Both the position numbers and the translations under genes were made by a program. The notes below the pieces were generated by a model. The model worked only from the letters and a program-made list of their open reading frames with translations. It did no database searches and had not been told where the DNA came from. A stretch of 37,188 nucleotides of DNA from an uncultured Clostridia bacterium (lineage in GTDB: Bacteria > Bacillota > Clostridia > Christensenellales > CALMFG01): positions 1 through 37,188 of the forward strand of contig CALMFG010000171.1 of the NCBI GenBank assembly GCA_937863465.1, given 5' to 3'. Below, piece after piece: positions 1 to 37,188 of the stretch (its first letter is position 1; every line of letters starts with the position of its first letter).

Positions 1-386
1 GCGTCCACCTTCAGCCCGAAAGTGATGACCGGGATGTCTAAGTAAGCCACGATTCGCACCAGATCCCATACGTTGTCCTCGCTAAGAAACTGCGCTTCGT
101 CAATCATCAAAACCGAAATCGGTTTGCCTGAGCTCTCCGCTTCGATTTGTTTAGCCTTGATGGTTCGGTACATCCACCCTTTGTCGGGCAGTGAAAGAAA
201 ATCCGCTTTGCGCTTAATCATACCGTCTTCCAGACGGCTGATGATGAAATCCCCTTCTTTGGTGTCTATTTTCGGCTTGATGCAGAGAATCCGGCGCCCG
301 TTTTTTTCGTAGTCATACGCAATCTGCAAAAGCTGGGTGGACTTCCCCGCGTTCATCACCGCGTATCGGAAAAATAGTTTTGCCAT
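1..386 (-). CDS. tdk: Thymidine kinase, 3' part cut by window edge
   Basis: Phosphorylates thymidine (and deoxyuridine) with ATP in the cytosol, a pyrimidine salvage step. The visible 128 codons from the ATG at 386 include the type II thymidine kinase P-loop (MNAGKSTQLL, about residues 11-20) and the DEAQF motif carrying the catalytic glutamate. The family is usually about 190-205 residues, so the C-terminal zinc/lasso part lies outside the window. The start is favoured because an AGGGAGA ribosome binding site sits just before it and overlaps the stop codon of the upstream permease; only 5 bases separate the genes. This makes it the last visible cistron of the nucleoside ABC importer operon, which suggests that imported nucleosides are trapped by phosphorylation. 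The identification is secure; the operon role is inferred. Confidence 0.95.
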   Translation of the reverse strand, partial: MAKLFFRYAVMNAGKSTQLLQIAYDYEKNGRRILCIKPKIDTKEGDFIISRLEDGMIKRKADFLSLPDKGWMYRTIKAKQIEAESSGKPISVLMIDEAQFLSEDNVWDLVRIVAYLDIPVITFGLKVD

Positions 387-391
387 TCTCC

Positions 392-1345
392 CTACCTCTC
401 ACCCGGGTCATACGGAATTCCTTCAGCCTTCGGCGCCTGCGAGTTTCTGGACGAAACAGCCAGAACAACCAGTGTCGCGATGTACGGGATCATCTTGTAG
501 ATATCGCTGGAAATATCCAGTTCCTTAAGCCCCGGAATGCCGGAATACGCTGCCGAAACAGTTTTCATGAAGCCGAAGAAGAACGCCGCCCAAAGGATGC
601 GCTGGGGCTTCCATTGGCCGAAAATCAACACAGCGAGTGCCAGAAAGCCGTAGCCCGAGACATCCGCGCTGAACGCTGTGGATGTGGGAACCACAAAGAT
701 GAGCCCGCCGAGTCCGGCGAATGCGCCGGAAATCAGCACACCCGCATAACGCATCTTGTAGACATTGATGCCCACCGAATCGGCCGCCTGCGGGTGTTCC
801 CCGCACGCGCGAAGACGCAGGCCGAATTTTGTGCGGTAAAGCACGATGGTCGAAATGACCAGAATTATCAGGCCGATGTATGTGGTGATGTAGCAGTTCT
901 GGAACAAGAGCGGGCCTACGACAGGGATATCCCCAAGCAGTGGAACCGATTCAATCCGGAACGTGTTTAAGAAGTTGATGTCTTTGCTTCCCTGAATGGT
1001 TCTGGCGACAAAGATGGCAAAGGCCGGCGCAAACATATTCAGTGCCGTGCCCGAGATGACCTGATCGGCTTTCATGTTGATGGAAGCATACGCATGCAGC
1101 AGTGAGAAAATCATGCCCGCCGCCATGGAAACCAGTATCGCAATCAACAGCAGTCCCTGGCCGGACATATAATCCTGCAGGGCGTTGATCGTGAATATGG
1201 ATGCAAACGCGCCAATCAGCATGATGCCTTCCAACGCGATATTGACCACGCCGCTGCGTTCCGAGAACATACCACCCAGAGCGACGATGAGCAGCGGGAT
1301 GGAGAAGAACATGGTCTGCTGGACCAGAAAATATAGTGTATTCAT
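392..1345 (-). CDS. Nucleoside ABC transporter permease, second subunit (NupQ/YufQ type)
   Basis: A 317-residue integral membrane protein of the BPD_transp_2 permease family, with about 8-10 hydrophobic segments and a long soluble-looking loop near GEHPQAADSVGIN (about residues 180-195), the region expected to contact the ATPase. It would form one half of the membrane channel of a BMP-type (RbsC-like) importer for purine or other nucleosides. Its start overlaps the end of the other permease by 4 bases, a sign of translational coupling, and thymidine kinase follows 5 bases after its stop. The family assignment is firm. The exact substrate cannot be read from the sequence. Confidence 0.93.
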   Translation of the reverse strand: MNTLYFLVQQTMFFSIPLLIVALGGMFSERSGVVNIALEGIMLIGAFASIFTINALQDYMSGQGLLLIAILVSMAAGMIFSLLHAYASINMKADQVISGTALNMFAPAFAIFVARTIQGSKDINFLNTFRIESVPLLGDIPVVGPLLFQNCYITTYIGLIILVISTIVLYRTKFGLRLRACGEHPQAADSVGINVYKMRYAGVLISGAFAGLGGLIFVVPTSTAFSADVSGYGFLALAVLIFGQWKPQRILWAAFFFGFMKTVSAAYSGIPGLKELDISSDIYKMIPYIATLVVLAVSSRNSQAPKAEGIPYDPGER

Positions 1346-2478
1346 GATTGGCTTCCTCCTTCTGCTGAAATCTCCGCGGCTTCCGCCTTGCTTTTTTCCT
1401 TTTCCTCCGCTTTGCTCTGGTAACGGGCAATGATGTTTTTAACAATCAGCGCAAACGCCGAGAAGTAGATAATCGCGGCAATAATGATTTCGATGACTTC
1501 AGGGACGAAATCATACAACTGCATATAGAAGCCGCCGATGTTGATATACGCGATAAATAAAGCCGCAAAGAACACGCCGATGGGGTTGGATAGCCCTAAG
1601 AGTGCTATCGGGATACCCATAAAGCCTTCGCTGTGCAGCGTGTCGATGACACGGATATATTTGCCCGCGCCCGCGAGATAGATCATTCCGCCGGCCGCAC
1701 CGGCCAAAGCACCCGCAATCACCATGGCCATCACGACGTTCCGTTTGGCATTGATGCCGGCATACTGGCTGGCGTTCGGGTTGTGTCCGCAGGCGATGAG
1801 TTCATAGCCGAACACGGTTTTGTTGAGGATGATATGGACAATGACCACGATAATCATCGCAATAAAGAAACCGCCGTTGACGCTGGAATCCGGGAAGATT
1901 TTATCCAATCCCATCGCCGGAATATTCGCCGTTTGAAGCACTGGCTGTGTCTGGTTTCTCAGTTTGTCGTAAACGGTTTGGGTGATCAGCAGATTGACCA
2001 AATGCATGCCCGTATAGTTGAGCATAATTGATGAAATAACTTCATGTACGTTTAAGTAGGCTTTCAGGAAACCGACAATGCCGGCCCAGATGGCGCCAGC
2101 CACCATGGCCGCCAAAAACGCGACCACCCAATGAAAGCCGCCGAGTCCTAAATCGAGATTGCCAAGCAAAACCGCCACATATGCGCCCACGACCAGCTGT
2201 CCGGATGCGCCGATATTGAAAAGACCGGTTTTAAACGCAAAGCCGACGGAGAGGCCGGTTAAAATCAAAGGCGTCGCCGTGTACAGCACGTCGCCAAGGC
2301 CTTGCGCGCCTCCCGTGATTCCGCCAGCCAAAATGGAGACAAATCCCGGTAGCGCCTGTGAAGGATTGGTCACTAACAAAATGATTAGCCCAAACAGAAG
2401 GCCCATGACGATGGCGGCAATCGAAGCCGATACGTTGGAAAAAGTAGGTGTTTTCACCCATTGCTTCAGTTTTTTCAT
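1342..2478 (-). CDS. Nucleoside ABC transporter permease, first subunit (NupP/YufP type)
   Basis: A 378-residue membrane protein with a short basic N-terminus, one transmembrane segment near residues 20-40, and the multi-span permease core of sugar/nucleoside BMP-type importers. The ATPase-contact loop is recognisable at GHNPNASQYAGINAKR (about residue 230). The C-terminal tail of about 30 residues is strongly charged (KAEEKEKSKAEAAE) and probably cytoplasmic. It overlaps the ATPase gene by 4 bases at its start and the second permease by 4 bases at its end, so the three genes are likely translated as a coupled unit. Together the two permeases form the heterodimeric channel. Confidence 0.93.
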   Translation of the reverse strand: MKKLKQWVKTPTFSNVSASIAAIVMGLLFGLIILLVTNPSQALPGFVSILAGGITGGAQGLGDVLYTATPLILTGLSVGFAFKTGLFNIGASGQLVVGAYVAVLLGNLDLGLGGFHWVVAFLAAMVAGAIWAGIVGFLKAYLNVHEVISSIMLNYTGMHLVNLLITQTVYDKLRNQTQPVLQTANIPAMGLDKIFPDSSVNGGFFIAMIIVVIVHIILNKTVFGYELIACGHNPNASQYAGINAKRNVVMAMVIAGALAGAAGGMIYLAGAGKYIRVIDTLHSEGFMGIPIALLGLSNPIGVFFAALFIAYINIGGFYMQLYDFVPEVIEIIIAAIIYFSAFALIVKNIIARYQSKAEEKEKSKAEAAEISAEGGSQS

Positions 2479-4004
2479 ACCACCTTCTCCTCTCGCTTCG
2501 CGCCGGACATATAGAGGCCCAGTTCCTGAATCGTTGTCTTTTTGGGGTCCACATTGGCGACAATTTCGCCCTCGTACAACACCAGTATCCGGTCACTGAC
2601 ATTCATGACTTCTTCAAGTTCCAGAGAGACCAGCAGGACGCCCTTGCCATTGTCCCGCTGTTCCACCAATTGCTTATGGATATATTCGATAGCCCCGACA
2701 TCCAGACCGCGTGTCGGCTGAACCGCGACCAGCAGGTCGGGGTTCATGTCAATCTCGCGCGCCACAATCGCTTTCTGCTGGTTGCCGCCCGACATGGACC
2801 GCGCCAGCGTCTTTCCGCCCTGTCCGGTTCTAACGTCAAACTCCTCAATCAGCTTATCTGCGTACGCGTTGATTTCATTAAATTTTAAAAATCCGTTTTT
2901 TTGGAACTGCTCTTTAAAGTACGACTGCAGCACCAGGTTTTTGGCCAGCGAGTAATCCAGAATCAGGCCGTGCTTATGCCGATCTTCCGGAATATGTGAC
3001 ATCCCCATTTCTGAGCGATGGCGGATGGTGCTGTGCGTAATATCCTTGCCGTTCAATGTGATAGTCCCTGCATTGACCGGCCCAAGCCCCGTCAGGGCAT
3101 ACACAAGTTCGGACTGGCCGTTGCCGTCGATGCCCGCAACGCAGACAATTTCACCCGCGCGGACTTTAAACGAAACATTGTGCACGACATTCTTCTTGGA
3201 AAGCTTAGAAAGAACGGTCAGATGCGACACATCCAAAATCTCGCGGCCGGGTTTGCAAACGCCTTTATGAACTGCAAAATCCACCTTCCGGCCGACCATC
3301 ATTTCTGAAAGCTTTTCTTTCGATGTCGTCGCCACATCGACGGTGTCGATATATTTGCCTTTTCGCAGGATGGTGCATCGCTGCGCGGCCTGCTTAATTT
3401 CTTCCAGCTTATGTGTGATAAAGAGGATGGATTTGCCTTCGTCCCGCAGACTTCGCATAATGCTCATCAGTTCGATAATCTCCTGCGGTGTCAGCATAGC
3501 GGTCGGTTCATCAAAAATCAGAATTTCATTATCGCGATACAGCATTTTCAAAATTTCAACGCGCTGCTGCATCCCCACCGTGATGTCCGAAGTCAGCGCA
3601 TCCGGGTCGATAAACAATTGATATTTATTGGAAAGCGCCATCACTTTTTCGCGTGCTTCGCCCATATCCAAAAGGCCGCGTTTGACCGTTTCCACGCCCA
3701 GCATGATGTTTTCCAGCGCCGTGAAATTATGCACCAGTTTAAAATGCTGATGCACCATGCCGATGCCGTAATCATTGGCATCGTTGGGGTTGGTGATATG
3801 AATCACTTCGCCGTTCTTGCGAATCTCGCCTTTCTCCGGCCGGTATAAGCCGAAGAGGATACTCATCAGTGTCGATTTACCCGCGCCGTTTTCGCCGAGC
3901 AAGGCGTGAATCTCTCCGGGTTTCAGTTTCAGCGTAACATTGTCGTTAGCGACCACGCCGGGAAACTCCTTGGTGATGCCCAGCATCTCAATTATATAGT
4001 CCAA
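2475..4004 (-). CDS. Nucleoside ABC transporter ATPase with two fused ABC domains (NupO/YufO type)
   Basis: A 509-residue cytoplasmic ATPase with tandem ABC domains. Domain 1 (about 1-245) has a good Walker A (GENGAGKST), a VGMQQRVEIL signature typical of this family in place of LSGGQ, Walker B ILIFDEP and the switch ITHK. Domain 2 has a degenerate Walker A (AGIDGNGQSE), signature MSGGNQQK and VAVQPTRGLD, again normal for the family, so only one site is expected to be fully active. The start appears to be TTG at 4004, six bases after GGAGG (4011-4015). An ATG at 4009 lies too close to the ribosome binding site and opens only a five-codon frame. It energises the two permeases encoded downstream. 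Confidence 0.95.
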   Translation of the reverse strand: MDYIIEMLGITKEFPGVVANDNVTLKLKPGEIHALLGENGAGKSTLMSILFGLYRPEKGEIRKNGEVIHITNPNDANDYGIGMVHQHFKLVHNFTALENIMLGVETVKRGLLDMGEAREKVMALSNKYQLFIDPDALTSDITVGMQQRVEILKMLYRDNEILIFDEPTAMLTPQEIIELMSIMRSLRDEGKSILFITHKLEEIKQAAQRCTILRKGKYIDTVDVATTSKEKLSEMMVGRKVDFAVHKGVCKPGREILDVSHLTVLSKLSKKNVVHNVSFKVRAGEIVCVAGIDGNGQSELVYALTGLGPVNAGTITLNGKDITHSTIRHRSEMGMSHIPEDRHKHGLILDYSLAKNLVLQSYFKEQFQKNGFLKFNEINAYADKLIEEFDVRTGQGGKTLARSMSGGNQQKAIVAREIDMNPDLLVAVQPTRGLDVGAIEYIHKQLVEQRDNGKGVLLVSLELEEVMNVSDRILVLYEGEIVANVDPKKTTIQELGLYMSGAKREEKVV

Positions 4005-4031
4005 ACCATACCTCCGTTTTTCTGCCCTGTC

Positions 4032-4087
4032 ATGGTATATTTCAAAAAAGATATAATGATAATACCATATAATTTTTGAAATATAAA
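4032..4087 (-). promoter_or_regulatory. Candidate promoter of the importer ATPase/permease genes, flanked by an inverted repeat
   Basis: On the minus strand TTTATA (4082-4087) and TATTAT (4059-4064) are 17 bases apart, with TGG just before the -10 (extended -10 type). A perfect 12-bp inverted repeat, ATATTTCAAAAA (4037-4048) and its complement (4073-4084), brackets the -10. A second 7-bp inverted repeat, ATGGTAT (4032-4038) and ATACCAT (4062-4068), is nested with it. The -35 is weak. The symmetry suggests an operator or alternative RNA hairpins. Function is inferred. Confidence 0.45.
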
Positions 4088-4100
4088 TCCGTTGCCATAA

Positions 4101-4140
4101 TAAAATTAAAAAGGATGCTTTGCAAAGAAAGCATCCTTTT
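4101..4140 (-). terminator. Terminator between BMP lipoprotein and transporter ATPase genes
   Basis: A perfect 13-bp stem (4109-4121 with 4128-4140) and a 6-base loop, followed on the minus strand by TTTTTAATTTTA. It lies 14 bases past the stop of the lipoprotein gene. It should end most transcripts and so give more binding protein than ATPase and permease, as is common for ABC importers. Confidence 0.85.
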
Positions 4141-4153
4141 AATCGTGAACTAA

Positions 4154-5239
4154 TTATTCAACAACTGTGACTTTAACAATGGAGAGCGGAAGCGCAGTTA
4201 CATCAACCGAGTTTCCATCTGCATCGGTGTCTTTTACAATACCGCTTCTGATGCCGTCAGTGTCAGCAACCAGTTTTGCATAAATCGCATCGTAATCAGC
4301 CTGAGTGAAAGTGGTGAATCTGCTGAAGTCGCTCGGCAGACCAACAGCGCCGATCGTGATATCCAGAGTCTCAGAAACGCCGCCCTTGAAAGCGCCGTCA
4401 TAGTAGCTCTTTAAACCAGCCTGAACGGAAACAGCCAGTTCCTTCTTCGCAGAAGTGATAACTGTCTTGGATTCAGGTGACTGATCAACGTCTACGCCGA
4501 TAACTTTTGCATCAGCCGCTTCGGCAGCTGCCATAACCGAGTTGCCCACTTTGCCGCCAGCAGCGAAGATTACCTGGGTACCATCAGCGAACCATGTTGC
4601 CGCTGTGGTCTGGTTTTTCGGAGTCGCCGCAAAGTCGCCGGTGTAGTGATATTTCACTTCAACGGAAGATACGCCCATTTCGTTAGCCGCATATTCTGCG
4701 CCCTGCAGGAAGCCATAGCCAAAGCGGATAACCGCAGGAACAGCCATGCCGCCCATGAAGCCGAGTTTCGTGTATCCTTCTTTTACAGCCGCATAACCAG
4801 CCAGGAAGCCGGACTGCTGTTCTGCATAGAAGATGGAATATACGTTCTTTTCGATACGATATTCGGAGTAGTCTTCATTGTGCGGTGTGCCATCCAGAAG
4901 GATGAAGGATACATCCGGATACTTGTCCTGAGCAACAAAGATAGCGGGTTCAAACAGGTAGCCAGGGGTAACAACGATTTTTGCACCGCCAGTGACGGCC
5001 AAATCAATCGCAGCGACATATGCGTCTGTTGAAACCTCGGTCGGTTTATAGTACTTGTAGGAAATATCGTTTGCTTTCGCATATTCAACGATACCTTCCC
5101 ATGTGCCCTGATTGAACGATTTGTCATCGATTTCACCGGCATCTGTAATCATGGCAATTTCATAGGTCTTGGATGCGCATCCAGTAAATACAGCTGTTAA
5201 AAGAATTACAGCGAGTACGACCACTAAAATTTTCTTCAT
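4154..5239 (-). CDS. BMP-family nucleoside-binding lipoprotein
   Basis: A 361-residue extracytoplasmic substrate-binding lipoprotein of the BMP/PnrA family, which delivers purine or other nucleosides to the ABC importer encoded just downstream. It has a lysine-led signal peptide, a hydrophobic stretch at about 4-17 and a lipobox VFTGC with the lipidated cysteine at 21. The mature start TYEIAMITDAGEIDDKSFNQGTW is diagnostic: BMP proteins carry this D-x-G-x-IDDKSFNQ segment in the ligand pocket. The ribosome binding site AAAGGAG is well placed. It has its own promoter and is followed by a terminator, so it is probably made in excess of the ATPase and permeases. Length is normal for the family. 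The precise ligand is not evident. Confidence 0.95.
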   Translation of the reverse strand: MKKILVVVLAVILLTAVFTGCASKTYEIAMITDAGEIDDKSFNQGTWEGIVEYAKANDISYKYYKPTEVSTDAYVAAIDLAVTGGAKIVVTPGYLFEPAIFVAQDKYPDVSFILLDGTPHNEDYSEYRIEKNVYSIFYAEQQSGFLAGYAAVKEGYTKLGFMGGMAVPAVIRFGYGFLQGAEYAANEMGVSSVEVKYHYTGDFAATPKNQTTAATWFADGTQVIFAAGGKVGNSVMAAAEAADAKVIGVDVDQSPESKTVITSAKKELAVSVQAGLKSYYDGAFKGGVSETLDITIGAVGLPSDFSRFTTFTQADYDAIYAKLVADTDGIRSGIVKDTDADGNSVDVTALPLSIVKVTVVE

Positions 5240-5275
5240 ATTTTGCTCTCCTTTAAAATATTATGTTACTTAAAT

Positions 5276-5304
5276 ATTATATCAACAGTTATTGTCGTTT
5301 ACAA
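5276..5304 (-). promoter_or_regulatory. Promoter of BMP nucleoside importer operon
   Basis: TTGTAA (5299-5304), a 17-base spacer and TATAAT (5276-5281) on the minus strand, with TGA before the -10 giving an extended -10. It is about 36 bases upstream of the BMP start codon. No purine riboswitch-like structure fits in so short a leader. Confidence 0.85.
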
Positions 5305-5344
5305 ACAGAAATTTATTATAATACTATTACATTCTCAAGGAAAA

Positions 5345-6409
5345 TTAAGGTTTGATCGGTTCATAATAGAGCTTCAAAATGAGTTCGGCCAGCGCGTCCG
5401 AATCCACGAGATAGGCGCTTCGATAATCGCCAAAATGGCTGCCCGGGCGCTCATAGGTGGTGTTGCCGATGACCCCCGGAACGGTGTACAGCGATATGGA
5501 ATCCACATTGATATCGTCCATCATTGAGGCCACCGCGGCAATCTGCTCCAGCGAAAGATTGGTGTCAATGTAGCGTACCGCGTCGTCATATAGCGTCAGT
5601 GCCGCCTTCTTCCCGCCCAGCGCCTGAATCCGCTTGGCCAGCGCCATCATGAACTGCTGGTGCCGCGAAGCGCGCGAAACGTCTCCCTCGCCGGTCGAAC
5701 GATCGCGTAAGTATATCTCACACGTTTCTTCGGTCAGCGTCACCTCTTCGCCCGCATTGCCGACATTCGGGATGGTGGCATCCAGCGTAATCGGTACGCC
5801 GCCGACCACCTTGACAATCTGCGGGACGTCCTTAATATCGATGGAACAGTAGTAATCAAAGTCCAGGTTGAACAGGCCGTCCACTCCGAACAGGTTCTGG
5901 ATGGCGGTCAGAACATTGGGGTAGCGGTCCTGCTTTCGGGCGGCCGCGGAATAAGCTGCATTGATTTTGGTATGATAGGTATATTCCAGATTTCCTTTTT
6001 CATCATATTCATTAATCAGCACCCACGCATCTCTGGGTATGGAGATGACGTTGACTGTCGCCGTATCAAAATCTATCTGGAATACCATCAGCGAGTCGGT
6101 ATTGCCGCCGTCGTCCGGCCGGTCTTCCACATCGTCGAAGCCCAAAAGAACGATGTTGACAAAGGACTCCTTTTTCTCATAGTAGGTGCCTTTGTACTCC
6201 ACATCGTGCGGCACCACGGATACCGTCGGGGTCGCAGCGGCTGTGCTCTCCAAAATCAACGGCGTCGCTTCGGTTTCAAACGCGGACATCGGATCATCCT
6301 GGATGGTTTTTGCGGTTTTCAGCAATGAAGACACCGCCAGTCCGGCAAACACAATCAGCACCGCCAGAATGATAATCAGCATGGTTATAATATTGATGCG
6401 TCGGTTCAT
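5345..6409 (-). CDS. LytR-CpsA-Psr (LCP) family cell-wall glycopolymer transferase
   Basis: A 354-residue membrane-anchored extracellular protein expected to transfer undecaprenyl-linked glycopolymers (teichoic acid-like or capsule) to peptidoglycan. It has a short basic N-terminus, one transmembrane helix (about 7-29), a Thr/Ala/Pro linker (about 40-70) and the LCP domain (about 83-300) with VNIVLLGFDD, NTDSLMVFQID, ISIPRDAWV, KINAAYS and the SRASRHQQF arginine motif that binds the pyrophosphate lipid. The ATG at 6409 is preferred, after a GGGGGGG-type ribosome binding site. An in-frame start at 6466 would lie within the mreB terminator. It follows mreB directly, which fits a wall-growth role. 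No separate promoter is clear, so it may depend on read-through. Confidence 0.92.
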   Translation of the reverse strand: MNRRINIITMLIIILAVLIVFAGLAVSSLLKTAKTIQDDPMSAFETEATPLILESTAAATPTVSVVPHDVEYKGTYYEKKESFVNIVLLGFDDVEDRPDDGGNTDSLMVFQIDFDTATVNVISIPRDAWVLINEYDEKGNLEYTYHTKINAAYSAAARKQDRYPNVLTAIQNLFGVDGLFNLDFDYYCSIDIKDVPQIVKVVGGVPITLDATIPNVGNAGEEVTLTEETCEIYLRDRSTGEGDVSRASRHQQFMMALAKRIQALGGKKAALTLYDDAVRYIDTNLSLEQIAAVASMMDDINVDSISLYTVPGVIGNTTYERPGSHFGDYRSAYLVDSDALAELILKLYYEPIKP

Positions 6410-6430
6410 ACGATCCCCCCCCTGAAAATA

Positions 6431-6463
6431 AGCAAAAGACCAAGGCCAGATCAGCTTTGGTCT
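6431..6463 (-). terminator. Hairpin terminator after mreB
   Basis: A 10-bp stem with one G-U pair (6437-6446 with 6454-6463) and a 7-base loop, then TTTTGCTTATTTT on the minus strand. It sits between mreB and the LCP gene, so expression of the latter is either reduced read-through or depends on a promoter inside mreB. Confidence 0.75.
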
Positions 6464-6487
6464 CATTTCTTTTATATCCGTTAATGC

Positions 6488-7531
6488 TTAAAAACGCTGG
6501 TAATAGTCACCCCTGCGGTAGTCATAAACCGCGCCCGATGAATACAGCTCCAGGTCTTCCAAAGCCTTGCCGGTACCAATCGCCACGCAGGAAAGCGCGT
6601 CTTCGGCCACATAGCAGGGCGCATGGGTTTTTTCGGTCAGAAGCCGATCGAGTCCATACAGCAGAGACCCGCCGCCGGTCATACAGATGCCGTTTTCCGC
6701 AATATCCGACGCGAGCTCGGGCGGAGTTTGTTCCAAAACGCTATGAATGGCATCCAGAATGATGTTCAGCGGTTCTTCAAACGCCTCAATGGTCTCGTTG
6801 GATGACAGCGTCACAGTTTTCGGCATGCCCGAAATGATATTTCGTCCGGTTACTTCCATATATAACTCTTCTTTTCGGGGGTAGGCCGTACCGATATTGA
6901 TCTTAATCTCCTCGGCCGTCCGCTCTCCCAAAAGAACATTGTGCTTTTTCTTCATATATTTAATGATCGCTTCATTAAATTTGTCGCCCGCGCATTTGAC
7001 CGAGCCGGTGATGACCGCGCCGCCCATGGAGAGCACCGCAATATCACTGGTACCGCCGCCGATATCCAGAACCATGTTGCCGTAGGGCGAGGAAATATCC
7101 AGCCCGGCGCCAATAGCCGCCGCAATCGGTTCTTCGATGAGGCAGGTATGCCGCGCACCGGCTTCTTCGGTGGCGTCGATAACCGAACGTTTCTCCACCT
7201 CGGTGACGCCTGAAGGCACGCACACGACCACTCTCGGTTTAAAGAACAGCTTTCTTCCGATCACTTTGCGTAAGAAATACCGAAGCATACGCTCAGTGTC
7301 ATGAAAATTGGAAATAACGCCGTCCCGCAAAGGATGTACCGCAATGATGTTGCCCGGTGTTCTTCCCAGCATGATTTTGGCGTCTTCGCCAACCGCTAAG
7401 AGTTCTCCTGTAATTCGGTCAATCGCAACGACGCTGGGTTCACGTAGAACAATGCCCTTGCCCTTGACATAGACCAAAACGTTGGCTGTCCCAAGGTCAA
7501 TACCAACATCGTTAAATTCAAACATCGCCAT
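6488..7531 (-). CDS. mreB: Rod shape-determining protein MreB/Mbl
   Basis: A 347-residue bacterial actin that polymerises under the membrane and guides lateral wall synthesis. Actin-fold motifs are clear: phosphate 1 GIDLGTANVLVYVKGKG (from residue 10), VPSGVTEVEKR, phosphate 2 LDIGGGTSDIAVLS and the adenosine motif MTGGGSLLYGLDRLL. It starts at 7531, 12 bases after AAGGAG; a second in-frame ATG lies two codons later. Length fits the family. It stands alone, without mreC or mreD beside it, as seen for mbl or mreBH paralogues, so it may be a second copy rather than the main mreB. A C-terminal tyrosine/arginine-rich tail (YDYRRGDYYQRF) is slightly unusual. Confidence 0.95.
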   Translation of the reverse strand: MAMFEFNDVGIDLGTANVLVYVKGKGIVLREPSVVAIDRITGELLAVGEDAKIMLGRTPGNIIAVHPLRDGVISNFHDTERMLRYFLRKVIGRKLFFKPRVVVCVPSGVTEVEKRSVIDATEEAGARHTCLIEEPIAAAIGAGLDISSPYGNMVLDIGGGTSDIAVLSMGGAVITGSVKCAGDKFNEAIIKYMKKKHNVLLGERTAEEIKINIGTAYPRKEELYMEVTGRNIISGMPKTVTLSSNETIEAFEEPLNIILDAIHSVLEQTPPELASDIAENGICMTGGGSLLYGLDRLLTEKTHAPCYVAEDALSCVAIGTGKALEDLELYSSGAVYDYRRGDYYQRF

Positions 7532-7604
7532 GTAAGTTGTTTACTCCTTAAGTCTTGCGCGTGATATCGACAATCTGCGATTGTATGCATTTACACCAAA
7601 GATT

Positions 7605-7633
7605 ATCATAATATATATCGCGCTTTTTTTCAA
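7605..7633 (-). promoter_or_regulatory. mreB promoter
   Basis: TTGAAA (7628-7633), a 17-base spacer and TATGAT (7605-7610) on the minus strand. Immediately upstream lies a 6-bp inverted repeat, CTGTGC...GCACAG (7634-7649, 4-base loop). That hairpin lacks a T-run, so it may be a protein site or a weak end for the truA transcript. Confidence 0.75.
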
Positions 7634-7682
7634 CTGTGCCTTTGCACAGCGCTTATTATCTATAAATAATAACGATTAAAAA

Positions 7683-8426
7683 TCAGTACTTTACGCGTTT
7701 TAGGATGAGCCCCGATGCCGACATGGTGGCCGAAGCCCTTAAGCGGTCTTTACTTTCAATGATGGCTTTTACGTCTTCCGGGCCAAGTTTTCCCAGCCCC
7801 GCATCCACCAGCGTCCCCGCCATAATGCGTACCATATTGTAGAGGAATCCATCGCCTTCCACCGTGATGGTGATGAGCGGGCCTTCCGCTTCGATGCTTA
7901 AAGACTCAATGGTTCGCACCTTGTCTTCCACCGCTGTATTGGCCGCGCAGAATGCCGAAAAATCATGCCTGCCCAAAAAGGTTTCGGCCGCTTCCCGCAT
8001 TTCCCCGACATCCAGTGCTTTTTTGACGCTGGTCGTGGTGCTGCGTAATATCGCCGATGCGGTTCTTCGGTTAAAGATGCGATAGGCGTACACCTTGCCC
8101 TTCGCGCTGAACCGGGCGTGGAAATCATCCGGCACGGTTTCGGCTTCGGTCACCCGAATATCTTCGGGCAGAAAAGCGTTCAGCGCCAATGCGAATCCCT
8201 CGTCGGGCACACTGCTTTGCGTGTCGAAGTGCGCTACTTGCGCCTCGGCATGAACACCCGCATCGGTACGGCCTGCGCCGTGCACGCGGGATCTTTCGCC
8301 GGTCACGGCAAAAAGCGCGTTTTCAATCTCGGCCTGAATGGTGTCGCCGTTGGGCTGAATCTGCCAGCCCGCATAACGCGAGCCATCATATTCGATGGTA
8401 ATCTTAATCCGTCTTATTTCAGCCAT
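7683..8426 (-). CDS. truA: tRNA pseudouridine(38-40) synthase TruA
   Basis: A 247-residue cytosolic enzyme that converts uridines 38-40 of the tRNA anticodon stem to pseudouridine. The motif GAGRTDAGVHA contains the catalytic aspartate (residue 55). IEYDGSRYAGWQIQP at the N-terminus and FLYNMVRIMAGTLVDAG near the C-terminus are both family hallmarks. Length is normal. It overlaps the end of ecfT by 13 bases and is the last gene of the ECF operon. In many Bacillota truA is followed by rplM-rpsI; here mreB follows instead. Confidence 0.97.
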   Translation of the reverse strand: MAEIRRIKITIEYDGSRYAGWQIQPNGDTIQAEIENALFAVTGERSRVHGAGRTDAGVHAEAQVAHFDTQSSVPDEGFALALNAFLPEDIRVTEAETVPDDFHARFSAKGKVYAYRIFNRRTASAILRSTTTSVKKALDVGEMREAAETFLGRHDFSAFCAANTAVEDKVRTIESLSIEAEGPLITITVEGDGFLYNMVRIMAGTLVDAGLGKLGPEDVKAIIESKDRLRASATMSASGLILKRVKY

Positions 8427-9220
8427 AGCCGTTCAATCACTGGTGAAGCCGTCAGCAGAACCATCAGCGTAAACACCGCGTAATCCCTGCCCGCCATCAC
8501 CAGCACCTTCATCTTGGTACGTCCTTCGCCGCCGCGGTAGCACCGTGCTTCCATGGCAAAGGCCAATTCATCGGCCCGCCGAAACGCCGAAACAAACAGC
8601 GGAACCAGCAGAGGTACCATGCCCGCCGCGCGTTTAAACAGATTCTTGGAGTCAAACTCCGCCCCTCTGGCCATCTGTGCTTTCATGATTTTATCGGTCT
8701 CTTCAATCAACGTCGGGATAAACCGAATCGCGATGGTCATCATCATGGCCAGTTCGTGCACCGGAAAACCGATTTTCTTCAGCGGCTTAAACAGCCGTTC
8801 AATCGCATCGGTCAACTGAATCGGCGACGTGGTATAGGTCATCAGCGTGGTCATCATGATGAGGAAGACCAGCCGCGCGACCAGTTCGGCTGCCAAAACC
8901 AGGCCGTCGGTGGTCAGCTTAAACCGCCCGATTTCGAACAGGACTTTGCCTGTATTGGTAAACAGAAGATTCAGCACAAAGGTAAACGCGATGATGAACC
9001 ACAGCGGTTTTAATCCCTTTAAGAGATAGCGGAAGTTGATGCCCGAAGCGATGATGGACGCCGCCAGAACCGCAAACATCAGCGCATAGCCGTACCACGT
9101 ACTAAAGAGAAAAATCAGCACCACCATGACGAACACGAAAACCAGTTTGGTTCGCGGGTCCAGCCGATGGATGAAAGATTCGCCGGGGTAGTACTGCCCC
9201 AGCGTGATGTTTTTCAGCAT
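8414..9220 (-). CDS. ecfT: Energy-coupling factor transporter transmembrane subunit EcfT
   Basis: A 268-residue membrane protein that links the two ECF ATPases to exchangeable vitamin-binding S subunits. It has an N-terminal segment typical of the family (YYPGESFIHRLDPRTKL), about 5-6 hydrophobic segments, and the two coupling-helix motifs: AQMARG (about 182-186) and ARCYRGGEGRT (about 225-234), where the Ala-Arg pairs contact the ATPases. It lies 9 bases after ecfA2 and overlaps truA. No S component is present in the window, so this is the shared (group II) module serving several substrates. Confidence 0.96.
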   Translation of the reverse strand: MLKNITLGQYYPGESFIHRLDPRTKLVFVFVMVVLIFLFSTWYGYALMFAVLAASIIASGINFRYLLKGLKPLWFIIAFTFVLNLLFTNTGKVLFEIGRFKLTTDGLVLAAELVARLVFLIMMTTLMTYTTSPIQLTDAIERLFKPLKKIGFPVHELAMMMTIAIRFIPTLIEETDKIMKAQMARGAEFDSKNLFKRAAGMVPLLVPLFVSAFRRADELAFAMEARCYRGGEGRTKMKVLVMAGRDYAVFTLMVLLTASPVIERLWLK

Positions 9221-9229
9221 GCCGGAACC

Positions 9230-10078
9230 CTACCCTTTCAGTCTTTCCAATAGATAGGCATACAGCCCATCCACCGTGATGATGTTTTTCGGAATATTCT
9301 TGCCTTTGTCGTTTAAGAGCTTAACGATTTTCGACGCTTCGGGAATATCCAGACTCATGTCCAGCAGCGCGTCCGCATCCGAAAATATTTCGGCCGGTGT
9401 GGCGTCCCGAATAATTCTGCCGTCTTTTAAAACCACCACGCGTTTGGCATACTTCGCCAAATCATCCATGCTGTGCGTAATCATGATGATGGTCTTGCCT
9501 GTGTCGTTTAGCTTGGTAATGAGGTCCATCAGCGCTTTGCGGCCGTACGGATCCAGACCCGCCACCGGCTCGTCCAGAATCAGGATGTTTGGGTCCACCG
9601 CCAGCACACCGGCGATGGCGACTTTGCGCTTTTGTCCGCCCGAAAGCTCGAACGGCGATTTATCTTTCAGTTCCTCAAAATCGATCTCCAGAAGCTCGCA
9701 CGCCTTTCGCACGGCTTTTTCCTGCGCGGCTTCGTCCAGGCCCGCTTTCTTGGGTGCAAACGCGATATCCAGAAAAACGGTCTCCTCAAAGAGCTGGTAT
9801 TCGGGGTACTGGAACACCACGCCCACCTGGCTTCGCAGTTTCTTTTTGTCATAATCCCGGCCGTTGATGTCCTCGCCGCCGACCGATATGGTGCCTGTGT
9901 CGGGCTTCATGAGGCCCGCAATCATCTGCACCAGCGTGGTTTTGCCCGAACCCGTATGCCCGATGATGCCGATAAAATCGCCCTGTTCGATGGTCAGCGA
10001 AACGTCATCCACCGCTTTCACTTCAAAGCTCGTGCCGCCCGCGTAGGTCAGTCCGATATGCTCTATAACAATCGACAT
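9230..10078 (-). CDS. ecfA2: ECF transporter ATPase EcfA2
   Basis: A 282-residue cytoplasmic ABC ATPase. It has Walker A GHTGSGKTT, Q-loop FQYPEYQLF, signature LSGGQKRKVAIAGVLA, Walker B ILILDEPVAGLDP and switch ITHSMDD, all intact. The C-terminal extension of about 50 residues is typical of ECF ATPases. It pairs with EcfA1, whose gene overlaps its start by 16 bases, to drive vitamin or metal uptake through EcfT. The second position in the operon and the GHTGSGKTT form fit EcfA2. Confidence 0.95.
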   Translation of the reverse strand: MSIVIEHIGLTYAGGTSFEVKAVDDVSLTIEQGDFIGIIGHTGSGKTTLVQMIAGLMKPDTGTISVGGEDINGRDYDKKKLRSQVGVVFQYPEYQLFEETVFLDIAFAPKKAGLDEAAQEKAVRKACELLEIDFEELKDKSPFELSGGQKRKVAIAGVLAVDPNILILDEPVAGLDPYGRKALMDLITKLNDTGKTIIMITHSMDDLAKYAKRVVVLKDGRIIRDATPAEIFSDADALLDMSLDIPEASKIVKLLNDKGKNIPKNIITVDGLYAYLLERLKG

Positions 10079-10905
10079 AGTTCCTCCGCCAGGTCCGCAT
10101 TGCTGACCGGAACTTCTCCAAGGTCAATGCCGCTCGATTTTAACAGATAATAAAGCTTGGTTGCCTGCGGAACTGAAAGCCCCGCTTCGTTTAATACATC
10201 ATATTCGCTGAAAACTTCCCGCGGGGTGCCGTCCAGAATAATCCGGCCGCCGCCCATCACGAGAATGCGGTCGGCTTCGGTGGCTTCCTCAATATAGTGC
10301 GTAATATAGATGATAGTCTTTCCTTGCTCTTGATTGAGCTTGTGGATGGTCTTTAAGACTTCTTTTCTGCCGTGCGGATCCAGCATGGCTGTGGGTTCGT
10401 CAAAGACAATAATTTCGGGCAGCATGGCCAGTATTCCGGCGATGGCTACCCGTTGTTTTTGACCACCCGAAAGCATATGCGGCGCGCGGTTCTCAAAACC
10501 CGAAAGGCCCACTGTAGCCAGCGCATCCTTGACGCGGGCAACAATTTCAGCCGAAGGGATGCCGAGGTTTTCGGGTCCAAAAGCCACATCCTCTTCCACC
10601 AGCGTCGCGACCAGCTGATTATCGGGGTTCTGGAAGACCATGCCGCAGGTTTTACGGACATCCCATACCTTCTCGATGTCGCGTGTATCCATGCCCTCAA
10701 TCAGGACCTGCCCGTCGGTTGGGGTATACAGCGCGTTTAAAAGCTTGGCGAACGTGGATTTGCCCGAGCCGTTGTGACCTAGGATGACCACAAACTCGCC
10801 TTTGCCGATGGTGACATCCACACCGTTTAACGCAAAGCTGACCGATTCCTCTTCGGAGATATATGAATATGTGAGATTTTCGGTCACCACTTCGGTTTTT
10901 TTCAT
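10063..10905 (-). CDS. ecfA1: ECF transporter ATPase EcfA1
   Basis: A 280-residue ABC ATPase with Walker A GHNGSGKST, Q-loop FQNPDNQLV, signature LSGGQKQRVAIAGILA, Walker B IIVFDEPTAMLDP and ITHYIEE. It partners EcfA2 and EcfT. The ATG at 10905 is chosen over the adjacent in-frame GTG at 10908. No Shine-Dalgarno sequence is visible in front of either. Instead a TGG-extended -10 (TAAAAT, 10912-10917) lies 6 bases before the ATG, so the message may be leaderless from that promoter. It is the first gene after the ribosomal operon terminator. Confidence 0.95.
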   Translation of the reverse strand: MKKTEVVTENLTYSYISEEESVSFALNGVDVTIGKGEFVVILGHNGSGKSTFAKLLNALYTPTDGQVLIEGMDTRDIEKVWDVRKTCGMVFQNPDNQLVATLVEEDVAFGPENLGIPSAEIVARVKDALATVGLSGFENRAPHMLSGGQKQRVAIAGILAMLPEIIVFDEPTAMLDPHGRKEVLKTIHKLNQEQGKTIIYITHYIEEATEADRILVMGGGRIILDGTPREVFSEYDVLNEAGLSVPQATKLYYLLKSSGIDLGEVPVSNADLAEELCRLL

Positions 10906-10911
10906 CACGCT

Positions 10912-10970
10912 ATTTTACCACTTGTACCCTTTTATATTCGATTTATACGATATGTTTTAAAAATTGTTCA
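10912..10970 (-). promoter_or_regulatory. Candidate promoters of the ecf-truA operon
   Basis: Two candidates on the minus strand. TGAACA (10965-10970), 17 bases, TATAAA (10942-10947) would give a leader of about 30 bases. A TGG-extended -10 TAAAAT (10912-10920) with no recognisable -35 would start transcription at about the ATG itself. Both are modest matches. Confidence 0.45.
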
Positions 10971-10984
10971 CACATGATTACATT

Positions 10985-11019
10985 AACAAAACAGGCCTAA
11001 GAACTTCCTCTTAAGCCTG
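10985..11019 (-). terminator. Terminator of the S10-spc-alpha ribosomal operon
   Basis: An 11-bp stem with one G-U pair (CAGGC...GCCTG, 10992-11019) and a 6-base loop, followed on the minus strand by TTTTGTTAAT. It lies about 40 bases past the rplQ stop and separates the ribosomal operon from the ecf genes. Confidence 0.8.
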
Positions 11020-11059
11020 GTTTAAATGCTCTTAATCGATTAAAATCACGCGCTGTGAT

Positions 11060-11569
11060 TTATACCAGCTCGATAATCACGATCTCAGCCGCGTCACCGC
11101 GCCGGGGACCTTTTTTAATCATGCGGGTATAGCCGCCGCCCTGTCCGGTTTCTTCTGCTCTCTTCTTGTATTTCGGTCCAAGTTCTCTGAACAGCTTTTC
11201 GATGACCGGATATTTGTTGTCCTTGGTTCTCTGATGATAGTTGTATTTGCTTTCTTTCGGCTGCTTTTCTTCCTTTACCGTGTAAAGAAACGCAAGCATC
11301 TTTCTTCTGGCCGCCAGTTTGGAAGGCGCGTCATTGGTGAACGTGATATCCTTCACACCGTCTTTGTCCGTGATTTTTTTCTTCACTTCTACCGTGTTGT
11401 CGCATTCGCGCACTGCCAGCGTAATATATTTTTCGGCAAATTTACGCACTTCTTTTGCGCGCGCTTCTGTCGTCTCAATTCTACCGTTCCAAATCAGCGA
11501 AGTTACCAGATTGCGGAGCATCGCTTTTCTTTGGTCGGAAGGCTTATTCAGCTTTCTATATTTAGCCAT
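11060..11569 (-). CDS. rplQ: 50S ribosomal protein L17, expanded form
   Basis: A large-subunit protein near the exit tunnel. The N-terminus ([19 protein letters not shown]) and the C-terminus ([26 protein letters not shown]) are standard L17. At 169 residues it is about 50 longer than the 112-125 residues usual in Bacillota. The extra sequence lies in the middle (about 57-110), between the first helices and the LFRELGPKY segment, and is rich in lysine ([28 protein letters not shown]). I recall similar long L17 forms in some Clostridia, so it is probably a real lineage variant. It is the last gene of the operon; a terminator follows. Confidence 0.97.
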
Positions 11570-11595
11570 CGCCCTTTAAACCTCCAAAAGTTGTA

Positions 11596-12540
11596 TTAAT
11601 CGTTTGCCCGAAGTCCAAGGCCCAGCGCCTGCAACTTCTGCTGTACTTCTTCCAATGACTTACGGCCCAAGTTTCGAACCTTCATCATCTCTTCTTCGTT
11701 CTTCATGACCAGCTCTTCAACGGTGTTGATGCCCGCACGCTTTAAGCAGTTATACGAGCGTACCGATAAATCGAGTTCTTCGATGGTAATCTCAAGAATC
11801 TTCTCTTTGGAATCTTCTTCTTTCTCCACCATGATCTCAACGTCGTTAACGTGCTCGCTTAAGTCGATAAACTGCGCCAGGTGCTCGCTCATGATTTTGG
11901 CCGCCAGCGAAACCGCTTCTTCGGGGCGGACAGAACCGTTGGTCCATAGTTCCAGTGTCAATTTATCAAAGTCGGTAATCTGACCAACACGGGTGTTGTC
12001 CACGGTGAAGTTCACTTTGCGGGTGGGGGTGAACATGGAGTCGGTGGGGATAACGCCGATGGGCATATCCGCCGTCTTGTTCTTGTCCGCCAGCACATAG
12101 CCTCTGCCCTTTTCCACCGTAATCTCGGCGTAGAGCGAGCCCGAACTGTTTACCGTCGCAATATGTAAATCCGTGTTGACAATCTCCACCTCGGAATCGG
12201 TGGTGATGTCAGCCGCCGTCACTTCTTTAGGTCCGGTCACATCCAGAATCAGTGTTTTCGGTTCATCGGTATGCATCCGAATCGAGAGCTGCTTTAGGTT
12301 TAAGATGATATTGGTGATGTCCTCATATACACCCTCTAAGGTGGTGAATTCATGCAGGACCCCGTCAAACTTCACCTTGGTCACCGCCGCTCCCGGCAGG
12401 CAGTACAGCAATATCCGCCTTAAGCTGTTTCCCAGCGTAATTCCAAATCCTCTTTCGAGGGGTTCCATGGTAAATCTGGCGTACTGCTGTTTCTCGTCGA
12501 CTTCTTCACACTGTATTCTTGGCTTTTCAATTTCTAACAT
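11596..12540 (-). CDS. rpoA: DNA-directed RNA polymerase subunit alpha
   Basis: A 314-residue subunit that seeds RNA polymerase assembly through its N-terminal dimerisation domain (about 1-230; [18 protein letters not shown] is conserved). It contacts UP elements and activators through the C-terminal domain (about 245-310; [22 protein letters not shown] and [11 protein letters not shown]). The linker is acidic (EKEEDSKEK). The ribosome binding site AAGGAG is unusually far from the ATG, about 14 bases. It lies between rpsD and rplQ, the standard alpha-operon order. Confidence 0.98.
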
Positions 12541-12605
12541 ATCTAATATCTACACTCCTTCTGCTAAGGATCACATTAAAACGAGATACGCCTGTTTGAT
12601 AAGCA

Positions 12606-13229
12606 TTACTTAGAATAAAGCTCAACAATCATGTGCTCTTCAATGGTCAGGTCAATGTCTTCGCGCTGCGGCATGGCCACAACCTGTCCAGTGAGATTCG
12701 CGTGGTCAAAAGTCAGCCATTTCACAGTACCGCGAGCATCGCTTTCTCTGATCTCTTTAAATCTCTCCATGTCTTTGGAGGTGTCTTTGATTTTGATTTC
12801 GTCGCCGACGCTCACCAGACTGGAAGGAATATTCACTTTTCTGCCGTTCACGGTCACATGACCATGGGTCACAGTCTGTCTGGCCTGCGCTCTGCTGTCG
12901 GCCAGTCCCAAACGGAAAATGACGTTGTCCAATCTTCTTTCCAGCAGGAACAGAAGTTCTTCACCCGCAATACCGTGGGCTTTCTCAGCCAATTCAAAAT
13001 ATTTTCTAAACTGCTTCTCCTGCATGCCGTATGCGCGTTTCACTTTCTGTTTCTCGCGCAGCTGGATGCCGTACTCAGACTGTTTCTTTCTGCTCTGTCC
13101 GTGTTCACCCGGAGGTACCGGACGTTTCGCAAAAGCACATTTCGAAGAGTAGCAGCGGTCTCCTTTAAGGAACAGTTTTGCACCTTCTCTTCTGCAGAGA
13201 CGGCAAACTGAATCTGTATATCTAGCCAT
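12606..13229 (-). CDS. rpsD: 30S ribosomal protein S4, zinc-binding form
   Basis: A primary 16S rRNA binder and early assembly protein of 207 residues. The N-terminus has four cysteines (C9, C12, C26, C31: CRLC...CYSSKC), so this is the zinc-carrying S4 type. The central S4 RNA-binding domain (about 95-155; [32 protein letters not shown]) is intact. In many bacteria S4 represses its own operon. I saw no clear S4 target in the 17-base gap before this gene or in the longer rpsM leader, but this cannot be excluded by eye. Confidence 0.98.
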
Positions 13230-13246
13230 AAAACTTTATTTCTCCT

Positions 13247-13642
13247 TTACACTCTTCTTCTCTTGGGCGGACGGCAGCCATTGTGCGGGATGGGGGTGAC
13301 GTCTTTGATTAAAACGACATCCAAACCAGCAGCCTGCAATGCTCTGATTGCGGCTTCTCTGCCCGAACCCGGGCCCTTAACAAAGACTTCAACCGTCTTT
13401 AAACCGTGTTCCATCGCCGCCTTGGCAGCTTTTTCAGCGGCCTGCTGCGCAGCAAACGGGGTGGATTTTCTGGAGCCTCTAAAGCCCATTCCGCCCGCGC
13501 TGGCCCAGGAAAGACTGTTTCCGTTAAGGTCGGTCAAGGTCACTAGTGTGTTATTGAATGATGAGCGAATATGTGCCTGGCCGCGTTCTATATTCTTCTT
13601 TACTTTACGCTTTTTAGTTTTAACGCTTTTCGGGGTAGCCAT
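13247..13642 (-). CDS. rpsK: 30S ribosomal protein S11
   Basis: A 131-residue protein of the small-subunit platform, near the mRNA exit and the E site. It has a lysine-rich N-terminus, then [43 protein letters not shown] and the basic C-terminus [14 protein letters not shown], all family hallmarks. It is 17 bases after rpsM and 17 bases before rpsD, in the conserved alpha-operon order. Confidence 0.98.
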
Positions 13643-13658
13643 TTAAGTCCTCCAACTG

Positions 13659-14027
13659 CTATTTTTTCTTGCCGACAACGCTGCGTTTCGGCCCCTTGCG
13701 GGTTCTTGCATTCTGCTTGGAACTCTGACCTCTTACCGGAAGACCGCGGCGGTGCCGGATTCCCCGATAGGAACCAATTTCGATCAGACGTTTGATGTTC
13801 ATCGCAATCTCACGTCTTAGGTCACCTTCGACCCGGTATTCCTTTTCGATCAGTTCCCTCAGCTTGCTCACTTCATCTTCAGTCAGGTCTTTCACGCGGG
13901 TATCCGGATTGACTTTAGCCTTTGCCAAGATATCCTGCGATGATTTCAGCCCAATGCCGAAGATATATGTCAGGCCATATTCGACCCGCTTCTCTCTGGG
14001 AAGATCAACACCTGCAATACGTGCCAT
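13659..14027 (-). CDS. rpsM: 30S ribosomal protein S13
   Basis: A 122-residue protein of the small-subunit head that contacts the P-site tRNA and forms bridges to the large subunit. It has [25 protein letters not shown] at the N-terminus, a helix-two turns-helix RNA-binding core, and the basic tail [22 protein letters not shown] that reaches the tRNA. It follows a 164-base gap, the longest inside the ribosomal operon, which may hold an internal promoter or a regulatory leader. Confidence 0.98.
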
Positions 14028-14191
14028 ATCCTTTTAAAACCTCCAAAGTTCGTTGATAAAAATCTTTTATATCCCAATTAAATATCTATTTACTATAAAG
14101 CATATACTAAATCCGTATCACCTTTTAACGAATCAGCCGCAGTATACACATTATTTACCAAGATGCATAAAGTAACGCCAAAAAACAGCCT
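14028..14191 (-). other. AT-rich intergenic gap before rpsM
   Basis: This gap divides the operon into a secY-infA-rpmJ part and the alpha part. It is AT-rich and contains a ribosome binding site (TTGGAGG) for rpsM and several -10-like words (TATACT, TATAGT) without a good -35. A 7-bp AAAAACA/TGTTTTT match around the rpmJ stop, followed by T's, could act as a weak attenuator. I cannot show a promoter or protein-binding leader. Confidence 0.3.
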
Positions 14192-14305
14192 TCAGCCTTG
14201 TTTTTGCTTATGCTTCGGGTTCTGGCAGATGACCATCACCTTGCCTCTTCTTTTAATGATTTTGCATTTTTCGCAAATCGGTTTAACCGATGGTCTTACT
14301 TTCAT
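14192..14305 (-). CDS. rpmJ: 50S ribosomal protein L36, zinc-binding form
   Basis: A 37-residue large-subunit protein. The sequence begins [20 protein letters not shown] and carries the zinc ribbon C11, C14, C27, H32, so it is the C+ (zinc-containing) type. An AGGAG ribosome binding site is placed 10 bases before the ATG. It lies between infA and rpsM as in most Bacillota. The reading frame ends just before a T-rich stretch that may weaken onward transcription. Confidence 0.97.
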
Positions 14306-14374
14306 TTTTCTAATTCTCCTAATCTTTTTGTTTCCTGAATTGAATTCGCTATTTGGTATTTAAGCCGCTATAGC

Positions 14375-14599
14375 CTACTTCCCTTTTCCGCGCCATGTGA
14401 TTCTGCCGCGGGACAAATCATAAGGGGAAAGTTCCACCGTCACAATATCACCGGGGATGATCTTGATGTAGTGCATCCGAAGTTTCCCAGAGATATGTGC
14501 CAGCACTTTGTGTCCGTTTTCCAGTTCCACTTCGAATTCCGCATTCGGGAACGAATCGGTCACTTTACCTTCCACTTCAATAACGTCCGATTTTGACAA
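14375..14599 (-). CDS. infA: Translation initiation factor IF-1
   Basis: A 74-residue single OB-fold protein that binds the ribosomal A site during initiation. It has the family pattern [36 protein letters not shown] and the basic end [13 protein letters not shown]. Length is typical (72-75). It is translated from the ribosomal operon, between the KOW protein and L36, which keeps it in step with ribosome production. Confidence 0.98.
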
Positions 14600-14617
14600 A
14601 GCTAAACGCTCCTTTCG

Positions 14618-14902
14618 TCATGGGTTGAGATTATAGCCAGCTTTCATTATAGCACTTCTCAGCTCCGCATCAAACACTTTTTTCTCCCCAGCAATTTTTT
14701 CGGCTATCCCCGAAAGTACTGTCGGCGTCAGATGCAGATGCTTCAGTTTCTTCAGTTTGGGACTTTCAAGCTTTCGCGTTTCCCCGTCGGACAAAAGCAC
14801 ATAGTTCGCATCAACGACTTTAACAATCATGAAGAACCGATCTTTGTCCCTTCCGGCAAGCGCTTTGGCAATCCGGCCAACCTCCACCAAAAAATCGCTC
14901 AA
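14618..14902 (-). CDS. KOW-domain RNA-binding protein (L14e-like, YbzG type)
   Basis: A 94-residue basic protein with a KOW/L14e-like fold: VGRIAKALAGRDKDRFFMIVKVVDANYVLLSDGETRKLESPKLKKLKHLHLTP is the characteristic pattern, with the KOW turn at about 10-30. Such proteins lie between map and infA in many Bacillota (YbzG in Bacillus) and are presumed ribosome- or RNA-associated; no detailed role is established to my knowledge. The start is most likely TTG at 14902, 7 bases after GGAG. An in-frame GTG at 14920 would place the ribosome binding site inside the gene. Confidence 0.85.
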   Translation of the reverse strand: MSDFLVEVGRIAKALAGRDKDRFFMIVKVVDANYVLLSDGETRKLESPKLKKLKHLHLTPTVLSGIAEKIAGEKKVFDAELRSAIMKAGYNLNP

Positions 14903-14923
14903 AGAATTTCTCCTTATCACCGG

Positions 14924-15685
14924 TTATATATGGCTGTCGGTTAGAATCACAAGCCCGTTTCCGGTCAATGCCACGGTGTTCTCGTAGTGCGCCGAAGGTT
15001 TCCCATCCGCCGTCACCACCGTCCAACCGTCTTCGCACCATTCCACAGCTGCTTTTCCGGCATTAATCATGGGCTCTATCGCCAGCACCAGCCCCACGTT
15101 CAAGCGCGGGTTCGGACCCTTCAGCACGAAGTTTGGTACGTCGGGCGATTCGTGAAGGTCTCGGCCAATGCCGTGACCCACCAGATCCCGCACCACCGAG
15201 AAGCCTGCGCTTTCGGCTGTTTCCTGAATCCTTCGGGAAATCTCCATCAGCCGGTTATCTTCTGTAAACCCTTTCAGGCCTTCAAAAAAGCTGCTTTTGG
15301 TCACATCCATCAGCCGCTGTGTTTCGCTGTCCACCGCCCCCACCGCGAAGGTTCGGGCCATGTCCGAATGGAAACCGTTCAGTACGGCACCCATGTCGAT
15401 GCTGATGATGTCGCCTTCTTCCAGTCTGCGGGAGCCCGGTATACCGTGCACCACTTCCTCGTTGACCGAGGCGCAGATACTGCCCGGAAAACCGCGATAC
15501 CCCTTAAACGAGGGAACCGCGCCGTTCCGCGTAATGATATGATATGCGACTTTGTCCAGCTCGGCGGTTGAAACGCCGGGCCTTATTTTCTCGGCCACGG
15601 CCAGCATCGCTCTGGATGCTACTTCTCCCGAAGCCTTCATCATCGCAATTTCCGCATCTGTCTTCAGTTTAATCATATCTGCCAT
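14924..15685 (-). CDS. map: Methionine aminopeptidase, type I
   Basis: A 253-residue metalloenzyme that removes the initiator methionine from nascent proteins. The five metal ligands are in place: ISIDMGAVLNGFHSDMART (two aspartates), VGHGIGRDLHESPDVPNF (histidine), LAIEPMINAG (glutamate) and SAHYENTVAL (glutamate). The substrate histidine is in VNEEVVHGIPG. It is the short form without an N-terminal zinc domain. It lies in the conserved adk-map-KOW-infA segment, which couples protein maturation to ribosome output. Confidence 0.98.
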   Translation of the reverse strand: MADMIKLKTDAEIAMMKASGEVASRAMLAVAEKIRPGVSTAELDKVAYHIITRNGAVPSFKGYRGFPGSICASVNEEVVHGIPGSRRLEEGDIISIDMGAVLNGFHSDMARTFAVGAVDSETQRLMDVTKSSFFEGLKGFTEDNRLMEISRRIQETAESAGFSVVRDLVGHGIGRDLHESPDVPNFVLKGPNPRLNVGLVLAIEPMINAGKAAVEWCEDGWTVVTADGKPSAHYENTVALTGNGLVILTDSHI

Positions 15686-15726
15686 TCCAGCAGACGATGC
15701 CGCCTGCCTTTAAGGAACCGAATCTT

Positions 15727-16350
15727 TTATAGCTTATCCAATTCCTTTGCAATATCTCCGAAGACCGCCGAAATCTCGCCGGTCCCGTCGATATATTTCA
15801 CAATCCCTTTGTTCTTGTAGTATTCCACCAACGGTTTGGTCTGCGCGTCATACACCGCGATTCGGTTAAGCACCGTTTCTTCGGTGTCGTCCGGCCGCTG
15901 AATCAGCTCGGCGCCGCAAGCTTCGCAAGCCGTGCCTTTCAGGGTCTTGACCGAGTAGGTTGCGCCGCATGCGACGCATACCCGACGGGTGCAGATGCGG
16001 TCGACCAGGAATTCGCTCGGCACTTCGATGTCGATGACGGCATCCAGCTTAACGAAGGCTTCCATCGCACCGGCCTGCGCCAGCGTTCTGGGCACGCCGT
16101 CCAGCAGAAAACCGTTTTTACAGTCATCCTGCTTCAACCGGTTTTCCACCATGGCTACGATGATTTCGTCGGATACTAACTCTCCAGCGTCAATCACCGC
16201 TTTTGCTTTTAAACCCAATTCCGATCCGCTCTTTATTTCGGCGCGCAGCATATCGCCCGTCGAAATATGTGCAATCCCATACCGCTCGCAGGTCATCTTG
16301 GCTTGTGTGCCTTTGCCTGCCCCCGGAGGTCCTAAAAACATCAGTTTCAT
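15727..16350 (-). CDS. adk: Adenylate kinase with zinc-binding lid
   Basis: Converts ATP and AMP to two ADP; 207 residues. The P-loop is GPPGAGKGTQ (7-16). AMP-binding residues lie in ISTGDMLRAEI and in FLLDGVPRT, where most homologues have DGFPRT. The lid has four cysteines, C125, C128, C142 and C145 (CVAC...CEAC), the zinc form common in Gram-positive bacteria. QRPDDTEETVLNRI carries the catalytic arginine and aspartate region. It sits between secY and map as usual. Confidence 0.98.
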   Translation of the reverse strand: MKLMFLGPPGAGKGTQAKMTCERYGIAHISTGDMLRAEIKSGSELGLKAKAVIDAGELVSDEIIVAMVENRLKQDDCKNGFLLDGVPRTLAQAGAMEAFVKLDAVIDIEVPSEFLVDRICTRRVCVACGATYSVKTLKGTACEACGAELIQRPDDTEETVLNRIAVYDAQTKPLVEYYKNKGIVKYIDGTGEISAVFGDIAKELDKL

Positions 16351-16367
16351 ACTATCTACTCCAAATG

Positions 16368-17645
16368 CTATTTCAAGAAGCCTTTATAGTGACGCATTAA
16401 CAGCTGAGATTCAATCTGCTTGGTCGTTTCCAGAGAAACGTTGACCATGATGAGCAGAGATGTGGCACCAAATATACCGCCTGCTACCGAGCTTAATGTC
16501 TTCATCAGCGTCGGTACCGCAGCAATCAGCGCCAGGAACAGCGCGCCAAACAGCGTGACCTTGGCCAGAATCTTGGCCAGATAATCGGACGTCGGTTTGC
16601 CCGGGCGAATGCCCAGAATGAATCCGCCGTTCTGCTGAATGTTCTTGGATACGTCGATCGGGTTAAACGAAATCTGTGTATAGAAGAACGTGAAGAAGAA
16701 AATCAACAGCGCGTAGACAATCGCATAGGACCATGTGCCCGCCGCCATATACGCATTATAGAAAATCGACATACCCGATGTTTCCTTCGCAAAGAACCGG
16801 ATCAAAAGCGCCGGAAACTGCATCAGCGTCATGGCAAAAATCAAGGGCAGAACGCCGGACTGGTTGATCTTCATCGGGATGTAGGTGGATTGTCCGCCAT
16901 ACATCTTTCTGCCGACCACACGCTTTGCGTACTGCACCGGTATTCTTCTCTCACCCAAATCGATGAATGTGATACCGACCAGCACCAACAGCAAAATGCC
17001 GATGATGGCAAAGAAGGTACCGAGGGTCATCAGTCTCGGGCTTTCAACAAATGTATTCTGAATCATCAGTCCGAACATCTGCGGCAGTCTGGATACGATG
17101 GAGATGAAGATGATGAGCGAGATACCGTTGCCGATACCCTGTTCGTTAATCTTCTCGCCCAGCCACATGATAAACGCCGTACCGGCTGTTAAGCACATGA
17201 CGACAGTGAACTTATTGAACAATGTCGGTTCAATCAAAGCTTCGTCGCCCAGCGAGATCACGACACCGCCCGCCATGAAAAGGCCGAGTACAACCGTTAA
17301 GTAACGCGTGACCGAAGCAATTTTCTTTCTGCCTTCCGGGCCTTCCTTCACCATACGCTCCAAAGCGGGAATCGCCATGGGCAGAAGGTTCATGATGATG
17401 GAAGAGTTGATGTAAGGCAGAATACCCAACGCGAAAACCGTCAGGGAAGTCAACGCGCCGCCGACAAGGATGTCCAGGTTGGAGAACAGCGTCGAACTGC
17501 TGATGGTGCTGGCCACGTAATCCGAGTTAATACCCGGAATCGGGACATGCGTTCCCAGTCGATAAATAAACAGAATCAGCAGTGTGAACAGGATTCGTTT
17601 CCTTAAGTCCGGTACTTTCCATGCGTTGATTAATGTTTTTAACAT
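16368..17645 (-). CDS. secY: Protein translocase channel subunit SecY
   Basis: The membrane channel for secreted and inserted proteins; 425 residues with about 10 transmembrane segments. Recognised segments include RILFTLLILFIYRLGTHVPIPGI at the N-terminus, the plug region GGALTSLTVFALGILPYINSSI, the SecA/ribosome-contacting loop ERRIPVQYAKRVVGRKMYGGQSTYIPMKINQSGVLPLIFA and the C-terminal loop FNPIDVSKNIQQNGGFILGIRPG. Its start overlaps the stop of rplO by one base. No truncation is seen. Confidence 0.98.
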   Translation of the reverse strand: MLKTLINAWKVPDLRKRILFTLLILFIYRLGTHVPIPGINSDYVASTISSSTLFSNLDILVGGALTSLTVFALGILPYINSSIIMNLLPMAIPALERMVKEGPEGRKKIASVTRYLTVVLGLFMAGGVVISLGDEALIEPTLFNKFTVVMCLTAGTAFIMWLGEKINEQGIGNGISLIIFISIVSRLPQMFGLMIQNTFVESPRLMTLGTFFAIIGILLLVLVGITFIDLGERRIPVQYAKRVVGRKMYGGQSTYIPMKINQSGVLPLIFAMTLMQFPALLIRFFAKETSGMSIFYNAYMAAGTWSYAIVYALLIFFFTFFYTQISFNPIDVSKNIQQNGGFILGIRPGKPTSDYLAKILAKVTLFGALFLALIAAVPTLMKTLSSVAGGIFGATSLLIMVNVSLETTKQIESQLLMRHYKGFLK

Positions 17646-18088
17646 TATTTAACCACCTCGCAAGTGCCGCCGGCTGCCTCGATCTTGGCTTTGGCCGTTT
17701 CGGTAAACTTTGCCGCTTTAACGGTCAGCTTTGCGGTCACTTCGCCGTCACCCAAAACTTTCAATCCGTCATTGATTTTTTTAATAATGTTTTTCTCTTT
17801 CAAAACCTCAGCGCTGACCACATCGCCGTCTTTGAACGAATCAAACATCCGTACGTTAACGGTGGTGTAGGTTGTGCCGAAGATATTGGTAAAGCCTCTC
17901 TTCGGAAGTCTCCGAGCGAGGGGCATCTGTCCGCCTTCAAACCCGGGGCGTGTGCCGCCGCCGGACCGAGAGTTCTGACCGTCCTGGCCGCGAGCCGAGG
18001 TCTTACCCAAGCCGGAGCCCGGGCCTCTGCCCACGCGTTTGCGTGATTTTGTGGAACCCTTCGGGGCTTTTAATTCACCAAGTCTCAA
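17645..18088 (-). CDS. rplO: 50S ribosomal protein L15
   Basis: A 147-residue late-assembly protein of the large subunit. The glycine- and arginine-rich N-terminal extension (KGSTKSRKRVGRGPGSGLGKTSARGQDGQNSRSGG) threads into 23S rRNA, and the C-terminal globular domain (about 70-147) ends in EAAGGTCEVVK. It lies between rpmD and secY, with a one-base overlap with secY. Confidence 0.98.
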   Translation of the reverse strand: MRLGELKAPKGSTKSRKRVGRGPGSGLGKTSARGQDGQNSRSGGGTRPGFEGGQMPLARRLPKRGFTNIFGTTYTTVNVRMFDSFKDGDVVSAEVLKEKNIIKKINDGLKVLGDGEVTAKLTVKAAKFTETAKAKIEAAGGTCEVVK

Positions 18089-18102
18089 TTTGTGGGCCCT
18101 CC

Positions 18103-18294
18103 TTAAACTTCTTCAGCCTTAACCAGGTGTGATACTTTATCAATCATACCTTTCAGTTCGGGCGTTAAGTCTTTAGTCACTTCACTGCCAAGTTTGCCAA
18201 GGCCGAGCGCCTTGATGGTATCCCGCTGTCTTTTGGAATAACCGATGCCCGACTTCACATACTTGATCTTCACTTGCTTTACTTTTGTAGCCAT
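18103..18294 (-). CDS. rpmD: 50S ribosomal protein L30
   Basis: A 63-residue large-subunit protein, with the typical core VKIKYVKSGIGYSKRQRDTIKALGLGKLG and the end KGMIDKVSHLVKAEEV. Two ATGs are adjacent (18297 and 18294). The second is preferred, because GAGGAGG is 5 bases before it and the first overlaps the rpsE stop codon. Its absence in some lineages makes its presence here worth noting, but it is normal for Bacillota. Confidence 0.97.
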   Translation of the reverse strand: MATKVKQVKIKYVKSGIGYSKRQRDTIKALGLGKLGSEVTKDLTPELKGMIDKVSHLVKAEEV

Positions 18295-18296
18295 CA

Positions 18297-18797
18297 TTAC
18301 CTCCTCAGCTGGTCAACACTCATGCCGCGCAGCTTCGCAACCTGTTCAGGTGTTTTTAAGGCTTTTAATCCTTCCAAAGTCGCTTTAACACAGTTGGACG
18401 GTGTGTTTGAACCATAGGACTTGGTTCTGATATCCTTATATCCCGCCAATTCCAGGACGGCACGCGCAGGTCCGCCTGCGATAACGCCAGTACCTTTGGA
18501 AGCCGGCAGCAACAGCACTTTGCCTCTGCCAAACACGCCCACGATTTCGTGAGGGATGGTGGTATCTTCGATGGGAACGGTGACCATGCTGCGTTTCGCT
18601 TTCTGGACAGCCTTCCGAATCGCTTCGGGGATTTCCGCCGCTTTGCCGAGGCCGGCGCCGACTTTGCCCTTTTCGTCACCGACAACAACCAGCGCTGTAA
18701 AACGGAAATTACGTCCGCCTTTTACAACCTTGGCAACTCTGTTGACCGCAACCAGTTTTTCTTTAAATTCATTATCTTTTTCTTCGAACCGTTGCAA
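18297..18797 (-). CDS. rpsE: 30S ribosomal protein S5
   Basis: A 166-residue small-subunit protein involved in decoding accuracy and mRNA unwinding at the entry channel. It has an N-terminal double-stranded RNA-binding domain ([39 protein letters not shown]) and a C-terminal domain (about 80-150) with [27 protein letters not shown]. The ribosome binding site for rpmD lies in its last codons. Confidence 0.98.
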
Positions 18798-18815
18798 AGT
18801 ATTTCTCGCCTCCTC

Positions 18816-19184
18816 TTAAAATTTTAGTCCCGCTTTTCTTGCGCCATCCGCAAGAGCCGCGACTCTGCCTGTATAGAGGAAACCGCCTCTATCAAACACG
18901 ACTTCATTGATTTTTTTCGCTTTAGCCCGATTGCCGACAGTTTCGCCGACCAGCATGGCCTCTTCGGTTTTATTCTTGCCGCTCAATTTCGCTTTTACTT
19001 CCGGATCCATTGTGGAAGCCGAAGCCAGCGTAACACCTTTCACGTCGTCAATCACCTGTGCATAGATATGCTTTGCACTGCGAAAAACGCTCAAGCGAGG
19101 GCGCACAGCGCTGCCGCTGATCTTGTTACGCTGCCGAAAGTGGCGCGCGACACGTTTTCTGTTTTTATCCGCTTTCTTAATCAA
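18816..19184 (-). CDS. rplR: 50S ribosomal protein L18
   Basis: A 122-residue protein that binds 5S rRNA and helps place it in the large subunit with L5 and L25. It has a basic N-terminus ([23 protein letters not shown]), then [20 protein letters not shown] and the C-terminal [26 protein letters not shown], all diagnostic. Gene order rplF-rplR-rpsE is standard. Confidence 0.98.
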
Positions 19185-19210
19185 TTTAAATTGCCACCTT
19201 TCAGTTCCGA

Positions 19211-19750
19211 CTACATGCCAGTCTTGCCGACTTTGCGGCGTACGTCTTCGTCTTCGTATCTGATGCCTTTGCCCTTGTACGGCTCTGGCGGTCTGATTTT
19301 ACGAATTTTTGCCGCCACTTCGCCCACCTGCTGTTTGTCGATGCCGCTGATTACAACGGTGGTCTGATCGGGCACTTCAAAGGTAATACCCTTTTCTTCT
19401 TCAATTTCTACCGGATGGGAGAACCCAAGGTTCAGCACAATTTTATTGCCCTGCTTTGCCGCTCTGTAACCAACACCGATGATTTTCAGTGTCTTTTTAA
19501 AGCCGTCGGAAACTCCGACAACCATATTGTTAATCAGCGCACGGCTGAGACCATGCAGCGCTCTGTGATCTTTTCTGTCGGTAGGGCGCGCTACAGTCAG
19601 CACACCATTCTCGACGGAAACTTTCATATCGCTGTTTATTTTCGTGCTCAATTCACCTTTTGGGCCTTTGACCTTCACGATGTTATCATTGCTAACGTCG
19701 ATATTGAGACCGGCAGGAATGTTTATAGGAAGATTTCCTATTCTAGACAT
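19211..19750 (-). CDS. rplF: 50S ribosomal protein L6
   Basis: A 179-residue two-domain protein near the factor-binding region of the large subunit. The start [18 protein letters not shown] and the second-domain motif [31 protein letters not shown] are standard, and [22 protein letters not shown] bridges the domains. It is complete, with no unusual insertion. Confidence 0.98.
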
Positions 19751-19814
19751 TTTCCTTGCACCTCCAAAATTCTTCTGATAATTTCGTTTTTTTTGCTTAT
19801 CGCCGCAGGTGTGC

Positions 19815-20213
19815 CTACCAGATGTATGCCATCACTTCGCCGCCGACCGAACCCTGTCTTGCTTCCGCATCGGTAATGATGCCTTTGGAAGTGGACATGA
19901 TCGCGATACCCAGGCCGCCAAGTACTCTCGGCACTTCATCCTTCTTCGCATAAACACGTAAGCCGGGCTTGCTGATGCGCTTTAATCCCGTGATGACGCG
20001 TTCACCGTGAGGTCCATATTTCAATGTGATTTTCAGGCTTCCTTGAGGACCTTCATCAATGAATTCATATCCTTTGATGTATCCTTCGGTCAAGAGTATC
20101 TGTGCAATAGACTTCTTAACCTTGGAAGCGGGAAGACTTATAACATCATGCTTTGCAACCAAAGCATTTCTTATCCTTGTAAGCATATCAGCTACTGGAT
20201 CTGTAACAGGCAT
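19815..20213 (-). CDS. rpsH: 30S ribosomal protein S8
   Basis: A 132-residue primary binder of the 16S central domain. It begins [31 protein letters not shown] and ends [11 protein letters not shown]-like ([12 protein letters not shown]), the RNA-contacting C-terminal domain with [14 protein letters not shown]. In enterobacteria S8 represses the spc operon. A comparable target was not evident before rplE or rpsN here. Confidence 0.98.
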
Positions 20214-20259
20214 CTAGACTACCTCCTTTTGTATTTCAAACTCTAAAAAGTATAAACCC

Positions 20260-20445
20260 TTACCAGCTCGCTTTTCTAACACCGGGAATCTCGCCCTTGT
20301 AGGCTAGTTCTCTAAAGCAGATACGGCAGATGCCGTATTTTCTCAAAACCGCATGCGGTCTTCCGCAGATGCGGCAGCGGGTATAGTTCCGAGTCGCAAA
20401 CTTGGAACCTCTCTGCTGTTTGTTAATCATCGATTTTTTAGCCAA
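20260..20445 (-). CDS. rpsN: 30S ribosomal protein S14, short zinc-binding form
   Basis: The 61-residue type Z S14 of the small-subunit head. The zinc site is C24, C27, C40, C43 ([20 protein letters not shown]), and the C-terminus [11 protein letters not shown] is invariant. The zinc-free long form used under zinc starvation is not in this window. It is 13 bases after rplE, within the spc part of the operon. Confidence 0.98.
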
Positions 20446-20458
20446 ACCTGATTCCTCC

Positions 20459-20998
20459 TTATTTAGCGAAAGGCATGCCGAACAGGCTCAACAGTTCGAA
20501 TGCTTCTTCGTCGGTATTTGCGGTCGTGACAATCGCAATGTCCATACCTCTTACCTTGTCCACGTTATCGTAGCTTATTTCAGGAAAGACCAACTGTTCT
20601 TTCAGACCCATGGCGAAGTTTCCTCTGCCGTCAAAAGACTTGGATGAGATTCCGCGAAAGTCTCTCACACGCGGCAGCGCCACGTTCATCAGTCTGTCCA
20701 AAAACTCATACATTCTGTCACCGCGAAGGGTCACCTTCGCGCCGACTTTCATTCCTTCTCTGACTTTGAAGTTAGCCACGGATTTCTTTGCTTTGGTCAC
20801 CACCGGCTTTTGTCCGGAAATAGTGGCCAGGTCATCCAGCGCTGAATCCAGTGATTTTGCATTCATGTGCGCATCACCCATACCCATATTGATGGTGACT
20901 TTCTCCAGTTTGGGCACTTGCATCACGTTTTTATAGCCAAACTTTTTTGTCAACGCAGGAATGATATCTTTTTTGTAAGTATCTTTTAATCTAGGCAA
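20459..20998 (-). CDS. rplE: 50S ribosomal protein L5
   Basis: A 179-residue 5S rRNA-binding protein of the central protuberance that contacts P-site tRNA. It has [74 protein letters not shown] and a C-terminus typical of the family. Length is normal (179-180). Confidence 0.98.
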
Positions 20999-21025
20999 TG
21001 TAGATTACCTCCTATCGGTTTAGTT

Positions 21026-21346
21026 CTATTTGTCAAAAGTTTCGCCACATTTCTTACATACACGAGCCTTGGAACCATCTTTTAAGATTTTGTATCCAAT
21101 CCGTGTCGCCTTGCCGCATTTGCCGCATACCAGCATCACGTTGGATGCATCGATCGGGCCTTCCTGATGGATAATGCCGCCGACATCGCCCTGTTTTCTC
21201 GGGCGGGTGTGCTTTGTAAGCATATTGACTTTTTCTATAATGACGCGTCCCTTGGCAGGCTGTGCAACCAGCACTTTGCCTTTTTTCCCTTTGTCTTTGC
21301 CGGAAATTACAACGACACGGTCATCTTTCTTCACATGCATAGCCAT
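21026..21346 (-). CDS. rplX: 50S ribosomal protein L24, zinc-ribbon form
   Basis: A 106-residue assembly-initiating protein of the large subunit. The KOW motif is at the N-terminus (VKKDDRVVVISGKDKGKKGKV), followed by VIIEKVNMLTKHTRP. The C-terminal domain has a pair of CxxC motifs, C74/C77 and C97/C100, separated by 19 residues: a zinc ribbon found in some Bacillota L24. The first of two possible ATGs is used, after AAAGGAAAG. Confidence 0.98.
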   Translation of the reverse strand: MAMHVKKDDRVVVISGKDKGKKGKVLVAQPAKGRVIIEKVNMLTKHTRPRKQGDVGGIIHQEGPIDASNVMLVCGKCGKATRIGYKILKDGSKARVCKKCGETFDK

Positions 21347-21363
21347 TTATTATCTTTCCTTTC

Positions 21364-21732
21364 CTATAAAACTTCCGGGGCCAGAGAGATGATCTTCATA
21401 TAATCTTTTTCTCTGAGTTCCCTCGCCACAGGACCGAAGATACGTGTGCCTTTTGGCTGTTTATTGTCATCAATAATTACAGCAGCATTATCGTCGAACT
21501 GGATATAGGATCCGTCGGGTCTAGAGATGCCGTAGACGCTGCGGACGATAACCGCTTTAACCACGTCTTTTTTCTTGGCAACGCCGCCGGGAGCGGCAGA
21601 CTTGACACTGGCGATAATGACGTCGCCGATGTTCGCAGTTTTTCTTTTCGATCCGCCCAAAACTTTGATACATTGGATAACCTTGGCTCCCGTGTTATCC
21701 GCAACTTTAAGGCGTGTTTCTGTCTGAATCAT
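21364..21732 (-). CDS. rplN: 50S ribosomal protein L14
   Basis: A 122-residue large-subunit protein at the subunit interface. It begins [39 protein letters not shown] and ends [23 protein letters not shown]. The sequence is complete and near-universal in pattern. It follows rpsQ with a 24-base gap. Confidence 0.98.
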
Positions 21733-21756
21733 ACTTTAAGCCTCCTTGCTAACACT

Positions 21757-22020
21757 CTACTTAGCCTTTTCGACTATCTCAACGAGTCTCCATCTTTTTT
21801 GTTTGCTCAAAGGGCGGGTTTCCATGATGCGGACCGTGTCCCCCATGCCGCATGCGTTTTCTTCATCATGCGCGTGTAACTTTTTTGTCGATTTAACCGT
21901 CTTGCCGTATTTGGGATGCATCTTTCTTTCTTCAATGGCCACAACGATTGTCTTGTCCATCTTGTCCGAAACGACCACACCGGTACGGGTTTTGCGGAAA
22001 GTTCTGTCTGCTTCAGTCAC
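21757..22020 (-). CDS. rpsQ: 30S ribosomal protein S17
   Basis: An 87-residue OB-fold primary 16S rRNA binder: [47 protein letters not shown] and [28 protein letters not shown] are diagnostic. It starts two bases after the rpmC stop, so translation is probably coupled. Confidence 0.98.
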
Positions 22021-22022
22021 GG

Positions 22023-22244
22023 CTAATTAACCTCCTTCTTATCGGCTATCTTAGCCTTCAGTTCACGTTCCTTAATAATCGTTGCCACACGGGCGATATC
22101 CTTCTTGGTGTTTCTGATAGATACCGGATTATTGAGCTGACCGGTTGCCAGCTGGAAACGTAGGTTAAAAAGCTCAGACTTCAGGTCGGACAGCTTTGTA
22201 TTCAATTCTTGCATGGATAATTCTCGTATTTCATTTGCCTTCAT
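22023..22244 (-). CDS. rpmC: 50S ribosomal protein L29
   Basis: A 73-residue two-helix protein near the exit tunnel and the docking site for trigger factor and SRP. It has [61 protein letters not shown], with an alanine/lysine-rich tail a few residues longer than usual. It lies between rplP and rpsQ. Confidence 0.98.
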
Positions 22245-22257
22245 CTACGCTCACCAC

Positions 22258-22680
22258 CTAATCTTCTTTCTGGTCAGTTTTCTTGACGATCTTGCACTTG
22301 ACCGGCAGTTTGTGGGAAGCAAGCCGCAATGCTTCTTTGGCTATATCTTCTGTAACGCCCGCAATCTCAAACATGACCCTGCCCGGTTTAACCACTGCTA
22401 CCCAGTATTCGGGAGCACCTTTACCGGAACCCATGCGGGTTTCGGCCGGTTTCTTGGTGACCGGTTTGTGCGGGAAGATTTTGATCCAAACCTTACCGCC
22501 TCTTTTGATGTAACGTGTCATCGCGACACGCGCCGCTTCAATCTGGTTACTGGTAATCCAGGATGGCTGCAGCGCCATCAAACCATATTCGCCGTAGGAA
22601 ACGAAATTGCCTTTTTGTGCGCTGCCTTTCATGCGTCCGCGTTGGACTTTTCTGTATTTAACCCTTTTTGGCATTAACAT
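22258..22680 (-). CDS. rplP: 50S ribosomal protein L16
   Basis: A 140-residue protein by the A-site tRNA elbow. Hallmarks are [78 protein letters not shown] and [11 protein letters not shown]. The ATG at 22680, 8 bases after GGAGG, is preferred over one two codons later. The gene overlaps the end of rpsC by 23 bases. Confidence 0.98.
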
Positions 22681-23350
22681 TTCGCTTTCCTCCTTCCGCG
22701 TTATATTTCTCTTTTAATGGGTTGCCCAAAACTTCACCGGTATAGATCCAGGTTTTAACGCCGATCTTGCCGTATGTGGTGTTGGCTTCCGCAAAGCCGT
22801 AATCGATGTCGGCACGGATGGTCTGCAGCGGAATAGAACCTTCCGAGTAGCTTTCGCTTCTCGCAATTTCAGCCCCGCCCAAACGGCCGCCGCACATGAT
22901 CTTGATGCCCTTTGCGCCCGATTTCATGGTTCTGCCCATGCACTGCTTCATCGCTCTTCTAAAGGAAATTCTGCGTTCCAACTGGGAAGCCACGTTCTCG
23001 GCGACCAGCTGCGCGTCCAAATCCGGTTTTTTGATTTCGATGATGTTGACGACACAGTCGCGGCCGGTCAGCTGCAGCAGGTCGTTTTTAACCGTCACAA
23101 CGCCCGCGCCCGATTTGCCGATGACAATACCGGGTTTGGATGTGAAAATGTTGACGGTCAGTTTGTTGGCCGCACGCTCGGTTTCAATCTTGGAGATACC
23201 CGCGGCGAACAATTTTTCTTTCAAAAATTCTCTGACTTTATTGTCTTCGATGAGATAGTTGGCAAAATCTTTCTTCTTCGCAAACCATCTGGCGTCCCAA
23301 TCCTTTATAACTCCTACCCTCAAACCATGAGGATGCACTTTTTGACCCAT
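22658..23350 (-). CDS. rpsC: 30S ribosomal protein S3
   Basis: A 230-residue protein at the mRNA entry channel with helicase-assisting basic residues. It has [29 protein letters not shown], the KH domain (about 40-110; [15 protein letters not shown]), and the C-terminal domain with [12 protein letters not shown]. The C-terminal tail is basic and overlaps rplP by 23 bases, the longest overlap in the ribosomal operon. Confidence 0.98.
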
Positions 23351-23368
23351 ATCGTAACTCTTCCTCCT

Positions 23369-23755
23369 TTACGATACCTCATCCAAGATGACGGTAATGT
23401 GGCTGGTTCTTTTTCTGATTCTTGTTGCTCTGCCCTGTGCGCGCGGTCTAAAACGCTTCATGGTGACGCCCTCGGTTGCGAAGGTTTCCGCAACATACAG
23501 GTTGTCTGCGCTTAAGCTCTTGTTGTTCTCAGCATTTGCCACTGCGCTCTTCAGCAGTTTTGCCACCACCTCAGATGCAGCTTTCGGGGTGTGCATCAGA
23601 ATTGCGAATGCCTCAGCCACCGATTTGCCACGGATTAAGTCCAGAACGATTCCCACCTTGCTGGAGGAAATTCTGACATGTCTTACAACTGCCCGCGGTC
23701 TTAAGTCTTTTTCGGCCTTACGTTTTGCGGCCTTTTCTCTTTGACGCGTTGCCAT
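23369..23755 (-). CDS. rplV: 50S ribosomal protein L22 with basic N-terminal extension
   Basis: A 128-residue protein lining the exit tunnel. The core [56 protein letters not shown] and the tunnel hairpin [24 protein letters not shown] are typical. About 20 extra basic residues precede the core ([19 protein letters not shown]), making the protein longer than the usual 110-115. The rest is unremarkable. Confidence 0.97.
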
Positions 23756-23775
23756 TTGTTCCTTTCCTCCCTATC

Positions 23776-24054
23776 TTATTTACCGCCGGAAGTCTTGCTT
23801 CCCGCGTGTCCTCTAAATGTTCTTGTGGGCGCAAACTCGCCGAGCTTGTGTCCGACCATATCTTCAGTCGCATATACGGGCACAAACTTGCGTCCGTCAT
23901 GTACGGCAATCGTGTGTCCAACCATCTCCGGGAAAATCGTGCTGGATCTGGACCAGGTTTTCAGAACTTTCTTTTCGTTCTTTTCGTTCATTTCCTGAAC
24001 CCGTTTCAGCAGCACTTCCTGGACAAACGGTCCTTTTTTAACCGATCTGCTCAT
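23776..24054 (-). CDS. rpsS: 30S ribosomal protein S19
   Basis: A 92-residue protein of the small-subunit head, forming a bridge to the large subunit together with S13. It has [72 protein letters not shown], matching the family throughout. Confidence 0.98.
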
Positions 24055-24080
24055 ATCTTACTTAACTCTCCTTTATAAGA

Positions 24081-24914
24081 CTATTTCGCGTTTCTGCGTT
24101 TTACGATGAACTTATTGCTCTGGTTCTTCTTGGACCGAGTCTTATAACCCAGTGCCGGTTTGCCCCAGGGCGTTGAAGGACCGGGACGGCCGATCGGCGA
24201 TTTGCCTTCGCCGCCGCCGTGCGGATGGTCGTTCGGGTTCATAACCGAACCTCTGACCGTGGGACGGAATCCCATGTGCCGCTTTTTGCCGGCTTTACCG
24301 ATATTGATGTTTTCGTTTTCAACGTTGCCCACCTGGCCGATGGTCGCCTTCGCCGTCGTCGGAATCATCCGAACTTCGCCCGATGGCAGACGAACCTGCG
24401 CATACGCGCCTTCTTTGGCCATCAGCTGAGCCGCATTGCCGGCCGCGCGAACCAACTGGCCGCCGCGTCCTGCTTTCAGCTCGATATTGTGGATCATCGT
24501 TCCAACCGGGATGTTCTGAATCTTCAGCGCATTGCCGGGTTTGATGTCGGCGGTTTCGCCCGACAGGACCACATCGCCAACCTTTAAGCCGAGCGGCGCA
24601 AGGATGTAGGTCTTTTCGCCGTCCGCGTAGCTGAGAAGCGCGATGTTTGCGGTTCTGTTCGGATCGTATTCGATGGTCTTCACCGTTGCCGGTACGCCGT
24701 CTTTGTTCCGCTTGAAGTCGATGATTCTGTATTTACGTTTGGCTCCGCCGCCTCTGTGACGAACGGTGATGCGTCCGTTCACATTTCTGCCGCCGCTGCT
24801 CTTCAGCGATTCGGTCAGGGATTTCTCAGGCGTCTTCGCTGTGACTTCCTCATTGGCATTGACGGACATAAACCGTCTGCCCGGAGAAGTTGGATTATAT
24901 TTTTTAATCGCCAT
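24081..24914 (-). CDS. rplB: 50S ribosomal protein L2
   Basis: A 277-residue protein essential for subunit joining and peptidyl transferase function. It has the N-terminal [15 protein letters not shown], the central [47 protein letters not shown] and the C-terminal [41 protein letters not shown]. The histidine in [13 protein letters not shown], implicated in catalysis, is present. Confidence 0.98.
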
Positions 24915-24945
24915 TTTACGCTAATCCTCCTAGTAATCTTAAAAA

Positions 24946-25242
24946 CTATTGTGCCATGCTCTCAAAGAATTCGATTGACTTGGAGCCTTTAGTCAGGCTC
25001 ACGTACGCCTTCTTTGTCGCAGCGGTTCTTCCTTCAAATTTCCCCTGACGTTTCACTTTGCCCTGGTGGTTCAGCGTGTTGACTTTCTCAACCTTCACTC
25101 CGAAAACCTCTTCAACCGCACTTTTAATCTGCGATTTTGTCGCTTTGGGGTCTACGAGAAACGTATATTTCTTCTGGGATATCTGGTCATAACTCTGTTC
25201 GGTCAAAACCGGTTTGATGATAATATCATGTGCGCTTTTCAT
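24946..25242 (-). CDS. rplW: 50S ribosomal protein L23
   Basis: A 98-residue tunnel-exit protein and docking site for trigger factor and SRP. It has IIKPVLTEQSYDQISQKKYTFLVDPKATKSQIKSAVEEVFGVKVEKVNTLNHQGKVKRQGKFEGRTAATKKAYVSL. Its ATG shares one base with the rplD stop (TAATG), indicating coupled translation. Confidence 0.98.
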   Translation of the reverse strand: MKSAHDIIIKPVLTEQSYDQISQKKYTFLVDPKATKSQIKSAVEEVFGVKVEKVNTLNHQGKVKRQGKFEGRTAATKKAYVSLTKGSKSIEFFESMAQ

Positions 25243-25865
25243 TATGATAATACCTCCTCAATCTTTTTGACCGCCGCTTTGGTCACAATCAGTTTCTCAT
25301 GATTCAAAACATCATAGGCCGAAAGCACGCCCGCAAAAGTGGGAGTGACGCCAGCGATGTTTCTTGCGCTCTTGACGACCGTGTCAATCTTCTCGTCGGT
25401 GCAGACCAGCGTTTTGCCGTCCACCTTCAAGTTTTCCATGATCTTCACGAAGTCCTTGGTCTTGGGCGCATCCATCTTCAGCTCGTCTAAGCAGATGATG
25501 TTGTTGCCGTTCACTTTGGCGCTCAAGGCCGATTTCAGGGCCAGGCGTTTTAACTTCTTGTTAACGTCCTTGGAATAATCTCTCGGTTTGGGTGCAAACA
25601 CCACGCCGCCCTTTCTCCAAATCGGAGATGTGGCGGTACCGGCACGCGCACGGCCGGTTCCCTTTTGTCTAAAGGGTTTGATGCCGCCGCCGCGAACTTC
25701 GGCACGGGTTAATGCGGATTGAGTGCCCTGACGTTTGTTGGCCAGATGCGCAACCACAACCTGATGCATCGCTGCTTCATTTACTTCGATGCCGAATATA
25801 TCATCATTTAAGTTCAGCTGACCGCTTTTGGTGCCGTCAGTCTTATAAACATCAATTTTTGGCAT
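25242..25865 (-). CDS. rplD: 50S ribosomal protein L4
   Basis: A 207-residue protein with a long loop into the exit tunnel (RGGGIKPFRQKGTGRARAGTATSPIWRKGGVVFAPKPRDYS). In enterobacteria, and by proposal in some Bacillota, L4 binds the S10 leader RNA and represses the operon, so it is the first candidate regulator for the structured leader upstream of rpsJ. The globular part has typical strands, such as NIICLDELKMDAPKTKDFVKIM. Identity is certain; regulation is inferred. Confidence 0.98.
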   Translation of the reverse strand: MPKIDVYKTDGTKSGQLNLNDDIFGIEVNEAAMHQVVVAHLANKRQGTQSALTRAEVRGGGIKPFRQKGTGRARAGTATSPIWRKGGVVFAPKPRDYSKDVNKKLKRLALKSALSAKVNGNNIICLDELKMDAPKTKDFVKIMENLKVDGKTLVCTDEKIDTVVKSARNIAGVTPTFAGVLSAYDVLNHEKLIVTKAAVKKIEEVLS

Positions 25866-25915
25866 TGTACTCTTTTCCTTTCCAGTTTCCTTAAAAGCTC
25901 TTTAAGCTGTTATTT

Positions 25916-26548
25916 TTACGATTTTTTGACGCTCTTCTGGATGGTCAGATATCCGCCGCTCGCACCGGGCACTGCGCCCTTCACCAGCAGGATATTGTTT
26001 TCCGCATCCACCTTGACGACCTCGATATTCTGAACGGTCGATGTCAGCATACCGCCGTGACCCGGCAGGTTCTTGCTTTTAAAGACTCGGCTGGGATCCG
26101 CACACGCGCCCATGGAACCCGGGCTTCTGTGGTAATGGGAACCGTGGCTCATCGGGCCTCTGTGCTGTCCGTGACGCGCGATAACGCCCTGGAAGCCTTT
26201 ACCTTTGGATGTGCCGGTGACGTCCACATACTGTCCGACTTCGAAGATGTCGGCCTTCACTTCCTGGCCCACTTCGTATGCCGAGATGTCGTCCACCTTA
26301 AATTCCTTTAAGTGGCGTTTAACAGGGATTCCCGCTTTTTTGAACTGTCCCTGATCCGGCTTATTCTTCAGACTTTCGCGGACATCCTCATAGCCTACTT
26401 TTAAGGCTTCGTATCCGTCGGTCTCTTTGGTTTTCTTCTGAACGACCACGCAAGGTCCGCAAGCGATGACCGATACGGGTACAACCGTGCCGTCCGCTTT
26501 AAACACCTGCGTCATGCCGACTTTTTTTCCTAAAATTCCATTTATCAT
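25916..26548 (-). CDS. rplC: 50S ribosomal protein L3
   Basis: A 210-residue early-assembly protein near the peptidyl transferase centre. It has [35 protein letters not shown], the central loop [49 protein letters not shown] and the C-terminal [21 protein letters not shown]. It follows rpsJ after a 51-base gap. Confidence 0.98.
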
Positions 26549-26599
26549 GATTAACTCTACTCCTCTAAAAATGTCAGTTCATTAAGCCGTAAAAAACGC

Positions 26600-26908
26600 T
26601 TAAAGCTTAATCTCGATATCAACACCGGCCGGCAGATCCAGACGCATGAGCGAATCGGTGGTTTTCGATGTCGCTTCCAAAATGTCGATCAGACGTTTGT
26701 GGGTCTTGATTTCGAACTGTTCTCTCGAGTCCTTATACATGTGCGGGGCTCTTAAGATGGTGACAATCTCTTTTTGTGTCGGCAGGGGGATTGGGCCCGA
26801 AACTTTAGCGCCGGTGCGCTTGGCCGTTTCAACAATCCGCTGAGCCGATTGGTCGATCAGGTTGTGATCATAAGCTTTCAGTTTGATTCTAATCTTCTGT
26901 GTAGCCAT
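26600..26908 (-). CDS. rpsJ: 30S ribosomal protein S10
   Basis: A 102-residue protein of the small-subunit head that also acts as the antitermination factor NusE. It has [76 protein letters not shown], complete. The ATG at 26908 is 11 bases after AGGAGG. The frame stays open 42 codons further upstream, but that is leader RNA, not protein. It is the first gene of the ribosomal operon. The ribosome binding site is partly inside a 5-bp hairpin. Confidence 0.98.
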
Positions 26909-27101
26909 TAAACTTCTTTCCTCCTCGTTATTTTCGAGGCCGCTATACACTTTGCCGTGTGTGCCGAACATTAATTTTCGACACGGCGAACCGCGGCCCG
27001 CCGCTTTGCTCTTAGGCAAAACGTTTGTCTGCAAAAGTTATCCGTAATTGGAAGACCGGTAACCTTCTGCATCATCCCGTGCTGTACATTTTCCGCACAG
27101 C
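26909..27101 (-). promoter_or_regulatory. Structured S10 operon leader RNA, candidate autoregulatory site
   Basis: About 190 bases between the proximal promoter and rpsJ, with a series of hairpins on the minus strand: a 5-bp stem near the start (GCTGT/ACAGC); a long imperfect stem at 27031-27070 of about 13 pairs with one bulged G; TTTGC/GCAAA around 27006-27020; GCCGTGT/ACACGGC (26954-26987), which competes with GTGTCGAA/TTCGGCAC; and CCTCG/CGAGG (26923-26939), which captures part of the ribosome binding site. Similar leaders bind L4 in other bacteria. This one is drawn by eye and was not matched to a known family. Confidence 0.6.
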
Positions 27102-27107
27102 TTTTTA

Positions 27108-27136
27108 ATTATACATGAACACCCACACCAATGCAA
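27108..27136 (-). promoter_or_regulatory. Proximal promoter (P2) of the ribosomal operon
   Basis: TTGCAT (27131-27136), 17 bases, TATAAT (27108-27113) on the minus strand. Transcription would start at about 27101, giving a leader of roughly 190 bases. A 6-bp GGGTTT/AAACCC hairpin (27137-27157) abuts the -35. Confidence 0.85.
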
Positions 27137-27159
27137 GGGTTTTTTTAGAATAAACCCGC

Positions 27160-27188
27160 AAAAAAACGCCGAATTTCAGCGGTTTTTG
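27160..27188 (-). terminator. Possible short hairpin terminator between the two S10 promoters
   Basis: On the minus strand AAAAAC-C-GC pairs with GCG-TTTTT with one bulged base, leaving a run of seven T's. It would lie only about 10 bases into a transcript from the distal promoter. The stem is weak and it may equally be a processing or pausing site. An alternative pairing AACC-GC/GC-G-GGTT is possible. Confidence 0.35.
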
Positions 27189-27203
27189 GTGCGTCCGATA
27201 TGC

Positions 27204-27232
27204 AGTATATCGAAATGCAGCGGCGCTGTCAA
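27204..27232 (-). promoter_or_regulatory. Distal promoter (P1) of the ribosomal operon
   Basis: A near-perfect consensus: TTGACA (27227-27232), 17 bases, TATACT (27204-27209) on the minus strand. Its -10 lies inside an inverted repeat CGATAT/ATATCG (27196-27201 and 27207-27212), which could be an operator. Transcription would start near 27197 and run through the hairpin at 27160-27188 to the second promoter and rpsJ. Confidence 0.8.
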
Positions 27233-27261
27233 GCGGATGATTTCCCCCATCTGCGAGCATG

Positions 27262-27290
27262 AAAAAAACCCATGGCACGCCATGGGTTTT
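27262..27290 (-). terminator. Terminator after the small membrane protein gene
   Basis: An 11-bp perfect stem (AAAACCCATGG and its complement, within 27265-27290) with a 4-base loop, followed on the minus strand by TTT. The stem's own T's extend this to a run of seven. It lies about 15 bases after the stop of the 56-residue protein. Confidence 0.88.
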
Positions 27291-27304
27291 GCTGTCTTAA
27301 TTGA

Positions 27305-27475
27305 TTAGAAGCCTTTGACGGTATTGCCGACGCCCAACAGCACGAAAGCCGCCAGAGCAGTCCAGCCGCCGTCGAACGGAATAAATCCGAGCAGGCCGAC
27401 CATCTGTAGCAATGCCACAACTCCCAATGCAACAGAAATCCAAAATACGATCTTTTTCGGTGGTGTTAATCTCAT
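27305..27475 (-). CDS. Small two-helix membrane protein of unknown function
   Basis: A 56-residue protein starting MRLTPPKKIVFW, with two hydrophobic segments (about 9-32 and 38-53) and the end GNTVKGF. I recall similar 50-60 residue proteins with an MR(I/L)TPPK start in diverse bacteria, all unnamed and without known function. The ATG at 27475 is chosen because GGAGGT lies 9 bases upstream; an in-frame ATG at 27502 lies before that site. It has its own consensus promoter, a palindromic operator-like site at the transcription start and a terminator, so it is a one-gene transcription unit. Membrane location is predicted from hydrophobicity. No function should be assumed. Confidence 0.8.
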   Translation of the reverse strand: MRLTPPKKIVFWISVALGVVALLQMVGLLGFIPFDGGWTALAAFVLLGVGNTVKGF

Positions 27476-27503
27476 ATGAATGATACCTCCAGAAATTTTC
27501 ATT

Positions 27504-27523
27504 AAGACAAATTAATTTGTCTT
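27504..27523 (-). promoter_or_regulatory. Perfect 20-bp palindrome, candidate operator
   Basis: The half-site AAGACAAATT is followed directly by its reverse complement, with no mismatch and no spacer. It begins at the predicted transcription start (about 27523) of the small membrane protein gene and ends 28 bases before the ATG. A dimeric repressor is the simplest reading. An RNA hairpin is also possible but would have no loop. Confidence 0.65.
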
Positions 27524-27529
27524 TTCACT

Positions 27530-27558
27530 AATATACCATATTTTAGCTCAATTTTCAA
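27530..27558 (-). promoter_or_regulatory. Promoter of the small membrane protein gene
   Basis: TTGAAA (27553-27558), 17 bases, TATATT (27530-27535) on the minus strand, with TGG before the -10 (extended -10). It begins about 20 bases after the stop of the GtrA-like gene. Confidence 0.85.
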
Positions 27559-27578
27559 TCGGTCGCCCATAATTTCAC

Positions 27579-28022
27579 TTAATCCGATACTTCGGTCGAA
27601 TCGTCCCCGTCCGACTGCTTTTTCTCCCGAAACGCCCAAATCTTCTGCAAAAAGTAGTTGTAAGGTGTGGTAAAGCAGATGGTGATAATCGGCGCGATTT
27701 TTTCGGAGATGCCAAGCCCGTCCACAAACAGCGCGATAAGGCCGGTGGAGAGCAGCAGCGATGACCCGTACACCACATAGAACTTTAAGACCGACTGCTT
27801 AACCGTTGCGCCCGCGTCCTTGAAAACCCAGAGCTTGCTTAAAAGATAGCCGTTGATTGAGCCCGCAAAATAGGCGATGATGTTCGCCGCGAGATGATGC
27901 ACACCTAAGTACAGCAGCAGATAATAGACGCCGAAATAGACCGCCGTGTTGATGACGCCGACGATGCTGAATTTGATGAACCGTTCAAAAAAACGGTAAA
28001 GCTTGATGATGAGTGCTTTCAT
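27579..28022 (-). CDS. GtrA-family membrane protein
   Basis: A 147-residue protein with four predicted transmembrane helices (about 14-36, 38-60, 75-97 and 104-126). The family pattern is FIKFSIVGVINTAVYFGVYYLLLYLGVHHLAANIIAYFAGSINGYLLSKLWVFKD, repeated in PYNYFLQKIWAFREKK. GtrA/DPMS-like proteins are thought to move or flip polyprenyl-linked sugars across the membrane. Start 28022 is set by AAGGA 5 bases upstream; the frame extends further only as a shadow of purL. It follows purL by 10 bases as the last gene of the operon. A sugar-transfer partner gene is not present here, so its pathway is open. Confidence 0.88.
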   Translation of the reverse strand: MKALIIKLYRFFERFIKFSIVGVINTAVYFGVYYLLLYLGVHHLAANIIAYFAGSINGYLLSKLWVFKDAGATVKQSVLKFYVVYGSSLLLSTGLIALFVDGLGISEKIAPIITICFTTPYNYFLQKIWAFREKKQSDGDDSTEVSD

Positions 28023-28032
28023 TGGTTTCCTT

Positions 28033-31000
28033 CTATTTATAGTAATGAATGCCCGACTGGAACAGGCGTTTGTCCTTGATTCCCGGCACGTTCTTAAACG
28101 TGTTTTCCGTGCTTCGTTCGTTATGCCCCATCTTGCCAAACACGCGTCCGTCGGCCGAGAAAATACCTTCGATAGCGAACATCGACCCGTTGACGTTGTA
28201 CGCGCCGTCCATGGTGGGCAGGCCATCCGGCCCCACATACTGGGTGGCGATTTGGCCGTTCTTCATCATGGTTTGGATATCCGCATCGCTGGCCACAAAA
28301 CGGCCCTCGCCGTGCGAAACGGCCACAGTATGGATTTCGCCCGGTTCGCTTAGGGCCATCCACGGTGAGTTCACCGAGGTGACGCGCGTGGTGACCAGCC
28401 GCGAAATATGCCGGCCGATGGTGTTAAAGGTCAGTGTCGGGTCGCCCGCCTCCATCTCGCCAATCTGTCCTTTGGTGAGCAGTCCCAGCTTGATGAGCGC
28501 CTGAAAACCATTGCAGATGCCGATCATCAGCCCGTCGCGGTTAAAGAGCAGGTCATGTACCGCGTCTTTCACCTTGGGGTTTCTAAAGGTGGTGGCGATG
28601 AACTTGCCCGAGCCGTCGGGTTCGTCGCCGCCCGAGAAGCCGCCGGGCAGCATGATGATTTGCGAATTTTTAATCTTCTTCACCAGCGCGTCGATGCTGT
28701 CTTCAATCGCTTTAGGCGACAGATTTCCGATGATGATATGTTCGGCCAGTCCGCCCGCCTCGTTAAACGCGTTCATCGAATCGTACTCGCAGTTGGTTCC
28801 GGTGAACACGGGCAGAATCACGCGCGGTTTGGCAAAGCCCGTCTTGGCCTTGGCAGATTTTCTTTCCTTATATATGGGCGTTTCCACATTGGTCGCGCCG
28901 TTTTTCGCGGTATGCGGAAACACTTTGCCCAGCGGTTTTAAGTATATGTCGATGAGCTCGGTTACAGGAATGCTTTCTTCCCCTATTGTCAAGTTTGAGC
29001 CGCCGGTTTGCCCCAGCAGAGCCATATCCAGCGTTTCGTCGGTTTCAATGAGGATATCCGCGTAAGATTTGTCGAACAAGCCGTCCAGAACGATGTGTTT
29101 ATCCAGCGTAAATCCGATGCCGTTCCCCATGCACATTTTGGCCAGTGCCGCACCAACGCCCCCGCGCTCCAGCGCGTAAGCCGCTTTCACCTTCCCCGCT
29201 ACAATCAGCGCGGTCAGCTCGGCGTACTTTTGCTTTAAATCGGCAAAGTCAGGCGTGCCGTCTTCCAGCGTCTTCACTGACAGCCGATACACCTTGGAGC
29301 CCGCTTCTTTGAATTCGCCCGAAACAATGTGCTTTGCCTCCTGTGTCGATACCGCAAACGAAACCAGTGTGGGCGGAACATGGATGTCGTTAAACGTGCC
29401 GCTCATCGAATCCTTGCCACCGATGGCCGCAATGCCCAGACCCGCCTGCGCATAAAAAGCGCCCAGCAATGCCGCGGCGGGTTTTCCCCAGGTTTCGGGG
29501 TTTTCGGTCATGCGTTCAAAGTATTCCTGGAAGGTCAGCCATGTGTCTGATAGTGCCCCGCCCGAAGCGACCATCTTGGCCGCCGAGGAAACCACGGCGT
29601 AGACGCTGCCGATAAACGGATTTTTTTCGGTTAAATAAGGGTCGTAGCCATAGCTCATCAGCGTGGCGGTATCGGACATGCCGCCCGAAACCGGCACCTT
29701 GGCCGCCATGGCCTGCGCCGGAGTCAGCTGGTTTTTGCCGCCCAGCGGCATATTCACCGTACCCGCGCCGATGGTGCTGTCGAACATCTCAATGAGACCC
29801 TTCTTGGACGCGATATTGATGTCCGAAAGCAGGGCTTTCAGGGTTTCCCCCGCCGTACCGCGGTTTTCTTCTATATATAATTCTTTTTCAGATAAATCGA
29901 TTTTTGCCTTGGCCGTCTGCGTGACCCCGTTGGTGTCCAAAAACGCGCGGGAAATATCCACGATTTTTTCGCCGTTCCACGTCATGCGCATCCTTGCGGT
30001 GTCGGTGACGTCGGCAATCTTGACGGCTTCCAGATTCTCTTCGGCGGCCAGCTTCAGCACAGCATTCAAATGTTTCGGTTCAATCACCACCGCCATGCGT
30101 TCCTGCGATTCGCTGATGCAAAGCTCGGTACCGTTTAAGCCCTCATACTTTTTGGGTACCGCGTCCAGATCAATATCCAGCCCATCGGTCAACTCGCCCA
30201 CAGCCACACACACGCCGCCCGCGCCAAAGTCATTGCACCGCTTCACGCGTTTTGAAAATTCGGGGTTGCGGAACAGCCGCTGGAGTTTGCGCTCGGTCAA
30301 AGGGTTGCCCTTCTGCACCTCGGCGCCGCATTCGGATATCGACGAATCGTCATGGCTCTTGGAGGAACCCGTCGCGCCGCCGATGCCGTCCCGGCCGGTT
30401 CTGCCGCCCAGCATCAGCACGATGTCGCCCTTTACGGGGCGTTCGCGCACCACGTTTTCGGCCGGAGCCGCCGCGATAACCGCGCCGATCTCCATGCGCT
30501 TGGCCTTGTAGCCCGGATGATAGATTTCGTCCACCAATCCCGTGGCCAGACCAATCTGGTTGCCGTAGGACGAATAGCCGTGCGCCGCCTCCTTGGATAT
30601 CTTCACCTGCGGCAGTTTGTTCTCCATGGTGAGCGCCAGGGATTCGGTCACATCGCCTGCGCCGGTCACGCGCATGGCCTGATAGACGTACGCCCGTCCC
30701 GAAAGCGGATCGCGGATGGCCCCGCCAAGACAGGTGGCCGCGCCGCCAAAGGGTTCAATCTCGGTCGGGTGGTTATGCGTTTCGTTTTTAAACATGATGA
30801 GATACGGCCGCTTTTCGCCGTTCACCAGAATGTCTTTCTTGATCGAGCAGGCGTTGATTTCCTCAGATTCATCCAGCCCGTTTATCAGACCCTGCTGTTT
30901 AGCGAACTTGGTGTAGACCGTCGCCATATCCATGAGGCAGATGTCTTTTTCTTTTCTTCCTTTATATATGCTTTTTCGTGCAAAAAGATAGTCAGCATAG

Positions 31001-31746
31001 GTTTGTTTGACGCGCGCGTTGGTCATCCCTTCGCCGAAAGCGACGTCCTCCAGCCGCGTTAAAAACGTGGTGTGGCGGCAGTGATCCGACCAATAGGTAT
31101 CGATGACGCGAAGCTCGGAAACGTACGGATCCCGTCCCTCTTCCTTAAAGTACCCTTGCGTAAATTTCAGGTCCTCAAGCTTCATGGCAAACCCGTAATC
31201 GGCCACCATGCTTTTAAGCTTCTCATCAGCAAAGCTGATGAAGCCCTGCACTTTTTCCACCGGCTCGGGTTCGCGGACATCCATGGCCAGATGATCTCGT
31301 TTCTGGTCGTTCGCCAATCTCGAATCCACCGGATTGACGATGTATTTTTGAATAGCGGCCACATCCGCCGGGGTCAAATCGCCCGAGAGCGCATAGACCG
31401 TGGCGGTGGCGATATTCGGGCGGGCTTTCATGGTGAGCAGCTGAACGCACTGCGCCGCGCTGTCGGCTCGCTGGTCGTACTGGCCGGGCAGGTATTCCAC
31501 AGCAAAGCACACACCGGATTCCGCGTGATCCTCCAAAAACACCTCGTCCACCATGGGCTCGGAAAAGATGCTCTTGACCGCCTTGTCAAAATCGGCGTCG
31601 TCCATGCCTTCCACATCATAGCGAATCAGCACGGCCAAGTCACTTAAGCGCTGGATGCCCAGAGATTCTCTTAAGTCCGCCAGCATCTTTTTGGCCGCAA
31701 TATCAAAGCCCTGCTTTTTCTTCACAAAAATCCGTCTAACCGCCAT
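28033..31746 (-). CDS. purL: Phosphoribosylformylglycinamidine synthase, single-chain PurL
   Basis: Fourth step of purine synthesis: FGAR, glutamine and ATP give FGAM. At 1237 residues it is the single-chain form rather than the PurS/PurQ/PurL trio of Bacillus. Visible parts are an N-terminal PurS-like region (about 1-160), the first AIR-synthase half with TYWSDHCRHTTF (about 218-228) and KNETHNHPTEIEPFGGAATCLGGAIRD, the second half with DFGAGGVCVAVGELTDG and GGKDSMSGTF, and a C-terminal class I glutaminase with the nucleophile in GICNGFQ (Cys about 1078) and the His/Glu pair in MGHNERS (about 1208 and 1210). All key residues are present. It lies in an operon with no other purine gene. Confidence 0.97.
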   Translation of the reverse strand: MAVRRIFVKKKQGFDIAAKKMLADLRESLGIQRLSDLAVLIRYDVEGMDDADFDKAVKSIFSEPMVDEVFLEDHAESGVCFAVEYLPGQYDQRADSAAQCVQLLTMKARPNIATATVYALSGDLTPADVAAIQKYIVNPVDSRLANDQKRDHLAMDVREPEPVEKVQGFISFADEKLKSMVADYGFAMKLEDLKFTQGYFKEEGRDPYVSELRVIDTYWSDHCRHTTFLTRLEDVAFGEGMTNARVKQTYADYLFARKSIYKGRKEKDICLMDMATVYTKFAKQQGLINGLDESEEINACSIKKDILVNGEKRPYLIMFKNETHNHPTEIEPFGGAATCLGGAIRDPLSGRAYVYQAMRVTGAGDVTESLALTMENKLPQVKISKEAAHGYSSYGNQIGLATGLVDEIYHPGYKAKRMEIGAVIAAAPAENVVRERPVKGDIVLMLGGRTGRDGIGGATGSSKSHDDSSISECGAEVQKGNPLTERKLQRLFRNPEFSKRVKRCNDFGAGGVCVAVGELTDGLDIDLDAVPKKYEGLNGTELCISESQERMAVVIEPKHLNAVLKLAAEENLEAVKIADVTDTARMRMTWNGEKIVDISRAFLDTNGVTQTAKAKIDLSEKELYIEENRGTAGETLKALLSDINIASKKGLIEMFDSTIGAGTVNMPLGGKNQLTPAQAMAAKVPVSGGMSDTATLMSYGYDPYLTEKNPFIGSVYAVVSSAAKMVASGGALSDTWLTFQEYFERMTENPETWGKPAAALLGAFYAQAGLGIAAIGGKDSMSGTFNDIHVPPTLVSFAVSTQEAKHIVSGEFKEAGSKVYRLSVKTLEDGTPDFADLKQKYAELTALIVAGKVKAAYALERGGVGAALAKMCMGNGIGFTLDKHIVLDGLFDKSYADILIETDETLDMALLGQTGGSNLTIGEESIPVTELIDIYLKPLGKVFPHTAKNGATNVETPIYKERKSAKAKTGFAKPRVILPVFTGTNCEYDSMNAFNEAGGLAEHIIIGNLSPKAIEDSIDALVKKIKNSQIIMLPGGFSGGDEPDGSGKFIATTFRNPKVKDAVHDLLFNRDGLMIGICNGFQALIKLGLLTKGQIGEMEAGDPTLTFNTIGRHISRLVTTRVTSVNSPWMALSEPGEIHTVAVSHGEGRFVASDADIQTMMKNGQIATQYVGPDGLPTMDGAYNVNGSMFAIEGIFSADGRVFGKMGHNERSTENTFKNVPGIKDKRLFQSGIHYYK

Positions 31747-31770
31747 AACCCGCTCCTTATATTAAACAAA

Positions 31771-32721
31771 CTAAATTAGATTCACAAAGAGAACAATCGC
31801 CGGCATGGTGACGAAGGAGAGTACCATGGTCCAGGCAAACGCCTTGGTCGCAAACTCGGCGTCCGCACCGTAGTATTCCGAAATGATGATGGCCTGCAGC
31901 ATGACCGGCAGGGTCATCTGCACCGCAAACACATCGCGTCCCAGACCGCCTAAGCCAAACAGAACCGCGGCCAGCAGCATCACGCCCGGCGCGATAATCA
32001 GCCGCCCCAGCAGAACCTTCATCACGTCCCACTCAAATTTCAGCGCAGGAAGGCCCAAATCACCCAGCATAATGCCTGTGAAAATCAGCGACAGCGGCGA
32101 CGTCAGTCCCGAAAGATATCCCACGGTGTCCATGATGAAATCCGGCAGTTTGACATTGAGAAACATCAGCGCAAATCCGATGAACAGCGAGATTAAGGGC
32201 ACGCTGAACACCTTGGAAAGCGCATCTTTCGCCGTCACCTTTTCCTTAACGCCGGTCCGCACCGCGGCATCCCGCCGGATGCCGAAATAGCCGAACGTCC
32301 AGAACATGGTGGTGTTCACCATAAAATACATCACAGCATAAATCATCCCGTCCTCGCCGAACACCGCCATGGCCAGCGGAAAGCCGATGAATACCGAGTT
32401 TGAAAAAGCAAAAAGAGCCGAGAATAGTCCCCGTCTCTCTTTTTTAACTTTTAAAAGCGCGCCCGCCGCCATCGACAGCAGATAGATGCCGAAGGATGCC
32501 GCCAACAGAGCCAGCAGATTTATGCGGGCATTTAATATATCCTCCCGCGTGAACCGCGTTAGGAAACTATAGATGACACTGGCCGGAACCGCGATGTTGA
32601 CCACAATCTTAATCAGCAGTGTGGCGTCCTCACGTGTCGCCCATTTTTTATAATGTATGAACAGCCCCGCCCCAATCATCAAAAAGACGGTCCCGACGGC
32701 GCCCATCGCGGAGAGTATCAC
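31771..32721 (-). CDS. AEC-family (auxin efflux carrier type) transporter
   Basis: A 316-residue membrane protein with about 10 hydrophobic segments in two similar halves. Family features are GAVGTVFLMIGAGLFIHYKKW at the N-terminus, the first-half ALFAFSNSVFIGFPLAMAVFGEDGM with the crossed-helix glycine/proline region, and the second-half VMLQAIIISEYYGADAEFATKAFAWTMVLSFVTMPAI. Bacterial AEC proteins carry malate, malonate or other small organic anions; the substrate here is not predictable. It lies 11 bases after the aspartate kinase gene and 24 bases before purL. A link to aspartate-family amino acid export is only a guess. Confidence 0.88.
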   Translation of the reverse strand: MILSAMGAVGTVFLMIGAGLFIHYKKWATREDATLLIKIVVNIAVPASVIYSFLTRFTREDILNARINLLALLAASFGIYLLSMAAGALLKVKKERRGLFSALFAFSNSVFIGFPLAMAVFGEDGMIYAVMYFMVNTTMFWTFGYFGIRRDAAVRTGVKEKVTAKDALSKVFSVPLISLFIGFALMFLNVKLPDFIMDTVGYLSGLTSPLSLIFTGIMLGDLGLPALKFEWDVMKVLLGRLIIAPGVMLLAAVLFGLGGLGRDVFAVQMTLPVMLQAIIISEYYGADAEFATKAFAWTMVLSFVTMPAIVLFVNLI

Positions 32722-32732
32722 GTCTCGCTCCT

Positions 32733-34052
32733 TTAGTTGAATTCGTTATAGATGGCAATCACCGCACTGTCGAAGTCATCGTTTTCCACCCCGACAATGA
32801 TGTTGATCTCGCTGCTGCCCTGGTCAATCATGCGCACATTGATTTTCGCCTCGGAGAGTGCGTGGAAAAGCCGTGCCGCTGTGCCGACCTGATGCCGCAT
32901 GCCGCGTCCAACCACGGCAACCAGCGCCATGTTGGAGAACTCCTCAATGACATCCGGTTTACATACGCGGTAGATATCGTCCTTAACCTTTTTCAGTTTG
33001 CCGTCGATGCACTCGTCCGCAATCACCAAAGACAGCGTATCGATACCCGAAGGCATATGCTCAAAGCTGACATCGTTCTGTTCCAAGGCTTCCAGCACTT
33101 TGCGGCCGAAACCGATTTCAGCATTCATCTTGTTTTTCTCAATCGCAATGACCGTGAAGTTCCTTTTGCCCGCGATGCCCGTGATGACCCCGGCGTTTTC
33201 GTCACCCACCTTGGACACAATCATGGTGCCCGGGTGGCTGGGGTCGTTGGTGTTCTTGATGTTGATGGGGATATGCACTTCAGCCACGGGGAACACCGCG
33301 TCCTCATGTAAAACCGAAGCACCCATATAGGAAAGCTCGCGTAGTTCGCGATAGGTGACGCGCTCAATGGTCTTGGGGTTTTTGACGATTCTCGGGTCGG
33401 CCATCATGAAGCCCGAAACATCCGTCCAGTTTTCATAAACCAGCGCCGAGACCGCGCGCGCCACGATGGCACCCGTAATGTCCGATCCGCCGCGCGAAAA
33501 GGTCTTAACCTCGCCGTCCGCCGCGAGGCCGTAAAAGCCCGGAATCACCGCGTGCTCGGTGTGTTTCAGCCGGCCAGACATCATCGATTCGGTTTTGCTC
33601 AAATCCAGACGGCCTTTGCCGTCAAAGAAAATCACGTCGGCCGCATCGACAAATTCGTAGCCTAAGAAAGCGGCCAGAATGAGTCCGTTTAAATATTCGC
33701 CGCGGGAGGCCGTATAGTCCAGGCTCGCGCCGTTTAAGATATCGTGCTCCACTATATCCAAATGTTTTTCAATATTAAGATCCAGTTTCAGCGCGTCGCG
33801 CATCTCGACAAACCGACTGCGGATTTCGGTAAATGTGTCATCGATTTTCTCGCCGTCCAGCGCCTGTTTTTTCACAGCGTACAAAAGGTCGGTAATCTTG
33901 TGATCCTTGCCGAACCGTTTGCCCGGTGCCGATGGCACCACAAATTTGCGGCGGTCATCCATCTCGATAATCGCCTTGACTTTTCTCATCTGCTCGGCAT
34001 TGGCCAGCGAAGACCCGCCGAACTTTGCCACCAAAATGTCATTGTTCCCCAT
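32733..34052 (-). CDS. Aspartate kinase
   Basis: Phosphorylates aspartate, the entry to lysine, threonine, methionine and diaminopimelate synthesis. It has 439 residues. The kinase domain (about 1-290) has VAKFGGSSLANAEQMRK, KFVVPSAPGKR, DYTASRGEYLNGLILAAFLGYEFVDA and FSRGGSDITGAIVARAV. Two C-terminal ACT domains (from about 310 and 375; VAVVGRGMRHQVGTAARLFHALSEAKINVRMIDQGSSEINIIVGVE) make feedback control by amino acids likely. It is monofunctional, with no homoserine dehydrogenase. Its start overlaps the preceding DUF1015 gene by 14 bases. No lysine riboswitch is seen. Confidence 0.95.
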   Translation of the reverse strand: MGNNDILVAKFGGSSLANAEQMRKVKAIIEMDDRRKFVVPSAPGKRFGKDHKITDLLYAVKKQALDGEKIDDTFTEIRSRFVEMRDALKLDLNIEKHLDIVEHDILNGASLDYTASRGEYLNGLILAAFLGYEFVDAADVIFFDGKGRLDLSKTESMMSGRLKHTEHAVIPGFYGLAADGEVKTFSRGGSDITGAIVARAVSALVYENWTDVSGFMMADPRIVKNPKTIERVTYRELRELSYMGASVLHEDAVFPVAEVHIPINIKNTNDPSHPGTMIVSKVGDENAGVITGIAGKRNFTVIAIEKNKMNAEIGFGRKVLEALEQNDVSFEHMPSGIDTLSLVIADECIDGKLKKVKDDIYRVCKPDVIEEFSNMALVAVVGRGMRHQVGTAARLFHALSEAKINVRMIDQGSSEINIIVGVENDDFDSAVIAIYNEFN

Positions 34053-36915
34053 TATCTTTTCCTGTGCTTTCCGTTGAAGTTATCATATCATAAGGCCCGC
34101 CCGCGCGTTTGACCACCAGCGTTCCTTTTCTGCGTTTGTTTTTTTGTCTGCCGTCGGGCACGTCCGCAAGCTTTCGTCTGCCAATGATTTCGGATGTGCC
34201 TTTGCGCATAATCACCTTTTCAGGCTCTCTGCCTGCGGCTTCTCCACGTTTCACCTCGCTGACCACTTCATCCAAAATCCCGGCCAGTCCCTTGCGGCGG
34301 CGTTCATCCTGAAAGACAACTCCGCGTTCTTCATCTACGGCGTCACTGCCGGTTCGCTCTCTTAAGAGCTCGGCCAGTTCCTCCTCATCGGCTTTCATCA
34401 GGGCTTCGCGTTCCATACGCTTCATTGCCTTCTGTTTTTCGCGCTCCAACTGCAATTTCAGCCGCGTTTCCTCACGCACCTTGTAACGCTCCAGCTTGAT
34501 GCGCTCTTCTTCCAGACGGATGCGTGCCTTTTCCAGCGCATATACCGAAAGGTCGAGGTCTTCCTCTTCTTCGGGCATGCCTTCCAGCGCTTCCAGTACT
34601 GCTTTCGGCACTTTCTTTGATTTCTTGAGCGCGGCCATATCCGGTGTTTCGTCGCCGGCATCCGCTTCCTCGGCTTCTTCTGTATCGATACCCGCCATCG
34701 CCAACAGCTCTTCCGTACGCTGTTGACGCGCCAACGCGCGCTGTTCCTTTCGGGACAGCGGTACTTCCTCGTCGGCCTCTTTTTTCGCTTCTTCCGGTTT
34801 CTCGGGTTCCGCTTCGGGTTCCATGCCCAGTTCGGCCATCAGCGCGTTGTATTTTTCCATGCGTTTCTGCTCGCGCATCTCTTTTCGGGAGAGCGGACGC
34901 TCAGGCGCTTCTGTGGTTATTTCTTCTTTGGGCTCAGCGCCTGCTTCTGCGCTGTCGTTTTCAATCTCGGCCAGCAGCGCTTCATATTCCTGCTGACGCT
35001 GCAATGCACGCAGTTCGCGCTTGGAAAGCGGTGCGCTGTCGATATCCGTTTCGACCATTTCCTGAACAGTTTTCCGTTCAGGCTCTTTGATGATGCGTTC
35101 GGTTTCTTCGGCAATCCGTTTTTCGCGCCACGTTAAAACTCTTGGCGTTTCTTCGGTCGTTTGTTTTTGCTTTTTGGGCATTTCCGCCCGCTTCTTTTCG
35201 GCGCTGTCCATTTCACTTAGGAGCAGCTCATATTCCTTTTGGCGTTGCAGCAGTCGTTTTTCCCTGCGCGTCAGCGCCGGTTCGCCCGCATCCACCACGA
35301 TATCTTCGTTCACTTCGTTTAGAATTACGTCCGCACTGCCCGAAATCTCGCCGATCATTTTCTCGATGCGCTGCTGTTTTTTGAGCATCTTCAGCTCTTT
35401 GCGCGAGAGATAATCCTCGGGTCTTAAGTCAAGCGGCTCAGCGTCTAAAAATTCATTGATACCCGGCTCGGGCATCTCTTCTCCGTACTCATCGGTTTCG
35501 GCAAACGCCAGCGAGATGATATCCTCATTGTTGCCCTGTTCCAGCCAAGATTCCTTCTCCTCCTTCACCAGAATGGTTTTGGATTCCTTTTCCTCTAATG
35601 TGGTCAGCACTTCATGGGTTTCATCGACTTCAATCACTTCGTCCAGCAGACGGGATTCCAGATAATAGCGCTTATCGTTGGCTTCACCTAAAGAAAAGCA
35701 CTTTTTAGGCAGAACGCCGTACAGCGAAAGCGCGTCGATAAAGCCTTCTTTTTTCAGCGCGGGCAGGATAAACCCGGTGGTTTCGTTTAAGTCGCACAGC
35801 CGGTTCAGCTCGGCTTCCCCGTGGATATACTCCACCTTCACATCAGGATGCGCGGACAAATACTCGTCCATCACCGACTGAAAGTTGACGGCTTCCATCT
35901 CGTGCTCGGGTTTGCCCAGCTGAATATAACCGCGCTTGTCCCGGGCGGCAAAGTCGATGGACTGGTCGCCCACACGGTTGACAAAGCGCGCGGCCGTGGA
36001 ACGCTTGAAATAAACCTTGGCGTCCATGCCTTTGCGGTTGAATATGCGCACCAAATCACCGATCAGCGCATTGGTGTCCACGCCGAAGATGACGCGATGG
36101 ATGGGTTCAAAGATCAGGCCTTCGTCATACAGGTTGACGATTTCGACCAGGGCAAACCGTTTGGGGTGATTCTTCCTTTCGGTGGGAGACAGGGTTTCCT
36201 TCAGCTCCTCCCAAACCACTTTGGCCGTCGCCAGCGAATGGTTGCCGTCGCCCACAGCAAAAAGGATGTCGTTTTCCTCGGCAATCATGTCCAGGCGTTC
36301 ATACAGGTCATTGATTTCTTCCGCGTCGCCGATAAAGCTTCCTTTAATATGGCCGCCGTTCTCCATCAGATCAAAGTCGTAGAGGACGGGGAATTTCTTG
36401 ACGCGCACCGCCAGCGGTTCGATGACTTTTTTTCGCGGGTCGTTTAACAGCACCAGAATATGCGGTGTTTCCAGCAGCGCGGGTTTTCGAATCTCCACAC
36501 GCGGCGGAATGCGCTCCATCACCGTGTCCTCGGTCGGACGAATCTTGGTGGTTTTTGTCGGCTTAAAGCTGTATTTCTCCAGGTCGATATTGGCGATGAG
36601 GCCAGTTCTTGTGCCGCCGGCCAGCTTCCGCTGAACCAGAATAAATCCTTCGGGCAGGGCTTCCACCACGCCGCCCGCTACATATTCCTCCATCTCATAG
36701 GTGATGTCCGGAATCCGTAAGTCCCGTTCATCCAGATAGATTTCGGGCAGAATCATGTGCAGGGTGGACGCACTGTTGCCGACAAACCGTTCCACGCGCT
36801 GCCAGTACTCCGGATTGGAGTTGTATTGATCGCACGCAACTACAGCCCATTTTTTTAGGTTGATTTTTTTGTTGGGCAGCAGGATTTGCGGCGTCGCTAA
36901 ACCGTTATTCTTCAT
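34039..36915 (-). CDS. DUF1015 protein with long repeat-bearing, charged C-terminal tail
   Basis: A 958-residue protein. Residues 1 to about 425 match the DUF1015 family (function unknown), including KWAVVACDQYNSNPEYWQ, the conserved VGDGNHSLATAK (about 221-232), KRFALVEIVNLYDEGL and GFILPALKKEGFIDAL. Family members usually end here. The remaining 530 residues are highly charged. They hold five clear copies and one degenerate copy of a motif like PLSRKELRALQRQQEYEALLAEI, starting near 502, 547, 593 (degenerate), 629, 674 and 719, with acidic linkers between. A long charged helix, probably coiled coil, spans about 790-855, and the C-terminus is basic. No signal peptide or membrane helix is seen. 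It opens the operon. Function is unknown. Confidence 0.9.
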   Translation of the reverse strand: MKNNGLATPQILLPNKKINLKKWAVVACDQYNSNPEYWQRVERFVGNSASTLHMILPEIYLDERDLRIPDITYEMEEYVAGGVVEALPEGFILVQRKLAGGTRTGLIANIDLEKYSFKPTKTTKIRPTEDTVMERIPPRVEIRKPALLETPHILVLLNDPRKKVIEPLAVRVKKFPVLYDFDLMENGGHIKGSFIGDAEEINDLYERLDMIAEENDILFAVGDGNHSLATAKVVWEELKETLSPTERKNHPKRFALVEIVNLYDEGLIFEPIHRVIFGVDTNALIGDLVRIFNRKGMDAKVYFKRSTAARFVNRVGDQSIDFAARDKRGYIQLGKPEHEMEAVNFQSVMDEYLSAHPDVKVEYIHGEAELNRLCDLNETTGFILPALKKEGFIDALSLYGVLPKKCFSLGEANDKRYYLESRLLDEVIEVDETHEVLTTLEEKESKTILVKEEKESWLEQGNNEDIISLAFAETDEYGEEMPEPGINEFLDAEPLDLRPEDYLSRKELKMLKKQQRIEKMIGEISGSADVILNEVNEDIVVDAGEPALTRREKRLLQRQKEYELLLSEMDSAEKKRAEMPKKQKQTTEETPRVLTWREKRIAEETERIIKEPERKTVQEMVETDIDSAPLSKRELRALQRQQEYEALLAEIENDSAEAGAEPKEEITTEAPERPLSRKEMREQKRMEKYNALMAELGMEPEAEPEKPEEAKKEADEEVPLSRKEQRALARQQRTEELLAMAGIDTEEAEEADAGDETPDMAALKKSKKVPKAVLEALEGMPEEEEDLDLSVYALEKARIRLEEERIKLERYKVREETRLKLQLEREKQKAMKRMEREALMKADEEELAELLRERTGSDAVDEERGVVFQDERRRKGLAGILDEVVSEVKRGEAAGREPEKVIMRKGTSEIIGRRKLADVPDGRQKNKRRKGTLVVKRAGGPYDMITSTESTGKDNGEQ
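34693..35412 (-). repeat. Tandem protein repeats, about 45-residue period, within the DUF1015 gene
   Basis: Six copies of a roughly 23-residue helical motif, consensus [PAYV]-L-[ST]-[RKW]-[RK]-E followed by about 17 mostly charged residues ending LL-x-E-[IMLA]. Copies begin at residues 502, 547, 593, 629, 674 and 719, giving steps of 45, 46, 36, 45 and 45. Copy three (VLTWREKRIAEET) has lost its second half, matching the short step after it. Linkers are rich in Glu, Asp and Ala and differ between copies, so the motif is conserved rather than recently duplicated. Confidence 0.85.
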
Positions 36916-36977
36916 AGTTCCTCTAAATCTCTATTTCAAATTTTTTTTGTCAAATATCAAGAAAAAGTTCTTCAAGT

Positions 36978-37006
36978 AATATACCATAATAAGCTTAACG
37001 CATCAA
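36978..37006 (-). promoter_or_regulatory. Promoter of the DUF1015-aspartate kinase-AEC-purL-gtrA operon
   Basis: TTGATG (37001-37006), 17 bases, TATATT (36978-36983) on the minus strand, with TGG before the -10. The leader to the ATG at 36915 is about 55 bases, and the ribosome binding site is AGAGGA. The stretch from 37007 to 37080 holds a GAATA/TATTC dyad and nothing else I recognise. Confidence 0.82.
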
Positions 37007-37072
37007 CACGTGCTTTAAGTTGTTGAATATTTATTCATAAGCGGGCGAGTGCGTTTTCAGTGCTTTACGAAT

Positions 37073-37115
37073 CAAAAAATAAAAAAAGACGAAAGCGTTT
37101 GCCGCCCTCGTCTTT
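37073..37115 (-). terminator. Terminator after tuf
   Basis: A 13-bp stem with two G-U pairs (37085-37097 with 37103-37115) and a 5-base loop, followed on the minus strand by TTTTATTTTTT. It ends the upstream tuf transcript 18 bases past the tuf stop codon. Confidence 0.9.
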
Positions 37116-37133
37116 AATTTCATATTGTTTGGT

Positions 37134-37188
37134 TTATTCGATAACGCTGGTAACAACGCCCGAACCAACGGTTCTGCCGCCTTCACGA
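37134..37188 (-). CDS. tuf: Elongation factor Tu, C-terminal end only
   Basis: The last 18 codons read REGGRTVGSGVVTSVIE then TAA, the almost invariant end of bacterial EF-Tu domain 3. The rest of the gene lies beyond the window edge. EF-Tu delivers aminoacyl-tRNA to the ribosome. Its terminator shows that tuf is not co-transcribed with rpsJ here. Confidence 0.96.
   Translation of the reverse strand, partial: REGGRTVGSGVVTSVIE

Follow-up and report, generated by a model that had tools for sequence, protein, structure and literature searches.

A likely divergent S10 ribosomal-protein leader with a predicted long-range helix and a WhiA-like element upstream of rpsJ in an uncultured Clostridia bacterium

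Among ribosomal-protein operons, S10-spc is the largest, and to our knowledge the way in which Firmicutes balance its expression is not settled. The L4-controlled S10 leader of E. coli is the precedent. For Firmicutes, the sections of Eckert and Weinberg 2020 (PMC7247131) that we consulted describe an S10 ribosomal-protein leader (r-leader) as already established by the pipeline of Yao et al. 2007, with many examples in Clostridia. Rfam represents this type as RF03136 (S10-Clostridia), a model of 81 nt with a gathering score of 35.1 bits, in which GAUGAA, a hairpin (H1) with an AGGUURC internal loop, a joint and a second hairpin (H2) precede rpsJ. An rpsJ motif (RLC-47-1) is also reported from Peptostreptococcaceae in the consulted part of PMC11109978.

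A second kind of control has been described at the level of DNA. According to the consulted portions of Fisunov et al. 2024 (PMC11701221), WhiA of Mycoplasma gallisepticum senses ATP, binds GAYACRCY before the rpsJ operon and represses the operon, and most species that have whiA carry the motif upstream of rpsJ. In Streptomyces venezuelae, rpsJ is among the WhiA ChIP-seq targets, and Streptomyces WhiA sites occur in both orientations (Bush et al. 2013, PMC3781837, in part). The consulted part of Bohorquez et al. 2023 (PMC10714963) contained no statement on rpsJ.

Here we describe the leader region of rpsJ in a stretch of 37,188 nucleotides (the window) on a single contig within a 2.17-Mb genome. 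The rpsJ gene starts at 26908 on the minus strand and is followed by further S10-spc-alpha genes, and all features described are on this strand. Upstream of the leader lies an open reading frame of 57–58 amino acids with a hydrophobic stretch (27303-27476, minus strand; no Pfam match), with a strong terminator (27290-27265, -15.7 kcal/mol) after its end. We refer to the promoters as distal and proximal, to the helices as H0 to H3 and to a conserved element as W. The relatives listed are all from the same order as the window. The features are as follows.

26603-26908, minus strand: rpsJ (S10), first gene of the S10-spc operon, by gene reading
26909-27101, minus strand: leader RNA from the proximal start, about 193 nt, by folding from an inferred start position
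26920-26926, minus strand: Shine-Dalgarno sequence (SD) GAGGAGG, by sequence reading
26923-26939, minus strand: SD hairpin of the window, arms 26939-26935 and 26927-26923, sharing 26939-26937 with H3, by folding
26937-26999, minus strand: predicted helix H3, arms 26999-26993 (GGGCCGC) and 26943-26937 (GCGGCCU), ending 10 nt before the SD, by own-versus-other-species complementarity and folding
26946-26965, minus strand: WhiA-like element W, consisting of GGCACACACGG (26965-26955), CAAA and GTGTA (to 26946), by the W matrix and alignment
26999-27078, minus strand: S10-leader core, consisting of GGGAUGAU, H1a, GUUA, H1b, AUAA, H1a', AGAC and H2, by covariance model R1 (54.7 bits, E 7.8e-14)
27002-27023, minus strand: H2, arms 27023-27016 and 27009-27002, by alignment and folding
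27031-27070, minus strand: H1, with H1a arms 27070-27064 and 27037-27031 and inner H1b arms 27059-27057 and 27044-27042, by alignment and folding
27108-27136, minus strand: proximal promoter, -35 TTGCAT 27136-27131, 17 nt, -10 TATAAT 27113-27108, by promoter match
27160-27181, minus strand: terminator-like hairpin (27181-27167) followed by a T tract, downstream of the distal start, by hairpin and T-tract reading
27196-27212, minus strand: 6-bp dyad CGATAT-n5-ATATCG overlapping the distal -10, by inverted-repeat reading
27204-27232, minus strand: distal promoter, -35 TTGACA 27232-27227, 17-nt spacer, -10 TATACT 27209-27204, by an 11/12 match

The leader contains a conserved core that can be recognized from its relatives alone. 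Among 56 rpsJ upstreams of the order (the window's own included), the H1 anchor was set by hand in 46, the W anchor in 50 and both in 44. Nineteen of the 46 order cores, chosen for compact loops and low redundancy and excluding the window, formed alignment A1, and covariance model R1 was built on these sequences. Relatives share the order GGGAUGAA, H1a, GUUR, H1b, loop, H1b', RUAR, H1a', GGAC and H2. R1 matched the window at the position listed above, with no match of comparable score elsewhere in the same genome; the next match there scored 20.3 bits (E 0.018). Outside its training set, the model matched 29 of 37 order loci (the window locus among the 37) and, at E ≤0.1, 66 of 80 rpsJ loci outside the order, across Clostridia and Bacilli. 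Matches were present in 201 of 297 order genomes.

The helices of the core covary. In A1, 95.7% of 304 cells were paired, nine of 16 pairs changed on both sides, and the covariation score of 0.475, compared with 0.247 in shuffles, was reached by none of 500 shuffles. A second alignment of 28 distinct held-out rows (A2), which was fitted to R1 and so leans towards it, had 96.7% of cells paired and 13 of 16 pairs changing on both sides. We also compared the best helix within species with the best helix between species, using permutations. H1a, the positive control, gave z 8.2 across 46 leaders (0 of 2,000 permutations; reversed control 1.5). The initial annotation had proposed a structured leader before the S10 operon, and had named absent covariation in relatives, or a single active promoter with an unconserved leader sequence, as outcomes that would speak against it; covarying pairs are present among the relatives, the leader is conserved, and a model built without the window finds it.

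The same annotation could not match the leader to a described class, but such a class exists, namely the Firmicutes S10 r-leader represented by RF03136. The window locus lies directly upstream of rpsJ, carries the H1/H2 core and has covarying pairs among its relatives, as this class does. We therefore consider it likely that this is a divergent Firmicutes-type S10 ribosomal-protein leader, with an H1/H2 core, H3 and putative feedback control. In the window, none of the Rfam families attains its gathering score, and RF03136 gives no match there at E up to 5, so the leader is filed as a variant and not as a member by Rfam's cut-off; we attribute the missed membership to the divergence of the window copy. 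The window also differs in having H3, a possible crossing 5' helix and W, which the Rfam model lacks. Across 61 order genomes, RF03136 passed its cut-off in three, with the window not among the places found. It also passed in four of ten related loci tried: L015, L048, L073 and L085 (Bacillus inaquosorum). The last three are outside R1 training, and the R1 matches in them coincide with the RF03136 places. We note that three of 61 order genomes for RF03136 versus 201 of 297 for R1 makes the Rfam model appear too narrow for this order. RLC-47-1 (PMC11109978, in part) is likewise a structured leader before rpsJ in Clostridia, likened here by its description and not by structure.

Beyond the Rfam model, complementarity between leader segments points to a long-range helix, H3, that is common to the order. 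In many relatives, the segments that immediately follow H2 and W are complementary to each other while being of unrelated sequence, such as GATTCCCG/TGGGAATC (L007), GAACTCAT/ATGAGTTC (L011), CTAACTC/GAGTTAG (L016) and CGAGTCATG/CATGGCTCG (L031). Across the 44 order leaders, H3 gave z 6.2 (0 of 2,000 permutations), compared with -0.7 when one arm was reversed. The value was the same in the 36 leaders left without near relatives, and it rose to 8.7 (control 0.9) with windows cut tightly after H2. We note that the windows for H3 and H0 were picked after reading the same sequences. From the 66 R1 matches outside the order, 20 loci were taken by hand and 17 passed a W score of 9; in these, z values of 2.6 and 2.3 against reversed controls of 1.3 and 1.2 mean that H3 is only suggested outside the order.

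A further helix, H0, would join the 5' end of the leader with the segment just before W. In the 44 order leaders it gave z 6.2 (reversed control 1.1), and 5.3 after seven near relatives were dropped; outside the order, z was 1.6. The best match in the window was merely ATTAA/TTAAT, and by eye TGTGCGGAA/TTCGGCACA forms eight of nine pairs (unscored). H0 is thus perhaps common to the order and unclear for the window. Since H0 and H3 would cross, the two together would form a pseudoknot. Several other pairings showed no comparable signal and were rejected: the 5' end with the SD region (z 0.8); the H1 apical loop with the H3-internal region (0.7), the SD (0.6) or the 5' end (-1.0); and the H2 loop with the SD (-0.3) or the H3-internal region (0.4).

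In the window itself, the predicted fold has at least six hairpins at minimum free energy (MFE). The annotation's at least five hairpins in a leader of about 190 bases downstream of the proximal promoter thus agree with the fold and with a length of about 193 nt (27101 to 26909), whereas conservation is demonstrated for only two of the hairpins, H1 and H2. Its last hairpin, said to mask part of the rpsJ ribosome binding site, is recovered as CCUCG/CGAGG before the start codon, with a pair probability of 0.93–0.95 and part of the SD covered. On reading, we did not notice this SD hairpin being shared by relatives (no count was made). H3 is absent from the MFE structure of the window, and its pair probability is about 0.014 in a model free of pseudoknots. 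The MFE was -69.6, compared with -65.4 when H1a, H2 and H3 were forced and -67.1 when only H1a and full H2 were. Three bases (26939-26937) belong to both H3 and the SD hairpin, which would therefore partly exclude each other.

Between the strands of H3 lies W, a conserved WhiA-like element that the initial annotation did not notice, leaving its description of the leader incomplete. Its consensus is GRNACRCMCGG, a short spacer and GTGTA. At a matrix score of at least 14, W was found in 53 of 56 order upstreams, compared with 0.19 per 56 upstreams in shuffles; because 47 of these 56 upstreams supplied the training sites of the matrix, this count is partly by construction. The 80 loci outside the order, many from Bacilli and a few from other phyla, are independent of the matrix, and 44 of them reached the same score. 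The position of W varies. In five leaders (L011, L012, L014, L033 and L123) it lies upstream of the leader promoter, with a weak copy so placed in L013. L013, L014 and L123, which belong to one family (f4), lack a well-scoring copy near the SD. We also observed two tandem copies 37 bp apart in L014 (about -364 and -327 from rpsJ), upstream of the promoter, and in L120 a copy about -213 from rpsJ that overlaps the leader promoter's TTGACA -35, together with a second copy near the SD. In three order relatives (L022, L029 and L030), W is near the SD yet there is no R1 core match, which indicates that the two parts can be lost separately.

From motif and position, we lean towards reading W as a putative WhiA site. 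As in the described WhiA operator of the rpsJ operon (PMC11701221, in part), a GAYACRCY-like core precedes rpsJ, a second conserved half follows downstream and whiA is present (C6:10878-11783, 263.9 bits). Presence of whiA is not discriminating as a test of W, since the gene was found in 60 of 61 genomes; the genome without a match (G019) still has a W-like site (L017). In contrast to that operator, the window site lies within the transcript, at about 137–156 nt, instead of at the promoter, and GGCACACA fits six of eight letters of GAYACRCY (GACAC in Streptomyces), while the Bacilli form GACACACC fits all eight. A genome-wide W-like regulon was not supported: the search gave three matches against three in the control with a loose pattern, and the rpsJ site alone against one in the control with a strict pattern.

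Alternatively, W could be purely an RNA element, a ribosomal-protein binding site or a piece of the leader fold unrelated to WhiA, which we regard as rather unlikely. The incomplete core match of the window is in keeping with this, as is the constant sense orientation of W: the antisense element at a score of at least 14 was found in none of 56 order upstreams and none of 80 outside loci, whereas sites occur both ways in Streptomyces in the consulted part of PMC3781837. Potential pairing between the W core and a segment further upstream also exceeds that in shuffles (total z 5.4 in 41 order leaders), with GCCGTGT/ACACGGC as the pair in the window, and in Bacilli W (GACACACCCGG) sits in the H1 apical loop, within an insert that RF03136 does not model. 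However, no covariation links the two halves of W (z 0.0 in 50 leaders), and with this result W as a hairpin was rejected. The copies upstream of the promoter or across its -35, and those kept where the core is not matched, also speak against a purely RNA role. Together, the promoter-upstream positions and the lack of covariation between the arms favor the DNA site.

Two promoters precede the leader, with 96 bases between their -10 elements. The distal promoter is the best in the window and its sole match of at least 11/12, compared with 0.35 such matches per 37 kb of the whole window and 0.02 in the intergenic region in dinucleotide shuffles. The proximal promoter has a perfect -10 and a -35 matching 3/6. 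An earlier description of two near-consensus promoters about 95 bases apart thus fits the number, the spacing and the distal site, and is generous for the proximal -35. Of 46 order leaders, 44 have a promoter of at least 8/12 just 5' of the core, which makes the proximal promoter the conserved one. The distal -10 does overlap an inverted repeat, as had been proposed (the dyad at 27212-27196), and a terminator-like hairpin of 6 bp with seven T does follow, although it begins about 15 and not 10 bases past the expected distal start.

The distal promoter and its hairpin could act as an attenuator or produce a short terminated RNA that governs read-through into the operon. The strength of the promoter match and the hairpin with its T tract immediately downstream would suit such a role, but we find it doubtful: only eight of 46 order leaders, the window counted, have a promoter of at least 10/12 further upstream, the same arrangement of promoter and terminator was not noticed in any relative when their upstreams were read, and the hairpin could be no more than an additional terminator for the open reading frame upstream. 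As far as seen, the distal promoter with its hairpin appears to be a feature of a single genome.

An L4-type S10 leader of the gammaproteobacterial kind is highly improbable here. It would share its place before the same operon and its presumed logic with the E. coli leader, but no model in Rfam attains its gathering score there (which does not presume an Rfam model for that leader), Rfam shows no similarity to it in the window, and the conserved core is of the Firmicutes type. L4 may nevertheless bind this leader even if the two RNAs have no common origin. Scarcely credible, finally, is an ordinary GC-rich untranslated sequence with meaningless hairpins: the fold near the proximal start (from 27097) is just z -2.2 from shuffles (2 of 200 as stable; z -4.06 from the distal start), but the covariation refutes this reading, and the model matches are far beyond chance.

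The leader type and W before rpsJ as a WhiA motif are already known. In the search listings and the sections of the papers cited above, we found neither H3 or H0 nor a WhiA-type site nested in an S10 leader, which does not prove their absence from the literature. Our results extend this leader type to an order in which it largely escapes Rfam, and add a testable long-range helix adjoining the SD. They also name WhiA as a possible second input, which, if true, would link ribosome supply to energy state. Tentatively, one stretch of about 190 bases may read two signals, through a pseudoknotted RNA that senses a ribosomal protein (H0/H3 around H1/H2) and a DNA site for the ATP-sensing repressor WhiA nested in H3. 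As a module, the WhiA site would have changed place, being found in the H1 loop in Bacilli, ahead of the SD in the window's order and other Clostridia, or in the promoter region.

The conserved structure of the leader suggests how it could work, and it is probably autoregulatory. RNA polymerase would start mainly at the proximal promoter, and the leader would fold into H1, with two variable helices around the conserved GUUR/RUAR internal loop, H2 and the long-range H3, which would close the domain just upstream of the SD. Feedback is likely: once one of the operon's ribosomal proteins is made in excess of rRNA, it would attach to the H1/H2 core and alter H3 and SD access, lowering translation of the S10 operon. 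In such a putative two-state leader, protein on the core would shift the balance between H3 and the SD hairpin. Judging by its motif and positional behavior, W between the H3 strands would add a second, transcriptional input as a probable WhiA site. Separately, we observed that three other Clostridia loci (L086, L092 and L098) share a segment immediately 5' of the SD in which GTAC-type arms flank AGCATAGCGAAAA and which resembles a different SD-proximal hairpin.
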